Positions 1 through 64,000 of a stretch of DNA of 64,000 bases are shown here, in pieces. The stretch spans positions 682,001 through 746,000 of the forward strand of contig NZ_SPQQ01000001.1 of NCBI RefSeq assembly GCF_004766045.1, given 5' to 3'. The position numbers and the translations under genes were made by a program. Every line of letters starts with the position of its first letter. The stretch's first letter is position 1. The notes under the pieces were generated by a model. The model did no database searches and had not been told where the DNA came from. It saw only the letters and a program-made list of their open reading frames with translations. Origin of the DNA: Desulfosporosinus fructosivorans (GTDB taxonomy: Bacteria > Bacillota > Desulfitobacteriia > Desulfitobacteriales > Desulfitobacteriaceae).

Positions 1-1
1 G

Positions 2-313
2 GCGTACGCAGAGCTTGCCCCTTTAAAGGAGATTCATGTTAATGTAGAGGACTGGTTGATTCGTAATGAAGCGAAGGTTAACTTTCAAGTGGATTACTTA
101 AAGAAAAAGGTCTGGCAGGCGCAGAGAAAACGATGCCGTGAGGAACTGATTCGTTTGCAAGAACTCCAGGATGGGATTGCTCCAAATCATTCTAGACAGG
201 AACGTGTTTTGAATCCCTTGAGTTTTGTTGCTCGTTATGGGCTTAGCTTTGTGGACCGGATTGCAGAACTTCCAATGACCGGTGATTTCTCAGAACATCA
301 AGTACTTTTATAA
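2..313 (+). CDS. C-terminal fragment of unknown protein (5' end outside window)
   Basis: The reading frame is open from the first bases of the window, so this is the 3' end of a longer gene; an internal ATG at 56 is not the likely start. About 103 residues are visible. They are rich in charged residues, with a Lys/Arg-rich helical stretch (around KKKVWQAQRKRCREEL) suggesting an amphipathic or coiled region. No family was recognised. The stop codon lies inside the left arm of a perfect 20-bp inverted repeat. Confidence 0.5.
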   Translation, partial: AYAELAPLKEIHVNVEDWLIRNEAKVNFQVDYLKKKVWQAQRKRCREELIRLQELQDGIAPNHSRQERVLNPLSFVARYGLSFVDRIAELPMTGDFSEHQVLL

Positions 314-354
314 GAGGTAGGGGCACGAACACAGCGTGCCCCTACCTCTTATAA
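308..354. repeat. Perfect 20-bp inverted repeat (GTAGGGGCACG...CGTGCCCCTAC)
   Basis: Arms 308-327 and 335-354 pair perfectly around a 7-nt loop and overlap the stop of the preceding gene. It has no U-tract, so it may act as an mRNA-end stabiliser rather than a classical terminator. It belongs to a GTAGGGGCA...TGCCCCTAC hairpin family, with relatives at 389-414, 44246-44265 and 56996-57061. Confidence 0.75.
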
Positions 355-388
355 TTAATTAAGTAATAAAGAAGACGATCCCAAGAGC

Positions 389-414
389 TTTGGACACGAG
401 ACATCGTGTCCAAA
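389..414. repeat. Hairpin GGACACGAGACATCGTGTCC
   Basis: TTTGGACACG at 389-398 pairs with CGTGTCCAAA at 405-414. A near-identical hairpin occurs at 44246-44265, so this is a dispersed element rather than chance pairing. Confidence 0.6.
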
Positions 415-497
415 CTATATTATTTCTATGAATTCTCTTTCATAACATTTAATCTTGGGTATAATGGTACAAGAAGTAAAACAATGGAGATGGTGAT

Positions 498-1538
498 GTG
501 AGGCGTAAAATAAGATCGATTCTGGTGATTCTAATGCTTATCTTCCTAATGGGAATATCAGCCGCTGGGTTTCTCTGGTATAACGGGTTTATTGGAGGTG
601 GGAAGACGCTCGGCGAGGATGATATATTTGATTCGGAAAATGAACTTCGAGATCGAGTGAGTATCTTACTTATAGGGGCAGATCAGCGTCCTGAACAGAT
701 AAAGTTTAATACAGATTCACTGATTCTTGCCAGTGTGGATCCCAAAACAAAGCAAGTTAGCCTGCTTTCAATTCCACGCGATACGCGTGTTGCCCTTTCT
801 GGGCATGGTCACCTCAAAATTAATGAGGTCGCAGCCTTAACAGATTTGCCAACACTACAAAAAAACGTTGGACAACTGACGGGCCAACCGCTCGCAGGAT
901 ATGTTCAAACCAACTTTGCGGGATTTAAGAAGATAATTGACACATTAGGTGGAATTACGGTCGATGTAGAGAAGGATATGTACTATGAGACGGGTGATGA
1001 TGAAGATGGCTATATTAACTTAGATAAAGGTGTTCAGCGCTTAGATGGTTCGCAGGCGCTTCAATATGCTCGTTTTCGTCACGATGCCTTAGGGGATATT
1101 TCACGTACGGCAAGGCAGCAGATCGTTCTGAAAGCGGTTGCCAAGGAGATGTTTCGATTAAGTACTCTGCCAAAGCTTCCATTCCTCATTCCGCAATTGA
1201 TGGAGGCGGTAAACACCAATTTGTCGGGCAAGGATATGTTTGCGTTAGCTAAAGTGGCTGTTGCGTTTGATAGTGCGAATGTAGTTTCTCAGACGTTACC
1301 TGGAGCGTTTCAGGATATAGATGGGGTAAGTTACTGGAAGGTCGATCCGGTTGAAGTCAAGAAAGTAGTGAAGAATTTATTCATGGGGATTACTACCACT
1401 AAAGTGATTGACCAACAAACTGTGGATTTGCTAAAACCTGTCATAGTGACCCCCATTAAGCCGTTGCCTAAAGTTCCTGGTAATAGTCAGGATCCAAACG
1501 GGCAGAATTCTACGGGCCATCAAGTGACCAAACCGTGA
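498..1538 (+). CDS. LytR-CpsA-Psr (LCP) family cell wall-anchoring protein
   Basis: LCP enzymes transfer undecaprenyl-linked anionic glycopolymers onto peptidoglycan at the outer face of the membrane. The 346-residue protein has a short cytoplasmic Lys/Arg start, one membrane helix at about residues 7-29 and an LCP domain from about 55 to 200. Family motifs are visible: RPEQIKFNTDSLILASVDP, an Arg-rich SIPRDTR segment and QYARFRHD. The tail is Pro/Lys-rich and probably extracellular. The start is GTG at 498, preceded by a GGAG-type site. It stands alone between hairpins; the polymer substrate cannot be told from sequence. Confidence 0.88.
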   Translation: MRRKIRSILVILMLIFLMGISAAGFLWYNGFIGGGKTLGEDDIFDSENELRDRVSILLIGADQRPEQIKFNTDSLILASVDPKTKQVSLLSIPRDTRVALSGHGHLKINEVAALTDLPTLQKNVGQLTGQPLAGYVQTNFAGFKKIIDTLGGITVDVEKDMYYETGDDEDGYINLDKGVQRLDGSQALQYARFRHDALGDISRTARQQIVLKAVAKEMFRLSTLPKLPFLIPQLMEAVNTNLSGKDMFALAKVAVAFDSANVVSQTLPGAFQDIDGVSYWKVDPVEVKKVVKNLFMGITTTKVIDQQTVDLLKPVIVTPIKPLPKVPGNSQDPNGQNSTGHQVTKP

Positions 1539-1625
1539 AATAATGGTCAAAAAGGTAGCCATATTTATCAAATAAGTTATCCTTTCTCACGGGTGAGAGA
1601 AAATAGAGCTTTATTGTAATTTTTT

Positions 1626-1663
1626 AGGCCCTTAGCCCTATCCTTAATAGGGCTAAGGGCCTA
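1626..1663 (-). terminator. Strong hairpin with U-tract only on the minus strand
   Basis: AGGCCCTTAGCCCTAT pairs with ATAGGGCTAAGGGCCT. A run of T precedes it on the plus strand, so a canonical U-tract follows it only for minus-strand transcripts. On the plus strand it could still protect the 3' end of the LCP mRNA. Confidence 0.55.
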
Positions 1664-1730
1664 TGGGGATAGTGCTAAATTATAGTAAAATATAACTATA
1701 TGAAAATTCGGATAAAGTGGGGCGATTAAC

Positions 1731-3665
1731 GTGCCAGAAGAAATAGTTCGGGGACATTCCCTGGAAGAAATCCGAGAAGAATGGGCGCTTAAGCTCAATT
1801 TTTCACCAGAAGACATTACCCTAGAAGTGATAGATAAGCCTGGATTTTTTTCCCGGCAGTGGAAAGTTCGCCTTATTTGGGCGGATCAAATACTTCAGGC
1901 CCCTCTTTTGACTTCTAGTCAAGCCATCTGGGACGGAACCAAGTACATCATTACCCCTGGTGAAGGTTGCAAACTATTGCTTCCTTTCATGAAGGCTGGA
2001 GAAGTTTGGATGAATGGCAAGTTGCAGGACAGGCCCTTTCGAATATGTCCTGGAGATCAGGTGGAGTACCATCCCTGTGTCTATGAAGGGACATTGACCT
2101 GGGATATGCAAGTCCGGTTTCATGGATTGTCGGCCGTAGCGAAAGTTCGGCATGAACTACCAGGGCGTTATATCCTTCCTAAAGACCTTCCTGCTCTGGA
2201 AGAGATCAATTTGGCTCAGGTTGCGACCTGGGAGAGCTTACCGGCCACTGGAGAGGTTTGGGATGAGACAAGGCTTAATGCAGACCTGAATCAATTAAAA
2301 GTAGTCCATGGACGTCGCCCTGAGGCTTGGTCGGAGATAATGGCTGTTCGGGGCGCTGGTGAGGTTGTTATCGCTGCTTCAACACCTGTTATACCGTCCG
2401 TAAATGCTAAGTTAGAAGACTTTGTGGGAATGACTCCTCTGTCGGAGACCGGGGAGAAAAACATCGACTTTTTCGCTTCCAAAGTGCAATTAGTCAATGA
2501 AGGGACTATCCTTGCTCGCAAACTTCCAGGCATGATTGGGATCCAAGGACAAGACGTGTTAGGTAAAGTATTTCCTGTTGCGGCAGTGAAGGATTTCCAA
2601 TTTCGTTTGAAGAAGAATGTCTATCTCTCAGAGGATGGACTAGAAGTGGTGGCTGCCTGTGCGGGACAGCCTGTTCGTATTGATGAAAGGACATATTCGG
2701 TTGAGAATGTCTTTGTTCATAATCAGGATGTTGATCTGGCAACTGGAAGTATCGAGTTTCCAGGAGATGTTTTAATACAGGGAAGTGTTCAGGACGGGCT
2801 TCGAATTATCGCTGGAGGAAGGCTCGAGATTAAGGGATCTGTCTCTCATGCAGAGATTAAGGCAGAAAAAGGGGCCCGGATATATCAAAATCTTTTGGGT
2901 GGGAAGATTGTTGTTGGGGAAAAGTTTGTGGTTCGTTCTGAACTCCTCAGCGGCATGTCTGAGTTGCGAGACCAACTGAGCGTTTGTTTACAAAGTACGA
3001 CTGAGTTGATTAAGGCGCCAGGAGCTAGCAGTTTTAAACCAGGACAATGCTTGAAACTGGTGATGGAGAGGCAATTTTCCGAGCTTCCCAAACTGTCTAA
3101 TCGGGTGGAAAAGTTTGTAATAGATCATAAAAATGACGAAATAGTTACGGAAGACTTAATTGTAACTGTCCAGACAGCAAAACGCTTTCTAGTTGGGCTA
3201 GGACCCTTAGAGCCTCAATCTTTATCTTCTTTGCAACGGGTTGAGGAAACTCTTAATCAATATATTGAAAACATAACTCTTGAGATTCCGGAAAAACTCA
3301 GCTTCGTGGTAAGTTATGTTCAAGGGGCAACCGTTGAATGCGCTGGATCATTTGAGTGTCAGAAGGGGGTCTATAATTCTGATATTCGGGTCGAAGGAGA
3401 CGTTTCGATTGAAGGTGTATGCCGGGGAGGGAGAATCACTGCTGGAGGGAACGTGAAGATTCGTGAACTTGGGGGTTCTGGGGTGAGTTCAACCTTTGTG
3501 CAAATCAGTGCTAAAAGTCGTCTTTATGTAAATTATTGCCATCCCAATGCCATCATCTGCGTGGGGAAGGAAATTGTTAATATTGAAGAAGCCTGTCGGA
3601 ACTTGGAGATATACCGAGAGAATGGTCGTGTTCAAGTTGAAAAGATTAGGGGGACCCCCCTTTAG
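1731..3665 (+). CDS. FapA-family (DUF342) polymer-forming protein
   Basis: A 644-residue protein with the FapA/DUF342 architecture: an N-terminal region of about 230 residues, then the DUF342 repeat core (PVIPSVNAKLEDFV, then DVLGKVFPV). The rest is a right-handed beta-helix with recurring Gly-x-(V/I) turns (FPGDVLIQGSVQDG, VEGDVSIEGVCRGG, ITAGGNVKIRELGG). An Ala/Glu-rich helical insertion sits near residues 400-530. Homologues are often named flagellar assembly protein A or linked to polar localisation and cytoskeletal-like polymers; no flagellar gene is nearby. The start is GTG at 1731. It is monocistronic with a terminator just downstream. The biochemical role is unknown. Confidence 0.85.
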   Translation: MPEEIVRGHSLEEIREEWALKLNFSPEDITLEVIDKPGFFSRQWKVRLIWADQILQAPLLTSSQAIWDGTKYIITPGEGCKLLLPFMKAGEVWMNGKLQDRPFRICPGDQVEYHPCVYEGTLTWDMQVRFHGLSAVAKVRHELPGRYILPKDLPALEEINLAQVATWESLPATGEVWDETRLNADLNQLKVVHGRRPEAWSEIMAVRGAGEVVIAASTPVIPSVNAKLEDFVGMTPLSETGEKNIDFFASKVQLVNEGTILARKLPGMIGIQGQDVLGKVFPVAAVKDFQFRLKKNVYLSEDGLEVVAACAGQPVRIDERTYSVENVFVHNQDVDLATGSIEFPGDVLIQGSVQDGLRIIAGGRLEIKGSVSHAEIKAEKGARIYQNLLGGKIVVGEKFVVRSELLSGMSELRDQLSVCLQSTTELIKAPGASSFKPGQCLKLVMERQFSELPKLSNRVEKFVIDHKNDEIVTEDLIVTVQTAKRFLVGLGPLEPQSLSSLQRVEETLNQYIENITLEIPEKLSFVVSYVQGATVECAGSFECQKGVYNSDIRVEGDVSIEGVCRGGRITAGGNVKIRELGGSGVSSTFVQISAKSRLYVNYCHPNAIICVGKEIVNIEEACRNLEIYRENGRVQVEKIRGTPL

Positions 3666-3675
3666 CTTCCTGATC

Positions 3676-3706
3676 AAAGAACCTGCCGAATCGGCAGGTT
3701 CTTTTT
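3676..3706 (+). terminator. Intrinsic terminator after the FapA-like gene
   Basis: AAGAACCTGCCGA pairs with TCGGCAGGTTCTT and is followed by TTTTTG, starting about 10 nt after the stop codon. Confidence 0.9.
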
Positions 3707-3720
3707 GCAATAACAATAGG

Positions 3721-3838
3721 GTCCCTTATGGGCCTCACAGCGCCTTGCCTTCCATGGCGGGGATCTAATCTCGGAGGTCTTTCGAATCATGCTTACCGGA
3801 CACTTGTCCATCCGTGGACGGTGGATTATGATATACTA
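3721..3838. repeat. Gap with hairpins of the GTCCATCCGTGGAC type
   Basis: The gap before moeA holds a hairpin (GTCCATCCGTGGAC, about 3807-3820) and a GGATCTAATCT motif that recurs in the 60.2-60.4 kb gap. It may be a decayed copy of the multi-hairpin element seen at 22.3 and 33.7 kb. No gene is seen here. Confidence 0.35.
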
Positions 3839-3890
3839 ACACAAAACGGGTCGAAGTTCGTTGAGACTTACAGGGGAAGGAAAGATCCGC

Positions 3891-5105
3891 ATGAAGATTA
3901 TGATTGAATTAGAAGAAGCTTTGGAATTGGTTCTTACTCGCATTAGGCGGGTTGAAACAGAGCGTGTTTCAATTAGAAATGCCTATAAGCGTGTATTAGC
4001 TATGGATGTGACATCCCAAATTGCCATGCCACCGTTTGAACGTTCACCTCTGGATGGGTATGCTTATCTAGCCACGGCGGGCGATCCTCTACCACTCCAG
4101 CTTAACGTGGTGAGTGAAATTCCGGCTGGTACTTTCCCAGAACGAGTTATCTCGCCAGGTGAGGCAGCAAAGATATTCACGGGCGCACCTATTCCGACGG
4201 GCGCAAACTGTGTAGTGAGGATGGAAGACACTAAGCAAGTCGGTGATGATGTGACCATATTACAACCAGTATTACCTGGTTCTAATATTATACCGAGAGG
4301 GGAAGAGATCAAAGAGGGGGATTTGCTCCTTAAACAGGGTTTCTTTTTAACGCCACCGGCAATTGGTTTACTTGCGGCAGTTGGCCTGGATCAAGTTACC
4401 GTTTACCGTCGACCCCGTGTGGGATTGCTCTCCACTGGGGCGGAACTTATGGAGGTAGGGCAATCGTTGCGTCCAGCTAAGATTTATAACAGTAACAGCT
4501 ATACTTTGCGCGGTATGCTGCAAGAAGCCGGTTGCGAGGTTTCAGTGATTCCTATCGTTTCCGATGAAATTGATGAGACCATCAAAGTTTTGCAAATGCT
4601 TGCAGACACCGATATGGTCATTGCGACTGGCGGAGCCTCTGTAGGTGATTATGATATAATGCGCCATGCACTTGCCCAGTTTGGGTGTGAAATGTTGTTT
4701 TGGAAGCTGAATCTCAAGCCGGGAACTCCAGTGTCTGTCGGGCAAAAAGAAAAGCAACTCTTTTTCTCTCTTTCAGGAAATCCCGCAGCTGCTATGGTGA
4801 CGTTCGAACTTTTAGTTCGGCCGGCAATTCGCAAATTAGCAGGACGAACGACTGCAGAAGAGGGTAGATTTCTGGTTAAAATGGCAAGTGACTTTGGAAA
4901 AACGGGGAAACAACGACGTTTTCTACGTGCTCAAGCGGTGTTTAAAAATGGAGAAATCTGGGCTGATCTGGCTCCAGCACAAGGATCAGGAATTCTTCGT
5001 TCCATGATTGGCAGCCATTTGTTAGTGGATGTGCCAGAAAACCATGGTTCAGTAGAACCTGGGGAACTCTTGATGGCGAGCTGGATTGCGGATTGGGAGG
5101 CTTAA
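3891..5105 (+). CDS. moeA: Molybdopterin molybdenumtransferase MoeA
   Basis: MoeA inserts molybdate into adenylylated molybdopterin in the last step of molybdenum cofactor synthesis. The roughly 404-residue length is normal for the family. Visible motifs are PPFERSPLDGYA near the N terminus, FTGAPIPTGANCVVRMED, the MoCF domain motifs LSTGAEL and GGASVGDYD, and SGNPAAAM. ATG at 3891 is chosen because a GGGGAAGGA site precedes it; an in-frame TTG at 3861 lacks one. It is followed 1 nt later by mobB, forming a Moco operon that would serve molybdo-enzymes encoded elsewhere. Confidence 0.93.
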   Translation: MKIMIELEEALELVLTRIRRVETERVSIRNAYKRVLAMDVTSQIAMPPFERSPLDGYAYLATAGDPLPLQLNVVSEIPAGTFPERVISPGEAAKIFTGAPIPTGANCVVRMEDTKQVGDDVTILQPVLPGSNIIPRGEEIKEGDLLLKQGFFLTPPAIGLLAAVGLDQVTVYRRPRVGLLSTGAELMEVGQSLRPAKIYNSNSYTLRGMLQEAGCEVSVIPIVSDEIDETIKVLQMLADTDMVIATGGASVGDYDIMRHALAQFGCEMLFWKLNLKPGTPVSVGQKEKQLFFSLSGNPAAAMVTFELLVRPAIRKLAGRTTAEEGRFLVKMASDFGKTGKQRRFLRAQAVFKNGEIWADLAPAQGSGILRSMIGSHLLVDVPENHGSVEPGELLMASWIADWEA

Positions 5106-5106
5106 G

Positions 5107-5640
5107 ATGCATTGTCGTTCAACCAGTGTTCGTCCTCAAATTCCTGTCATTTCGATTGTGGGTGGAAAGTCAAATTCAGGGAAGACGACGCTTTTAGAGA
5201 AGCTTATCCGTGAAGCAAAAGGTCGTGGGTGGAAGGTAGCCACTCTGAAACATGATGTCCATGGGTTCGAGATGGATCAACCGGGCAAAGATACTTGGCG
5301 CCATGCCCAAGCAGGTGCGGATATTGTCGCCATAAGTTCACCCCATAAAATTGCCATTTTGGAGAGTGTCTCCGAAGATCAGCCCCTCGATGAGGTCATT
5401 GCCCGAATTCAGGGGGTAGATGTGATTTTCACTGAGGGATACAAGAGCGGCAACAAGCCGAAGATCGAGGTGTTTCGTTCGGCTGTGCATCAGGAACTTT
5501 TCTCCAAACCTGAAGAACTTATTGCTATAGCAAGTGATATCTCGTTTGATAACGGGATTCCCTGCTTTGGGTTGGATGATGCTGCGGGGATTTGTGATTT
5601 GATCGAGGAGGTATTCGGCTTCAGGGGAGAACTCTCTTAA
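5107..5640 (+). CDS. mobB: Molybdopterin-guanine dinucleotide biosynthesis protein MobB
   Basis: MobB is a GTP-binding accessory protein for converting molybdopterin to the guanine dinucleotide form. The 177 residues start with a P-loop (GGKSNSGKTTLLEKLI). KHDVHGFEMDQPGKDTWRH and TEGYK are also family signatures. ATG at 5107 follows a GGGAGG site at the end of moeA, so the two are translationally linked. The 3' end overlaps by 20 bp the end of the convergent transporter gene. Confidence 0.92.
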   Translation: MHCRSTSVRPQIPVISIVGGKSNSGKTTLLEKLIREAKGRGWKVATLKHDVHGFEMDQPGKDTWRHAQAGADIVAISSPHKIAILESVSEDQPLDEVIARIQGVDVIFTEGYKSGNKPKIEVFRSAVHQELFSKPEELIAIASDISFDNGIPCFGLDDAAGICDLIEEVFGFRGELS

Positions 5641-6535
5641 GAAACCGAGTTGCCCAAGGCAAGAGAGGGAAGGCCAAAACTGAGGAGAGAAGATTGAAGA
5701 GGGTGTGGGCGTTAGCTACTTGCCTAGAGAGGCTTCCTCCCATCAGGGTGAGTCCAGATGCTAATGGCCCTACAAAGGGTAAGAAGATTAAGACTCCAAA
5801 TACGTTTAGTAAAACATGAAATAAGGCTACCCGTTGAGCTGCACGCGAGGTGGCTAGCGCCGCTAATACCGCTGTGAAACAAGTGCCAATGTTAGCGCCA
5901 AAGATGAAGGCGAGCGCGGTAGGTAGGGTTATCCAGCCGTCCTCGGTGAGGAGCATGACAATGCCTGTCGTGGCACTAGAGGAATGAAGTAGGGCAGAGA
6001 GCATAGTACCGGCGAGGACCCCTTGGAGATGGTTGTCGCCTAGTTGTTGGAGAAAAAGTTGGATCGCTGGACGGTCTGCGAGTGGAGCCATACCTGCTTC
6101 GAGTAAACTTAATGCGAAAAAGAGAACGCCGAGTCCGAAGATGGATAAAGTAAGAAAGCGCCATCGATTCTGTATAAAAAGGTATCCTAAGGCACCGAGA
6201 ATCATTATGTAGGGAGTTATGCGCTCCAAAGGAAAAGCGAGTAACTGGTTGGTTAGCGTGCTTCCAATATTACTTCCTAAGATCAGTGCTAGGGCATTTT
6301 CAAAGGGCAGCAGCTCAGCATCGACAAAAGTCACGGCCATGACTGTCAAAGCAGTGCTTGATTGGAGCAGGGCGGTTGAAACTGAACCACTCCAGAAGCC
6401 ACGCCATGGAGTGGCGGTCATCCAATAGAGTACCTGGTGGAGGCGAAGCCCTGCAAACGACTGCAGACCGTGACGCAAAATGTGCATCCCCCAAAGCAGA
6501 AGACAGAGGCCAAGAACAAGGGTTAGTAAATACAG
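5621..6535 (-). CDS. Na/Pi-cotransporter family protein with probable CTG start
   Basis: A membrane protein of the NptA/Na-Pi cotransporter II family, expected to import phosphate with sodium. It has 7-9 hydrophobic helices. The duplicated QSS signature is present twice (LLQSSTALTVMAV and LLHSSSATTGIVML), each followed by a GSNIGS or GANIGT motif. The first ATG (6487) would cut helix 1 in half. The frame continues upstream as LYLLTLVLGLCLLLWGM without any ATG, GTG or TTG. A CTG at 6535 sits 9 nt after AAAGGAG and gives 304 residues. No PhoU-like domain is attached. It converges with mobB. Confidence 0.8.
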   Translation of the reverse strand: MYLLTLVLGLCLLLWGMHILRHGLQSFAGLRLHQVLYWMTATPWRGFWSGSVSTALLQSSTALTVMAVTFVDAELLPFENALALILGSNIGSTLTNQLLAFPLERITPYIMILGALGYLFIQNRWRFLTLSIFGLGVLFFALSLLEAGMAPLADRPAIQLFLQQLGDNHLQGVLAGTMLSALLHSSSATTGIVMLLTEDGWITLPTALAFIFGANIGTCFTAVLAALATSRAAQRVALFHVLLNVFGVLIFLPFVGPLASGLTLMGGSLSRQVANAHTLFNLLSSVLAFPLLPWATRFLKRVLP

Positions 6536-6567
6536 TCGGGCCAGCTCCTTTCGGGAGGAAGTAGGAG

Positions 6568-6594
6568 TGAGACAAGGGGACGGTTCTTCTGTCT
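6568..6594. repeat. Copy of the GGGGACGGTTCTT repeat family
   Basis: GTGAGACAAGGGGACGGTTC and following bases match the element at 20841-20867, 25376-25414, 33947-33961 and (inverted) 35467-35481. This copy lies directly upstream of the transporter gene with the non-standard start. Confidence 0.7.
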
Positions 6595-6725
6595 AAACTG
6601 GAGATATTGTATTCCATTGTTATTCGCTCGTCGCTAAGGCGTACTAGTTAATTGTATTGAGCTAGTATTTCATCAAGAACTAGAGGGAAAAATTACTGAG
6701 ATTGGCTTTAATATGCGCATAACAA

Positions 6726-6761
6726 AAGGACACTTAACTCAGTGTCCTTATATATTTTTTA
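6726..6761 (+). terminator. Intrinsic terminator-like hairpin
   Basis: AAGGACACT pairs with AGTGTCCTT over a 6-nt loop and is followed by a T-rich tract. It sits upstream of the GNAT gene in a gap with no plus-strand gene, so it may insulate that gene from readthrough. Confidence 0.6.
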
Positions 6762-6817
6762 TTAACCTAAAAACGTGACAGGGGATATCTGCATAAGTTA
6801 CCTTAAGAGGTGGTAAT

Positions 6818-7330
6818 ATGCGAGTTCGTTTTGGGAATGTTCGTGATTGGCCGTTTATGTATGCACTTGGAAAACAAGGGATTGCTCATAGTATTTCTCC
6901 ATGGCGTGAACAGCCAATGGAGGAGACACTTAAATATCGAGAAAGTATTCTCAGAGGGTTTTGGAATTGGATTCAGCAGTCTGGCTCTGTCGTATTTATT
7001 TCAGAGGATTCTTCTGAGGAGGGTAAATCTGGTTCGGAAAGTGGAAAGACCCACCCGATCGGTTATTTGGTCTTACAGACTTCTGCTAGGGAAGAGTTAA
7101 CGGGTGTTTCGCAAGGCTGGATCATGGATTTTGCGGTCCTTCCAGAGTGGAGAGGAAAAGGAGTGGGTAGGGCGTTGCTGGAAGCGGCTGAAGATTACTG
7201 TAGTGAGCAAGGGATTCCATACCTAGGCCTTGCTGTCAGCAGTCATAATGTGAGAGCACTTTATCTTTATGAACAGTTCGGTTTTGCCGAGGAGAGAAAG
7301 CTTATGGTCAAACGAGTGGAGAAAGGGTAA
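6818..7330 (+). CDS. GNAT family N-acetyltransferase
   Basis: A 170-residue acetyl-CoA-dependent transferase. The core motif A is clear (GWIMDFAVLPEWRGKGVGRALLEAAEDYC), as is the C-terminal motif HNVRALYLYEQFGFAEE, which is typical of RimI-like enzymes. The substrate (ribosomal protein N terminus, amino acid or antibiotic) cannot be told. ATG at 6818 follows AGAGGTGG. It is monocistronic. Confidence 0.85.
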   Translation: MRVRFGNVRDWPFMYALGKQGIAHSISPWREQPMEETLKYRESILRGFWNWIQQSGSVVFISEDSSEEGKSGSESGKTHPIGYLVLQTSAREELTGVSQGWIMDFAVLPEWRGKGVGRALLEAAEDYCSEQGIPYLGLAVSSHNVRALYLYEQFGFAEERKLMVKRVEKG

Positions 7331-7332
7331 AA

Positions 7333-7363
7333 AAAAGCTTGCGACGAAGTATTCGCCGCAAGT
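7333..7363 (-). terminator. Minus-strand terminator
   Basis: CTTGCGACGAA and TTCGCCGCAAG pair (10 of 11). The A-run at 7331-7337 becomes a U-tract on the minus strand. It would end transcription of the small minus-strand gene at 7407-7559. Confidence 0.6.
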
Positions 7364-7406
7364 GAAGTAAAAGAGAGGAGTGGGGATAAAAAAAGAAAAT
7401 GTGAGT

Positions 7407-7559
7407 CTAATTAGATTGTGTCCCGAGGCTGCATGAATTATACAGGCCCCGGGATATATTTTTGATCTCTTCTCGCACGACTTGGAATCCTTGGCGGATA
7501 AAATACTTAAGACCTCCTAGCAAAAGCTCCGACGTATAGGTAACGGGCCTTTCTTTCAT
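7407..7559 (-). CDS. Possible small protein, 50 aa, unknown
   Basis: An ATG-to-TAG frame of 50 codons beginning MKERPVTYTSELLLGGLKYF, amphipathic and without Cys clusters or a clear membrane helix. A minus-strand terminator lies downstream, which supports transcription in this direction. There is no good ribosome-binding site before the ATG, so the call is tentative. Confidence 0.4.
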   Translation of the reverse strand: MKERPVTYTSELLLGGLKYFIRQGFQVVREEIKNISRGLYNSCSLGTQSN

Positions 7560-7592
7560 TCTTTAATGTGGAATTGATCTTAAGATTTCGGT

Positions 7593-7621
7593 GGCCCTCT
7601 CGTTTCGAATTGAACGAGAGG
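7593..7621. repeat. Hairpin CCCTCTCGTT...AACGAGAGGG
   Basis: A perfect 10-bp stem with a 9-nt loop and no U-tract on either strand, between the small minus-strand gene and tldD. It may be regulatory or an mRNA-stability element. Confidence 0.5.
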
Positions 7622-7745
7622 GCTGTTGCTTAATGCAAGTACAAGAAGAACCATGTAGACGTTTGCGCGTATTTTCGTGATAGGTTTTTTCTTCCGTGGT
7701 ATAATATCCCTATTGAATTGAAAGGTGACTATTAGGAGGGTAATT

Positions 7746-9239
7746 GTGGAACAGAAGGAAATTAAGGCGTTAGTTCTCTCTGTACTGGCGGAGACTCGGG
7801 AATTTGATGGGTATGTCATTGTTCGGGCACAGTCGCGTAGGGAATGGAGCATGCGCTTAAGTAATGGGCAGTTTGAACGGGTATCGACTGGCGCGGATAG
7901 TGGCTTTGGGGTTCAGGCGTTTACGAAGGATGGGGCATCGGGCTTTGCTACGTCAGACGTTTTAGCGGAAGGAGTCGGTCAAAAACTGGTAGAAAAGGCT
8001 ATTCAGTTAGCCCGGAGAAATGAAGCAATCGGGACGAAGCTTAATCGCGCGATCTGGGATGCCCCACAGGTTCTGGCTGAGGAAAAAAATCCTGCCAAAA
8101 AGGTTTTTGGAGAAATTCCTTTGGTTCAACTTGAGGAAATGGTGATGACTTTGCACACCCGGCTACGAAGTGTTTTCCCTGAGGGAGTTTGGCAAACGAG
8201 TTATCGTCAGGTAGAAGAGGTCTGGTGTATTGGGCGTACGGATGGGACCAACGTGTCGTTTGTTATCCCTAGAGCGGTCCTGATGCATCAAGGAACGGTG
8301 CGGGAGCAGGACAAGGCTCAGAGTACTCTGGTTCACCGCAGTGGGATGGACGCAAGTGTGCTCTTTGAGGAATTAGCGGATCATGTTCTAGAAGGAAAGG
8401 CCTTGGACCGGGCTGAATTTGCCAGAGCGGTATGTGGTGCGCCCCAGCTGCCGAGCGGTCATTATCCTCTGATTATTGATTTTGGGCTAGCAAAGGGTTT
8501 GGCACACGAGGCCTTTGGGCATGCCGTGGAGTCAGATCATATGAAGGAGTCTGTACTGGGCGAAGCTGGAAAACTCCGAAAGGGTCTAAGGGTAGCTAGA
8601 CCAGGTGTAAGTATTATTGATGGTCCACTCCCTGGGGATTGGGCGTATCAGCCGTATTCCGCTAATGGGCTGGTCCGGCAAACTGTGACGATTGTACGGG
8701 ACGGGGTTCTGGAAGCTGGGCTCGGGGATATTTTCTCAGCTGAAGAAGCAGGTATGCCCGTAACCGGAGCGGGTAGGGCGGAGAACTATGGACATGTCCC
8801 ACTGCCTCGAATGAGTAATATTAGGTTGTTAGTTGATCGCATGCTTCCATTAAACCCAGTAGAGCACTTGATGGATGAGGTAAAGGCCGTGCGAGAAACT
8901 CTCCTACAACATGAAGAGCTGGTCGAAGGGGAGAAAAACCTACTTCTCTTGGGGTATCGTGGTGGCCAGGTCAATCCTAAAACTGGGGATTTTGTCTTTC
9001 AATGTGACGGAATTATTGATGTGTCTGACCCCAAACTGCCAATTTATCAACCCTCAATTTTTAGTGGGAAAATTCTATCTGCCTTGGAAGCGATTCGAGG
9101 AGGGCTTGGTGAAGGGTGCTATGACGCGATCGGAACTTGCGGAAAGGGTGGACAATCTGTTGCCTCGAGTGGAGGTAGCCATCGTTATCTGCTCATGGAT
9201 GCCGACCAACAGGTAAGTTTGGGAGGGGAACACGGATGA
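7746..9239 (+). CDS. tldD: Metalloprotease TldD
   Basis: TldD is the catalytic zinc subunit of the TldD/TldE peptidase, which unwinds and degrades peptides and in other bacteria matures RiPPs such as microcin B17. The 497-residue protein carries HEAFGH at residues 254-259, the HExxxH zinc motif of the family. GTG at 7746 is preceded by AGGAGG with ideal spacing. The ATGA stop/start overlap with the next gene indicates coupled translation. No RiPP precursor was recognised next to it. Confidence 0.92.
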   Translation: MEQKEIKALVLSVLAETREFDGYVIVRAQSRREWSMRLSNGQFERVSTGADSGFGVQAFTKDGASGFATSDVLAEGVGQKLVEKAIQLARRNEAIGTKLNRAIWDAPQVLAEEKNPAKKVFGEIPLVQLEEMVMTLHTRLRSVFPEGVWQTSYRQVEEVWCIGRTDGTNVSFVIPRAVLMHQGTVREQDKAQSTLVHRSGMDASVLFEELADHVLEGKALDRAEFARAVCGAPQLPSGHYPLIIDFGLAKGLAHEAFGHAVESDHMKESVLGEAGKLRKGLRVARPGVSIIDGPLPGDWAYQPYSANGLVRQTVTIVRDGVLEAGLGDIFSAEEAGMPVTGAGRAENYGHVPLPRMSNIRLLVDRMLPLNPVEHLMDEVKAVRETLLQHEELVEGEKNLLLLGYRGGQVNPKTGDFVFQCDGIIDVSDPKLPIYQPSIFSGKILSALEAIRGGLGEGCYDAIGTCGKGGQSVASSGGSHRYLLMDADQQVSLGGEHG

Positions 9240-10561
9240 AACTAGTTGCACAATTAGAGGATCTTCTTTATCAGGCTCAGCATGCTCCAAAGAATGAGGA
9301 ACTACGCTTAGCGGATTGGCGCATTTTGATTAATGAATCGGAAGCAGTGTCCTTAGGTATTAAAGATAATTCTCCGGGGAGTGTCTATACGCCACCAAGT
9401 TATCGTCAGGGCGAGAGTGGTGAAGTTTTTTTGGTCTGGGCAGATGGGAAATGCAGTCAAGCTATGGTTCAGCTGGGGTCGCACGAAGACCAGGCGCATT
9501 GGCAACAAGAATTAGAACAATGGAGACAGGCTTCGTATGACGACCCTGATGCGACGCATATCCCAGCTCCGGGACCTTTGCCGCTTGTGGCAGTTGAGGA
9601 CCGGGCAATACAAACGATTTTTGCTGGATCGGGTGATGATCAGATCTTATTTGATCAAGCCAGTCGTTGGCTAATGGACAAACCCTTGAAAGCCGAGATG
9701 CAGGGAAGTATACAAGCGGCCTGGGGTTACCGTCATGTTCGCACTTCGACTGGTCTTGCCGTTACATATCAACAATCACAATTTGTAGCTTGGTTTTCCT
9801 TTGACAGCTTGATCGGAGGAGGGTTTGCTAAGCGCCGGCTATCTCGACCAGAGGAACAGGAGGAGTTATGGTCTCAGACGGTGAATCTGTATGAGGCAAT
9901 GCATTTAGATGCTCCGCCTGTTGGGCCCCAGACGCAAGTGATTCTAGCCCCTTCTATGACTGAGAGTATGCTGGGTCAGTTTATACTGCCCAATTTTTCA
10001 GGAGACCGAGTGATTGAGGGACAGGGTGCATTTCCTAAGGAGAGTTTTCTTGAAAATAAACTTCTTTTTCATCCGCACTTTTCATTGATCATTGACCCTC
10101 TCCGTCCGCTGGAATTAGGCTCTTATCTGGTTACGGCTGAAGGAGTACCCGCAGAACGTACTGTGTTGGTTCGGGACGGAAAACTTCAGACCCCCTTTCT
10201 CCGGGTTAAAGATTCAGTGAGATGGGGTGCAAAACCGACGGCTATTCCTCAAGGGACGGCAGGGCTTTATCTTACCCATAAGGCAGAAGTTCCGTGGGCA
10301 GAGGCTTTACAGACCGTGGAGGATGGCGTGTTGGTTTTATCTGTGCTTGGCTTGCATACTCAGGAGGCAGTTTCGGGGTCGTACTCGCTTAGTGCGCCTC
10401 ACAGCTTGCGTATCCTAAAGGGTCAGATCGTCGGAAAAACTGATGTTAAGCTAACGGGTAATTTCTTGGCAGATTTGGCGGCACCAACAACTAAGACAGC
10501 CCAGTCAAATCTTGACGCACATCCTTATCTTATGATCATGACTGGAGTACAAACTCTTTAG
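9236..10561 (+). CDS. TldE/PmbA family subunit
   Basis: A 441-residue PmbA/TldE-type protein that lacks HExxxH, as expected for the non-catalytic partner of TldD. It starts by a 4-bp overlap with tldD. The C-terminal half shows the family pattern (GSYLVTAEGVPAERTVLVRDGKLQT). Divergence from the enterobacterial protein is considerable. The pair probably forms a heterodimeric peptidase in the cytoplasm. Confidence 0.87.
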   Translation: MKLVAQLEDLLYQAQHAPKNEELRLADWRILINESEAVSLGIKDNSPGSVYTPPSYRQGESGEVFLVWADGKCSQAMVQLGSHEDQAHWQQELEQWRQASYDDPDATHIPAPGPLPLVAVEDRAIQTIFAGSGDDQILFDQASRWLMDKPLKAEMQGSIQAAWGYRHVRTSTGLAVTYQQSQFVAWFSFDSLIGGGFAKRRLSRPEEQEELWSQTVNLYEAMHLDAPPVGPQTQVILAPSMTESMLGQFILPNFSGDRVIEGQGAFPKESFLENKLLFHPHFSLIIDPLRPLELGSYLVTAEGVPAERTVLVRDGKLQTPFLRVKDSVRWGAKPTAIPQGTAGLYLTHKAEVPWAEALQTVEDGVLVLSVLGLHTQEAVSGSYSLSAPHSLRILKGQIVGKTDVKLTGNFLADLAAPTTKTAQSNLDAHPYLMIMTGVQTL

Positions 10562-10584
10562 GGATTGGGGAGGACTATTTAGAG

Positions 10585-11349
10585 ATGTTAGATATGCATG
10601 TTCATCTTATCGGGCACGATGATCCACGAGAAGTAAACCGAGAAATTATTCGGGAGTATTTGGAGGAAGCGTCCATCCGCGGCTTAAAAGAAATTGGGTT
10701 TGCCGATCATGATTATTTCTGGAATCAGATGAACTTCCCAATGATTCGAGAAGTGGCGGAAGAGTTTCCTGACTTAGCCGTTCGTATCGGCTTGGAGGCC
10801 GAATACCGTCCTCACGAAGAAGGAAGAATTAAACAGCTGCTGGAACAGTTTCCTTTCGATTTTGTGATAGGGTCAGTCCACGAGTTTGACGGCTGGATTT
10901 TTGATATGCCAGAAGCGGAAGCCATTCATCATAAGAAAAATGCGGATGAGATTTACGGCCGTTATTTTGAAGTTGTGACGCTAGCAGCTAAAAGTGGACT
11001 ATTTACGACGATTGGACATTTAGATCTGATCAAGTTATTTGGAGTTAGACCCGGGAAGGATATTTTAACGCTGGCGGATGAAGCACTAACGGCGGTTGCT
11101 GAGCATGGTTTAGTCCTGGAAGTGAACACGAACGGTCGGTATAAGCCAGTCGCAGAATTCTACCCCGAGAGACGCCTAGTTGAGGAAATAATGAGACGGG
11201 GGATCGAGTTTACTTTAGGGTCAGATGCTCACTGTGCAAAGGTAGTTGGTCGGGACCTTGAGGAAGCAAGTCAGATGCTCACTCAAATTGGGGTCCATTC
11301 CGTTGTTGGGTTCGCAAACATGGCTAAAATAAGCTACAAACTGGGCTAG
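10585..11349 (+). CDS. PHP-domain phosphatase, HisK-type
   Basis: A 254-residue PHP metallohydrolase. The N-terminal metal motif DMHVHLIGHDD, the internal GSVHEFDGW, GHLDLIK and the C-terminal LGSDAHCAK are all present, as in histidinol-phosphatase HisK/HisJ. No other his gene is in the window, so histidinol phosphate as substrate is not assured. It follows tldE by 23 nt and may be co-transcribed. Confidence 0.85.
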   Translation: MLDMHVHLIGHDDPREVNREIIREYLEEASIRGLKEIGFADHDYFWNQMNFPMIREVAEEFPDLAVRIGLEAEYRPHEEGRIKQLLEQFPFDFVIGSVHEFDGWIFDMPEAEAIHHKKNADEIYGRYFEVVTLAAKSGLFTTIGHLDLIKLFGVRPGKDILTLADEALTAVAEHGLVLEVNTNGRYKPVAEFYPERRLVEEIMRRGIEFTLGSDAHCAKVVGRDLEEASQMLTQIGVHSVVGFANMAKISYKLG

Positions 11350-11361
11350 GAGGGACATACT

Positions 11362-11857
11362 TTGGCCGAGTTGTTCGATGAAAAATGGCTCATTGAAGAA
11401 AGTGCGGCACTGGCGTTGGTGGAAATATTAAATCTTCAAACAGGCGTGAAGTATCAAATATTTAAACATGCAGATCGGCCGGATATTGTCATTGAGAATG
11501 AATTTGATGGTACCCGACTGGGTGTCGAGGTTACGCACCTTTTCTATGATGCAGACGAGGCACGATTCATTCTGGGACGATCTCAGAAATATGTTCATCC
11601 TCCAGAATACATTGAGGAATATATTCAACGTCTCAACGCTTTGTTGCAACAGAAGAGCGAAAAGGCTAAGGGATACGATCACGAGTATCCTTTAGCCCTA
11701 TTGATACGAGTAGTTTCCCCATTATTTCACATGTTGAATTTTGATGAGTATAAATCAAGAATCATTGTATGTACCTACTTCGGATTTCAAGGTAATTTGG
11801 TTGTTGTTCTATGATTTCTTGGAGCGGCGTTGGACACTCTTAAAACGATTGAGTTAA
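11362..11857 (+). pseudogene. Nuclease-like protein gene, probable frameshift near 11795
   Basis: A TTG start at 11362 follows AGGAGGG. The first frame ends at 11814 (150 residues). The segment PDIVIENEFDGTRLGVEVTH resembles a PD-(D/E)xK nuclease core, but no family match is claimed. Moving by one base at about 11795 gives a coherent continuation, WLLFYDFLERRWTLLKRLS, ending at 11857, whereas the annotated frame ends in NLVVVL. This suggests a single-base insertion in a formerly longer protein of about 164 residues. A sequencing error is also possible. Confidence 0.5.
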
Positions 11858-11951
11858 ATAGTTTCTATGTCTATACCCTTAGGGAATAGACTTCACATTT
11901 CGGTGAAACACTAAAGATATGTGTAAGCTGGTATGTGAAGGAGACGTGTAA

Positions 11952-12647
11952 ATGCCTTGGATTGAAATCGAGCTTTCTCCCCGAGTAGAGTGGAATGAAG
12001 ATGGTCTTGATGATTGGACACTAGCCCTAGGGGCCTTTTTGACGGAAAGGGGCACTGGTTTAAATCCCATGATCAGGATGTTGCCGGGGTATAATATATT
12101 GCAATTAGGGGAAGAGGGAATTGGAGAACTTACTTTAAGTGGCTCGGAGCGGCTCGTCATTTTGGATGGATTATCGCTAAAAGGAAATGTAGAGTGCGAT
12201 TTTGCCCGTTTTGTGGTACGTTTCGCCCGTCAAATGGGTGCGGTTGGGGTTTGCGTCTCTAATGCTAGTTCCACTGAAAAGGGTTTCTGGAGGAAACTAG
12301 GTGGAGTTATACAACCAGATCCGGTTCCGTTGAAAGAATCTATCCTTCGCGAGAAAGTGGCTATAAAACGGCTCGCAAAATTTAGTTTGCTTGTGACTTA
12401 TGACGGGAAGGCAGTACTATGTCTAGAACCAATTATGTGTAACTCTCATGCGCCTGGGTTAGCAAGTTTAGCTCAACGTCGCTTAGAAAAAATGTACGGG
12501 GGAACTCCGTTGGGGTTTGCTAGTCGGATGGCTGTTCATTGCCCTTGGATTATTACTCGTGAGCAATGGGATGATTTATTGTCTTTTAGCAGGTTACAGG
12601 CTTTTGACTTGTTGGAAGGTCTCGTTAATAATTGTGAGGAAGGTTAG
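11952..12647 (+). CDS. Protein of unknown function, 231 aa
   Basis: A soluble protein with no signal or membrane segment and no recognised family. The start is well supported (GAAGGAGACGTGTAA then ATG). It contains two GLASLAQRRLEKMYGG-like Ala/Leu helical segments and scattered Cys that do not form a metal motif. It stands alone between the frameshifted gene and ylbF. Confidence 0.7.
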   Translation: MPWIEIELSPRVEWNEDGLDDWTLALGAFLTERGTGLNPMIRMLPGYNILQLGEEGIGELTLSGSERLVILDGLSLKGNVECDFARFVVRFARQMGAVGVCVSNASSTEKGFWRKLGGVIQPDPVPLKESILREKVAIKRLAKFSLLVTYDGKAVLCLEPIMCNSHAPGLASLAQRRLEKMYGGTPLGFASRMAVHCPWIITREQWDDLLSFSRLQAFDLLEGLVNNCEEG

Positions 12648-12771
12648 TTCTTAATCTCACATCCTGTTCTTGTCAGAGCATGTGTATGATTGGGAAAGAG
12701 ATTATTTGTTTCATGTCTTAAAGTTCTATATAATGAGTCAATAATTAGATATAGATTGGGGACTGAGAGAA

Positions 12772-13140
12772 GTGGACAATATGGCAGCAAATGATTTGGC
12801 TCATGAATTGGCGCGTACATTGAAGGAATCTGATGAATTCAAGCAGTTTCTTAAATCTAAAGAAAAGGTTATGAGTGATATTAATAATCACAAGATGATC
12901 CGTGAGTTCCAATTGAGACAATGGGAGATTCGCGATGCTCAAATGTTGGAGGCTGAAATCAGCGAGGAGAAGCAACAAGAGTTAGAACGTTTATATAGTT
13001 TGGTGAGCTTAAACCCGACGGCACGTGAGTATTTGGAAGCGGAGTTTGAAGTATCACGCATGGTCAATGATATTCAGAAAATAATTGGAGAGGCTATTCA
13101 AGACGCGATGCCGATAGGTTTTGATGAGCTTACTCTCTGA
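12772..13140 (+). CDS. YlbF family regulator
   Basis: A 122-residue helical protein of the YlbF/YmcA (Com_YlbF) family; such proteins modulate RNase Y and so competence, sporulation and biofilm in Bacillus. The conserved helical core spans LARTLKESDEFKQFLKSKEK to FEVSRMVNDIQKIIGEAI. GTG at 12772 or ATG at 12781 could be the start. It lies just upstream of bshB1-bshA. Confidence 0.8.
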   Translation: MDNMAANDLAHELARTLKESDEFKQFLKSKEKVMSDINNHKMIREFQLRQWEIRDAQMLEAEISEEKQQELERLYSLVSLNPTAREYLEAEFEVSRMVNDIQKIIGEAIQDAMPIGFDELTL

Positions 13141-13202
13141 ACAATAGCCTTTTGGTTGGGTCCCTTCTCGCCGTCAGTCAAGTTTTCTATGGAGGTGAAT
13201 AA

Positions 13203-13904
13203 ATGCAGAGTTGGAGCTATGATGCTATTGTCTTTGGTGCTCATCCAGATGATGCAGAAATCGGCGCTGGTGGAATGATCGCGCAGGAAATTCGCTTGGG
13301 TCGTAAAGTTCTGATTTGTGATTTAACGGCGGGGGAAATGGGTAGTAATGGCAACGTGGCTCAGAGACGAGCGGAAGCTCTAGCTTCAGCAGAGGTGTTG
13401 GGGGTTTCTGAACGGGTGTGTTTAGGATTACCGGACCGGGGAATGCATGAGTGTGATGATCAAGTCTCAGAAATAGTTTGGATGATTCGGGAATATCGTC
13501 CACGTATGGTATTTACCCCTTGGCATGGAGATGATCACTTGGATCATGTTCAGGCCACTAATCTCGTCAGGGCTGCGGCGTTAAATGCTCGTTTGAGAAA
13601 GTATGGATCCTCAAAGCCCTGGGCAGTAGAGCGGGTCTGGGAGTATTTTATTCATGAAATGTCGCCTAATCCCCTGTTATTACGGGTGGGCGAAGAAGAC
13701 GGGGTACAGAAACAAAAGGCCTTGCGATGTTATCTCTCTCAGTTTCAGGCGGGGGAGGGCACTGTGCCCACTCGTTTGCACGGACTCCTGCAACGTTTAG
13801 AGTGGCGTGATCGTTACGCAGGGAGTCAGATAGGAGCCCCGTGGGCTGAGGGCTTTTATCAGAGAGAGCCTCTGAGTATTTACGATCTAAGAAATATGCT
13901 TTAA
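13203..13904 (+). CDS. bshB1: Bacillithiol biosynthesis deacetylase BshB1
   Basis: BshB1 deacetylates GlcNAc-malate in bacillithiol synthesis. The 233-residue LmbE/PIG-L-fold protein has the zinc motif AHPDDAEIGAGG (residues 13-24), TAGEMGSNG, and the second His cluster GDDHLDHVQAT, all close to the Bacillus enzyme. ATG at 13203 follows GGAGGTGAATAA. bshA follows within 20 nt, which supports the specific assignment over other LmbE deacetylases. Confidence 0.9.
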   Translation: MQSWSYDAIVFGAHPDDAEIGAGGMIAQEIRLGRKVLICDLTAGEMGSNGNVAQRRAEALASAEVLGVSERVCLGLPDRGMHECDDQVSEIVWMIREYRPRMVFTPWHGDDHLDHVQATNLVRAAALNARLRKYGSSKPWAVERVWEYFIHEMSPNPLLLRVGEEDGVQKQKALRCYLSQFQAGEGTVPTRLHGLLQRLEWRDRYAGSQIGAPWAEGFYQREPLSIYDLRNML

Positions 13905-13923
13905 TTAAAAGAGGGTGCTAGGA

Positions 13924-15054
13924 ATGAAAATTGGGATGGTTTGTTACCCAAGTTATGGAGGGAGCGGCGTTGTAGCGACTGAGCTAGGGTATGCTCTGGG
14001 CGAGAAAGGACATGAAGTTCATTTTATTTCATCTGCTCGGCCGTTTCGTTTACATCGATTCCATGAAAAGTTGTTTTTCCATGAGGTGACGGATGTAAAT
14101 TATCCGTTGTTTAAATTTCCGCCGTATACATTATTACTTGCCAATAAAATTGTCGAAGTAGCCAATTTTGTGGGACTCGATGTGATTCATGCCCACTATG
14201 CGATTCCTCACAGTATTAGTGCCTATTTGGCCAAACAGATGATGACTAGATCACTACCGCTGGTGACTACGTTGCATGGTACGGATATCACGTTGGTTGG
14301 TGCTTTTGAAGAATTTAATCTGTTAACACGATTGGCACTGCGGGCAAGCGACCGAGTTACAGCAGTTTCAGCTGCGTTAGCAAGGGAAACGGAGGATGCT
14401 TTTGGGACTGTAGAGCAAGGTATCAACGTTATTCCAAATTTCATCGATCCTAAAATATACTTACCTAAAGAGGGATTGATGGAAAGATGTCGAGAACATT
14501 TTACCCCCTGTGGAGAAAAAGTTTTGGCTCACATCTCGAATTTTCGGGAAGTTAAAAGAGTTGTGGATGTTGTTAAGATATTCGCTCAGGTGGAGAAAGT
14601 CATTCCTTGTTGTCTCTTACTCGTCGGAGATGGACCGGAGATGGCACGGGTTGGTCGGGAGGTCATAAGGCTTGGGCTGGAGAAAAAAGTTCAGTTTCTA
14701 GGAAAGCAAGAAAGTGTTCAGGAGATATTACAGATGGTCGATGTTTTTATACTTCCATCAGAAAAGGAAAGCTTTGGGCTAGTGGCTCTAGAGGCGATGG
14801 CATGTGGGGTTCCAGTTGTTGCCAGCAGGGTAGGAGGACTACCTGAGGTTGTGCAACACGGAAAAACAGGCTATCTCGCCGAAGTCGGGGACATTCAAGG
14901 GATGAGTGAGGGCGTACTTAAATTGTTAACCAATGAAGTACTATACAAGACCTTTTCCGAACAGGCTGTAACTTGGGCACGAGAAACATTTCCAGTGGAA
15001 CGTGCGGTGGAAAGTTATGAGGCAGTTTATGAGAGCGCTATTCGTAGTTCGTAG
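13924..15054 (+). CDS. bshA: N-acetyl-alpha-D-glucosaminyl L-malate synthase BshA
   Basis: BshA is a GT4 glycosyltransferase joining UDP-GlcNAc to L-malate, the first step of bacillithiol synthesis. The 376-residue protein begins KIGMVCYPSYGGSGVVATEL, the hallmark of BshA, and has the GT4 motif EKESFGLVALEAMACGVPVV near residue 280. ATG at 13924 fits the family start better than the GTG at 13915. bshC, the cysteine-adding step, is not in the window. Confidence 0.92.
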   Translation: MKIGMVCYPSYGGSGVVATELGYALGEKGHEVHFISSARPFRLHRFHEKLFFHEVTDVNYPLFKFPPYTLLLANKIVEVANFVGLDVIHAHYAIPHSISAYLAKQMMTRSLPLVTTLHGTDITLVGAFEEFNLLTRLALRASDRVTAVSAALARETEDAFGTVEQGINVIPNFIDPKIYLPKEGLMERCREHFTPCGEKVLAHISNFREVKRVVDVVKIFAQVEKVIPCCLLLVGDGPEMARVGREVIRLGLEKKVQFLGKQESVQEILQMVDVFILPSEKESFGLVALEAMACGVPVVASRVGGLPEVVQHGKTGYLAEVGDIQGMSEGVLKLLTNEVLYKTFSEQAVTWARETFPVERAVESYEAVYESAIRSS

Positions 15055-15160
15055 TTCATTCGTGGTTTATGCAGTTCGTAGCTCTGGTTCAAAAAAAGTA
15101 GTTCTTTGTTCTTTGTTCTTAGCCTAGTTTAAGTTAGTAGTTCGAGGTTCGTTAAACTGA
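15046..15160. repeat. Short direct repeats TAGTTCGTAGTTC / TTCTTTGTTC
   Basis: Many TAGTTCG, TTCGTGG and TTCTTTG units occur between bshA and the ATPase gene. They resemble the GTGGTTCG repeats at 39675-39822, 42936-42983 and 52255-52432. No coding potential is seen. Confidence 0.6.
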
Positions 15161-15204
15161 GTAAATATTCGAATCGCATCGAGCATCTAGTAAGGGGAGA
15201 TTTG

Positions 15205-16119
15205 ATGTCTAACAAGATGACGCTAGATCAGTTTGAAAAGGCTTTAGAATCAGCCGGCTATATCAGCGAAAGAGATGACCGGATCGCGCTGACGGCATTT
15301 TTAGCGACCGAGTTAGGTAAGCCACTCTTGGTCTCTGGACCTGCAGGAGTAGGCAAGACGGAAATAGCCAAAGTCTTAAGTCAGATTTTTGAAGCGCCTC
15401 TTATCCGCCTGCAGTGTTATGAAGGGTTGGATGAGACGAAAGCGCTCTATGAATGGAACTATCAGAGGCAACTCTTGAAGATTCAAATGGGACGGGAGAA
15501 TTTGCAGGAGTCAGATCTTTTTTCTACTGAGTATTTACTCCCGCGTCCTTTGCTCCAAGCACTTTTGAGTGAGGAGCGAACTGTGTTGTTAATTGATGAA
15601 ATTGATAAGACAGACTCGGAATTCGAGGCTTTTCTCTTTGAACTTTTAGGGGAGTTTCAAGTCACAATTCCTGAGATGGGGACAATTAAGGCCAAAGAAC
15701 GACCCATTGTTGTCTTAACGTCAAATGGAGAACGGGAGCTTTCCGATGGATTAAAAAGGCGTTGTATTTTCCTTCATGTGGAGCCCCCTTCAGTTAATAA
15801 AGAGGTTCGAATTCTTCGTGCCAAAATCCCTGATTTGCCAGAACGCTTGGCTGTAGAAGTGGCCAGGGCTGTGAACGTACTTCGGGAACGACTCTCTCTC
15901 AATAAGATACCCTCTGTTTCTGAAACAATGGACTGGGCCAAGGCGTTGCTGGTAATGGGAAAGACGGGCCTCGATCCGGCCTGGGTCGATGCGACGCTGA
16001 CCTTGCTGCTTAAGAGCAAGGACGATGTAGAACTTTTCTATAGCGAGATGGGAGCAGAACGCCTCCTATTTGAGTCGAGCAAAGTGGTGCAGGGAGAAAG
16101 GCAACATGGATCAAACTAG
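15205..16119 (+). CDS. MoxR-like AAA+ ATPase
   Basis: A 304-residue ATPase with Walker A SGPAGVGKTEIAK (near residues 38-50), Walker B LLIDEIDK and sensor 1 VLTSNGERELSD. It belongs to the MoxR/CoxD group, which works with VWA proteins as chaperones for cofactor insertion or complex remodelling. ATG at 15205 follows GGGGAGATTT. It overlaps the VWA gene by 14 bp, so the two form a translationally coupled pair. Confidence 0.9.
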   Translation: MSNKMTLDQFEKALESAGYISERDDRIALTAFLATELGKPLLVSGPAGVGKTEIAKVLSQIFEAPLIRLQCYEGLDETKALYEWNYQRQLLKIQMGRENLQESDLFSTEYLLPRPLLQALLSEERTVLLIDEIDKTDSEFEAFLFELLGEFQVTIPEMGTIKAKERPIVVLTSNGERELSDGLKRRCIFLHVEPPSVNKEVRILRAKIPDLPERLAVEVARAVNVLRERLSLNKIPSVSETMDWAKALLVMGKTGLDPAWVDATLTLLLKSKDDVELFYSEMGAERLLFESSKVVQGERQHGSN

Positions 16120-17449
16120 AGTCAGTGAATTGGATCGACACTTAGTGGGATTTGCCCAATTGCTAAGGGCGGTTGGGCTTAAGGTCAGTCCTTCAGAAAT
16201 ATCGGATGCTTCAGAAGGACTAACTCATATTGGCTTAGTGGATAGAGATAGGGTAGAGACTGTGTTGCAAGCAACTCTCGTTAAAGATATTGGGCATATT
16301 TCTGCTTTCAAAGAAGCCTTTCGGGCCTACTTTGCAAGTCCTGTACAAATTGAGGCGTGGAAAAAGGATGTAGCCCAGAAAGCAACCCAATGGGATGAGA
16401 AGATTGAGAGTACCCGGAAGGATTTGCGTTTTCAGGAAAATGAATTAGATATTACGGATGAACAGAGGGCTGTTTATGCCAGTCTCCCAGAGCAGGATAA
16501 ACAACGCCTGCGTGATTTTTTAGAGAAATCATCGAAGGGTACGAGAAGTGGAATCCCAGTGGATCATTCTTATCAGCCTATGGTGGAGCGGGTCCTTCGT
16601 GGGTCGCTTGAGTATTGGCGCAAGAAGTTAAATGAAGAAGATGAGCCGATTCTTTCTCCGGGCTCTACAGATGGCGTTCTCTCTGAAGTGGAGCGCGCGC
16701 TTCGAGAACAAGAGTTTGAAGTCTTAAGTCGGGATCTAAAGAAAATTCCTCCTGAAGAATGGCCGGAGGTGATTCGTTTAATTCGCCGTCTTAGTCAGCG
16801 ATTGGCTAGTCAGGTAACTCGTCGCTACCGAGCAGCACGACGACGAGGCGGTTTAGATATGCGCTCAACCCTTAGAAGAAATTTACGCTATGGTGGGGTC
16901 TTAGTTGAGCGAAGCTATCGCAGTCGGCGTAAGGGGCGGCTTAAAATTATCTTACTTTGTGATATTTCTGGGTCTATGCTCAAATATTCGGAGTTTATTT
17001 GGCAATTTGTATACGGACTTGCCTCCGCTGTTAGCGGGATTAAAACCTTCGCCTTTGGAGAAACGCTAATTCCCTTAACAGGGAAATTCCGTAAAGGACA
17101 AACCTTTGAAGCAATGGTCAAGGAATCCCTCGTTGTGTCAGGAAAAGAATGGGGGGGCGGGACTAATTTAGCGAAAGCCCTAGAAACCTTGCAGAAAAAA
17201 TTTCCGTCCTTTCTTTCCAAGCAAACGTTACTACTGATCGTAAGTGATGCTCAAACTTTAGAAGCAGAAAAAGCTGCAGCCTTACTGGAGAAAATTCAGC
17301 GTCAGGTTCGCCAGGTATTATGGCTGAATACGCTCCCTGAACGACGCTGGCTAGAGACCCCTCATGTGAAAGCATTTCTCCCTTCCTGCCAAATGTATGA
17401 ATGCTTTACGCTTGGTCACTTAACCCAGATTTTAAGCAAACAAATCTAG
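16106..17449 (+). CDS. VWA domain protein (CoxE-like)
   Basis: A 447-residue protein. The N-terminal half is helical and charged. An Arg-rich linker (RRYRAARRRGG) precedes the VWA domain with the MIDAS motif DISGSM. The later residues (GGGTNLAKAL and VSDAQTLE) fit the metal site. ATG at 16106 follows GGGAGAAAGG; the in-frame GTG at 16070 would overlap more and has no site. Its partner is the preceding MoxR ATPase. In known systems such pairs mature molybdenum or carboxysome enzymes, but the client here is unknown. Confidence 0.87.
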   Translation: MDQTRVSELDRHLVGFAQLLRAVGLKVSPSEISDASEGLTHIGLVDRDRVETVLQATLVKDIGHISAFKEAFRAYFASPVQIEAWKKDVAQKATQWDEKIESTRKDLRFQENELDITDEQRAVYASLPEQDKQRLRDFLEKSSKGTRSGIPVDHSYQPMVERVLRGSLEYWRKKLNEEDEPILSPGSTDGVLSEVERALREQEFEVLSRDLKKIPPEEWPEVIRLIRRLSQRLASQVTRRYRAARRRGGLDMRSTLRRNLRYGGVLVERSYRSRRKGRLKIILLCDISGSMLKYSEFIWQFVYGLASAVSGIKTFAFGETLIPLTGKFRKGQTFEAMVKESLVVSGKEWGGGTNLAKALETLQKKFPSFLSKQTLLLIVSDAQTLEAEKAAALLEKIQRQVRQVLWLNTLPERRWLETPHVKAFLPSCQMYECFTLGHLTQILSKQI

Positions 17450-17542
17450 ACCCGACTGGTGTTTATTTTCCGGACAAATGGAGCATACTAAGAAGGTAAA
17501 CTATTTGTACAGAAACACACAATGTCTAGGGGGGTTAAATAA

Positions 17543-17698
17543 ATGTTGGAAAAATGTCGTGCCTGTGGTTTTGAACATGAGGATTTAGGGCATATTCTTT
17601 TTCGACGGAATCATGTGAGTAATCGAGTTTTACCTTATTGTTCACATTGTCTCCGTCGACTTTACCAAGTGCCGTATAGGCCTGAGCGCGATCTTTAA
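17543..17698 (+). CDS. Small zinc-ribbon-like protein, 51 aa
   Basis: An ATG preceded by AGGGGGG starts a 51-residue frame with two CxxC pairs (C5/C8 and C33/C36), the spacing of a small zinc ribbon, and several basic residues near the C terminus. No specific family was recognised. It lies between the VWA gene and ferredoxin. A role in RNA, DNA or protein binding is possible but not shown. Confidence 0.65.
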   Translation: MLEKCRACGFEHEDLGHILFRRNHVSNRVLPYCSHCLRRLYQVPYRPERDL

Positions 17699-17745
17699 TT
17701 GCGAATAAGTTCTTAGTTAATGGGAATAATAATGTTTTATGCTTG

Positions 17746-17796
17746 CCTTTTTTCCTTAGCTTTGGTATATTAAATTCGGAGTTAAGGAAAAAGGGG
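17746..17796 (+). promoter_or_regulatory. Leader hairpin covering the ferredoxin ribosome-binding site
   Basis: CCTTTTTTCCTTA (17746-17758) pairs with TAAGGAAAAAGG (17783-17794). The 3' arm runs into the AAGGGG Shine-Dalgarno site of the ferredoxin gene, so folding would hide it. Regulation is inferred from structure only. Confidence 0.5.
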
Positions 17797-17805
17797 ATGT
17801 TATTA

Positions 17806-17979
17806 ATGGCATACGTTATTAATTCTGAATGCATTAGTTGTGGAGCTTGCGAAGGAGAATGCACAGTTTCCGCAATTAGTGAAGGCGACGATAAATTCGT
17901 CATTGATGCAGAACTCTGCATCGACTGTGGTGCTTGCGCTACTGTTTGTCCAGTTGAAGCACCAAATCCAGCTGAATAA
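17806..17979 (+). CDS. 2[4Fe-4S] ferredoxin
   Basis: A 57-residue clostridial-type ferredoxin starting MAYVINSECISCGACEGEC. There are two CxxCxxCxxxC clusters (CISCGACEGEC and CIDCGACATVC plus downstream Cys-Pro). It carries electrons in anaerobic metabolism. ATG at 17806 follows AAGGGG; the upstream in-frame Met at 17743 lies in the leader hairpin and is not used. The Pro usually found after the fourth Cys of cluster 1 is replaced by Thr. Confidence 0.95.
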   Translation: MAYVINSECISCGACEGECTVSAISEGDDKFVIDAELCIDCGACATVCPVEAPNPAE

Positions 17980-17997
17980 ATCCTAAAAAAATACTAT

Positions 17998-18030
17998 TTA
18001 AAAAAGGAGAGTTTTAACTCTTCTTTTTTA
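17998..18030 (+). terminator. Terminator after ferredoxin
   Basis: AAAAAGGAGAGTT pairs with AACTCTTCTTTTT with a 2-nt loop and continues into a T-run. It sits immediately before the perR promoter. Confidence 0.75.
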
Positions 18031-18059
18031 TTGACAAATTTCCTATATTACTTTAAAAT
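18031..18059 (+). promoter_or_regulatory. Sigma-A promoter of perR
   Basis: TTGACA at 18031-18036 and TAAAAT at 18054-18059 are separated by exactly 17 nt. Just downstream TTACTATAAAGTAA (about 18070-18083) is a dyad that resembles a Per/Fur box, which suggests self-control. Confidence 0.75.
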
Positions 18060-18109
18060 CAAATTAGAAATTACTATAAAGTAAAAGACAATGAAAGGAG
18101 ATGCCATTC

Positions 18110-18538
18110 ATGGATGCAATCGAGATTCTTAAACAATTAAAGGATAAAGGCGTCCGTTTTACACCGCAGAGGCAAGCAATTTTGGAGTTTCTGCTTGAAA
18201 CGGTCTCTCATCCCACAGCGGATGAAATATATCATCATGTTAAGGCTAAATTTCCAGGAGTCAGTTTGGGCACGATTTATAATACACTGAACATGCTTAA
18301 AGAGCATGGGCATCTATTGGAGTTGTCTTACGGTGATATGTCAAGTCGTTTTGATGGTAACCCAAAGAACCATTATCATATTGTTTGTTCGAAGTGTGGC
18401 ACTGTGGCCGATTTCCATCGTCCGTTAATTGATATTGATCAGGAGGTTATGGATAACTCTGGTTTCCTAATTATGGGGCACCGTATGGAGTTTTACGGAA
18501 TTTGCCCAGAGTGTCGCGCCAATGAGAAACTTAATTAG
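18110..18538 (+). CDS. perR: Fur family regulator, PerR-type
   Basis: A 142-residue Fur-family repressor. It has a winged-helix DNA-binding region (VRFTPQRQAILEFLLE), the NTLNMLKEHG recognition region, HYHIVCSKCG and CPECR (structural zinc site), and HH/HR metal ligands. Compact length and the single CxxC pair at each place fit PerR, the peroxide sensor, better than Fur, but substrate specificity cannot be proved. ATG at 18110 has AAGGAG 9 nt upstream; ATG at 18101 is too close to it. Confidence 0.8.
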   Translation: MDAIEILKQLKDKGVRFTPQRQAILEFLLETVSHPTADEIYHHVKAKFPGVSLGTIYNTLNMLKEHGHLLELSYGDMSSRFDGNPKNHYHIVCSKCGTVADFHRPLIDIDQEVMDNSGFLIMGHRMEFYGICPECRANEKLN

Positions 18539-18559
18539 TCCGAAAATAAATAGTTTTTC

Positions 18560-18616
18560 TTGAACCTCCTTAAAAATTGGCTCTAAGAGCCAGGTTTTTA
18601 AGGGGGTTTATTTTTA
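18560..18616 (+). terminator. Terminator after perR
   Basis: AACCTCCTTAAAAATTGGCTC pairs imperfectly with GAGCCAGGTTTTTAAGGGGGTT around TAA, and TATTTTTAT follows. Confidence 0.8.
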
Positions 18617-18684
18617 TAAGGCAGGGGTTTTCGAAAGCTTGCACGAATATGTTAACAATGAGATAAATAATGAGGGGTCATGTT

Positions 18685-20808
18685 ATGTTTAATCGTCGAT
18701 TAATGACTTTTATTGCTTTACTGGCATTAACATTAGGAACACTATGGTGGTCGTGGCAAAGCCCAATAGGAGAATCTCTTCAAACGGGGCAAGGCTCACT
18801 AAGCACTGTGAGGTATTCGCAAGATTTAAACGGGAGTTGGGATCAGTTCTCTTCGTTGCGTCAGGCTTGGACTACGGAATCCGAACCTCAAGATAAGTCA
18901 TTCTTGACTGCAGGGCCGCCTGTAACGTTACCTTCAAGTGAGAGAATTTCTGTCGTAGCTAAACGTTTTCGAATCCCAGGAGAATGGAGTTCCCGGACCA
19001 TGCAGCTTACGTTTAATGGTGTCCAGGGACATGCAAACGTTTACTTAAATGGGATCACTAGTAGCCAGAAAGTTGGAGAATTTGAAGGAAGTGGCGGTAC
19101 GGACGGATTCGAGATCCCAGCCAAAGCGTTTCGCTATGGAGAAGATAATATTCTGGTGGTTGAACTTGTTGGAAGCATCGGGCAACGCACCATGTTCTTA
19201 GGTTCCAATTGGCCGAAATCCGGAAAAATTACCGGTAACATTCGGTTAGACGCTGCGGTAGAAACTACCCTCATGTCACCAGAGGTCAATGTCACTTGGC
19301 TAGAAACTACAGCGCAAATAACAGTAAAGACAAATTTGCAACATCATGGCTTTTCGCAAGAAGGGCCTTGGACGATCCACGGTGTGCTTTCGGATGGCTC
19401 ATCCGGCATTGCAGAGCAGACACTTTCAGTGGACCCCCAGGAAGGTACAGATAATCAATCAGTAACGATGACCTTTACTGTACCGAATGCAAGGCGTTGG
19501 ACATTGGAAGTACCGTTTCTTTATCAGCTGTATTTAACCGTTACGAACAACAAGGGAGACTCTGATGATTTGGCAGTGCCTGTAGGCCTACGTTCGATCG
19601 CTTTATCTTCTGGTAATTGGGTATTAAATGATCAGGCGATCGTAATTAAGGGAGAGGCCTTAACGATTCAGGAGGAGTCTCGTCTAAGACATGCTGGAGA
19701 GGTGGAGTCTTGGTTAAAAACAAAACAACAAAATGGGATAAACCTCATCTATTTTATTGGACAATTGCCAGATGAACTCTGGTTACAAGGGGCTGATCAA
19801 GTGGGTATGGGGGTGTGGGCCGAATTACCCGTAGAATTAATCCCCTCGAGTCGGTTACCTGAACCAAAGGTTTTTAGAAAAGCCGTTTCAGACAAAATGA
19901 TTCATCCGTCCTTATGGGCGTGGACTATAGGAAAAGGGTTAGATTCGGACGCCTTGGCCCAAACCTATTGCCGTGAGGCTGTAAAAGAGGTTCAGCCTAA
20001 TTTGGCTTTTGCAATTAGGAAGGATTCTGGAGTTCTTACGGGACTACCAGAGGAGCAGGCACTTTATGTTCAGGGAAACAAGCTTCAGGGTGTATGGGGA
20101 GAAGTTACGGTTGAAACTGCTTCGACCTCAAGTGTTCAATGGGCTAAGGAACCTTTAGTTGCAGGAACTTGGTCCCTAATGATGATTTTTCTGGCTTGGA
20201 TGAACATCCGGTCGGTAACCTGGCGCTATAAACAAATCTCAGAACGAAAACCCAAACGCCGTTTGCGCAATGCTTGGTTTTGGAATGGATTGTTCGTTTT
20301 AGCTCGTGAAGGGATGCTGGCTGGGTTAGTTACTTCGGCAATATTTCGTATCCCGATCCATTCGAATCCGTGGTTATCACATTTATGGTCAGGTATCAAT
20401 TTGATTCAGGCTCAGTCTCCATGGCTAATATGGGTGTTGTTAAGCGTGTTGTTCATGCTTATTCGATTAATTCAGGTTGGTGTGGTTGCGCCGCATTTGC
20501 CTGATGCTCCCCACTCATTAGCTCTTGTTTATTGGCTCGAACGACGATACTACTTTGCTGTTTTTGTCTCAATTGGCTGGGCCTTACTCCCATGGGGGGT
20601 CCCATTCTATATGCCAATGCTTGGTTACATTGTCCTTGTGTTCCTTTTCTTGCCGATACGTATCCATGATATCCGACGTATCGGTGGGCGTTACCGAACG
20701 TTTCTATGGGTCCCTGGAATGATCTCTGCTGCCTTCTTTATTTGGGCTTCGTTGCATTACGTAGATTGGATTTATCTGTGGCACATGGTTCGAGGATCAA
20801 TGTTTTAG
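18685..20808 (+). CDS. Membrane protein with glycoside hydrolase family 2-like sugar-binding domain
   Basis: A 707-residue protein. An N-terminal signal-anchor helix (residues about 6-22) is followed by a beta-sandwich resembling the GH2 sugar-binding domain (FRIPGEWSSRTMQLTFNGVQ, VYLNGI, DNILVVELVG) and an Ig-like middle. A partial barrel-like stretch to about residue 480 lacks a recognisable pair of catalytic Glu. The last 230 residues hold about five to six membrane helices. An enzyme role is uncertain; it may bind or present glycans at the surface. ATG at 18685 follows GAGGGG. It is monocistronic between perR and the MetE-like gene. Confidence 0.65.
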   Translation: MFNRRLMTFIALLALTLGTLWWSWQSPIGESLQTGQGSLSTVRYSQDLNGSWDQFSSLRQAWTTESEPQDKSFLTAGPPVTLPSSERISVVAKRFRIPGEWSSRTMQLTFNGVQGHANVYLNGITSSQKVGEFEGSGGTDGFEIPAKAFRYGEDNILVVELVGSIGQRTMFLGSNWPKSGKITGNIRLDAAVETTLMSPEVNVTWLETTAQITVKTNLQHHGFSQEGPWTIHGVLSDGSSGIAEQTLSVDPQEGTDNQSVTMTFTVPNARRWTLEVPFLYQLYLTVTNNKGDSDDLAVPVGLRSIALSSGNWVLNDQAIVIKGEALTIQEESRLRHAGEVESWLKTKQQNGINLIYFIGQLPDELWLQGADQVGMGVWAELPVELIPSSRLPEPKVFRKAVSDKMIHPSLWAWTIGKGLDSDALAQTYCREAVKEVQPNLAFAIRKDSGVLTGLPEEQALYVQGNKLQGVWGEVTVETASTSSVQWAKEPLVAGTWSLMMIFLAWMNIRSVTWRYKQISERKPKRRLRNAWFWNGLFVLAREGMLAGLVTSAIFRIPIHSNPWLSHLWSGINLIQAQSPWLIWVLLSVLFMLIRLIQVGVVAPHLPDAPHSLALVYWLERRYYFAVFVSIGWALLPWGVPFYMPMLGYIVLVFLFLPIRIHDIRRIGGRYRTFLWVPGMISAAFFIWASLHYVDWIYLWHMVRGSMF

Positions 20809-20840
20809 TGTCTTTAAGCAGAAGTTTTGAGACAAGAGAA

Positions 20841-20867
20841 TGAGACAGGGGGACGGTTCTTTTGTCT
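20841..20867. repeat. Copy of the GGGGGACGGTTCTT repeat family
   Basis: TGAGACAGGGGGACGGTTCT and the following TTGTCT match the copies at 6568-6594 and 25376-25414. The rest of the 20809-21202 gap holds a TTTGCGTTTATGGACGCAAA-type hairpin near 21037-21056 and GCCCCGTA direct repeats at about 21111-21126; no gene was seen. Confidence 0.7.
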
Positions 20868-21202
20868 GCACCGAAGACGATCGTGTGCCGTCGCTTTGCT
20901 TGTTGCCAAGGGTTACGGTAACCCTCTGGGCTTTCAAGTGTGTTGTTTTATCATCACTCGCACTGCAACATAAGTCCATTCATGAACAAGCCAGTTTCTT
21001 CTAAACGCCTAACTAAACGCGCTATATTGATGATTGTTTGCGTTTATGGACGCAAATGCGCTTAGCATGATATTATGATAAGAAACGGTGGTCTTCCTTC
21101 CAAGTAGTTAGCCCCGTAGCCCCGTAGGCCTTCGTCGTAGCGAAGAAATGGATGCAATTTCATTTGCATTCATCATATTCAAGAATTGGAAGTGTTTAAG
21201 AT

Positions 21203-22288
21203 ATGCAAATAAATAACTTTAAACCAAATTTCATAACAACGGGAGTTGGAAGTATACCTCTAACTAATGGCCAAGATGCTTTAGAATTGATTTGGAAAAG
21301 TGTACCATTGGCGCCACATTGGCCTCAGCTTCCGCGTCTTGGAGCAGAAAGCTCTTTTGTTGGGCAATATCTTAACGCCCTGATTGAAACTGGGGTCATA
21401 GGAGATGTTGAAGTTCCGAAATTTCAAGTCGATGCGCCGGATTGGGTAGAACGGATGACGATTTTTTATACGCTGTATTTAGAGGCACTTGAGGGCGACC
21501 AAAAAGCGCTAGAGCGTTTTGGATTCAGCGCTCAGGGTGGTGAAGGGTTTGAAGCCTTTTGTCATAATCTTGAACAGTTCGGAACAAGGGATGCTGTAAT
21601 TCTAAAGGGGCAACTCAGTGGCTCGTTGACCTTGGGAATGCAGATCACAGATAAAAATAGACGGTCGAGTTATTATGATGATACTCTCCGGGATATGTTG
21701 GTAAAAAGCCTTGCCTTGCATGCTGAGTGGCAGACAAAACGGCTCAGTCAGTTTGGCCTACCTGTGCTGATGATGATTGACGATCCAGGACTTTATGGCT
21801 TTGGTGCCTCAAGTCATATTACGTTGAAACGAGAACAACTAATTGATGAGCTGAATTCAATTGTTGAGGGGATCTTGCGCCAAGGTGGAATTGCCGGGGT
21901 GCATGTCTGCGCAGGGATGGATTGGACCCTTCTTTTTGATTCTAAGGTTCAGGTGGTAAATTTTGATGCCTACGATTATATGCAGAGCATGATGGCTTTA
22001 GCGGAACCGCTAAATGAATTTTTAACACGTGGAGGAATTCTTTCTTGGGGAATTGTTCCTACGAATCCGATTGCTTGGGAAGAAACTTCTCAAAGCCTAA
22101 AGAGTAATTTGGATAATAATATACGGGAACTCGTAAAACGTGGCGTTGATGAATCCCTTCTTCGCCAACAAAGCATGTTAACACCGAGCTGTGGAACGGG
22201 AACACTTCCAAGGGATTTGACAGAACATGTTTATGGGTTATTAAAGGACTTAGGTGACAAAACTCTCGGTGCTTATACGACACAGTAG
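21203..22288 (+). CDS. MetE C-terminal-domain-like (UROD/MetE fold) protein
   Basis: A 361-residue protein matching the cobalamin-independent methionine synthase catalytic barrel. It starts NFITTGVGSIP and contains GVHVCAGMDW (His-x-Cys) and TPSCGTGTL (third ligand), giving the zinc site for thiol activation. It lacks the N-terminal half of MetE, so it may use a methyl donor other than methyl-THF, or act as a corrinoid-linked methyltransferase. No S-box or cobalamin riboswitch was recognised upstream. Confidence 0.7.
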   Translation: MQINNFKPNFITTGVGSIPLTNGQDALELIWKSVPLAPHWPQLPRLGAESSFVGQYLNALIETGVIGDVEVPKFQVDAPDWVERMTIFYTLYLEALEGDQKALERFGFSAQGGEGFEAFCHNLEQFGTRDAVILKGQLSGSLTLGMQITDKNRRSSYYDDTLRDMLVKSLALHAEWQTKRLSQFGLPVLMMIDDPGLYGFGASSHITLKREQLIDELNSIVEGILRQGGIAGVHVCAGMDWTLLFDSKVQVVNFDAYDYMQSMMALAEPLNEFLTRGGILSWGIVPTNPIAWEETSQSLKSNLDNNIRELVKRGVDESLLRQQSMLTPSCGTGTLPRDLTEHVYGLLKDLGDKTLGAYTTQ

Positions 22289-22331
22289 CAAACTAGGGAA
22301 CTTGCAATACGACGTTCACTTGCTTGCTCTC

Positions 22332-22490
22332 GCAGATCAAACTAAGACTTAAGAGCTTGCTCCGTGAGAGGGCGGGGCGAAACACATGTGTTTCGGCAAA
22401 TCGGACATCTATGTCCGGTTGCCTGACGTGTACGTCCTTGTATACGGCCCCGCTGTATTAAAGTGCTCTTAAGTCAAGTTTGATTTCTGC
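22332..22490. repeat. Large multi-hairpin element A
   Basis: The outer stem pairs GCAGA (22332-22336), TCAAACT (22337-22343) and GACTTAAGAGC (22346-22356) with GCTCTTAAGTC (22465-22475), AGTTTGA (22477-22483) and TCTGC (22486-22490). The inner stem pairs GCGGGGC (22372-22378) with GCCCCGC (22447-22453). It encloses three hairpins: GAAACACATGTGTTTC (22379-22394), GGCAA...TTGCC (22395-22423) and GACGTGTACGTC (22425-22436). Element B at 33721-33935 has the same plan. Confidence 0.75.
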
Positions 22491-22500
22491 GCTATCAAAG

Positions 22501-22688
22501 AAGATTCACTTTTGTATGAGGGGCCATGTGCACCGTCTTGTTTATGCGATACGATACACCATTTGAACCATAGATTTCGAACCACGTATCACGAACATTG
22601 AACTTCGAGTGAGTGTTTGCTAATCGAATAACATTGCTTTATAATAAAACCAAGCATTTTACTAAGGAATCCAAAGGAGGAACAATAA
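22501..22688 (+). other. Gap before the DUF1858 gene
   Basis: Contains short repeats resembling ACGATACA and CGAACCACG, weak relatives of the GTGGTTCG family. No gene or clear promoter was found. Confidence 0.3.
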
Positions 22689-22886
22689 ATGTTAACAAAA
22701 GAGATGACAGTTGGCCAAGTGTTGAAATTATATCCTCAAACGGTACAAGTTTTTCTGGAGCTTGGAATGCATTGTTTAGGATGTCCTTCTTCTACAATGG
22801 AAAGTATTGAAGGTGCTGCTTTAACTCATGGACAAAATCCTGATGAACTTGTGGCAAAGTTAAACAAAGCTATCGTAGTAGTTTAA
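22689..22886 (+). CDS. DUF1858 domain protein (hybrid-cluster-associated redox type)
   Basis: A 65-residue protein of the DUF1858 family (MTVGQVLKLYPQTVQVFLEL then GMHCLGCPSS). Its CxxC motif is typical of small proteins linked to hybrid-cluster or disulfide redox chemistry in anaerobes. A perfect AAAGGAGG site precedes ATG. It is monocistronic with its own terminator. The partner is unknown. Confidence 0.88.
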   Translation: MLTKEMTVGQVLKLYPQTVQVFLELGMHCLGCPSSTMESIEGAALTHGQNPDELVAKLNKAIVVV

Positions 22887-22907
22887 ATTTCACGGTATAC
22901 TTATGCA

Positions 22908-22943
22908 AGAAGAACTGGCCTAATTAGGGCTAGTTCTTTTTTA
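22908..22943 (+). terminator. Terminator after the DUF1858 gene
   Basis: AAGAACTGGCC pairs with GGGCTAGTTCTT and is followed by TTTT. Confidence 0.85.
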
Positions 22944-23070
22944 ATTAAAAAGTTTCTAGGTACAAACACACTATTCCATACTTACCATATATTGTTATTA
23001 GTTAAAGAGAAGAATGCAAACCGCATAAAGACAACATCAATAGTTGATGTAATTAAAGGAGGAAATCAAT

Positions 23071-23643
23071 ATGGAATTACGTTCCGTTGCTTATAATCCT
23101 ACTCAACCTGGAATGCAAGGAATGGCTGGAATGCAAGGAATGGCTGGAATGCAAGGAATGGCTGGAATGCAAGGAATGGGGGGAATGCAAGGTATGGAAG
23201 GAATGCAAGGTATGGAGGGAATGCAAGGAATGCAAGGAATGCCTGAAATGATGCATTGTATGCCTGGGATGCAACATGGAATGCAAATGGCCCCTGGGAT
23301 GTATCCACCTGGTGGTTTTGTGAATCTTGATGTAGATATGGATCCTGGTTGTGTTAGTTATGATGTTGGTGGCCCGATGCACTGCTCTCCGTGTGAAACA
23401 CCTATGATGCAGCACCACCATCAACCATGTCCGTTGCCTACGCCTATGCCTATGCCAACTCCTACACCGTCCACTAAAGTCTATGTAGTAAAAAAAGGGG
23501 ATACAGTTTATAAAATCGCAAAACGCTTCGGGACAACGATGGAAGCCATTATCGCAGCAAACAACTTGCACAATCCAAATCTTATCTATCCAGGGCAAGT
23601 CTTATTAATACCAATAGTCTCTACAGGGGAATTTTACGGCTAA
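23071..23643 (+). CDS. Met/Gly-rich repeat protein with C-terminal LysM domain
   Basis: A 190-residue protein. Residues about 14-60 are tandem GMQGMA/G/E units, and the middle is rich in Met, Cys, His and Pro (MMHCMPGMQHGMQ, MQHHHQPCPL). A Pro-Thr hinge leads to a LysM domain at about 133-183 (YVVKKGDTVYKIAKRFGTTM to YPGQVLLIPI). LysM binds peptidoglycan and is common in spore coat proteins of the SafA type, so a coat or cell-wall role is likely. The Met-rich part may bind copper; this is inference. AAAGGAGG precedes ATG and a terminator follows. Confidence 0.82.
   Translation: MELRSVAYNPTQPGMQGMAGMQGMAGMQGMAGMQGMGGMQGMEGMQGMEGMQGMQGMPEMMHCMPGMQHGMQMAPGMYPPGGFVNLDVDMDPGCVSYDVGGPMHCSPCETPMMQHHHQPCPLPTPMPMPTPTPSTKVYVVKKGDTVYKIAKRFGTTMEAIIAANNLHNPNLIYPGQVLLIPIVSTGEFYG
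23109..23250 (+). repeat. 18-bp tandem repeat inside the LysM gene
   Basis: Units of GGAATGCAAGGAATGGCT with synonymous and one-base changes repeat about seven times and encode Gly-Met-Gln-Gly-Met-Ala/Glu. Copy number is expected to vary between strains through slippage. Confidence 0.85.
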
Positions 23644-23681
23644 TAGTAGCCATTGAAGCGATACAAGTATAACTAATCGAA

Positions 23682-23727
23682 GAACAGCCTGAACCCTGAG
23701 GTTAGACCCGGGGTTCAGGTTTTGCCT
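23682..23727 (+). terminator. Terminator after the LysM gene
   Basis: AGCCTGAACCCTG pairs with CCGGGGTTCAGGTTTTG across an 8-nt loop, with a short T-run. The rest of the gap to lpdA holds nothing recognised. Confidence 0.7.
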
Positions 23728-23948
23728 GTTAGGTGTGATGTAAGGGCAGAATGCTTTCTTAGCGTTATTGATGAAGAGATGTTTTACGTGCTTTGTAGGT
23801 CGTGGGACTGCTCATGCATATGAATGGATAGGGTTGGACATATTGTTTAAGGATTTATAACAATATAAACATCAGCGGGTAACTAAGAAGGAAAAATGTT
23901 AAAGAGAGTCGAAATATTGAAGAAAGGGTATGGAAGGAGAGACTAACA

Positions 23949-25331
23949 ATGGATTATCAGGTCGGTATTCTTGGCGGGGGACCTGGAGGATATGTTTGTG
24001 CGTTAAGAGCTGCTCAATTGGGTTTATCAGTCGTTCTTATTGAAGGGGGGCGGCTGGGAGGTACCTGTCTAAACCGGGGGTGCATTCCTACTAAAGCATT
24101 AGTAAAAAGCGCTGATTTATATCGCGAAATGGAACATGCTGAAGAATTTGGCTTATTTATAGGTGAAAAAAGAGTGAATTATGGTGCTGTTGTCGCCCGA
24201 AAGGATAACATAGTCAATGCGCTTGTTGGCGGTGTGGAAAAGTTGATGAAAGCGGCGAACATACGTGTGATCAAAGGCTGGGGCGAATTTAAAGAAGTTG
24301 GTCAGATTTCAGTGACAACGGAAAACGGTGTTGAACTAATTCAAGTAGAGAATGTCATATTGGCGACTGGTTCTGTACCAATACGGATTCCGATTCCGGG
24401 GGCAGATCTCCCAGGAGTAGGAACTAGTGATGAATTCCTCGAAGAAACAGAACTCCCAAAACGCCTTGTTGTCATAGGAGGTGGCGTTATAGGGTTGGAA
24501 TTTGCTTCGATTTATAAAGCATTTGGTGTTCAGGTTAGCGTCGTGGAGATGCTTCCGACTTTGTTACCGACCATTGATGAGGAAATCCCTAAGCGGTTAA
24601 CCCCATTATTAAAGCGCAGTGGGATCGAGATTTTTACAAAGACGGCGGTTAAAGAGATTCGCCAAGAGGGGGAGACCCTCATTGTCCAAGTCGAAGATGG
24701 GAAAGGGATACGAGATATCCCTGCCGATCGCGTCCTTCTTTCCACTGGACGAAGGCCTAGCTTGAGGGGGATCGATGTTCAGAAACTAGGTTTAGAGACT
24801 GATAAAGGGGTCATTAAGGTGAACGCGCAGATGCAAACGAACCTTCCCCACGTATATGCAATTGGAGATTTAATCGGGGGAATCATGTTAGCTCATGTAG
24901 CTTCTGCAGAAGGGATCGTAGCAGTAGAGCATATTGCAGGGCGTTCAGTCGAGATGAAGTATGATGCTATACCAAGTGCCATTTTTACGCATCCGGAGAT
25001 TGCAACGGTGGGGTACACTGAACAGGAACTAAAGGCTTCAGGGAATATTTATCGTGTGAGCAAATTCCCGTTTTCTGCAAATGGTAAGGCTCTGGCCTTG
25101 GGGGAAAGCATTGGATTGGTTAAAATATTGGCAGATCATGAGGGAGTTATTGTAGGGGCGAGTATCATGGGTCCCCAGGCTAGTAGTTTGATTTCAGAAT
25201 TAGTACTAGCTATAGAAAAAAGACTTCGAGCCGAGGATGTTGCTCGTACAGTTCATGCGCATCCGACATTGCCGGAGGCAGTTATGGAGGCAGCGCACGG
25301 GATTGATGGCAAGCCACTTCATCTAGCGTAG
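23949..25331 (+). CDS. lpdA: Dihydrolipoyl dehydrogenase
   Basis: The E3 flavoprotein that reoxidises dihydrolipoamide with NAD+. The 460-residue protein has the N-terminal FAD GGGPGGY motif, the redox disulfide GTCLNRGCIPTK, the NAD-binding GGGVIGLEFA, FAD-binding YAIGDL and the C-terminal HAHPTLPE base. No E1/E2 genes are nearby. In this window its logical partner is GcvH of the glycine cleavage system (61.6 kb), though this is not proved by position. ATG at 23949 follows GGAAGGAGAG. Confidence 0.95.
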   Translation: MDYQVGILGGGPGGYVCALRAAQLGLSVVLIEGGRLGGTCLNRGCIPTKALVKSADLYREMEHAEEFGLFIGEKRVNYGAVVARKDNIVNALVGGVEKLMKAANIRVIKGWGEFKEVGQISVTTENGVELIQVENVILATGSVPIRIPIPGADLPGVGTSDEFLEETELPKRLVVIGGGVIGLEFASIYKAFGVQVSVVEMLPTLLPTIDEEIPKRLTPLLKRSGIEIFTKTAVKEIRQEGETLIVQVEDGKGIRDIPADRVLLSTGRRPSLRGIDVQKLGLETDKGVIKVNAQMQTNLPHVYAIGDLIGGIMLAHVASAEGIVAVEHIAGRSVEMKYDAIPSAIFTHPEIATVGYTEQELKASGNIYRVSKFPFSANGKALALGESIGLVKILADHEGVIVGASIMGPQASSLISELVLAIEKRLRAEDVARTVHAHPTLPEAVMEAAHGIDGKPLHLA

Positions 25332-25364
25332 TTTTATCCTAAAGTCAAGAAGACTCGACAATAG

Positions 25365-25424
25365 AGGAAAGATATGGGGGACGGTTCTTCGAAAAGACAG
25401 AAGAACCGTCCCCCTGTCTTTCCT
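25365..25424. repeat. Full palindromic copy of the GGGGGACGGTTCTT family
   Basis: GGGGGACGGTTCTTC (25376-25390) pairs with GAAGAACCGTCCCCC (25400-25414) and the pairing extends outward through AGGAAAGA...TCTTTCCT. It may act as a terminator for lpdA, but it is also the most complete copy of this dispersed repeat. Confidence 0.85.
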
Positions 25425-25601
25425 TTCCTTGTCTTTCAAGTGGTGCTTGTTTTGTCGGTTTTGAAACCTAATTTCTGAATAAAATTCTCTGAATTTTTGT
25501 TTAAGGTATTTTAATCGACAGGATTTGATGATTTTTGGCTACTTGGAGTAGGACCTTCTTCCTTATTTTTAATATTTACAAAAAAGAATTGAGATTTAGG
25601 G

Positions 25602-25630
25602 TTGCAGGATAATCGTTAAGAAGGTAGAAT
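25602..25630 (+). promoter_or_regulatory. Promoter of the dcw cluster
   Basis: TTGCAG (25602-25607), 17-nt spacer, TAGAAT (25625-25630) upstream of mraZ. The MraZ boxes begin about 11 nt downstream of the -10. Confidence 0.6.
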
Positions 25631-25641
25631 TAGTGCAATTA

Positions 25642-25670
25642 GTGGTGTAGAGTGGGGTAAAGTGGGGCGG
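25642..25670 (+). promoter_or_regulatory. MraZ operator: three 10-bp-phased repeats
   Basis: GTGGTGTAGA, GTGGGGTAAA and GTGGGGCGGT lie in exact 10-bp register, the arrangement known for MraZ binding boxes upstream of mraZ. A further GTGGGG occurs at about 25683. Autoregulation is inferred from the known MraZ system. Confidence 0.8.
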
Positions 25671-25696
25671 TTGACCACAACGGTGGGGTGAAGAGC

Positions 25697-26128
25697 ATGT
25701 TTATGGGTGAGTACATTCATACGATCGATGGAAAAGGCCGGTTGATTATTCCGGCAAAATTCCGTGAGGCTTTGGGAGAACAATTTATTGTGACCAAGGG
25801 CTTAGATCACTGTTTGTTTGTTTACCCTCCCGCAGAGTGGAATACCTTAGAAGAGAAGCTGCGTGCTTTACCATTTACCCAACCCGATGTTCGTGCCTTT
25901 GTCCGTTTCTTTTTTTCTGGGGCGACGGAATGCGAACTGGACAAGCAGGGAAGAATCCTATTGCCGGCTAATTTGCGTGATTATGCGCAATTGGAGAAGA
26001 ATCTGGTTCTGGTCGGAGTGTCAAGCCGTGTTGAGATTTGGAGCGAGACTCTTTGGACAGAATACAGTCGGCAAGCGGAAAACGCTTATGCCAGTGCTGC
26101 AGAATCCTTAGTACAGCTGGGGATATAG
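25697..26128 (+). CDS. mraZ: Transcriptional regulator MraZ
   Basis: A 143-residue MraZ with two SpoVT/AbrB-like halves: [23 protein letters not shown] and [19 protein letters not shown]. Each carries the DxxGR motif. It represses its own dcw promoter. ATG at 25697 gives the family N terminus; GTG at 25688 would add three residues. Confidence 0.95.
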
Positions 26129-26144
26129 AAAGGAACGGATTTAC

Positions 26145-27077
26145 TTGGATTTTCATCATGTCACTGTTTTGTTAGAGGAGACAGTTAATGCGGTTGTTTT
26201 AAATCCCTCTGGTAAATATGTTGATTGTACGCTAGGTGGGGCTGGACATAGCAAAAGGGTCTTAACTAAGCTCGATACATCAGGAAACCTGATCTGTTTC
26301 GATCAAGATGAGTTGGCGATTCGTCACGCGGAAGATTTATTTGGCGAGGATGAAAGGGTCACTTTAATCAACCGAAACTTTGAATCTCTGGAAGAGACCT
26401 TAAAAGAATTAGAGTTACTTCCGGTGAACGGAATATTATTTGACTTAGGGGTCTCGTCTCCTCAACTAGATGAAGCTGAACGCGGTTTTAGTTATATGCA
26501 GGATGCGCCCTTGGATATGCGCATGGATCCTTCGAGTCCCTTGACGGCTAGAGAAATTGTGAATAAATGGACCGAAGAGAACTTAGCACAGCTTATTTGG
26601 AAATATGGGGAAGAAAAATGGTCCAAACGGATAGCTCAGTTCATCGTTCAAGCTCGCCAAGAGAGGGAGCTTGAAACAACGGGTGACCTAGTTCAGGCGA
26701 TTAAAGCGGCAGTGCCTGCAGCTGTTCGAAGAAGTGGGCCTCATCCAGCTAAGCGTACCTTTCAGGCAATTCGAATTGTTGTTAATGATGAACTTGGGGT
26801 CTTAGATCGAGTGTTGGATCAGGCGTTGAGTTGCTTGGATCATGGAGGCAGAATCGCTGTGATAACCTTTCACTCACTCGAGGATCGTATCGTAAAAGAT
26901 AGAATGAAATCTTGGCTGGGACGTTGCACGTGTCCGCCAGAATTACCGATATGTCGGTGTAATCCAGTAACATTGGCTAAGGTGTTAACTCGAAAACCCA
27001 TTCTTCCCTCTGAGGAGGAAGTAGCGCAAAATCCACGTTCCCGAAGTGCTAAATTACGGGTCGCCGAAAAGATATAA
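26145..27077 (+). CDS. rsmH: 16S rRNA (cytosine(1402)-N(4))-methyltransferase
   Basis: A 310-residue MraW/RsmH methylating C1402 in the ribosomal P site. AdoMet motif CTLGGAGHSKRVL, then FDLGVSSPQLDEAERGFS and AVITFHSLEDRIVK are diagnostic. TTG at 26145 follows AAGGAACGG and gives the conserved FHHVTVLLEE start. It is 16 nt after mraZ. Confidence 0.95.
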   Translation: MDFHHVTVLLEETVNAVVLNPSGKYVDCTLGGAGHSKRVLTKLDTSGNLICFDQDELAIRHAEDLFGEDERVTLINRNFESLEETLKELELLPVNGILFDLGVSSPQLDEAERGFSYMQDAPLDMRMDPSSPLTAREIVNKWTEENLAQLIWKYGEEKWSKRIAQFIVQARQERELETTGDLVQAIKAAVPAAVRRSGPHPAKRTFQAIRIVVNDELGVLDRVLDQALSCLDHGGRIAVITFHSLEDRIVKDRMKSWLGRCTCPPELPICRCNPVTLAKVLTRKPILPSEEEVAQNPRSRSAKLRVAEKI

Positions 27078-27107
27078 CGGTCTAAAGGAAAAGAAGGAGG
27101 AATACCA

Positions 27108-27590
27108 ATGGTAGTAGCGCAGGAGAAAATTGAGTGGCAGGAGCCCTTAACGCAGAAATCTAACGAGAGAAACCCACGACGCACGCGAAAAGGGGGTAAG
27201 TTCGCTAAAGTAAAAAGTATTTTAGGATTGGCCTTAATTGTTGGGCTGACTGGTGCCATTGGGGCGACAACGATTCAACTAACAGTCGTCCAGGGGGCAG
27301 AAGTACGGACCTTAGAAAATGAGATCTCCACGATTAAGGCTCGGAAAGATCTTCTTCAGATGGAGGCTGACAAACTTCGTGCGGTAGGTCGGATTGAAAG
27401 TGCAGCCCTAGCTATGGGCATGGAAAAACCTGCAGGGATAGTATATGTGGCCGGTACAATGCCTACGCTTAAGAATCAAAAGGTGGCTCCGTCGACCCAA
27501 GCGGCAACACAACCAATTGAGGTTAAACTCACAGCACTACAGCAATTTTCAAAGATATTTACGAGTTTTTTTGCTTCAACACAACGTTAA
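27108..27590 (+). CDS. ftsL: FtsL-like cell division protein
   Basis: A 160-residue bitopic protein: basic cytoplasmic stretch, membrane helix at about residues 41-60 and a coiled-coil segment with Leu/Ile heptads (EVRTLENEISTIKARKDLLQ). The tail is Ala/Thr/Gln-rich. Sequence similarity is low, as usual for FtsL, so the name rests on position and topology. It would join FtsQ/DivIB in the divisome. Confidence 0.78.
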   Translation: MVVAQEKIEWQEPLTQKSNERNPRRTRKGGKFAKVKSILGLALIVGLTGAIGATTIQLTVVQGAEVRTLENEISTIKARKDLLQMEADKLRAVGRIESAALAMGMEKPAGIVYVAGTMPTLKNQKVAPSTQAATQPIEVKLTALQQFSKIFTSFFASTQR

Positions 27591-27645
27591 GATAAAAGGC
27601 GCTTTGGGTACGCGGAGACCCCGATAAATTGGGGGGTGAGGACTA

Positions 27646-29700
27646 ATGAGTCCTTTTGTTGTCATGCGTAAACGAATCGCTTTTCTTTTTTTATGTGCGA
27701 CTATTTTTTTTGGTATTCTAGTCATTCGACTTGGGTATGTGCAACTTAGTCAGGGAGCTGATTTACGGAAAAAGGCAGACGATTCTCACTTTCGGGGTGT
27801 GCCAGTCGCCCCTAAACGCGGGAATATTGAGGACCGGCAAGGAAATGTTCTAGCTATGAGTGTTAGTAGCGAAACAGTTTATGCCATACCAGCAGAGGTT
27901 CGACAATCTGGCAGGGCCAAAGAAATGGCTCAGACTTTAGCTCCGCTTTTAGGGAAATCAGCATCAGAAATTGAACAGCATATTACGAAACGCACAGCGT
28001 TAGAATACATTCAAAAGCAGATCAAACCAGAGGTTGCAGCACAGATACGGGCGTTAGCGCTCCCGGGGATTGGAACCACGGAGGATAGCCAACGGTATTA
28101 TCCATTTGCGACACTAGCGTCTCATATTATCGGATTTGCCGGGATTGACAATCAAGGGCTTGAAGGGATAGAGTTAACCAGAGAATCGGAGCTCAAGGGG
28201 ATTGCAGGCAGTATTTTGCAAGAATTTGGGGCAAATGGTATTCCTCTACCCCAGGCGGAGCACCAGTACTTGGCTCCCAAACAGGGAAATACCGTGCGCT
28301 TAACGATTGATAAAAATATCCAGTTGTTTGCGGAACGAGAGTTACAGAAGCTGATGTCTGGCCAAGGTATCAACATGAACGGACAAGTACCTAAGAGTGC
28401 TTCAATTTTGGCCATGGATCCGAGCACGGGAGAAATACTAGCTTTGGCTTCAGCACCGACCTTTGATCCCAATCGTTATCAAGAATCGGATCCCAGCACT
28501 AGGCGAAATATTGCGATTCAGAACGGATATGAACCTGGGTCTACTTTTAAGATTATTACCTTAGCAGCGGCCCTTGAAGAAAAGAAAATTAAGTTGCAAG
28601 AGCACTACTTCGATAAAGGGTCTTATACAGTTCTAGGTAAAAACGTACGTTGTTGGAAGGCTGGAGGGCATGGTGACCAAACATATATGCAAGTAGCCGA
28701 GAATTCCTGTAACCCGGGTTTTATCGAGATGGGTCAACGGTTAGGGATGGATAAATTTTATAAATATCTTCGAGACTTCGGTTTTGGCCAGAAAACAGGG
28801 ATAGAAATGTCTGGAGAAGCACTTGGAATTCTTGCTAATAAGAAAAAAGCGACGGCGTTGGATTTGGCAACCATGTCCATTGGACAAACAAATAACGTCA
28901 CACCGATTCAACTATTGACGGCTGTGTCAGCCGTGGCTAACGGCGGAACGTTAATGAAACCACAACTGGTGAAAGAAATTGTCGGTCCCAGTGGAAGGGT
29001 TATCACCCCTTTTGAAAAAAATGAGATTCGACGTGTTATTAGTGAGGATACTTCAAAACTAGAACGCGAGGTCTTGGAATCTGTCGTGACCAATGGCACC
29101 GGGCGTCGATCTTTTCTTCCCGGATATCGTGTGGCGGGTAAAACGGGAACAGCTCAAAAAGTGGCTAACGGAGGATATATTCAAGGAGAATATGTTGCTT
29201 CGTTTGTGGCATTTGCCCCTGCAGATAATCCAAAGCTAGCGATGTTGGCCGTGATCGACGGTACTCCGTTTTACGGAGGAGTTGTCGCAGCTCCTGTGCT
29301 CCAGACTGTCATGCTTGATTCCTTGAGATATCTCGGCATTAAGCCGGATGCCCAGGCACCCCTTACGCCTGGAAAACCTATGCCAGGACTTGAATTTCCG
29401 CCAATTAAGAAGGCGGCAACTGTTCCTTCTGTCCTGGGACTCCCGATAAGCGAGGCGCAAAAAGTATTGACCCAAGCTGGTTTTACGGGAATGACGGAAG
29501 GACAGGGCGAAACGGTTCTTGACCAAATACCGCATGGAGATACACAAGTAGAAGCGGGGTCCAATATACTCCTTTATTTAGGTGCGGATGCATCCGCTCC
29601 TACGCTTGCTCATTGGTGGGAAGAGGGAGATGAAGATATCGCAGCAATCTACAGTCTAACGGGACGGGTTCCAATTGAGATCAGTCCTCTTGGACAGTAA
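27646..29700 (+). CDS. Division transpeptidase (PBP2B/SpoVD-type) with PASTA domain
   Basis: A 684-residue class B penicillin-binding protein that cross-links septal or spore peptidoglycan. It has an N-terminal helix, a dimerisation domain and a transpeptidase with S299TFK, S354CN and K499TG. One PASTA domain (PSVLGLPISEAQKVLTQAGF) is near residue 590. Only one such gene lies here, where Bacillus has pbpB and spoVD, so it may serve division, sporulation or both. Confidence 0.88.
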   Translation: MSPFVVMRKRIAFLFLCATIFFGILVIRLGYVQLSQGADLRKKADDSHFRGVPVAPKRGNIEDRQGNVLAMSVSSETVYAIPAEVRQSGRAKEMAQTLAPLLGKSASEIEQHITKRTALEYIQKQIKPEVAAQIRALALPGIGTTEDSQRYYPFATLASHIIGFAGIDNQGLEGIELTRESELKGIAGSILQEFGANGIPLPQAEHQYLAPKQGNTVRLTIDKNIQLFAERELQKLMSGQGINMNGQVPKSASILAMDPSTGEILALASAPTFDPNRYQESDPSTRRNIAIQNGYEPGSTFKIITLAAALEEKKIKLQEHYFDKGSYTVLGKNVRCWKAGGHGDQTYMQVAENSCNPGFIEMGQRLGMDKFYKYLRDFGFGQKTGIEMSGEALGILANKKKATALDLATMSIGQTNNVTPIQLLTAVSAVANGGTLMKPQLVKEIVGPSGRVITPFEKNEIRRVISEDTSKLEREVLESVVTNGTGRRSFLPGYRVAGKTGTAQKVANGGYIQGEYVASFVAFAPADNPKLAMLAVIDGTPFYGGVVAAPVLQTVMLDSLRYLGIKPDAQAPLTPGKPMPGLEFPPIKKAATVPSVLGLPISEAQKVLTQAGFTGMTEGQGETVLDQIPHGDTQVEAGSNILLYLGADASAPTLAHWWEEGDEDIAAIYSLTGRVPIEISPLGQ

Positions 29701-29808
29701 TCATTTGTCCTAGGTCTACTGAAGTGGAGAATTGTCTATAATATAGAATGCGTTAATGAGGATGCTGAGGAGCTGTTAACGTTAGAACTTGGAGAGGAAT
29801 GATGAGGA

Positions 29809-31293
29809 ATGCCCACAGCAAAATCACTGGCGGAGATAATTAAAGTAATTGAGGTCATGGCTTCATCTGGGGATAGTCAAATCATTGTTAGTGGAATCTC
29901 TATGGATTCTCGGCAAGTTCAGCCTGGTGATCTGTATGCCTGCGTGCCTGGATTTAAGGTGGACGGCCATGACTTCGCGGTGAAGGCTATCGCTACAGGG
30001 GCTGTGGCCTTAGTCGTTGATCATTTTTTGCCAATTGATGTTCCTCAAGTAAAGGTTTCCAATGTGCGTCAGGTCCTGGGGCAGTTGGCTGCAACTGTGT
30101 ATGACCATCCCAGCGAACAGCTGGAATTAGTCGGGGTAACTGGGACAAATGGGAAAACAACGATTACATATCTGATTGAGAAAATCGGGACAAAGCATGG
30201 CAAGAAAGTTGGTTTAATTGGTACACTCGGTGCTCGGATAGATGGGCGGGAGATTCCAGGAGAAAGGACAACCCCAGAAGCTATTGAAGTTCAAAAACTG
30301 CTTGGGGACATGGTGGCAGTTGGGGTAAGTTTGGCTGTGATGGAAGTTTCCTCGCATGCCATGGACCTCGGACGCGTGTCGGGCTGTGAATTCGATGCGG
30401 GGATCTTTACTAATTTAACCCAGGATCATTTGGATTATCATAAGACAATGGAGGATTATCTAGCCGCTAAAAGTAGGCTTTTTTCCGGTCTTGAAGGGAA
30501 GAAACAGCCCAAGGTCAGCATATTAAATGGGGATGATTCCTCCTACTCTAAACTAAGCCAAGCGTCGTCAGCTCCGGTTGTTAGTTATGGAATTCACAAT
30601 GAGGTAGATTATCGGGCAGAGGATGTAGAAGTCACCTCGGAAGGGGTGCGCTTTGTGGTACGCTTTCATGAGGGTATACAAGAGATACGGTATTCTACTC
30701 CTGGAGTTTTTAGTGTTTATAACGCCTTGGCTGCTTTTGTTTGGGGCGTTGAACGGGGATTTGACTCAGCAACCGTTGCTGAAGCTTTAGCGGAAATTCC
30801 AGGGGTGCCAGGACGCTTTGAAAGTATCCGTCTTGGACAACCATTCCAGGTCATTGTGGATTACGCTCACACGCCTGACGGGTTAGAAAACGTTGTACGA
30901 ACCGCTCGGGGTTTTACCAAAGGAAGACTTATCACAGTCTTTGGGTGTGGTGGAGATAGGGATAAAGGAAAACGGCCAATCATGGGTGAGGCTGCCTCAA
31001 TGGGGAGTAATTTCCTCATTGTGACATCGGATAATCCTCGCACTGAAGAACCTGATCAAATTATTAAAGAGGTGCTCCTCGGGATTTCTGGGGTGGATTA
31101 TGTTGCCTTGCGCGATAGAAGGGAAGCTATTTGGAGCGCTTGTCGCATGGCAAAGGCGGGAGATACTATTTTGATCGCTGGCAAAGGGCATGAAACTTAT
31201 CAGATCTTCGGGACAGAAATCCATCCGTTTGATGACAGGGAAGTAGCGCGTGAAGCATTGAGGGGGCTGGGATATGGGCAAGTGGACTGTTGA
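29809..31293 (+). CDS. murE: UDP-MurNAc-L-Ala-D-Glu--2,6-diaminopimelate ligase
   Basis: A 494-residue Mur ligase adding meso-DAP to the stem peptide. P-loop GVTGTNGKTT, carbamylated-Lys region and the DNPRTEEP motif, which marks DAP (not Lys) specificity, are present. It overlaps murF by 20 bp. Confidence 0.95.
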   Translation: MPTAKSLAEIIKVIEVMASSGDSQIIVSGISMDSRQVQPGDLYACVPGFKVDGHDFAVKAIATGAVALVVDHFLPIDVPQVKVSNVRQVLGQLAATVYDHPSEQLELVGVTGTNGKTTITYLIEKIGTKHGKKVGLIGTLGARIDGREIPGERTTPEAIEVQKLLGDMVAVGVSLAVMEVSSHAMDLGRVSGCEFDAGIFTNLTQDHLDYHKTMEDYLAAKSRLFSGLEGKKQPKVSILNGDDSSYSKLSQASSAPVVSYGIHNEVDYRAEDVEVTSEGVRFVVRFHEGIQEIRYSTPGVFSVYNALAAFVWGVERGFDSATVAEALAEIPGVPGRFESIRLGQPFQVIVDYAHTPDGLENVVRTARGFTKGRLITVFGCGGDRDKGKRPIMGEAASMGSNFLIVTSDNPRTEEPDQIIKEVLLGISGVDYVALRDRREAIWSACRMAKAGDTILIAGKGHETYQIFGTEIHPFDDREVAREALRGLGYGQVDC

Positions 31294-32695
31294 GGAAGTC
31301 GCTCGAAATGCGCAAGGGAACTTGATCGGAAACTCAGATTTAGAGGTTGCAGGGTGCATTATCGATAGTCGTCAAGCTCAGGGCGGGGAAATGTTTTTTG
31401 CTCTAGTAGGGGAACGCGTCGACGGACACGATTATATGGAAGCCGTCTGGAAAAAAGGGGCAATTTTAGTGATTGCAGAGGAAGCCCGTTTTCAAGGGCC
31501 AGAGAAGACCCCTTTCGTTCCTGATGGGAAGGCTCTACTTCTCGTAAAGTCTGTGTTTGCAACCCTACAGAAATTAGCCCAAGCATGGCGTTTGGAGCTT
31601 GGTGCCAAGGTGGTTGGAATCACTGGGAGCAATGGAAAAACTACTACGAAGGATATGATCGCCGTAGTCCTGTCTCAGCGTTTTCAAGTGTACCACAATA
31701 AGGAAAATCATAATAATGAATTAGGACTTCCTTTAACCATACTCAATGCGCCACTAGGTACTGAGATCTTGGTACTTGAGATGGGAATGCGCGGTTTGGG
31801 TGAGATTAGGGCCTTATGTGACATCGCGAAACCAGATGTCGGAGTGATAACGAATATTGGCACAACACACTTAGAACTATTAAAGTCGCAGGAACGAATT
31901 GCCCAAGCGAAGTGGGAGCTAGTTGAGGCCTTGCCGGAAGATGGTATTGCTATAATAAACGCTGAGGATTTCTTCTCTGTACAAAAGGCGAAAAAAGACG
32001 TGCATTCGATTCAATTCTATGGTGTTGAGGGTAATTTAGTAGAGCCAAACACTAAAGGAGCTAAACTGAGGCCATGGGGAGCTCTGGGGACGACGTTTGA
32101 CGTAAGTTATATGGGCGAAAAATCAACGGCTAATCTGCCGCTACCTGGTAAACACAATGTCTTAGATGCCCTTGCTGCGCTAACTGTAGGTAAGGTCCTG
32201 GGGGTTTCGTTGGCGGAAGGGTGTGCGGGATTGGCTAAGCTGGAATTGTCTAAGATGCGCTTAGAGGTACGGTACGGGATCTTCGGAACCACTCTGATTA
32301 ACGATGTCTATAATGCAAATCCAATTTCGATGCAGGCTTCGTTGCAGGTTCTTAAGGAGCGAGCAGGTGGAAACAAGACTCTGGCTATTTTGGGCGAAAT
32401 GTATGAACTTGGAACCTCAGCCGAATCAGGGCATCGTGAAGTTGGAGAGACACTTGCCAAGTTAGGAGTTAGTGAATTAATTACCGTGGGCAAATTGGCA
32501 GAAGAGATTGCACAGGGAGCGCGTTTGGCAGGATTCTCAGAAGAACATATTACGGTGACGTCTATACGCGAGGAAGCAGTTGCGAAAGCAAAGGATCTCC
32601 TCAATCTGCATGGTCCGGGGATATGGGTTCTGATCAAAGGGTCACGAGGAATGAAAATGGAAGAGATCACTGTGCAATTAGAAGAATCGGAGTAA
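31274..32695 (+). CDS. murF: UDP-MurNAc-tripeptide--D-alanyl-D-alanine ligase
   Basis: A 473-residue MurF with P-loop GITGSNGKTTTKDM, HLELLKSQERIAQAK and NDVYNANPISMQASL motifs. It adds D-Ala-D-Ala, completing the pentapeptide. It overlaps the end of murE, so translation is coupled. Confidence 0.95.
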   Translation: MGKWTVEEVARNAQGNLIGNSDLEVAGCIIDSRQAQGGEMFFALVGERVDGHDYMEAVWKKGAILVIAEEARFQGPEKTPFVPDGKALLLVKSVFATLQKLAQAWRLELGAKVVGITGSNGKTTTKDMIAVVLSQRFQVYHNKENHNNELGLPLTILNAPLGTEILVLEMGMRGLGEIRALCDIAKPDVGVITNIGTTHLELLKSQERIAQAKWELVEALPEDGIAIINAEDFFSVQKAKKDVHSIQFYGVEGNLVEPNTKGAKLRPWGALGTTFDVSYMGEKSTANLPLPGKHNVLDALAALTVGKVLGVSLAEGCAGLAKLELSKMRLEVRYGIFGTTLINDVYNANPISMQASLQVLKERAGGNKTLAILGEMYELGTSAESGHREVGETLAKLGVSELITVGKLAEEIAQGARLAGFSEEHITVTSIREEAVAKAKDLLNLHGPGIWVLIKGSRGMKMEEITVQLEESE

Positions 32696-32710
32696 AGGGT
32701 GGAAATATAC

Positions 32711-33718
32711 ATGTCTGAGCGTTTAGTCATGGCGGCAGGATTAGCCCTTATCATTACGTTAGTTCTGGGACCTTTGTTAATACCAGTCTTAAGGAGTCTG
32801 AAGTTTGGTCAAACTATACGCGACGATGGACCCCAAAGACATTTGAAAAAGGGCGGAACCCCAACAATGGGGGGGATGATTTTTCTCGTCGGTATTATTA
32901 TCAGTGCTTTGATGACGGCAGAAAAACCTACTTCTCTAGAAATGGTAACAATGGTGGGTATAACCTTGGGATATGGCTTAATTGGATTTATTGATGACTT
33001 TATCAAAGTAGTCATGCATCGTTCGTTAGGCCTTCGAGCCTACCAAAAACTTATTGGACAGTTTGCCTTGGCTTTTATTCTAATGTGGGTATCCGTGCAT
33101 TGGCTGGGGAGGGGTACGGATGTTGCTATCCCATTCACGGCTATACATTTGGATCTGGGTTGGTTTTACTATATTTTAATCTCCTTGGTGATCGTAGTAA
33201 TGACAAATGCGGTTAATCTTACAGATGGCTTGGACGGCTTAGCGGCGGGAAGTACCATGTTTACAGGTATCGGCTATCTTGTGATTGCTCTTCTGGCAGC
33301 CAACCAAGGAGGTGGGGTAGCGGTTTTAGCGCACGAGACAGATATGGCTGTCTTTGCAGCGGCCTTGGTGGGTGGAACTCTTGGTTTTTTGCGTTTTAAT
33401 ACCTATCCGGCCCGAGTCTTCATGGGGGATACTGGATCTTTGGCCTTGGGTGGAGCCTTAGTTAGTTTAGCAGTTCTCACGAAGAGCGAATTGGTTCTTA
33501 TAATTATAGGCGGATTATTCGCTATTGAGGCAGTTTCCGTTATTATTCAGGTTATTTCGTTTCAAACTACGGGGAAGCGGATCTTTCGTATGACCCCAAT
33601 CCACCATCACTTTGAACTCGGGGGCTGGGGCGAATGGAAAGTGGTTCTAGTTTTTTGGTCTGGGGCGCTAATTTGTGCGATCCTTGGGATCGCTGCTTAT
33701 TTGCCTACGCTTGGATAG
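32711..33718 (+). CDS. mraY: Phospho-MurNAc-pentapeptide transferase
   Basis: A 335-residue integral membrane enzyme making lipid I. About ten helices are seen. Conserved motifs are [38 protein letters not shown] and the C-terminal [14 protein letters not shown] at 32711 is chosen over the upstream GTG at 32699. It is the last gene before the 2.3-kb insertion that separates it from murD. Confidence 0.95.
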
Positions 33719-33720
33719 GG

Positions 33721-33935
33721 AGGGTCCGCGTCACACCTCCTCGGCCATGCGTTCTTCGAGCCAAACTAGGGCTTTAATCCTTGATGCAAGAGGGGCAGGG
33801 TTCCCGGCAAATCGGCCATCCTTGGCCGTTGCCGGCGGGAAACGTCCTGTTTCACGCCCTGCCGATGAAAGCGGCTTAAAGCCGAGTTTGGCTACGACGA
33901 CCGCAAAGGCGTCGGAGCGTGTGATCACGGACCCT
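33721..33935. repeat. Large multi-hairpin element B
   Basis: AGGGTCCGCGTCACAC (33721-33736) pairs with GTGTGATCACGGACCCT (33919-33935). AGCCAAACT (33759-33767) pairs with AGTTTGGCT (33885-33893), and GGCTTTAA with TTAAAGCC. An inner GGCAGGG/CCCTGCC stem (33794-33800 and 33857-33863) encloses two hairpins: GGCAA...TTGCC (33804-33835) and GAAACGTCCTGTTTC (33839-33853). It shares its plan with element A at 22332-22490 while the sequence differs in compensating ways. Frames open on both strands here are an effect of the palindrome. Confidence 0.78.
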
Positions 33936-34115
33936 CTATGCAAGTAGGGGGACGGTTCTTAAGCTTGTTAAGCTTGCATTAGGATAGACTGTCGTGAAGG
34001 CGCGGACGCTACAACGAGCCTTATCGCCGCAAGATCTGCGAACGGCGAGATACTGACGCTCGATGGAACGTGTGTGAACAGGCTAAGACACTTTTCTCTA
34101 TAGGAGGTCACTACT

Positions 34116-34769
34116 TTGGATAATCAGCTTATTAAATCGTTTTATGATCATAGAAATCAAGACCAAGGCACAAAAATGTCGGCGTATATGAAAGATCACT
34201 TTCAATATTTAGGGATACAGAAACCACAGAGGACAGAATTACAAAAGGAGTTCTTCAAACAAGTAAAGAAACAGAAAAGAATTGACTGGGATTTTATTTT
34301 TATGCTTTGGGATTTACCAGAACGTGAATTTCAGTATTTGGCGTTGGATTATATTCTTGCATTGAAGAATGGTCTGCAGAAAGCTGATATGGATAGAATT
34401 AAGTTGTTAATTATTAATAAATCGTGGTGGGACAGCGTGGACATCCTTGCTTCAAATATTACCGGAAATTTATGTGCCAAACATCAAGAAATTGTCCAAA
34501 GTCATATATTAAGTTGGGCTGAAAGTGATAATATATGGCTTGCCCGAGTTTCAATTTTATTCCAACTAAAATATAAGGAAAATACAGATGCAGAATTACT
34601 GAAGTTTATTATTACTAGGAACAGTAATAATAAAGAATTTTTTATTAATAAAGCTATTGGCTGGGCATTGAGAGAGTACTCGAAGACTGATAAAGAGTGG
34701 GTAAAATCGTTTTTAGAGTGTAATACACTGAACACTCTCAGTGTTCGTGAAGCAAGTAAATATTTGTAG
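34116..34769 (+). CDS. DNA alkylation repair protein (AlkD-like HEAT repeat)
   Basis: A 217-residue helical protein of the DNA alkylation repair family (AlkD type), which removes alkylated purines. Recurring helical pairs such as WDFIFMLWDLPEREFQYLALDY and WWDSVDILASNITGNLC match HEAT-like repeats, and the C-terminal INKAIGWALREYSKTD region is characteristic. TTG at 34116 follows GGAGGTCAC. It is AT-rich and sits in the insertion within the dcw cluster, so transfer is likely. Confidence 0.83.
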   Translation: MDNQLIKSFYDHRNQDQGTKMSAYMKDHFQYLGIQKPQRTELQKEFFKQVKKQKRIDWDFIFMLWDLPEREFQYLALDYILALKNGLQKADMDRIKLLIINKSWWDSVDILASNITGNLCAKHQEIVQSHILSWAESDNIWLARVSILFQLKYKENTDAELLKFIITRNSNNKEFFINKAIGWALREYSKTDKEWVKSFLECNTLNTLSVREASKYL

Positions 34770-34890
34770 ATTCGTCGCTATTTTGGAAATTTGGCTGCAA
34801 ATCACTTAGGGACATTCTCCTCGCCGCTCCGTTTTGATTTATCTAGAATCACAAGATAATATGTTTCAACGTAAAATAGGGGGGATATTT

Positions 34891-35469
34891 GTGCTGAGAA
34901 GTGAGTTAGCAGACCAATATCTGATGTCGGAATTATGGGAAACTGAAAGAATGATTATTAGGGATGCAAATTTACAGGATGTGGACAGATTACAAGAAAT
35001 ATATACGCAGTCTCGAAGTACGGAAGGATGGACTAGGGATGATGAATTGACACCCGACTATGTACTTAATGGTGTAGTCAAGGGTCATTTACCGCCTAAT
35101 GGAATGAAAGAGTTCTATAAAATTCAAGTAATTATCCATAAAAATTCATTTGAAATCATTGGATTTATAGAATTTTATCATGGCTATCCTGTCAAAGAGG
35201 TATTGTATATTGCTACACTTTTGCTGTGTGATGATTACAGAAACAATCGCTATGGTCAGGAAGTCATAAATAAATTATGTAAACAGGCACATGGATTAGG
35301 ATTCCATCAAGCTAGGCTTGGAGTTTCACTTAGAAATTGGTTAGGTATATATTTTTGGACTAAATTAGGGTTCGATACAATTATTAAATATTGTGGTAAT
35401 AAAATGCTTTCCAAGGATTCTTATGCATCGTTAGAACTAGGAAAAAACCTAAAAAGAATGCAAGTATAA
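34891..35469 (+). CDS. GNAT family acetyltransferase
   Basis: A 192-residue GNAT-like protein with ETERMIIRDANLQDVDRLQEIY at the start of the fold, LLCDDYRNNRYGQEVINKLC (motif A) and RNWLGIYFWTKLGFD (motif B). GTG at 34891 follows GGGGGG; the earlier in-frame start at 34834 lacks a site. The substrate is unknown. It belongs to the same AT-rich cassette as the AlkD-like gene. Confidence 0.75.
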   Translation: MLRSELADQYLMSELWETERMIIRDANLQDVDRLQEIYTQSRSTEGWTRDDELTPDYVLNGVVKGHLPPNGMKEFYKIQVIIHKNSFEIIGFIEFYHGYPVKEVLYIATLLLCDDYRNNRYGQEVINKLCKQAHGLGFHQARLGVSLRNWLGIYFWTKLGFDTIIKYCGNKMLSKDSYASLELGKNLKRMQV

Positions 35470-35525
35470 GAACTGTCCCCCAACTTGTACCTACTCGACC
35501 CAACTTGCATGAAGGAGGGATTTTT

Positions 35526-35873
35526 ATGGATAGAGAAAAGATGCTTTCTTATATTTTAGATTCTTACCCTTATCCGATTGTATTTGTTGATTGTGAACAC
35601 ATTATAAGATACATGAACAAAAGGGCAGAATACCATTATTACCAAGAGCGAGGTTATCGTGAGTTGATTGGCAAGTCGTTGTTTGATTGTCATCAGAATC
35701 CGAAATCAGAAGAAATGATAAAATCATGTGTTGAAAAACTTAAAAAACATGCAAATGAAGTGTTTTTGATGGTTAATGGACGAAATGAAAGAATTTACAT
35801 TGTTCCGGTCAGAGATGATCTTGGAGATTTGATAGGTTATTTTGAGAGGTTTGAGATGAATTTGCAAAAGTAA
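35526..35873 (+). CDS. Single PAS domain protein
   Basis: A 115-residue protein made almost entirely of one PAS fold (SYPYPIVFVDCEHIIRYMNKR, GKSLFDCHQNPKSEEMI, IYIVPVRDDLGDLIGYFERF). No output domain is attached. It may be a small sensor or adaptor; a heme or flavin ligand cannot be told. ATG at 35526 follows GAAGGAGGG. Just outside the inverted-repeat cassette. Confidence 0.78.
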   Translation: MDREKMLSYILDSYPYPIVFVDCEHIIRYMNKRAEYHYYQERGYRELIGKSLFDCHQNPKSEEMIKSCVEKLKKHANEVFLMVNGRNERIYIVPVRDDLGDLIGYFERFEMNLQK

Positions 35874-35876
35874 TTG

Positions 35877-35918
35877 AACTCATTCATCATTACAATAGAT
35901 GAATGGTCGAGTGTTTTT
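35877..35918 (+). terminator. Probable terminator after the PAS gene
   Basis: ACTCATTCATC pairs with GATGAATGGTCGAGT (one bulge) and TGTTTTT follows. It would separate the insertion from murD, so murD may need its own promoter. Confidence 0.55.
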
Positions 35919-36055
35919 GTAGCCAATGGGTAACGAGAAGGAACCATCACTAAGTAGGCAAAGATGCCCGTATGGCAAGGGGCTCGCATATGCATAGCTC
36001 GGAATGCAAGTTAGAGATCCGTCCCTATACTTGCAGAAGAACGGAGGATTTTAGT

Positions 36056-37426
36056 GTGAATTGGATGAATAAACGAGTCTTGGTTATTGGTGCAGGCTTG
36101 AGTGGTCAAGCGGCCGTGCAGAAGCTGCAGCGTTTAGGTGCGGAGGTTTTCTTGACAGATAGTAAGACGCTGGAGCAGCTCGCTGGTGTTGAGGAATTAG
36201 GACTTGATCAGGCACATTTGCTTCTTGGCAGTGTACCTGAATTAATAGGGATTAAGCCGGTACTTTTGGTATTATCCCCAGGGGTATCTCCTAAACTTTC
36301 CTTGGTACAGGAGGCTATTTCTCAAAATGTTACTGTGTGGAGTGAAGTTGAGCTTGCTATGGTTGATTGTCCTGGTCTATGTGTTGGGATAACTGGTACC
36401 AATGGGAAAACAACGACAACTACTTTGATCGGCGAATTAGCGAAGAGAACGGGTCGGCCTACGGTTGTCGCTGGAAATATTGGGGTGGCTTTAAGCGGGC
36501 AAGTGAAGGGCTTGGGAGAAGATAGTATAGTTGTGGCTGAACTTTCGAGCTTTCAACTAGAGTTTATTGATAAACTGCGTGTCCACGTGGCTATTTTACT
36601 GAATATCACCCCAGATCATTTGGACAGGCACGGTACGTTAGAAGAGTATCTTAGGGTCAAAGCACGAGTTTTTGAGAACCAAACAGCTACAGATTTGGCA
36701 ATTTTGAATTGGGATGATCCATTAGTTCGGGATTTGGGACCGAAGTTGAAAAGTCGGGTCTTGTATTTTAGTCCAACCTCTTTTTTGCAGGACGGAATTA
36801 GTCTGTGGCACGATGAGATCGTATATTCGGAAAAAGAAAAGAGGACTATGATTCCCATTATTCCGCGCAAGGATCTCCATCTTCGGGGTGCTCATAATTT
36901 GGAAAATGTTATGGCAGCAGCAGCGACAGCGAGAGCGTTTGGCCTTTCTTGGACTGAGATTGCTGAAGGACTCTCTGAGTTCAAAGGGGTGGAGCATCGA
37001 GAAGAAATTGTAGGGAGTTTTGAGGGGATTCTTTTTGTCAATGATTCTAAAGGGACTAACACAGATGCAGCAACTAAGGCTCTGTTGGCGTTTGAGGAAC
37101 CTTTAGTTCTGATTGCGGGGGGGAAAAACAAAGGACTTGATTTTCATGATTTCATGAAGGTTGTTCGAGTAAAGGTTAAAAGTCTAATTTTATTGGGCTT
37201 AGCGGCTGATGAGATGGAAAAGGCGGCTCGAGATGAAGGGGTACAGACGATTATTAGGGCTACCACATTTGAGGATGGGGTAGAGAAGGCGATAGGTGAG
37301 GCCATACCTGGGGATGTGGTTTTATTATCCCCTGCTTGTACAAGTTGGGATATGTTTAAGAGTTATGAAGAAAGAGGGGAATTGTTTAAGGAGTTAGTGC
37401 GTAGGCATTATAGTAAACCCATTTAA
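36056..37426 (+). CDS. murD: UDP-MurNAc-L-alanine--D-glutamate ligase
   Basis: A 456-residue MurD, adding D-Glu. P-loop GITGTNGKTTTTTLI, HLDRHGTLEEYLRVKARVF and VNDSKGTNTDAATKAL are present. GTG at 36056 with GGAGG 8 nt upstream gives the family N terminus (NKRVLVIGAGLSGQAAVQ); in-frame starts upstream add unrelated residues. It follows the insertion directly. Confidence 0.93.
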   Translation: MNWMNKRVLVIGAGLSGQAAVQKLQRLGAEVFLTDSKTLEQLAGVEELGLDQAHLLLGSVPELIGIKPVLLVLSPGVSPKLSLVQEAISQNVTVWSEVELAMVDCPGLCVGITGTNGKTTTTTLIGELAKRTGRPTVVAGNIGVALSGQVKGLGEDSIVVAELSSFQLEFIDKLRVHVAILLNITPDHLDRHGTLEEYLRVKARVFENQTATDLAILNWDDPLVRDLGPKLKSRVLYFSPTSFLQDGISLWHDEIVYSEKEKRTMIPIIPRKDLHLRGAHNLENVMAAAATARAFGLSWTEIAEGLSEFKGVEHREEIVGSFEGILFVNDSKGTNTDAATKALLAFEEPLVLIAGGKNKGLDFHDFMKVVRVKVKSLILLGLAADEMEKAARDEGVQTIIRATTFEDGVEKAIGEAIPGDVVLLSPACTSWDMFKSYEERGELFKELVRRHYSKPI

Positions 37427-37446
37427 GATTAAAGGGGGAACTATAT

Positions 37447-38544
37447 ATGCACATGCGAAGGCATCGACCGGATATGGTCTTGCTTGGAGCGATTCTGGCT
37501 CTGTTAGGGATAGGCTTTATTATGGTGTACAGCTCAAGTGCAGTCAGAGGGTACATACAATTTGATGATCCCTATCACTTTCTCAAGATGGAGGTCATAT
37601 GGGCTCTAATGGGGCTCAGTGCAATGGTCATAGGCATGTGGGTGGATCTGAAAATGTTGCGCAGATTTGCTAAGCCAGCCCTCATTATAGCGATTGCCTT
37701 ACTAATTGCAGTGAAAATACCAGGAATTGGGCGCAGGGTTAATGGAGCGGATCGTTGGATTGGGCTGGGCCCGTTGTCGATTCAGCCTTCTGAGGTTATT
37801 AAACTTTCTATGGTGTTGGTAATGGCTCATGTATTAGCACTTGACCCACATAAGATTCAATCGTTTCGCAAAGGGGTTTTGCCTATTCTTGGGTTGCTTG
37901 GGGTGATAGCAGGGCTTATTATGCTGCAACCTGATCTGGGAACGACCTTGGTTATAGCGGCTACGACATTTTTTATGTTAATAGCAGCTGGCGCGCGGGT
38001 AAGCCATATTGTTTCATTAGCGGGGATGGGGCTTGGGTTAGTGGTTGCAGCGATTGCAGCTGCCCCATATAGAATGCGGCGTATCTTTGCTTTTTTGGAT
38101 CCTTGGGCCGATCCTTTAGGAAAAGGGTATCAGACGATTCAAGCACTTTTGGCGTTAGGTCCAGGTGGACTGTTTGGTTTGGGCTTAGGGCAAAGTCGAC
38201 AGAAGTTTCTTTATTTGCCGGAGAATCATACTGATTTCATCTTTGCTATGATTGGGGAGGAACTGGGTTTTATCGGTGCTTCCTTGGTAATTTTGCTCTT
38301 CTTCTTCTTCGCTTGGCGAGGATTTAGGGTGGCAATGAGGGCCCCGGATGAATTTACGGGTTTTCTCGCGGTTGGATTAACGGCTATGGTATCCATACAG
38401 GCGATGATTAATATGGGCGTAGTTAGCGGGGTATTGCCGGTCACCGGGATTACCTTACCATTTATAAGTTATGGGGGTACATCGCTTGTCTTTACTATGC
38501 TAGGGGTTGGTGTTCTGTTGAATATTTCCAGGGAAGTCAGGTAG
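37447..38544 (+). CDS. ftsW: SEDS peptidoglycan polymerase FtsW/SpoVE-type
   Basis: A 365-residue membrane glycosyltransferase with about ten helices. SEDS motifs are present: PDLGT, GPGGLFGLGLGQSRQKF, LPENHTDFIFAMIGEELG and PFISYGGTS. It polymerises lipid II with the class B PBP encoded upstream. Confidence 0.93.
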   Translation: MHMRRHRPDMVLLGAILALLGIGFIMVYSSSAVRGYIQFDDPYHFLKMEVIWALMGLSAMVIGMWVDLKMLRRFAKPALIIAIALLIAVKIPGIGRRVNGADRWIGLGPLSIQPSEVIKLSMVLVMAHVLALDPHKIQSFRKGVLPILGLLGVIAGLIMLQPDLGTTLVIAATTFFMLIAAGARVSHIVSLAGMGLGLVVAAIAAAPYRMRRIFAFLDPWADPLGKGYQTIQALLALGPGGLFGLGLGQSRQKFLYLPENHTDFIFAMIGEELGFIGASLVILLFFFFAWRGFRVAMRAPDEFTGFLAVGLTAMVSIQAMINMGVVSGVLPVTGITLPFISYGGTSLVFTMLGVGVLLNISREVR

Positions 38545-38565
38545 TGTAGGAAAGGGGTAACCAAG

Positions 38566-39675
38566 GTGCGTGTAATCTTGACTGGTGGTGGAACAGGTGG
38601 GCATATTTATCCAGCGTTAGCTATTGCCAAAGGTTTGTTGGCGCGTGATCCTGAAACCAAAATTCTCTATGTGGGAATAAAGGATGGAATGGAGGCGCGC
38701 TTGGTGCCGGAGGCGGGCATAAAGTTTGCGGGGATCTCAGGAAAGGGACTTCCACGTAGATTAAGTCTGGATACGATAAAGGTTATCGGTACAAGTTTCA
38801 AGGCCCTCTGGGAGACGAAGAAAATATTGCATCAGTTTCATCCCGATCTGGTGATAGGAACAGGGGGATATGTGTCAGGCCCTGTTGTTTTGACGGCTGC
38901 CCTTTTTAATATTCCAACGTTGCTTCATGAACAAAATGCTTTGCCTGGAATTACCAATCGAGTTTTGGCCCGGGTAGTACGCCGTGTCATGGTAACTTTC
39001 CCAGAGAGTATGGAACGTTTTGGTGTTAAGAAGAAGCTAGATCTTGTTGGACTACCGGTCCGCCCCGAAATTGGACATGTGTCTCGAGAGGCAGGGGCAG
39101 CAAAATTTAAGTTGCGACCGGATCGATTAACTTTGCTGGTGACAGGCGGGAGCAGAGGTGCTCGAATGTTAAATCAGGCTATGATCGAGGTCTTGTCGCA
39201 GCTTGCCCAACACTCGGATATTCAGGTGATCTGGGCAACCGGAAAAACGACGTATACGGAAACTGTTGAGGGGTTAAAGAAACGGGGGATTTTCTGGGAT
39301 CGTCCTCAGTGGCGCGTCCTAGAGTATTTGAAAGATATGCCCGAGGCTCTCGCCTGTACAGACATTTTTGTGGGACGGGCAGGGGCAACTTCTCTGGCTG
39401 AGTTGATGGTTGCGGGTATTCCCAGTCTGTTAATTCCCTACCCTTTTGCAGCTGAAAATCATCAAGAATATAATGCCCAGGCACTAGCACAGGTGGGCGC
39501 TTCTAAAATTATTCTAGACTCTGAATTAGACGGTCAACGATTGTGGAAAGAATTGGAGGGGCTGATTACTCAACCTTCGCTCCTTACTGAAATGGGTGCT
39601 GCGGCTAAGACACTGGCTCAGCCACACGCTTTGGATAAGATCGTGGACCTTTGTAAGTCCACTGCTTGGCACTAG
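38566..39675 (+). CDS. murG: UDP-GlcNAc transferase MurG
   Basis: A 369-residue GT28 enzyme that turns lipid I into lipid II. GGGTGGHIYPALAIAKGL, GTGGYVSGPVVL, HEQNALPGITNRVL, GGSRGARMLNQ and GRAGATSLAEL are all in place. GTG at 38566. Confidence 0.95.
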   Translation: MRVILTGGGTGGHIYPALAIAKGLLARDPETKILYVGIKDGMEARLVPEAGIKFAGISGKGLPRRLSLDTIKVIGTSFKALWETKKILHQFHPDLVIGTGGYVSGPVVLTAALFNIPTLLHEQNALPGITNRVLARVVRRVMVTFPESMERFGVKKKLDLVGLPVRPEIGHVSREAGAAKFKLRPDRLTLLVTGGSRGARMLNQAMIEVLSQLAQHSDIQVIWATGKTTYTETVEGLKKRGIFWDRPQWRVLEYLKDMPEALACTDIFVGRAGATSLAELMVAGIPSLLIPYPFAAENHQEYNAQALAQVGASKIILDSELDGQRLWKELEGLITQPSLLTEMGAAAKTLAQPHALDKIVDLCKSTAWH

Positions 39676-39822
39676 CTCGTGGTTTGTGGTTCGATATTCG
39701 TGGTTCGAACGGAGAACAACGGATTTGAAGATTAAGTTTGTGGTTCGAACCACAAATATAATATTCAACCACATGTATGCCGTTCTAACCACGAACCAAG
39801 AATATCTAACCACGATTACGTT
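39675..39822. repeat. Imperfect ~150-bp palindrome of GTGGTTCG repeats
   Basis: The left half (GTGGTTTGTGGTTCGATATT, then CGTGGTTCGAACGG) is answered on the other strand by GTGGTTAGATATTC, CGTGGTTAGAACGG; both meet at GTGGTTCGAACCAC (39752-39765). Spurious frames arise on both strands. Relatives lie at 15046-15160, 42936-42983 and 52255-52432. Confidence 0.75.
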
Positions 39823-39882
39823 CACACCTTTTTACTCCAATGCATAGCATATGGCAGTATACAAACGAAAGGAGTGAGCGTG

Positions 39883-40725
39883 GTGTGGCCAAAGAGAAAG
39901 ATACAATTGGTTGCCTCTTCTGCGGCTCCAGGAATTAACGGAGTTAGGGCCGTGTTGAAGGGGATGAAGCTTGAATTTTTCGAGGCGGAGGATTTAAGCG
40001 GAGGGATCATAGAAAATTGGTGGGAGAAGCCATTTGATCAAAAGGCTGCGACCGAGGGGGCAGGGCCTGTGACGGACATCTTATTCTGGTCTGAGGGGCG
40101 AGAAAATGCCTTCTCAGAAGGCTTGAACCAGCAATCGATTGAATCATTCATACATAATATTTTAGAGGATTATGAAATTTTAAGAGTTTCTGAACCGACG
40201 ATTTTAATAGAAGGGCGACCCTTGTTAGGGCATGTTTTGCATGAGGCTGGATTTGAACCAACTATACTCTGGCCGACGACAGACGGGGATTGGCAATGCG
40301 AAAGAAAACAAGGCAACCATTGGGTCATACCTGAGTCGTGGATGGTGGGCTCTTACGAAGCGCGCCGAGCCACGAACTTAGTTCCTTCCCCGAATGTCGG
40401 AGCCGAAGAAAAAGTGACTTGGGAAGTCCGCGCAGATAGGATCGATTTTTATCAAGGGCAAGATGGTCTGAAATTCGTTGGCCAAGTTCCAAGGTGGCCT
40501 GAACTAATGGAAGAGCATGTAGCTGCTGAAACAATCGCAAGGTGCATTGAATTAGGAGTTTCTTGGCTGGATATTCGGTTGGCTCTTAGTTCTTTTTGGC
40601 AGAATATAATAATGACGGATAACTTGAGGTGGAACATTAATGATATTGGATGGAATGGCTGGACGGGTGGAGAAGAATTACCCTCTGCACCAATTGACCA
40701 CGTGGAAGATTGGTGGGCCCGCTGA
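39883..40725 (+). CDS. MurC-like protein lacking the ATP P-loop and ligase domain
   Basis: A 280-residue protein in the usual murC position. The N terminus (SSAAPGINGVRAVLKGMKL) parallels the MurC first domain. PTILIEGRPLLGHVLHEAGF parallels the MurC P-loop helix but the GTHGKT loop is missing, and EEHVAAETIARCIELGVSWL parallels the motif before the third domain, which is absent. It cannot be an active ligase if this reading is right. GTG at 39883 has AAAGGAG 8 nt upstream. The 3' end overlaps murB out of frame, as if the original end was deleted. Confidence 0.55.
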   Translation: MWPKRKIQLVASSAAPGINGVRAVLKGMKLEFFEAEDLSGGIIENWWEKPFDQKAATEGAGPVTDILFWSEGRENAFSEGLNQQSIESFIHNILEDYEILRVSEPTILIEGRPLLGHVLHEAGFEPTILWPTTDGDWQCERKQGNHWVIPESWMVGSYEARRATNLVPSPNVGAEEKVTWEVRADRIDFYQGQDGLKFVGQVPRWPELMEEHVAAETIARCIELGVSWLDIRLALSSFWQNIIMTDNLRWNINDIGWNGWTGGEELPSAPIDHVEDWWAR

Positions 40726-41575
40726 GGCTGTGTATTGGCCCCAAACAAAGGAGGACCTGGCGACGGTGTGGCAACGTGCTCAGAAGGCAGATGTCCCTGT
40801 TTGGTTAATCGGGCAGGGTTCAAATCTACTGGTTCCGGATTCAGGGCTTCCTGGGGTTACATTGGTGACCACATCACTGCGAGCGATAGAGTGGGGTAAT
40901 TACACAGTTCAGGTTGAAGCGGGGTACCCGTTAGCCCGTTTAGCCCAAGAAGCGGGGGAACGTGGCTTTAGCGGCTTAGCCTTTGCTCGGGGAATTCCCG
41001 GATCTGTTGGCGGCGCAGTTATGATGAATGCTGGTGCTCATGGAGGAGCAATGGCTCCTCACATAGCTGCTGTTACTGCACTTTGGCCGGATGGTACGGT
41101 TAAGAAGGTAGGAAAAGCTGAACTCGAATTTGCTTATCGGTCCTGTTCCTTGCGCGGCCACGCGTGGGTACTGGAGGTTGAACTTATGTTTGCTCCAGGG
41201 GATCGTGAAACGATTTTGCAGGAGATGAAAGAAAACTTAACGAAGAGAGCTCTCAATCAACCTCTTGAGAAGCCAAGTGCGGGAAGTGTTTTTCAAAATC
41301 CTCCGGGTGATTCGGCCGGGCGACTAATTGAAGCCGCTGGTTGGAAAGGGAGAGGCGTGGGAGGAGCTCAGGTTTCTACTAAACACTCGAACTTTATTGT
41401 GAATACGGGTAATGCCAAGGCTATCGATGTTCTCACTTTGATCGAGAAGATCCAGAAAAGTGTAGAGTTGGAATTTGGAGTTATCTTGCAAACGGAAGTA
41501 GCTTACTTAAACGATACACAATACACGAGGAGCGATGCACGAATTAAAGGCGAACAAAGTTTGGAGAACAACTAA
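40640..41575 (+). CDS. murB: UDP-N-acetylenolpyruvoylglucosamine reductase
   Basis: A 311-residue FAD enzyme reducing enolpyruvyl-UDP-GlcNAc to UDP-MurNAc. Visible are TTWKIGGPAE, GQGSNLLVPD, the catalytic Ser in PSAGSVFQNP and the C-terminal Glu in LQTEVAYLN. The exact start is unclear (ATG at 40640 or 40655, or GTG at 40667), and any of them overlaps the MurC-like gene. Confidence 0.92.
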   Translation: MILDGMAGRVEKNYPLHQLTTWKIGGPAEAVYWPQTKEDLATVWQRAQKADVPVWLIGQGSNLLVPDSGLPGVTLVTTSLRAIEWGNYTVQVEAGYPLARLAQEAGERGFSGLAFARGIPGSVGGAVMMNAGAHGGAMAPHIAAVTALWPDGTVKKVGKAELEFAYRSCSLRGHAWVLEVELMFAPGDRETILQEMKENLTKRALNQPLEKPSAGSVFQNPPGDSAGRLIEAAGWKGRGVGGAQVSTKHSNFIVNTGNAKAIDVLTLIEKIQKSVELEFGVILQTEVAYLNDTQYTRSDARIKGEQSLENN

Positions 41576-41669
41576 TACCAAAAAGCTTAATTTGTACGAT
41601 TCGCGGAATTGAATTTACAAATCAACAAGCCTCGAAACAGATCTACACAGACGAAAAGGGGGTAATATC

Positions 41670-42935
41670 ATGGCGATGGATCGCTATGTCATCACTGGGA
41701 AACAGCGATTAGAAGGGAAAATCCGGGTGAGCGGGGCGAAGAACTCTTCCCTTCCTCTATTAGCTGCAACCATACTAGCTGAAGGGACATCCACCTTGTT
41801 AGAAATCCCGGAGTTAGCTGATATTAGGCATATGATCGAAGTACTTGAGCACCTGGGATGTGGGGTTGTGCGCCAAAATAAGGCGATGTATATCAATGCG
41901 GGTGGGTTAGAGTCCTGTGAGGTTGATGAAGGGCTTATGCGGCAAATGCGCGCTTCTAATCTCATTTTAGGCCCGTTATTAGCCCGGTACGGACGGGTGA
42001 AGATATCTAGACCGGGAGGGTGCGCTATTGGTTCGCGTCCAATGGATCAACATATTAAGGGGCTTCAACAGCTAGGAGTCAAGGTTAAAGAAAAACATGG
42101 CTTCATTGAAGCATGGACAGATCAGTTACTAGGTGCCGATGTGTACTTGGATGTCCCAAGTGTTGGGGCTACTGAAAATATTATGATGGCAGCTGTCTTA
42201 GCTAAAGGGATCACAGTGATTCGCAATGCGGCCCGCGAACCTGAAATTGTGGATTTACAAAATCTCTTGAACAAGATGGGAGCAAAAGTACGTGGCGCAG
42301 GTATGGATGTTCTTAGGATTGACGGGGTAGAAAAGCTCCAGCCCGCTGAACATACAGTCATACCCGATCGAATAGAAGCCGGCACGCATATGATTGCTGC
42401 GGTTATGACTAAAGGGGATGTACTGATTGAGAATGTTGTACCTGAACACTTGGAACCTGTTATTGCTAAAATACGTCAGGCTGGAGCAAGCGTAACCCTT
42501 TTAGATGATTCGATTCGTGTTCAGCATCGGGGGAAAATTAGGGGCGTGGACCTTAAGACAATGCCATACCCGGGATTTCCTACAGATATGCAACCGCAGT
42601 TTATGGCCATGCTCACGTGTGCGGAAGGAACGAGCATCATAACGGAAACAATCTTCGAAAACCGCTTCCAGCATGTAGATGAGTTACGTCGTATGGGAGC
42701 ACAAATAACGGTTGAGGGAAGAACATCTATTATTCGCGGGATTGAGACGCTTGAAGGGGCCTTTGTGGAGGCTACAGACCTTCGGGCAGGGGCCGCGCTC
42801 TTCCTTGCAGCCTTAGCTGCTGAGGAAGTAACTGTACTCGAAAAGGTGGACTTCATTGATCGAGGGTACGAAGATTTAGAAGAGAAATATCGTCAGTTAG
42901 GAGCAAAGTTGCTGAGAATTTATCAAGAAGGATAA
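41670..42935 (+). CDS. murA: UDP-N-acetylglucosamine 1-carboxyvinyltransferase
   Basis: A 421-residue MurA, the first committed peptidoglycan step and the fosfomycin target. Catalytic C118 lies in GGCAIGSRPMDQH, so the enzyme should be fosfomycin-sensitive. VSGAKNSSLPLLAA is also present. ATG at 41670 follows AAAAGGGGG. Confidence 0.95.
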   Translation: MAMDRYVITGKQRLEGKIRVSGAKNSSLPLLAATILAEGTSTLLEIPELADIRHMIEVLEHLGCGVVRQNKAMYINAGGLESCEVDEGLMRQMRASNLILGPLLARYGRVKISRPGGCAIGSRPMDQHIKGLQQLGVKVKEKHGFIEAWTDQLLGADVYLDVPSVGATENIMMAAVLAKGITVIRNAAREPEIVDLQNLLNKMGAKVRGAGMDVLRIDGVEKLQPAEHTVIPDRIEAGTHMIAAVMTKGDVLIENVVPEHLEPVIAKIRQAGASVTLLDDSIRVQHRGKIRGVDLKTMPYPGFPTDMQPQFMAMLTCAEGTSIITETIFENRFQHVDELRRMGAQITVEGRTSIIRGIETLEGAFVEATDLRAGAALFLAALAAEEVTVLEKVDFIDRGYEDLEEKYRQLGAKLLRIYQEG

Positions 42936-42983
42936 AATTCGTGGTTCGATGTCCGATATTTGATATTCGAACCACAAACCTTT
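42936..42983. repeat. Short palindromic GTGGTTCG repeat after murA
   Basis: TTCGTGGTTCG and CGAACCACAAA face each other around GATATTTGATATTC. Same family as 39675-39822. Confidence 0.6.
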
Positions 42984-43100
42984 TAGACTTAGGACTTGGA
43001 TTTTAACAGGAGTAATATAAGCTTATTTTCAATTTTTTTTATAAAAAACATGACAAAATAGGACTGTATTCGTTATACTGGGAAAAGGAGGAATTGAGAA

Positions 43101-43826
43101 ATGAAACCCAAGAAAATGAATACGTCCTACTTATATGTTGCAGTCTTGACGATATTGCTTGCTATGGGTTTGGCTCTTTTCTTTCGGTCTAGTACTTTTA
43201 CAGTACAAAAAATAATAGTACAAGGTCTTAACTTGAGTCCGGAAGGTGAAATCTTAAAACTAACCAGCGGGGTACAGGGGCAAAATCTATTTTTATTTGA
43301 TCAAGAGGCACTCAGTCATAAAATTACATTACATCCGCTTGTTCAAAGTGTTCAGTTTCAGCGGAAGCTTCCTCAGACGCTTGTCATTAAGGTTACTGAA
43401 CGGACTCCTGTTGCCTTGGTCGTTGTACCAAAAGGGGTCTTAGAGGTGGACGGGCAGGGGACTTTTTTACGCCGTTTAGAGAGTTGGCCTAAAAATGATC
43501 ATCCGGTGCTTACTGGAATTGATCTTAAGGATACAGTGGGACCGGGACAAAACTTAGCAAACCCATCCCTTATGGCCGCGCTCAACTTGCTGGGACAAGC
43601 CCCACCAGAGTTGCTTTCTCAGATTGGAGAACTGCACGTAGATCCTTCTCAGCAAATGACGATGTACTTACGAAGTGGGGTTGAAGTTCGACTGGGACAA
43701 GCTAACGACTGGAAACTAAAATTAAATGCGCTTTTTCAACTGGTCAGCGATAATGAGTATAAGTCATTTCAGCAAGGGGTAAGATATATTGATTTCACGG
43801 CGGCAAAACCTGTAATTGGTCGCTAG
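43101..43826 (+). CDS. ftsQ: Cell division protein FtsQ/DivIB
   Basis: A 241-residue bitopic protein: cytoplasmic start, membrane helix (about residues 9-27), then a POTRA domain (STFTVQKIIVQGLNLSPEGE) and beta domain (LPQTLVIKVTERTPVALV). It links FtsL and the divisome. A GGAGG site precedes ATG. Followed after 14 nt by sbp. Confidence 0.88.
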   Translation: MKPKKMNTSYLYVAVLTILLAMGLALFFRSSTFTVQKIIVQGLNLSPEGEILKLTSGVQGQNLFLFDQEALSHKITLHPLVQSVQFQRKLPQTLVIKVTERTPVALVVVPKGVLEVDGQGTFLRRLESWPKNDHPVLTGIDLKDTVGPGQNLANPSLMAALNLLGQAPPELLSQIGELHVDPSQQMTMYLRSGVEVRLGQANDWKLKLNALFQLVSDNEYKSFQQGVRYIDFTAAKPVIGR

Positions 43827-43840
43827 GTCAGGGAGGAAGA

Positions 43841-44176
43841 ATGAACATGTGGTTACCGTTATTAGGATTAGTATTAGGATTGGCTATTGGGTATGTAAGC
43901 CCGTTTTCTGTCCCAATCGAATATGCCAAATACTTATCCGTTGGAATATTAGCAGCACTAGATTCCGTCTTAGGTGGGATCCGCTCAGCGCAGGAAGAAC
44001 ATTTCGATAGCGCGGTGTTTTTGTCTGGCTTTTTTAGTAACATGCTTTTAGCAGCTTTTTTGGCGTACGTCGGTGATCGTATTGGAGTGGATCTCTATTT
44101 GGCTGCTGTTGTAGCATTTGGTGTGCGGTTATTCCAAAATCTAGGAAGCATTCGACGTCATCTGATAAAAAAGTAA
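43841..44176 (+). CDS. sbp: Small basic protein Sbp (DUF1290)
   Basis: A 111-residue membrane protein with three to four helices: LLGLVLGLAIGYVSPF, YLSVGILAALDSVLGG and SNMLLAAFLAYVGDR. Typical of the dcw cluster of Firmicutes and found next to ftsQ and ftsZ. Function in division is unclear. It ends with basic residues (SIRRHLIKK). Confidence 0.88.
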   Translation: MNMWLPLLGLVLGLAIGYVSPFSVPIEYAKYLSVGILAALDSVLGGIRSAQEEHFDSAVFLSGFFSNMLLAAFLAYVGDRIGVDLYLAAVVAFGVRLFQNLGSIRRHLIKK

Positions 44177-44631
44177 ATTAGGGTACGAGGGACCGCACCC
44201 ACTTGTAGAAGTGGGTGTCTCGTGAGTGGATAAAGGCATGAGTAAGGACACGAGGCATCGTGCCCGTAGTTTAAGCGCGTGCCGATTCATAAACTGTAAA
44301 AAAAGTTTTTATTTCAAAAAAAAGGGTTAAAGCATAAACATATCGAATTCGTTATGTTGTGTGCTTTAAAGTGTTGGAAGGATAATTTCTCACTTTAGTG
44401 GGCATGTGTCAACTCATTTTAGTGAATACAAGCGAGTGTTTGGACGGCGCAGTTGAATAATTTAGTTTAACGTGTACTTATCCAAAGCATAGAACCAGAT
44501 TGAACACGTTCAGCCAAAGCTGAACAGCGGACTTCGGTGGGGGACTCTACCCACCAGAAGCAGAACATGGAAAACCTACTTATAGAAGTGGGTGCCGCGA
44601 ACATGAATAAAGCGAGGGGGTTAAAGCTTAG
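44177..44631. other. 455-bp gap before ftsZ with paired hairpins
   Basis: CACCCACTTGTAGAAGTGGGTG (44196-44217) and a second AACCTACTTATAGAAGTGGGTG-type hairpin (44574-44594) bracket the gap. GGACACGAGGCATCGTGCCC (44246-44265) and CTTCGGTGGG...CCCACC (44533-44556) lie between. ftsA would be expected here in many bacteria; no ftsA or other gene is found. Confidence 0.5.
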
Positions 44632-45693
44632 ATGCTAGAATTTGATACTGACTTGATGCAATGTGCAGAGATTAAAGTGATTGGTGTCGGTGGCGGTGGA
44701 AACAATGCGGTTAATCGTATGATTACCGCTGGTTTACAAGGAGTAGATTTTGTCACAGTAAATACTGACTCCCAGGCCTTACAGCTATCCCGTGCAGGTC
44801 AGAAAGTGCAAATAGGGATAAAGTTGACCAAAGGACTTGGAGCAGGCGCAAATCCAGAAATAGGGGCTAAAGCGGCTGAAGAGAGCCGTGAAGAACTTAC
44901 AAGGGTATTAAAGGGCGCAGATATGGTCTTCGTTACTGCGGGAATGGGCGGTGGAACGGGAACTGGAGGAGCACCTATCGTTGCAGAAGTGGCCAAGGAA
45001 ATGGGAGCACTGACGGTAGGCGTAGTTACACGTCCATTCACCTTCGAAGGCCGAAAACGGGCTATGCAGGCAGAAAAGGGAATCGCAGAGCTAAAAAGCA
45101 AAGTAGATACTCTAATTACTATCCCTAATGATCGTTTGTTGCAAGTAGTGGACAAGCATACTACGATCCATGAAGCTTTTCGCATTGCAGATGATGTTCT
45201 ACGCCAAGGGGTTCAAGGGATTTCGGATTTAATTGCGGTCCCAGGTCTGATAAATTTGGACTTCGCCGATGTTAAGACTATTATGTCGAATACGGGTTCT
45301 GCTCTTATGGGTATTGGTCAGGCAACTGGGGAAAACCGTGCCGCTGACGCAGCTCGTAAAGCAATTTCTAGTCCGCTGCTGGAAACTTCGATTGAAGGAG
45401 CCAAAGGAGTCCTTCTCAATATTACCGGAGGGATTAATTTAACTCTCTTTGAAGTGAACGAAGCTGCAGGAATTATTGCGGAAGCCGCAGACCCTGAAGC
45501 AAATATTATCTTTGGTGCGGTCATTGACGAGAACCTCAAGGAAGAGATTAGAGTCACCGTCATCGCAACTGGCTTTGATCAGCAGTGGGCTGGTTTTGGT
45601 CTTGCACCGGGGAAAGCGCAGGAAAATATTATCAAACCTGTATCGAAAGAAGGAGACGTTGACATTCCAGAATTTCTGAGACGTCGTCGTTAG
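44632..45693 (+). CDS. ftsZ: Cell division protein FtsZ
   Basis: A 353-residue tubulin-like GTPase forming the Z-ring. GTP-binding [12 protein letters not shown] and the C-terminal peptide [11 protein letters not shown] are seen. The C-terminal peptide normally binds membrane anchors; SepF (54.3 kb) is the only candidate in this window. Confidence 0.97.
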
Positions 45694-45758
45694 TTCAAGC
45701 ATACTTGCCTACAGGACACGACCACCTAAGGCCAGCCCCTCAAGGCTGGGTGAATAGC

Positions 45759-45811
45759 AAAGCCTGTCTGAAATAGATAAATTTCTATTTCAGACAGGCT
45801 TTTTATATTTG
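45759..45811 (+). terminator. Terminator after ftsZ
   Basis: AAAGCCTGTCTGAAATAGA pairs perfectly with TCTATTTCAGACAGGCTTT and T-rich sequence follows. It separates the dcw cluster from the sporulation genes. Confidence 0.92.
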
Positions 45812-45859
45812 CTCACATATGCTCACTGCTAGGCTATCTCACCCGATAAGTTGGCACAT

Positions 45860-45980
45860 TCTGTCGACATATAGAATACCTTAAAGAATTCATACGCGAC
45901 ATGCATTTGTTCTCCTAAAAAATTCCATTCTAACCCACGAAAAGCGACAGGTTTTACTACTGTCTTTAGGTATAATTTTG
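45860..45980 (+). promoter_or_regulatory. Likely Spo0A-controlled promoter of spoIIGA-sigE
   Basis: TATAAT at 45971-45976. About 22 nt upstream is GCGACAGG, a reverse-strand match to the 0A box (TGTCGAA), as at the Bacillus spoIIG promoter. Further 0A-like sites are TGTCGAC (45862-45868) and GCGACATG (about 45896). Assigned by analogy. Confidence 0.45.
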
Positions 45981-46008
45981 TGAGAAGCGTATGGAAAGGG
46001 TGCACTAG

Positions 46009-46926
46009 ATGGGCGTAGCAGAGACTTATCTCGACCTGGATATTCTCATTAATGGAGGGATGGACGCCCTTATTCTCACTCTCACCAGTCGACTCATTCG
46101 TCTCCCAGTCCGACCCAGCCGAATCTTGGCTGGAGTCCTTCTCGGAGAAATTCCAGTGCTTCTAGCTTGTTATTCCGCTTCTCCGTGGACAACGTTAAGC
46201 AAATGGGTTATTCCGTTTCTAATGGTTGGAGTCACTTTCACTGCACGGAGACCGTACACTTTTTTCAAAGCAATGGTTGGGTTTTGGCTTCTTTCAGCAG
46301 GACTCGGCGGTTTTGTGTATGCAGTATGGGGATGGGTGCAATTTGATAACGGATTAGGTAGCGAGCTCTTTTCGCTGGCCCTAAAAAATCTTTGGGTCCT
46401 TCCGTTGGGGGCATTAATGTGGTGGTTTTTGCAGCGTCTTTGGCTACGGTGGCAAGAAAGAAATGCGGTTTTGGAGCAAGTGATTTACGATTTGGAAATT
46501 GATTTTGGTGGTGAGGGACGTGGGGTAGTCTGCATTAAAGCGTTGTTGGACACTGGGAATCATTTGCGTGATCCCTTGAATGGGTTACCTGTTATTCTGC
46601 TGGAAGAGGAGGTTGCCGTTGCGTCTTTGCCAGATAATGTGAGATCCTTTCTAAATATCCCTTGGAATGACTACGCTGACCCTTGGCCATTGTTATGGAA
46701 GCTTAATCCCAGTCTAGTGAAACGCCTAGTATTCATTCCTTTTCAGGCAATTGATCGTCAGAGCTGGCTTATGGGGATAAGACCTGAGCGCGTGACGTGT
46801 TTTGACAAAAAGGGATCCCGGCAGATCAAGGCAACGGTGGCACTCGTCAAACAAGTGTTAAGTTCAGAGGGTGAATACCAAGCTTTAATACACCCTGAAC
46901 ATGTGCAGAAAGGTGGAGATGAATAA
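46009..46926 (+). CDS. spoIIGA: Sporulation sigma-E factor-processing peptidase
   Basis: A 305-residue aspartic protease that activates pro-sigma-E in the mother cell. About five membrane helices fill the N-terminal half, then a pepsin-like domain with D181TGN in LLDTGNHLRDPL. Directly followed by sigE (ATG after 3 nt), which confirms the assignment. Confidence 0.93.
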   Translation: MGVAETYLDLDILINGGMDALILTLTSRLIRLPVRPSRILAGVLLGEIPVLLACYSASPWTTLSKWVIPFLMVGVTFTARRPYTFFKAMVGFWLLSAGLGGFVYAVWGWVQFDNGLGSELFSLALKNLWVLPLGALMWWFLQRLWLRWQERNAVLEQVIYDLEIDFGGEGRGVVCIKALLDTGNHLRDPLNGLPVILLEEEVAVASLPDNVRSFLNIPWNDYADPWPLLWKLNPSLVKRLVFIPFQAIDRQSWLMGIRPERVTCFDKKGSRQIKATVALVKQVLSSEGEYQALIHPEHVQKGGDE

Positions 46927-47652
46927 GTGATGTGGTGGAGGAATGTTCAAGATAGGGCCAGACGCTTCTGGTTCATGCTACGTCAGAAAATCTTTGGAGT
47001 CAGTGGAATCTATTATGTTGGAAGCAGTGAAGCCCTTCCGCCACCACTCAACTCTGATGAAGAAGGGGTCCTCTTGGAACGGTTGGAATTAGGTGACGGT
47101 TCCATTCGGGATATTTTAATCGAACGCAACTTGCGCTTAGTGGTGTATATTGCTCGGAAATTCGAAAATACTGGGATAGGGATTGAAGACCTGGTTTCCA
47201 TAGGAACTATTGGGTTAATTAAAGCGGTCAACACCTTTGATCCTCAAAAGAAAATAAAACTGGCCACCTATGCATCCAGGTGTATTGAAAATGAAATTTT
47301 AATGTATCTTAGACGAAACAATAAGACCCGCTCAGAAGTATCGTTTGATGAACCCTTAAATATTGATTGGGATGGGAACGAATTACTCTTATCAGATGTT
47401 TTGGGTACAGAAAATGACATTATCTCGAAGCCTATTGAAGAACAGGTAGACCGGCAGTTACTACATTTGGCGATGGGGAGGTTAACGAATAGAGAAAAGG
47501 TAATTATGGAACTAAGATTTGGCTTGGATAATGGCGTTGAGAAAACACAAAAAGAAGTAGCTGATCGACTGGGTATCTCACAGTCTTATATATCTCGTCT
47601 CGAGAAAAGGATTATTCGCAGATTACGGAAAGAATTTTGTCGATTGGAATAA
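46927..47652 (+). CDS. sigE: RNA polymerase sporulation sigma factor SigE
   Basis: A 241-residue sigma factor of the mother cell. The N terminus carries a short hydrophobic pro-sequence ([10 protein letters not shown]) removed by SpoIIGA before [13 protein letters not shown]. Regions 2-4 include [19 protein letters not shown] and [18 protein letters not shown] at 46927 or ATG at 46930 may start it. Confidence 0.95.
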
Positions 47653-47712
47653 CCTAAACTTTGTTAGGGCATACTTCCCAACAGAATTGTTGGCTGGGGA
47701 GGTGCTCGGAAT

Positions 47713-48486
47713 TTGGCATTAAATAAAGTTGAGATTTGTGGAGTGAACACCTCGAAATTGCCTGTTTTATCCAGCGTTAAAATGAAAGAGTTGTTTGTAA
47801 TTTACCAAGCTGGAGATCGCAGCGCACGGGACAAACTTATTCATGGAAATCTACGTCTTGTTCTCAGTGTGATTCAGAGGTTTACAAATCGCGGAGAATA
47901 CGTGGATGATCTTTTTCAAGTCGGTTGCATTGGCTTGATGAAAGCGATCGACAATTTTGATCTTGGACAAAACGTTAAGTTTTCTACTTATGCCGTCCCC
48001 ATGATCATTGGGGAAATCCGACGTTATTTGCGAGATAACAATCCGATACGGGTAAGCCGATCCCTGCGAGATATCGCATACAAGGCGCTTCAGGTGAGAG
48101 ATCAATTGGTTTGTGAATGTTCACGTGAACCAACAGTAACGGAGATAGCTACTAAACTTTGTCTACCACGAGAAGAAGTTATTTTTGCCTTGGATGCTAT
48201 TCAAGAACCGATTTCTTTGTTTGAACCAATCTACCATGATGGAGGGGATCCAATCTTTGTAATGGATCAAATAGGGGATGATAAGCAATCTGACACTGGT
48301 TGGATTGAGGGGCTTGCTGTGCGGGAAGCATTACGACGTCTCAGTGAACGAGAAAAGCTTATTTTATCCTTGCGGTTCTTCAACGGCAAGACTCAAATGG
48401 AGGTTGCGGATGAGATCGGGATTTCCCAGGCGCAGGTATCCCGACTTGAGAAAGCCGCCATGCAACACATGCGCAAGTATGTTTAG
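47713..48486 (+). CDS. sigG: RNA polymerase sporulation sigma factor SigG
   Basis: A 257-residue forespore sigma factor. The start KVEICGVNTSKLPVL is typical of SigG and separates it from SigF. Regions 2 and 4 are intact. TTG at 47713 follows GGGAGGTG. It lies immediately after sigE. Confidence 0.95.
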   Translation: MALNKVEICGVNTSKLPVLSSVKMKELFVIYQAGDRSARDKLIHGNLRLVLSVIQRFTNRGEYVDDLFQVGCIGLMKAIDNFDLGQNVKFSTYAVPMIIGEIRRYLRDNNPIRVSRSLRDIAYKALQVRDQLVCECSREPTVTEIATKLCLPREEVIFALDAIQEPISLFEPIYHDGGDPIFVMDQIGDDKQSDTGWIEGLAVREALRRLSEREKLILSLRFFNGKTQMEVADEIGISQAQVSRLEKAAMQHMRKYV

Positions 48487-48737
48487 TGAGGTGTGTGGCA
48501 CGAGGTTTAAGGTACATAGCGCGATATTTAGGCTATGGACCTCGAACATCGGGCCTTGATTAGGCAAAATACGTTAATATGTGTAGAGACTAGGCTATTT
48601 TGAGTCCCCCCTTCATATGATGATATATAAGGCACGAAGCGCGATACACTTATGCGCGATGTACGAGAGGTGCTTGTGTGTAATATTCGAACCTCTCACC
48701 TCACGCGATCGAGCCTCGTTTAAGGGGGGGCTTAACA
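48487..48737. other. Gap between sigG and ymxH
   Basis: Holds short repeats such as GGCACGA and AAGCGCGATA (at about 48495-48530 and 48630-48655). No gene is recognised. Confidence 0.35.
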
Positions 48738-49001
48738 ATGCGAATCTCGGAATTGCGATTATTGGATGTTGTCAATGTTAAGGATGGACGAAGGTTAGGT
48801 CCTATCAAAGACCTAGATTTGGATCTAGAACGTGGCGTCGTCAAAGGAATTATTGTGCCAGGGCCCACGCGGAGTTGGGGGCTTTTTGGTAATGGTAAGT
48901 CGGATGATTATATTATCCCATGGGACCGTGTGAAGAAAATAGGAGTTGACGTCATCTTAGTAGATGCCAAGGATTTGCCTGAATTTAACACAGACCTATG
49001 A
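48738..49001 (+). CDS. YlmC/YmxH family sporulation protein (PRC barrel)
   Basis: An 87-residue PRC-barrel protein (MRISELRLLDVVNVKDGRRL, then FGNGKSDDYIIPWDRVKKIG) found with sigG in spore-formers. Exact role not established. It ends before a terminator. Confidence 0.85.
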   Translation: MRISELRLLDVVNVKDGRRLGPIKDLDLDLERGVVKGIIVPGPTRSWGLFGNGKSDDYIIPWDRVKKIGVDVILVDAKDLPEFNTDL

Positions 49002-49029
49002 TCATTGATAATTTACAAAAATATTTGAC

Positions 49030-49070
49030 AAGCATAAACCCGCTACAGGATAAGGGCTTATGCTTTTTTT
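49030..49070 (+). terminator. Terminator after ymxH
   Basis: AAGCATAAACCC pairs with GGGCTTATGCTT and is followed by TTTTT. Confidence 0.88.
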
Positions 49071-49168
49071 ATACTAGTCAGAAAGTATAACGATTAATTA
49101 TATACTTTCTGACTAGTATAAGTGCAACTAAGGCGACCGCCTGCGCCCGATGGCCTGGCGCTAGCCAA
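49064..49168. repeat. ~105-bp repeat, left copy
   Basis: Starts with a perfect 20-bp inverted repeat (TATACTAGTCAGAAAGTATA at 49070-49089 and its complement at 49101-49120) and continues with AGTGCAACTAAGGC...AGCCAAG. The other copy, inverted, is at 53362-53467. Confidence 0.85.
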
Positions 49169-49277
49169 GTTTTCTTTATAATTCCATCACTTGGCTCGTC
49201 TCTACTAGGACTAATGGCAGGTTTGTCCTCTGGGTTATAAAATGGTATATTTAAAGGAAATTGAAGGAGTAAGAGGA

Positions 49278-50096
49278 ATGCGCTGGAAATGGCAAAAAAG
49301 AGGAAGCTTGAACTACCTAACTCTTCCCAAATGGCAAGCTGAAGGGGTTGACGTGGGATTCTCGACTCGGGTTGGGGGAGTAAGCGCGGTTCCCTACGAT
49401 ACGTTCAATTTAGGACTTCATGTAGGTGATGACCCCAGTGCGGTTTTGGAAAACCGAAAGCGTTGGTTAGATCACTGGGAGTTTCCCTGCTCGAGGGTGG
49501 CGGTGGGCGAACAGGTTCATGGCACGAATGTTTTATGGGTGGATGAGAAAGATGGGGGCCGTGGGGTTCTTGAATTGGAGACTGCAATCCCAGCTGTGGA
49601 CGGATTAGTGACGCAGAGTGCCATTGGATTGATGAGCTATTTTGCAGATTGTGTTCCTATGTTCTTTTATTTTCCAGATATTCAGGCTGTTGGAATCGCG
49701 CACGCTGGTTGGAGAGGAACTGCCCAAAAGATGGGGCAAAAGGTCTTGGAGTGTTTTGAAAAAGCTGGAGGACGATCGGAAAAGGCTTGGGTAGCAATAG
49801 GTCCAAGCATTGGCCCATGTTGTTACTTCGTGGATGAAACCGTAGCAACCCAGTTTCGTGCAAATTTTGCAGAGACACCATTTTTGTCTAGGCAAGAGGA
49901 TGGACATTATCTTCTAGATTTATGGGAGGCTAACAAGACTACGCTTTTGGAAAAAGGCGTTAGACCGGAAAATATTGACGTGGCAGCTACCTGCACTGCG
50001 GATAATCCTGAATGGTTCTTTTCCCATCGACGGGATGGAGCGTGCACAGGACGAATGGCAGGGTGGATCAATATGCGAAGTTCGAGGCACGACTGA
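49278..50096 (+). CDS. pgeF: PgeF-like protein (YlmD, peptidoglycan editing / purine nucleoside phosphorylase fold)
   Basis: A 272-residue protein of the multicopper-laccase-domain family. It has GIAHAGWRGTAQKM, GPCCYF and CTADNPEWFFSHRRDG, giving the metal/His-Cys site. Members remove wrong amino acids from UDP-MurNAc or cleave purine nucleosides. ATG at 49278 follows GAAGGAG; an earlier ATG at 49242 adds 12 residues. Confidence 0.88.
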   Translation: MRWKWQKRGSLNYLTLPKWQAEGVDVGFSTRVGGVSAVPYDTFNLGLHVGDDPSAVLENRKRWLDHWEFPCSRVAVGEQVHGTNVLWVDEKDGGRGVLELETAIPAVDGLVTQSAIGLMSYFADCVPMFFYFPDIQAVGIAHAGWRGTAQKMGQKVLECFEKAGGRSEKAWVAIGPSIGPCCYFVDETVATQFRANFAETPFLSRQEDGHYLLDLWEANKTTLLEKGVRPENIDVAATCTADNPEWFFSHRRDGACTGRMAGWINMRSSRHD

Positions 50097-50187
50097 AAGT
50101 GCGAAGCAGATGAGTGAGGCTCGTTGCACGAGTGGTGGATAATCAAAATCGCACCTCGAGCATCACGCATCAATAGGGGGGATATAG

Positions 50188-50880
50188 GTGGCAAAGATAT
50201 TAGTAGTTGATGACGAGGAACCAATTCTGGAACTTCTCAGATTCAATTTAGAAAAGGAAGGGTACCTTGTTAGTGTAGCGAAGGATGGTCAAGAAGCCTT
50301 ACAGCATGTGGAAAATGACCAACCTGACCTCCTTGTGCTTGATCTGATGCTCCCGGGTATGGATGGATTAGAGGTTTGCCGAAAACTTCGATCTAATCCT
50401 AAATTCCAACAAATTCCCATCATTATGTTAACTGCCAAGGGTGAGGAATTTGATAAAGTTTTAGGACTCGAGTTAGGTGCAGATGATTATATGACCAAAC
50501 CGTTCAGTCCGCGTGAATTGTTGGCCCGTATTAAAGCTCGTTTGCGCCGTCCGAATTCTCAGGAGGAGGATACGGATGCTAAGGTTATTATTCGGGGTGA
50601 GTTGCGGGTTGATGTAACAGGATTTCGTGTTCATGTGAGGGGAGAAGAAACTGAGCTAACTCCCAAAGAATTTGAACTTCTACGCGTTTTGGTTGCTCAC
50701 CCGGGGAAGGTATATTCGCGGGACGAGCTGTTGGAACGGATTTGGGGATATGAATATGATGGGGATACTCGAACTGTCGATGTTCATGTGCGTCACCTGC
50801 GACTAAAAGTGGAAAGAGATCCTTCTAATCCTGAATATATTGAGACTCTACGCGGGATTGGTTACCGCTTTAAAGGATAA
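50188..50880 (+). CDS. OmpR/PhoB-type response regulator
   Basis: A 230-residue regulator: receiver domain with D8/D9, phospho-acceptor D52 in VLDLMLPGMDG and K in TKPFSPREL, then a winged-helix domain (ELTPKEFELLRVL, DTRTVDVHVRHLR). GTG at 50188. The histidine kinase follows with a 4-nt gap. PhoP/PhoB or WalR assignment is not decided. Confidence 0.92.
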   Translation: MAKILVVDDEEPILELLRFNLEKEGYLVSVAKDGQEALQHVENDQPDLLVLDLMLPGMDGLEVCRKLRSNPKFQQIPIIMLTAKGEEFDKVLGLELGADDYMTKPFSPRELLARIKARLRRPNSQEEDTDAKVIIRGELRVDVTGFRVHVRGEETELTPKEFELLRVLVAHPGKVYSRDELLERIWGYEYDGDTRTVDVHVRHLRLKVERDPSNPEYIETLRGIGYRFKG

Positions 50881-50884
50881 CGTG

Positions 50885-52255
50885 ATGAGTATAAAATGGC
50901 GATTAACAGGACTTTTTATGGCGATGACGGGGCTTTCTCTTCTTTTATTCTGGGTCGGAGAGAGTGTGAGGATAGCCTCTAATGTGCAACGAATTGATTT
51001 CGGAGTTATATTATTAGCAGTGGGTCTACCCGCAGGGGTAGTTTACATCTATGCCAGCCAATTATCTCGGCGGATGGAGAAACTTCATTTTGCGACTCAA
51101 AGGATTGCTAGAGGAGATTTTGAACATATTCATTTAACCGATTCGACAGATGAACTTGGGCAATTTACAACAGAATTAAATAGTCTTTCCCGTCACGTTG
51201 AGCTGATTGTTCAAAATGGAACCCAGGAAGCATACAAGATGGAGACTATTTTGGCGGGAATGCAAGAAGGCGTAGTGGCAGTGGACCACGTTGGGCGGGT
51301 TGTTTTGGTTAACTCGGCAGCTGAAAGGATCTTTGAAAGACAAGGAACGAATCGAGAATTGAAATATCTGTTGGAGTTGACTTATGATTCGGAATTGGAG
51401 CACTTAATCCGTAAGGTGCTTTCGGGGCAACAACTTTCAGCGACGCGAGAAACCTATATAGCCCAAAGGAAGGTTCAAAGTCAGATCAACCCGATTCTAA
51501 GTGGACAGGGTCAGATAAGAGGTGCGGTCATCGTGATTCATGATGTTACGGAACTACGGCGTCTGGAACAAATGCGGACAGAATTTGTAGCGAATGTTTC
51601 TCATGAATTACGGACTCCACTGACTTCTATTAAAGGATTTGTTGAAACCCTTCTGGATGGAGCGGCCGAAGACCCCTCCTTACGTGATCGATTTCTCAAG
51701 ATTATCCAAGCGGAAACCTTACGCCTGCAACGCCTGATCGATGACCTGCTTTCTTTAGCCCATTTTGAAGGACGGGATAATCGCCCTGAAGTGACTTCAG
51801 ATAACGCGAGTTATGTTCAGAAGGCTTATGAAACCATAAAACCAGTAATTCTGAGTTTTGCTCAGGCTAAAGGAATTAAAGTAGAGGTGGATCTTCCGGA
51901 AACTATGCCACCGTTATTAATAGGGGAAAATCTCCTGAGTCAACTTCTTCTAAACCTGCTAGAAAATGCGGTCAAATATACAACAGAGGGGCGTGTTTGG
52001 CTGCAGGCACGTGTGGGACCGGATTACATTCACTTAGAATTCGGAGATACGGGCTGTGGCATCCCAGAAGAGATGCTGCCACGGATTTTCGAGCGTTTCT
52101 ATCGGGTGGATAAGGCCCGTTCACGAGAACAAGGGGGAACGGGTCTAGGTCTTAGTATTGTTAAACATTTGCTGGAAGGCATGGGTGGCAAAATTAGTGT
52201 AACTTCTCAGCTAGGGGTGGGGACTATCTTTACGGTTGATTTGCCCCGAGCTTAA
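50885..52255 (+). CDS. PhoR/WalK-like sensor histidine kinase
   Basis: A 456-residue kinase: two membrane helices near residues 9-60 with a short outer loop, HAMP, PAS (about 115-200), HisKA with H240 in VSHELRTPLTSIKGF, and an ATPase domain (NLLENAVKYT, GDTGCGIPEE, GGTGLGLSIVKH). It partners with the upstream regulator. The small extracytoplasmic part means the signal may be intramembrane or cytoplasmic. Confidence 0.92.
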   Translation: MSIKWRLTGLFMAMTGLSLLLFWVGESVRIASNVQRIDFGVILLAVGLPAGVVYIYASQLSRRMEKLHFATQRIARGDFEHIHLTDSTDELGQFTTELNSLSRHVELIVQNGTQEAYKMETILAGMQEGVVAVDHVGRVVLVNSAAERIFERQGTNRELKYLLELTYDSELEHLIRKVLSGQQLSATRETYIAQRKVQSQINPILSGQGQIRGAVIVIHDVTELRRLEQMRTEFVANVSHELRTPLTSIKGFVETLLDGAAEDPSLRDRFLKIIQAETLRLQRLIDDLLSLAHFEGRDNRPEVTSDNASYVQKAYETIKPVILSFAQAKGIKVEVDLPETMPPLLIGENLLSQLLLNLLENAVKYTTEGRVWLQARVGPDYIHLEFGDTGCGIPEEMLPRIFERFYRVDKARSREQGGTGLGLSIVKHLLEGMGGKISVTSQLGVGTIFTVDLPRA

Positions 52256-52430
52256 TCGTGGATTCGCTGCAGTACGTGATACGTGATACGTGGCGTGTAT
52301 GTAGTACGGACGAAACTGAATGACGAAACCGAAAACGAAAACGAAATGAAAATCTGAATATCGAACATAGAGTATGTGGACTGTGTCAAACCACGAATAT
52401 CGAACTACGAACTACGAACTGGAGGGAGCC
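52255..52430. repeat. GTGATACGTGATACGTGG / CGAACTACGAACTACGAA repeats
   Basis: Direct repeats of ACGTGATACGTG, then GAAACCGAAAACGAAAACG, then ACGAATATCGAACTACGAAC fill the gap before the HlyD-like gene. They resemble the GTGGTTCG family at 39675-39822 on the opposite strand. Confidence 0.65.
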
Positions 52431-53360
52431 ATGGCGGGAAAAGGAAAAAAAACAATCTATCTGTTTTGGGGTGTTCTGATGATCGCCTTAGCCGGAGGGA
52501 TCTTCTGGTTCTATCGCTCAAATTTCGATACGAGGACTATTAAATTTGCTGTGGCCCAAATCGGAACGATTACTCATGAACGTAAAGTTACAGCAACCTA
52601 TGCGAATCAGGAGCTACCAATTGCTGCTCCTGTCTCTGGTAATGTTCAATATATTGGTGAAGATGGACAGCGATTCAGGCGAGGAGAGGGCGTGGCAACC
52701 CTTCTACCTGAAGGAGCTACCCCTGGAACCAAACAAGAAAATGCTATTAACCAAACGATTCCAGCAACAATGGGAGGGTTATTTTTCCGTCAAACTGATG
52801 GATTAGAAGCTATCATAACTTCTGAAAACTTAATTTCTATGGATTTGGATAGATTATTGGCCCAGGCAGCTAACGTTAAAATTCCAACAACTAACGTTCA
52901 ACAAGGGGAGTATGTCGGCAAAATAGTGAATAACCTCATTCCCACTCAGGCCTTCCTCGAACTTTCAAGTATCGAGGGCCTTACTATCGGGAAGACGATA
53001 AGATTAACGATAGGAGAGCAAACAGCCAGTGCAAAAATTTTGCGTAAATCTGAGAAACCTATGGGAGTGGTCGTAATGTTTCCTTATTATATCGATGGAT
53101 CAGCGACCAAGCGACGTCAAGAAGTGACCTGGAGCTACCAATCACCGACTAGTGGGGTTCTCGTTCCCATAAGTGCTCTGTGGACGCAGGGAGAGGAACT
53201 CGGAGTTTTTCTCTGGAGTGAGGGAGTTGTGCATTTTAAGAAGGTTAAAGTCCTTGATCAAGATGAGAGTCAAGCCTGCATTGAAAATCTGACGAGTGGT
53301 ATTCCCATCGTGATAACCCCTCGTGACGGACTGGAAGGGTTAGCGGCTGATGTAAAGTAA
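52431..53360 (+). CDS. HlyD-like membrane fusion/adaptor protein
   Basis: A 309-residue protein: one membrane helix (residues about 8-26), then a biotinyl-lipoyl-like hairpin region (PIAAPVSGNVQYIGEDGQRF, SGNV with RRGEGV) and beta-barrel (GIPIVITPRDGLEGL). In Firmicutes such proteins often sit between division genes and act in export or envelope processes; a cognate transporter is not seen here. ATG at 52431 follows GGAGGGAGCC. Confidence 0.72.
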   Translation: MAGKGKKTIYLFWGVLMIALAGGIFWFYRSNFDTRTIKFAVAQIGTITHERKVTATYANQELPIAAPVSGNVQYIGEDGQRFRRGEGVATLLPEGATPGTKQENAINQTIPATMGGLFFRQTDGLEAIITSENLISMDLDRLLAQAANVKIPTTNVQQGEYVGKIVNNLIPTQAFLELSSIEGLTIGKTIRLTIGEQTASAKILRKSEKPMGVVVMFPYYIDGSATKRRQEVTWSYQSPTSGVLVPISALWTQGEELGVFLWSEGVVHFKKVKVLDQDESQACIENLTSGIPIVITPRDGLEGLAADVK

Positions 53361-53361
53361 T

Positions 53362-53467
53362 CTTGGCTAGAGCCACAAGCCCTCAGGCGCTGGCGATAGC
53401 CTTAGTTGCACTTATGCTTCCAGAAAGTATATAAACGTAAGTTTATACTTTCTGACTAGTATAAAAA
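53362..53467. repeat. ~105-bp repeat, inverted right copy
   Basis: Read on the minus strand it matches 49064-49168 nearly throughout: TATACTAGTCAGAAAGTATA, spacer, TATACTTTCTGG, AGTGCAACTAAGGC, CTAGCCAAG. The second hairpin arm is partly changed (CTTCCAG instead of CTAGTCAG). Confidence 0.85.
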
Positions 53468-53539
53468 ATATTTAGGTTAGAGCTTTATAAGCAGGAAACG
53501 ACGAAAGGGCGTAGAATTTATTGCGAAGGGGATATTCTA

Positions 53540-54238
53540 ATGTTGACAAGTTCAGGTATTGAGCAACGCTTAGTCGAGGTTCGTCAACGGATAGACCGAG
53601 CTGTAGCCCGGAGTAATCGGGACCCGGGAAGTGTTCGATTATTGGCAGTATCTAAGACCCAGCCAGTTTCAGCCTTAGAGGAGGCTTATCGTGTTGGACA
53701 ACGTAGTTTTGCGGAAAATCGTGTTCAAGAATGGTTGGAGAAAGCCCCTTCTCTAGAAAATGATTGCGAGTGGCACCTGGTGGGAAGTCTTCAGACTAAC
53801 AAAGTAAAGTACTTAGATCAATCTGTTTCTATGATTCATTCACTTGATCGATCTTCGTTATTAAAGACTCTTAACGCACAAGGGGAACGATGTGGTATAA
53901 TCTGGACAACACTCGTTCAAGTCAATATCGCTAGGGACCCTGCAAAGGCGGGATTTATGCCAGAGGAAGTACCAGACTTTCTAAAGTTAATTGGGGATTA
54001 TCCCCATGTCCGAGTTCAAGGATTAATGACTATAGGGGCATTGGAAGCTAGTGCGGCTGAAACGAAAGGATTTTTTCGTCAGCTACGGGTACTAAGGGAT
54101 ACGCTGCAAACTGCAAAAATGTCGGGCGTAGATTTACGTGAGCTTTCGATGGGGATGAGTGGAGACTTCGAAATGGCTATCGAGGAAGGGGCAACTCTTG
54201 TTCGCGTCGGACGTCTGATTTTTGGAGAACGAGGATAG
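53540..54238 (+). CDS. YggS-family PLP homeostasis protein (YlmE)
   Basis: A 232-residue single-domain PLP protein of the PLPBP family. SKTQP carries the PLP-binding Lys; [24 protein letters not shown] and [15 protein letters not shown] are family motifs. It buffers PLP and amino-acid pools. First gene of the ylm stretch after the repeat. Confidence 0.92.
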
Positions 54239-54297
54239 ACTGAGGTCAGAGGACTTAGTCTTGGAAGTGAATAAACTTAGTGAAGGAGATAGGATAA

Positions 54298-54735
54298 ATG
54301 GCGAAATTAATTGACAAAGTGATCGGAATTATGGGATTTTCAGATGAGGAGCCAGAGGATGATATTTTTGAAGAGAATGATAGGGAAAAGAACTCACAAG
54401 AAGAGGTGCGCTCAAGTCGTAAAAATGCTCAGGTAGTAAGTATCCATTCTCAAAAGCAAATGCGCGTGGTTGTGATGGAACCAAGTTCTTTTGAAGAAGC
54501 TCAAAATATTGCTGATCAACTAAAATCGCGCCGACCAGTTATTGTTAATCTGGAAAACACTGAAAAAATGTTAGCTAAACGTATCGTGGATTTTATCAGT
54601 GGGACAACCTATGCGTTAAATGGCAACATGCAAAAAGTTGGAAATGGAATTTTCTTATTCGTGCCTACGAACGTTGATATTTCGGGAGAGATGCGCGATG
54701 AACTTAAAGACAAGGGATTATTCTGGCAAAAATAG
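54298..54735 (+). CDS. sepF: Cell division protein SepF
   Basis: A 145-residue SepF: N-terminal amphipathic membrane-binding start (KLIDKVIGIMGF), acidic linker, then the polymerising core (VVVMEPSSFEEAQNIADQLK, VNLENTEKMLAKRIVDFISG). It tethers FtsZ to the membrane. Important here because ftsA is not found. Confidence 0.93.
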   Translation: MAKLIDKVIGIMGFSDEEPEDDIFEENDREKNSQEEVRSSRKNAQVVSIHSQKQMRVVVMEPSSFEEAQNIADQLKSRRPVIVNLENTEKMLAKRIVDFISGTTYALNGNMQKVGNGIFLFVPTNVDISGEMRDELKDKGLFWQK

Positions 54736-54747
54736 GGAGGTTTTACG

Positions 54748-55014
54748 TTGATTTCACTAATCGCTCAAGTTGCTGACAAGGTGATCACCATTCTCATTTT
54801 CGCGATCGTGATTCGAACGATTCTGTCCTATTTTCCTAAATACCAGTCCCATAAATTTAGTGCCCTTCTTACTGATGTGACAGATCCACTCCTTAAGCCG
54901 TTTAAGCGTTTTCAAATCGGCAGTGCAGCAGGTGCAATCGATTTTTCCCCGATCGTAGCAATCATTGTGCTGAATCTGATTCAATCTGTGATCGTTAGAC
55001 AATTTATCTTCTGA
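54748..55014 (+). CDS. YggT family protein (YlmG)
   Basis: An 88-residue membrane protein with two helices: VITILIFAIVIRTILSYFP and IDFSPIVAIIVLNLIQSVI. Includes DVTDPLLKPFKRF. Its role is linked to cell division or cell shape. TTG at 54748 follows GGGAGG. Confidence 0.88.
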   Translation: MISLIAQVADKVITILIFAIVIRTILSYFPKYQSHKFSALLTDVTDPLLKPFKRFQIGSAAGAIDFSPIVAIIVLNLIQSVIVRQFIF

Positions 55015-55015
55015 A

Positions 55016-55813
55016 ATGAACTATTCGACAGATCGAAGTGGACTTAGATTTTGGAGTGGAAAAGAAGCCCGGTTGGAAGCAGCTCATATCTTAGACCTTG
55101 TGGATGCAGTGCGAAATGAGGAGTCTAAGCAAGTAACGCCCTTTTTGAGCTTTGCCATGCGGGAGTGGGCGGAAGCCATTCTACGCAAGGAACACTTGGA
55201 GCTTAGGGAAGAGGGAGGATTCCAGGAGGCAGAGCGTATTCGAATTATAATCGCTCCTTGGGGTGAAACCTTGGATTCGTTAGATGCCAATATATCGTTG
55301 CTTTGGGTGCGGGCAAAGGACCCGCGTGCTCAGCTTGAACACCGCCAGATCTTGGGATCCCTCATAGGCTTGGGCTTGAGGCGAGAAGTTTTGGGAGATA
55401 TTCAGACTGGACAGAAGGGTCAGTATATCGCGACTGCATCAGAAATCACCCCTTATTTATTAGATCATTGGACCCAAGCAGGGCGAGAAAAAATTAATGT
55501 TTCGCTCTATGAGGATAAACCGGATGTGTGTCCTGATTTAGGTGAAGAACGCCGAATTACAGTTAACTCTTCACGCATAGATGCGGTGATCGCCAATGCT
55601 TTTGGGGTTTCGAGGACAATCGCGCAGGAATGGATCACTCAAGGTAAGTTGAGGAGAGATGGCCTAGTGGTAAGTAAAGCAGATGAAGAAGTTCAAGCTG
55701 ACGAGATGATCTCTTGCCGGGGACAGGGGCGGATTAAACTTCTGAAATGTACCCAGACTCGCAAGGAACGGGTAGCTTGGCAAATCGTGCTTTTCCGATC
55801 ACAAAGGCATTAG
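55016..55813 (+). CDS. YlmH family RNA-binding protein (S4 domain)
   Basis: A 265-residue protein with an N-terminal YlmH fold and a C-terminal S4 domain (SSRIDAVIANAFGVSRTIAQ through GQGRIKL). Binds RNA, proposed in ribosome rescue or division control. Starts 1 nt after ylmG. Its extreme 3' end overlaps a short upstream frame of divIVA that is not used. Confidence 0.88.
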   Translation: MNYSTDRSGLRFWSGKEARLEAAHILDLVDAVRNEESKQVTPFLSFAMREWAEAILRKEHLELREEGGFQEAERIRIIIAPWGETLDSLDANISLLWVRAKDPRAQLEHRQILGSLIGLGLRREVLGDIQTGQKGQYIATASEITPYLLDHWTQAGREKINVSLYEDKPDVCPDLGEERRITVNSSRIDAVIANAFGVSRTIAQEWITQGKLRRDGLVVSKADEEVQADEMISCRGQGRIKLLKCTQTRKERVAWQIVLFRSQRH

Positions 55814-55827
55814 GGGGAAATATTAAT

Positions 55828-56289
55828 ATGCAGATGACTCCTCTTGATATAGGAAATAAAACATTCAGCAAAGGAATTCGGGGATATCTTTGCGGAGAAG
55901 TAGAAAAGTTTCTCGAAACCGTAAGTCAGGAATTTGAATCCGCGTATACTGAGAACTTCGAACTGCGCGAAAAGACGAAAGGGCTGGAAGCGGAAATTAG
56001 CCACTATCGCCAAATTGAGACTACCTTACAACAGACGTTAATTTTGGCTCAACAAACTGCTGAAGAGGTTAAAAAAACTGCACAGCATGAGGCCGCTCTT
56101 ATGCTGAGAGAGGCTGAACTTGAGAAGTTAAGTAAAGTTTCTGAAACTCAATTAATATTGGAAGATATCAAAGAAGAAATTCAGGGACTTTCAAGGAAAC
56201 GTGATCTATTGCGGACACAACTTAGGTCATTTTTGCTTGCCCATCTTGATTTAGAAAAGTTGCAGGAACGAAATGATGACATTGCATAA
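55828..56289 (+). CDS. divIVA: DivIVA domain protein
   Basis: A 153-residue coiled-coil protein that marks negative curvature at septa and poles. Membrane-binding start PLDIGNKTFSKGIRGY, then heptad repeats to the end. ATG at 55828 follows AGGGGG, so the first 27 codons of the longer frame are not coding. Confidence 0.9.
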   Translation: MQMTPLDIGNKTFSKGIRGYLCGEVEKFLETVSQEFESAYTENFELREKTKGLEAEISHYRQIETTLQQTLILAQQTAEEVKKTAQHEAALMLREAELEKLSKVSETQLILEDIKEEIQGLSRKRDLLRTQLRSFLLAHLDLEKLQERNDDIA

Positions 56290-56378
56290 AAATCCTCAGG
56301 CTGCTTGAGGTTGCGGACAAGCCTTATTTCGTGATAAAATAGTCATTAGACAACTTTGAAGGAGAAGGATTGGAATCG

Positions 56379-56870
56379 ATGAATTATTTATTAATTAGTG
56401 AGTTAGCTCCTGACTTTCTCATTCAAGGGTTTGGGTTGCATCAGGATGAGAATCAGTGCTACGTTGGAAAAGTTGGGGGACAAGAAATCCAGCTCTTATC
56501 TTCCATTGATGATTTGCAATCAGATCAAACAGATATAAAAATCTTGAGTGTCGGATTCACTGAAGCGAGTCAAAATTTCCGACCAGGGGATGTGTTGATG
56601 ACCGGGAGTGATGATCTACTCGATCGTGCGTTTCAGGCTATGGATGAGCTTGAGCAACGTGGAGTGGTTGTCAGTTTGGCATCCCCTCAAGATCCGACGC
56701 ATTTATACTTAGCTAAGGAACAGATGGATCCCTTCGTGCAGAAGTGGAGGAGTAGGAAGATTTCCTTTCTGTGTCTATGGATGGTGGATCCTATTGAGTC
56801 GGAAGGACAAGCAAAACTTGTCAGCATCTTGCGGAAAGTTCTCTCGAAGGAAAAATCAAACGATAAATAA
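56379..56870 (+). CDS. Protein of unknown function, 163 aa
   Basis: Soluble mixed alpha/beta protein with no recognised family. It contains a repeated PDFLIQGFGL / DLQSDQTDIKILSVG pattern and GSDDLLDRAFQAMDEL helix. Between divIVA and ileS, so a division or cell-surface link is possible but only from position. ATG at 56379 follows GAAGGAGAAGG. Confidence 0.7.
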   Translation: MNYLLISELAPDFLIQGFGLHQDENQCYVGKVGGQEIQLLSSIDDLQSDQTDIKILSVGFTEASQNFRPGDVLMTGSDDLLDRAFQAMDELEQRGVVVSLASPQDPTHLYLAKEQMDPFVQKWRSRKISFLCLWMVDPIESEGQAKLVSILRKVLSKEKSNDK

Positions 56871-56907
56871 TATGCACATGAACACATCGATGAGGGCTAA
56901 GGACGAC

Positions 56908-56965
56908 AAGGATGGTGCGGCGAGTAATCTCGTCCCTTTTTGAAGGGACGAGATTACTGTTTTTA
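56908..56965 (+). promoter_or_regulatory. Truncated T-box remnant (3' part) upstream of ileS
   Basis: AAGGATGGTGCGGCGAG (56908-56924) is a degenerate T-box sequence (consensus AAGGGTGGTACCGCG). AGTAATCTCGTCCCTT pairs with AAGGGACGAGATTACT (56923-56938 and 56943-56958) and GTTTTTAT follows: the classic terminator. There is no room for Stem I: the preceding gene ends at 56870. Confidence 0.65.
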
Positions 56966-56995
56966 TCTAATCCTCCAAATGAACCTGTTATACTG

Positions 56996-57061
56996 CAGGG
57001 CAATTCACGAATTGCCCCCTACACCTGTTATCTGTAGGGGTAATTCATGAATTACCCACTA
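56996..57061. repeat. Twin GTAGGGGCAATTCATGAATTACCC hairpins
   Basis: GGGCAATTCACGAATTGCCC (56999-57018) and GGGGTAATTCATGAATTACCC (57037-57057) follow each other in the gap before ileS. Same GTAGGGGCA...TGCCCCTAC family as 308-354. Confidence 0.7.
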
Positions 57062-57123
57062 CGTATCCCTTATTCCCTATAAGGATTTGTGAATGCCTTG
57101 CGTAATTTAAGGAGGAAATATCA

Positions 57124-59901
57124 ATGGACTATCGTGATACTCTTAACCTACCTGAAACTGATTTTCCAATGCGTGGGAATCTTCCCAAAAAGGAACCAGA
57201 AATCCTTAAGACATGGGGAGAAGACGATATCTACAAAAAGGTGCAAAATGCGCGTGCTGGACAACCAAAGTTTATCCTTCACGATGGCCCGCCTTATGCT
57301 AACGGGGATATTCATCTTGGGCATGCTATCAACAAGGTGTTGAAGGATGTTGTGGTCAAATATAAGACTATGATGGGTTTTGATGCTCCATATGTTCCTG
57401 GGTGGGACACACATGGACTTCCCATTGAAATACAAGTGATCAAGAAGTTGGGTGTAAATCGACATGCTGTATCTACCTTGGAATTCCGTGAGCAATGTAA
57501 AGACTATGCCGAAAAATATGTCGGGATTCAGCGAGAACAATTTAAGCGCCTGGGAATTCGGGGGGATTGGGACCATCCTTACCTGACCTTGCAAAAAGAA
57601 TATGAGGCAGCTCAAATCGGGGTTTTTGGAGACATGACTAATAAAGGGTATATTTATAAAGGGTTAAAGCCTGTATACTGGTGCCCTTCCTGTGAAACCG
57701 CACTTGCAGAGGCGGAGATTGAATATGCGGATAAACCTGCCTCGGCTATTTACGTGAAATTTGCCGTGCGAGATGGTTTGAAAGTGCTTGGAAAAGAGAA
57801 CACTTTTCTAGTCATTTGGACGACCACGCCTTGGACTCTTCCAGCAAATCTGGCGATTAGTGTACATCCAGAGTTAACGTATGCTGTGGTCACCGCCCAT
57901 CAAGAACACTGGGTTGTTGCGGAGGGGATGCTTGAGTCGTTGCGTTCGCTGTGGGATCTAGAACTTCCGGTTGAAATGACCCTCTCTGGAAAAGAGCTAG
58001 AAGGAGTAATTTGCAGGAACCCACTGGTGGACCGTGATTCCGTGCTGATCTGTGGGGAACATGTCACCTTAGAAGCTGGTACCGGATGCGTTCACACGGC
58101 ACCAGGTCATGGAGAAGATGACTTCCTGATCGGGAAAAAATATGGACTACCTGTTTTATGTCCTGTTGATCACCAAGGAAAATTCACGGCAGAGGGCGGG
58201 GTATACGCCGGTCTAAAAACTGGAAAAGCGAATCCTGTGATCGTAGAAGATTTAAAGAAAACTGGAGATCTGGTACTTGAGGAAACAATCCAACATAGTT
58301 ATCCTCATTGCTGGCGTTGTAAGAGTCCGATCATTTACCGAGCGACTGAACAATGGTTTGCCTCCATTAGTGGATTTCGTCAGGCAGCGCTGGATGAGAT
58401 AGAGAAGGTTCGTTGGATTCCTGCATGGGGGAGAGACCGGATCTTTAACATGATTGCAGATCGTGGAGATTGGTGTATTTCTCGGCAAAGGACCTGGGGA
58501 GTCCCGATCCCTATCTTTTACTGTCTGGATTGTGAGAAAGTATTGGTAAATAAGCAAACAATTTCAAAGGTCCAGGAAATCTTCCGCCAAGAAGGTTCCG
58601 ATGCCTGGTTTGCTCATCCTGCTGAAGAACTTTTACCAGATGGAATCACATGCACCTGTGGCGGGACAAAATTCCGTAAAGAGACGGATATCATGGACGT
58701 CTGGTTTGATTCTGGTACCAGCCACGCTGGCGTATTGAAGCAACGGAGTGAGTTGTCCTGGCCGGCAGATCTCTACTTAGAAGGGTCTGATCAGCACAGA
58801 GGGTGGTTCAATTCCTCTTTGTCCACATCGGTGGCCGCGTTTGGTCAAGCGCCTTATCGTAATGTATTGACCCACGGCTTTGTAGTTGATGAACAAGGGC
58901 GTAAGATGTCTAAATCGTTGGGTAATGGAGTTGATCCACTCAAGGTTGTCCAAGAACTGGGCGCTGATATTTTACGTCTATGGGTTAGCTCGGTAGATTA
59001 TAAGAATGATGTCGCTGCTTCCCCTCGCATTATGAAGCAAATGTCGGAAGCTTATCGAAAAATTAGAAACACCCTTCGTTTCCTGCTGAGTAACCTCAAT
59101 GATTTTGATCCAGCAAAGGATAAAGTTGTTTATCAAGATCTCCAGAAGATTGACCGGTGGGCCTTGCTTAAACTCTCAAAAGTGGTTGAACGTGTGCTTC
59201 TTGGATATGAGACTTATGAATTTCACTGGGTATACCACACAATTCATAATTTCTGTACGGTTGAGTTGAGTGCCATTTATCTAGATATTGTCAAGGACCG
59301 GCTCTATGTGGAAGGGAAAACATCCCTCAGCCGTCGTTCTGCCCAAACGGTTCTATATGAAGTCCTAGATGCCTTGGTTCGTCTTATAGCGCCAGTCTTG
59401 ACGTTCATGACGGAAGAAATTTGGCCATATATCCATGGAGAAAAGAACGCGGAAAATGTTCAAATGGCAGAAATGCCGAAAGTGAATTCCGAATGGATGG
59501 ATGAGAAGTTTGCCACTGAATGGGATCAGATATTAGAGCTACGGACGGATGTTGCTAGAGTGTTGGAGAAAGCTCGCCAGGAAAAATTGATTAATCATCC
59601 GTTAACCGCTCACGTTGATCTTTATCCAACGGAAGCTCAGTATGAGTTTTTGCAAAAAGTGCCTAATCTCGCAGAAATCTTTATTGTCTCTGACTTAAAC
59701 GTGCATAAACCCAGCGAAGAAAGACCTGAAGGCGTACATCTTGCCGAAGTTCACGAGGGCTTAGGAATTCTTGTGCAGCCTGCCAAAGGAGCAAAGTGCG
59801 AGCGTTGCTGGATGTTCCATGAAGATGTCGGAAAGAACCAAGAACATCCGACAATTTGCCCGCGTTGCAGTGCAGTGGTGAAAAACCTAAATATTCAATA
59901 A
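57124..59901 (+). CDS. ileS: Isoleucyl-tRNA synthetase
   Basis: A 925-residue class I synthetase. HLGH motif at residues 64-67, KMSKS at 594-598, editing domain ([13 protein letters not shown]), zinc site [11 protein letters not shown]...CPRC at the C terminus. Length and ending fit the type-1 (non-mupirocin-resistant) enzyme. ATG at 57124 follows AAGGAGG. Confidence 0.97.
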
Positions 59902-59909
59902 AATACCAG

Positions 59910-59938
59910 TTGATTAAATGTATAAGACAGTATATTAT
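59910..59938 (+). promoter_or_regulatory. Possible promoter for the glycine riboswitch leader
   Basis: TTGATT (59910-59915), 17-nt spacer, TATTAT (59933-59938), upstream of the glycine riboswitch. Weak -35. Confidence 0.4.
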
Positions 59939-59970
59939 ATACACAATAATAAATATAGGATACCGAATGA

Positions 59971-60152
59971 TACTAGCGGGAGAGATCTGGGATATCCAGA
60001 CGCCGAAGGAGAAAATCCCTGAATCGCTTTCAGGGGGGAAACTCTCAGGCAAAGAGTACTGCTAGTAGACGGGACTCTGGAGAGTTTCTTGTAACAGAGA
60101 ACACCAAAGGGGATGCCTAAACGGCGAATCTCTCAGGTTCAAGGACAGAGGA
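59971..60152 (+). promoter_or_regulatory. Tandem glycine riboswitch
   Basis: Aptamer 1 (59971-60066) has AGCGGGAGAG, CGCCGAAGGAGAAA and GGGGAAACTCTCAGGCAAA. Aptamer 2 (60067-60152) has GACGGGACTCTGGAGAG, CACCAAAGGGG and CGAATCTCTCAGGTTC. Outer CTAGC/GCTAG pairing closes the first. It would sense glycine and turn on gcv. Confidence 0.94.
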
Positions 60153-60186
60153 AGTGCGATGTGCATTTCCTCTGTCCTTTTTTATG
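60142..60186 (+). terminator. Riboswitch expression platform terminator
   Basis: AAGGACAGAGGAA pairs with TTTCCTCTGTCC and a T-run follows. The 5' arm overlaps the 3' end of aptamer 2, so glycine binding can open the terminator (transcriptional on-switch). Confidence 0.9.
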
Positions 60187-60430
60187 TTGCTTGTAGGAAC
60201 TAAGGTTTCCCTTCTCGCCATAAGGCATCTAGCCAATCCAAGGCGCATGTTTTGCTCAGGGACACTCAGTCGTCCATGGCAGCGCTTAAGTCTCGAACGT
60301 CCTGTTCGAGTCCATGGCTATAGGGACAATTGTCCATCCTTAGACGGCGATCTAATCTAAAATGGCCTGTTTGAGTCATGGACAGCGCTTAATTAGGGAT
60401 ACTATTTACGTGACAAAAAATGAGGAGGTT
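60187..60430. repeat. Long gap with hairpins related to elements A/B
   Basis: CTCGAACGTCCTGTTCGAG (60292-60310) and GGACAATTGTCC (60324-60335) are clear hairpins; CATCCTTAGACGGC parallels CATCCTTGGCCGTTGCC of element B. The overall plan is less regular than in A and B. Confidence 0.45.
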
Positions 60431-60435
60431 GCGAT

Positions 60436-61530
60436 ATGGTTGGACCAAAACGAACGCCGCTTTATGAAGAACATCTGGCGGGTAAGGCCAAATTAATTGA
60501 CTTTGGCGGGTGGGAAATGCCAGTACAATATGCTGGTGTAATTACAGAACACCATGCAGTGCGGAAACAGGCAGGGCTTTTTGATACTTCTCATATGGGA
60601 GAAATTGATGTTCGCGGTAAAGACGCACTAGCCTATGTCCAGATGTTGATTACCAATGATGCGAGTGTACTTAAGGATGGGAAAATTCTATATTCTCCCA
60701 TGTGTTACCCTAGCGGCGGTATAGTTGATGATTTGCTCGTTTATCGCTATGATTTAGAACACTTCTTTATCGTTGTCAATGCATCTAATACTGATAAGGA
60801 TTACGATTGGATGCTTGAGCAGGTTCAAGACTTTGAGGTGAGTGTCGACAATGTTTCTGACAAATATGTGCAACTCGCGTTGCAGGGCCCGCTCGCAGAA
60901 ACAATTTTGCAACGTATATCAAATGTTGATCTGTCCAAGATAATATATTACACATTTACACACGGCGAAATTGATGGCGTGCCATGCCTTATCTCCCGTA
61001 CTGGCTATACTGGAGAAGATGGGTTCGAGATTTATTGTTCACCTGAGTTTGGTCGGCAAATATGGCGGAAGATCTTAGAAATCGGTGCCAAGGATGGTGT
61101 ACAACCGATTGGCTTGGGCGCTCGTGACACATTAAGATTTGAAGCTCGCCTTCCTTTGTACGGCAATGAATTAGGTAAGGAAATTACTCCGCTAGAAGCA
61201 GGGATTGGTTTTTTTGTTAAATTTGACAAAGATGATTTTGTCGGGAAGGCTGCTCTCCAAACCCAAAAGGAGCAAGGAGTACCCCGTAAATTGGTCGGTC
61301 TAGAAATGATCGGACGCGGCATAGCCCGCTCTCATTATCCTCTACAAAAAAATGGTGAAGAGATTGGATTTATCACTTCAGGCTCTTTCTCTCCGACCCT
61401 GAATAAAAACATTGCTTTAGGGCTAATTCGCGCGGATTTGGCTGTTCAAGGTGAGGTTCTGGACGTGTTGATTCGCGAGAAACCTGTGCAAGCTAAAATT
61501 ATCCCTTCCTTGTTTTATAAACGCGGCTAA
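60436..61530 (+). CDS. gcvT: Aminomethyltransferase (T protein)
   Basis: A 364-residue glycine cleavage T protein that moves the methylene unit from aminomethyl-lipoyl-GcvH to THF. SHMGEIDVRGKDALAYVQ, TGYTGEDGFEI and GLGARDTLRFEA are conserved. First gene of the riboswitch-controlled operon. Confidence 0.97.
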   Translation: MVGPKRTPLYEEHLAGKAKLIDFGGWEMPVQYAGVITEHHAVRKQAGLFDTSHMGEIDVRGKDALAYVQMLITNDASVLKDGKILYSPMCYPSGGIVDDLLVYRYDLEHFFIVVNASNTDKDYDWMLEQVQDFEVSVDNVSDKYVQLALQGPLAETILQRISNVDLSKIIYYTFTHGEIDGVPCLISRTGYTGEDGFEIYCSPEFGRQIWRKILEIGAKDGVQPIGLGARDTLRFEARLPLYGNELGKEITPLEAGIGFFVKFDKDDFVGKAALQTQKEQGVPRKLVGLEMIGRGIARSHYPLQKNGEEIGFITSGSFSPTLNKNIALGLIRADLAVQGEVLDVLIREKPVQAKIIPSLFYKRG

Positions 61531-61636
61531 ATTCCAACGTGAATTGCGAGTCTCAGCTTAATTGATAACTGTTTCTGGTAGTGTGGTTGACCCATAATAA
61601 GGGTAAGATAACAAAAATATTAGGAGGATGATTATA

Positions 61637-62023
61637 TTGAATCCTGTAGAATTGAAGTATAACAAAGACCATGAGTATGCAAGGGTGAGTGGTAACATTG
61701 TAACGTTTGGGATTACTAATCATGCACAGGAAAGCCTCGGGGACGTTGTGTTCGTAGAGCTTCCAGATGAAGGTTCGTCTGTGACAGTCGGAAAATCCTA
61801 CGGTACAGTGGAATCCGTGAAAGCAGTCTCTGATATTACGGCTTCAATTAGTGGGAAGGTCGTTGAAGTAAATACGCTAGTCTTGGATGCACCAGATTTA
61901 CTAAACAGTGATCCCTATGGGGAAGGCTGGTTAATTAAGGTTGAAGCAGATGACTTATCTTCGCTAGAGACAATGATGACGGCTGCCGAATATGAAGCGT
62001 TTGTAGCTGAGGAGGAACATTAG
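61637..62023 (+). CDS. gcvH: Glycine cleavage system H protein
   Basis: A 128-residue lipoyl carrier. The lipoylated Lys is K62 in [12 protein letters not shown] at 61637 is chosen because AGGAGG lies 9 nt upstream; ATG at 61628 overlaps the site. Carries the aminomethyl group between P, T and L proteins. Confidence 0.93.
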
Positions 62024-62024
62024 A

Positions 62025-63365
62025 ATGAATTTTGTACCGAATACGGACAGCCAAAAGGAGCAGCTCTTAGCCCGTATTGGGGTTAAGTCTGTTGAGGATC
62101 TCTTTGAGGATATACCTCAGGAAATCCGCCTAAAACGCTCTCTCAATATTCGTGGAGGAATGTCAGAGCAGGAATTGGTTAAACAGGTTCAAGGGTTGGC
62201 TAATGCTAATAAAACGGTTGAAGAGTATAGTTCATACCTGGGAGCCGGTGCTTATGAACATTTCATTCCGAGTTTTGTGGATCAATTGTTGCTACGCTCT
62301 GAATTTTATACAGCATATACACCATACCAACCAGAGATTAGTCAGGGGACACTTCAAGCAATTTATGAATATCAGACTTTAGTCTGTGAGTTAACAGGGA
62401 TGGATGCGGCCAATGCCTCGATGTATGATGGGGCTTCGGCCCTAGCGGAAGCAGCCCTTATGACAGGGGATGCTACACGACGGGAAAAAGTGCTTGTCTT
62501 ACAAACGGTGCATCCGGAATATCGTGAGGTATTGAAGACTTATCTGCCTCCGCGGGGCGTGGAGATTATTGAAATTCCCTATCAGGATGGAGTGACAGAT
62601 TTTTCCGTCTTTGAGGCTGCGCTCCAAGAGGATGTTGCCGGTGTAATTCTCCAAAATCCTAATTTCTTTGGTAGTGTTGAAAAAGCTGAGCAAATTGTAC
62701 AGCTTGCGCACGCCAAAGGGGCCCTTGTGGTTATGGCAGTTAATCCCGTCTCTTTAGGATTACTAAAGTCTCCAGGAGAATGCGGTGCGGATATTGTTGT
62801 TGGAGAAGGACAGGCCTTTGGTAACCCGTTAAATTTTGGAGGTCCTTATCTGGGATTTTTGGCCACTCGGGATAAATTTGTCCGGCGTATGCCCGGGCGG
62901 ATTGTTGGTTTAGCCAAGGACAAAAACGGAAAAACGGGATACGTATTGACGCTTCAGGCCCGTGAGCAACATATCCGGCGGGAAAAAGCTTCATCCAACA
63001 TTTGCTCTAATGAAGCGCTCTGTGCGCTAGCGTTTACTATGCATTTGAGTGCACTCGGCAAAACAGGGATCAAAGAATTAGCATATCTAAACTTGCAAAA
63101 CGCTCATTATGCCGCACAGGAGATTGGAAAGATTCCAGGGATGAGTTTGGCTTTCTCAGGACCGTTCTTCCATGAATTCGTGGTTAAGACGAAGGCTGAA
63201 CCAGCGATGGTCAATGCTTGGCTCCTGGAGAATAAGATTATTGGTGGATTAGATCTTGCTCGCTTCTACCCGGAACTAGATCATCACCTCCTCTTCTGTG
63301 TGACCGAGACGAAGTGTAAAGAGGATATTGATCGGCTAGTGGCCAGATTGGGGGAAATCCAATGA
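62025..63365 (+). CDS. gcvPA: Glycine dehydrogenase (decarboxylating) subunit 1
   Basis: A 446-residue alpha subunit of the two-part P protein. [36 protein letters not shown] and [19 protein letters not shown] are family hallmarks. Overlaps gcvPB by ATGA. Confidence 0.96.
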
Positions 63366-64000
63366 TAACATCGGAACCGCTAATGTTTGAACTTAGTGCC
63401 AGCGGGCGAACTGCGTTTAGCTTACCTACTTGTGATGTACCAGAAGTTCCGGTTGAAATGCTTATTCCTGGAGAATTTCTTACGCAGGTGGAATCGCAAC
63501 TCCCAGAACTTTCTGAAGTAGATGTCGTTCGTCACTTTACCCGTCTTTCCACTTTGAATTATGGTTTGGATACTGGGTTTTATCCGCTAGGGTCGTGTAC
63601 TATGAAATATAACCCGAAAGTCAATGAAAGGCTGGCTCGCCTGCCTGGCTTTACAGCCTTACACCCTTACCAGCCTGAGTCCATGACTCAAGGGGCTTTG
63701 CAGCTCATGGCTGAACTTCAAGAAGATCTCTGTGAATTGACGGGAATGGATGGATTCACTCTCCAACCTGCCGCTGGTTCACATGGAGAACTGACTGGGA
63801 TGTTACTCATCAGGGCCTATCATCAGCACCGTGGAGATAAAAAACGCACGAAAGTGATTGTCCCGGATGCTGCCCATGGTACCAATCCTGCCACGGCGGC
63901 GATGGCAGGTTATGAAATTATCGTGGTTCCTTCCAATGATCGTGGCGGAGTTGATGTTGAGGAACTAAAAAAAGTTGTCAATGACGAAGTCGCCGCACTC
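63362..64000 (+). CDS. gcvPB: Glycine dehydrogenase (decarboxylating) subunit 2, 3' end cut by window
   Basis: ATG at 63362 overlaps the gcvPA stop. 213 codons are visible to the window end. The motif [15 protein letters not shown] and [20 protein letters not shown] are typical. The PLP-binding Lys lies beyond the window. Confidence 0.94.

Follow-up and report, generated by a model that had tools for sequence, protein, structure and literature searches.

In the genome of Desulfosporosinus fructosivorans, the conserved neighbors murG (positions 38566–39675) and murB (positions 40640–41575; Pfam MurB_C and FAD_binding_4), both on the + strand, flank an open frame that spans positions 39874–40725 of the same strand of the window (the whole 64,000-nucleotide stretch of DNA that was analyzed). 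The frame can begin at GTG 39874, 39880 or 39883. The last is best supported by comparison with relatives, since their upstream GTG and ATG codons vary and the start codon directly before TGG-CCN (Trp-Pro) is the most consistently kept. From this start, the gene (39883–40725) consists of 280 codons and begins 8 nt after a ribosome-binding site, AAAGGAG (39868–39874), that is the same or similar in relatives. An intact 280-codon frame with its own AAAGGAG site between murG and murB had been proposed in the initial annotation and is borne out here: the frame is open, both neighbors are conserved, and homologues are present in 44 of the 46 Desulfitobacteriaceae genomes covered by a class-wide search. 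Thus, it is a real, conserved protein gene. The encoded protein, a MurC-derived pseudo-ligase, has no match in Pfam, NCBIfam or the PDB sequences at E-values up to 10, and a search of the genome with TIGR01082 gave no match at this locus. The literature searched contains no description of this gene, nor of any bacterial Mur pseudo-ligase. The protein belongs to an uncatalogued family, and current annotation would call such a gene hypothetical.

The region between murG and the pseudo-ligase contains a near-perfect palindrome of ∼140 nt (39676–39820), with a predicted RNA fold of −65.4 kcal/mol (z −6.6). The core sequence GTGGTTCGAACCAC occurs again upstream of ftsQ (42959–42978), so the palindrome looks like a dispersed palindromic repeat. 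Elsewhere in the cell-wall cluster, the interval between mraY and murD (34116–35873) encodes a DNA alkylation repair enzyme of the AlkD type, a GNAT acetyltransferase and a small protein with a PAS domain. The murD frame begins with an unusual extension of ∼30 residues (MARGSHMHSSECK..., 35972–36070) ahead of the normal MurD start MNKRVLVIGAG, with translation probably beginning at the ATG of this later sequence.

The final 86 nt of the pseudo-ligase frame (40640–40725) are murB read out of frame, as had been noticed for the last ∼25 codons. The accompanying suggestion of a deletion that fused a murC remnant to murB is not entirely accurate, as the tail merely reads on into the overlapping start of murB. 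No single continuous frame for the two proteins was found; the frames differ, and murB has its own start (ATG 40640) and its own ribosome site, TTGAGGTGG (40624–40632), which lies inside the pseudo-ligase frame 7 nt before that start. The nucleotides of this site are nearly invariant across the genus and read as NLRW in the pseudo-ligase frame, which accounts for the conserved appearance of the NLRW block near its C-terminal end. Nearly all members have the overlap. However, five relatives stop earlier, either directly after the core at residue ∼252 (G001 and G017) or within the overlap at residue 282 (G006, G007 and G011), and G030 keeps the protein without any overlap. The overlap is, therefore, a dispensable tail, modeled with pLDDT below 50, and the protein proper corresponds to approximately the first 245 residues.

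A search of 61 genomes located the pseudo-ligase in all 30 genomes of the genus and in all seven of other genera of the family, compared to none of the 24 from sister families. The order murG-ORF-murB-murA is found in every genome in which both neighbors are readable. The gene is apparently absent from G067, where the murG region is missing from the assembly, whereas G069 represents a true, clean loss, with murG and murB separated by a spacer of ∼105 bp; the pseudo-ligase is, thus, not strictly essential. The median pairwise dN/dS of its core is 0.23 over ten pairs, compared to 0.08 for MurG and 0.15 for MurB in the same pairs. The protein is, therefore, under purifying selection by the kind of comparison across relatives that the initial annotation had proposed, and evolves faster than its neighbors (∼3 times faster than MurG). 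The core is open in the copies read, from at least eight genera, with length changes that are in-frame only.

Three independent comparisons relate this family to MurC. A family profile searched against 71 MurC proteins at full sensitivity gave a best E-value of 3e-10, compared to 0.035 for 270 decoys (MurG, MurB, MurA, FtsW, FtsQ and MurD proteins). When entire genomes from the class and the phylum were scanned with this profile, seven hits at E ≤ 0.01 came from outside the family; six are inside murC genes and the seventh is a stop-filled stretch. The matches within murC genes fall in two separate parts (profile columns 71–143 and 204–257). Profile-profile alignment with MurC by hhalign scored 38.3, with a maximum of 28.1 among 400 shuffles. 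Weak hhalign matches were also obtained to MurD (P 0.007) and MurB (P 0.002–0.003). The former spans the counterpart of HN..NA and fits the shared fold; the latter was taken as chance. An AlphaFold model made without templates and solely from family members (21 sequences) has a mean pLDDT of 70.6 and a pTM of 0.68, and most of the helices and strands of its core exceed a pLDDT of 85. The 27 best PDB matches of this model in Foldseek are all MurC crystal structures (best E 1.7e-6), with Mpl, MurE and MurD next, and its VIA comparison with MurC gave a Z of 11.6 over 226–232 residues. A second model, of a distant member with 33% identity, again placed MurC and MurD first, weakly (best E 0.007). 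Since the profile search with decoys, the profile-profile alignment with shuffles and the fold comparison agree, the relation is secure, and we consider the pseudo-ligase a degraded MurC.

The remnant retains two domains. The first (39886–40170; AlphaFold residues 1–95) is colinear with the Rossmann-like N-terminal domain of MurC in the profile, Foldseek and VIA alignments. Domain 1 is the UDP-binding domain of Mur ligases, and in MurC its glycine loop and SSA motif hold UDP-MurNAc; both the loop (GxGGxGM) and the SSA motif are replaced in the pseudo-ligase. At the position of the MurC ATP loop V(T/A)GTHGKTTTT, an ungapped alignment places VSEPTILIEGR (40186–40218). The shortened middle domain follows (40219–40605; AlphaFold residues 96–244), which is supported by both profile-matching parts and in which AGFEPTILW aligns with AGLDPTIVV of MurC, and VPRWPE..EE..A..IA...LGVSW.DI..AL with VPG.HN..NALA.IA...LGI....I..AL. 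About half of the MurC middle domain is deleted. The MurC pattern of first and middle domains that was originally read from this frame is, thus, correct for the fold of domain 1 and only partly so for the middle domain, while the lack of the GTHGKT loop and of the third domain is fully corroborated: none of 31 family proteins has a P-loop, compared to all 71 MurC proteins, and the frame ends before domain 3, which is missing in all members compared. A sequencing error as the cause of the missing P-loop is ruled out, since its loss is common to all members. The DDYAHHPT, QPH..SR, DH.D and HN..NALA motifs are likewise absent from all 31 proteins. From the biochemistry of Mur ligases, a protein without such motifs can neither generate the acyl-phosphate nor bind ATP-Mg. 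Judged from its sequence, ligase chemistry is excluded in practice for the pseudo-ligase and would not be expected, and binding of a nucleotide sugar appears doubtful. The family has gained invariant residues (W5, P6, W140, W150, W156, Y193, G203 and W231, numbered from the 39874 start), and its conserved motifs include ones that are absent from MurC.

The absence of a functional murC from the window, as initially described, agrees with our search, which found none above the family cut-off there. The search for an intact gene elsewhere, also suggested at that stage, identified one on another contig (L001:1492–2844; G000:C1:7781–9106), with 469 bits against a cut-off of 335. The presence of this intact, unlinked MurC explains why the loss of chemistry at the cluster could be tolerated. 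Sixty of the 61 relatives searched likewise have an intact MurC elsewhere, each with one match at E ≤ 1e-60. In a tree, the MurC of the order groups with unlinked MurC proteins from a distant family of the phylum, and none of the 36 cluster-type MurC proteins falls within this group (support 100/97, with a program warning of long branches meeting at this point). Throughout the order, the functional MurC carries an SCEYRRHF motif, in contrast to the ADESDGSF of cluster-type MurC in the phylum.

Genomes of another order in the class have an intact murC directly after murG, in one case with murB shown on its other side. In the two sister families, murB comes next to murG across a median spacer of 104 bp, apart from a few genomes where murA or nothing readable follows murG, and no remnant of the pseudo-ligase was found in the murG-murB spacers. 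When the remnants were included in the tree, their branch was very long (∼ten changes per column) and grouping with the unlinked MurC was not rejected (p-AU 0.29). Because no firm place for the remnant emerges from the direct tree, gene position is the basis for inferring its descent from the cluster murC. The simplest history is that the unlinked MurC replaced the cluster murC in the ancestor of the order, and that the old gene was lost in the sister families and converted in the Desulfitobacteriaceae. A second MurC, from a different lineage, would have entered the ancestor at a site unlinked to the cluster; the lineage and position are those of the present gene, and the gain would be by transfer. 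The copy in the division and cell-wall (dcw) cluster would then have lost its ATP loop, other catalytic motifs and third domain, as seen in all present members. Finally, it vanished from two sister families while a two-domain remnant was kept in the Desulfitobacteriaceae, where it is under purifying selection today. We consider these three steps, taken jointly, very likely.

The initial annotation had offered a scaffold, a sensor of UDP-MurNAc or a relic as possible roles, of which a scaffold is, by inference, the best that remains. A protein of MurC descent has lost its catalytic motifs and remained under selection, as a pseudoenzyme would. In a fourth step, the remnant would bind other proteins and serve as scaffold or regulator for the cytoplasmic Mur machinery encoded next to it (MurG and MurB) or for the catalytic MurC. 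This protein-binding role is favored because the two-domain fold and the newly conserved residues are constrained and the gene always lies between murG and murB; on its own, we advance this step tentatively, at slightly less than an even chance. A precedent exists in Bordetella, where Mur ligases meet on MurG: it binds a MurE-MurF ligase fusion and has been proposed as a Mur scaffold (PMC6420597). The overall proposal, that the old dcw murC was reduced to a non-catalytic partner of the cytoplasmic Mur machinery, may be as easily right as wrong. The same balance applies to its more specific form, in which the displaced MurC has become a dedicated non-catalytic subunit or regulator whose new, conserved, tryptophan-rich surface would bind MurG, MurB or the replacement MurC.

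The remnant could instead be a sensor that has retained binding of UDP-MurNAc, or of a related nucleotide sugar, and reports the level of this ligand to MurC, MurB or MurG. The UDP-binding domain is predicted to persist as a fold, and the invariant residues, many of them tryptophans, could build a new site. However, this role seems weakened, since the sugar-nucleotide motifs of domain 1 have gone as well, and we regard it as unlikely. Alternatively, the frame may be kept mainly as a leader that gives ribosomes access to the overlapping murB by translational coupling, with a protein that does little. The murB ribosome site and start are the most conserved nucleotides of the tail, and the overlap is nearly universal among members. 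However, selection acts on the amino acids of the core (dN/dS ∼0.23), which is predicted to fold as MurC domains; murB directly follows murG without such a frame in the sister families and in G069, and the protein persists without the overlap in G030. Such a leader is, thus, distinctly unlikely.

A simple relic in slow, functionless decay might account for the faster evolution relative to the neighbors, the variable tail and the clean loss in G069. The core is, however, open in the copies read, changes length only in frame, has a dN/dS well below 1 and contains conserved motifs that MurC lacks, so that decay of this kind is improbable. The earlier argument that an open frame speaks against simple decay is strengthened by the dN/dS and by the retention in 44 of 46 genomes, and the relic role offered beside it is disfavored by the same purifying selection and family-wide retention. 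A decayed pseudogene was also ruled against, as the stops in the copies read are confined to the tail, from residue ∼251 onward; the internal stops apparent in five genomes are all located after the core. An unrelated protein that resembles MurC by chance or through a common Rossmann-like arrangement, which the lack of database matches might suggest, is highly improbable, as the three comparisons point specifically to MurC among Rossmann proteins and the locus is where murC stands in relatives.

A non-catalytic partner of the Mur machinery would bear on whether the cytoplasmic Mur enzymes form one complex, a long-standing question. Here, catalysis and presence have come apart in evolution: the catalytic MurC relocated, and a copy without an active site stayed at the place of MurC in the operon. 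If the pseudo-ligase binds other Mur proteins, then MurC would have a structural job beyond catalysis, and the pseudo-ligase would be a clean reagent for its study. What gives the finding its value is a new pseudo-ligase family, maintained by selection within an essential pathway, and the clear history of replacement that accompanies it.

Among known systems, the pseudo-ligase is closest to intact MurC in gene position, in the fold of domains 1 and 2 and in a colinear, weak sequence similarity, but it lacks the P-loop, the metal-binding and HN..N motifs, about half of the middle domain and domain 3. The unlinked functional MurC of the Desulfitobacteriales, for which each genome yielded no other intact MurC, belongs to the same superfamily; in contrast, it is full length with all motifs and represents a separate lineage, shared with a family from a distant part of the phylum. 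PAP11, a MurE-like subunit of the plastid-encoded RNA polymerase (PMC9456514) whose structure (8r6s_Q) is among the Foldseek matches of our model, also uses a Mur ligase fold as part of a larger complex, although it is derived from MurE, is full length and acts in plastid transcription rather than in wall synthesis. In Verrucomicrobium spinosum, MurB and MurC form an in-frame fusion with an active ligase (PMC4803751). Like the locus described here, it physically couples murB to a MurC-type sequence, whereas the pseudo-ligase and MurB are separate proteins from overlapping frames, the former with no active site.
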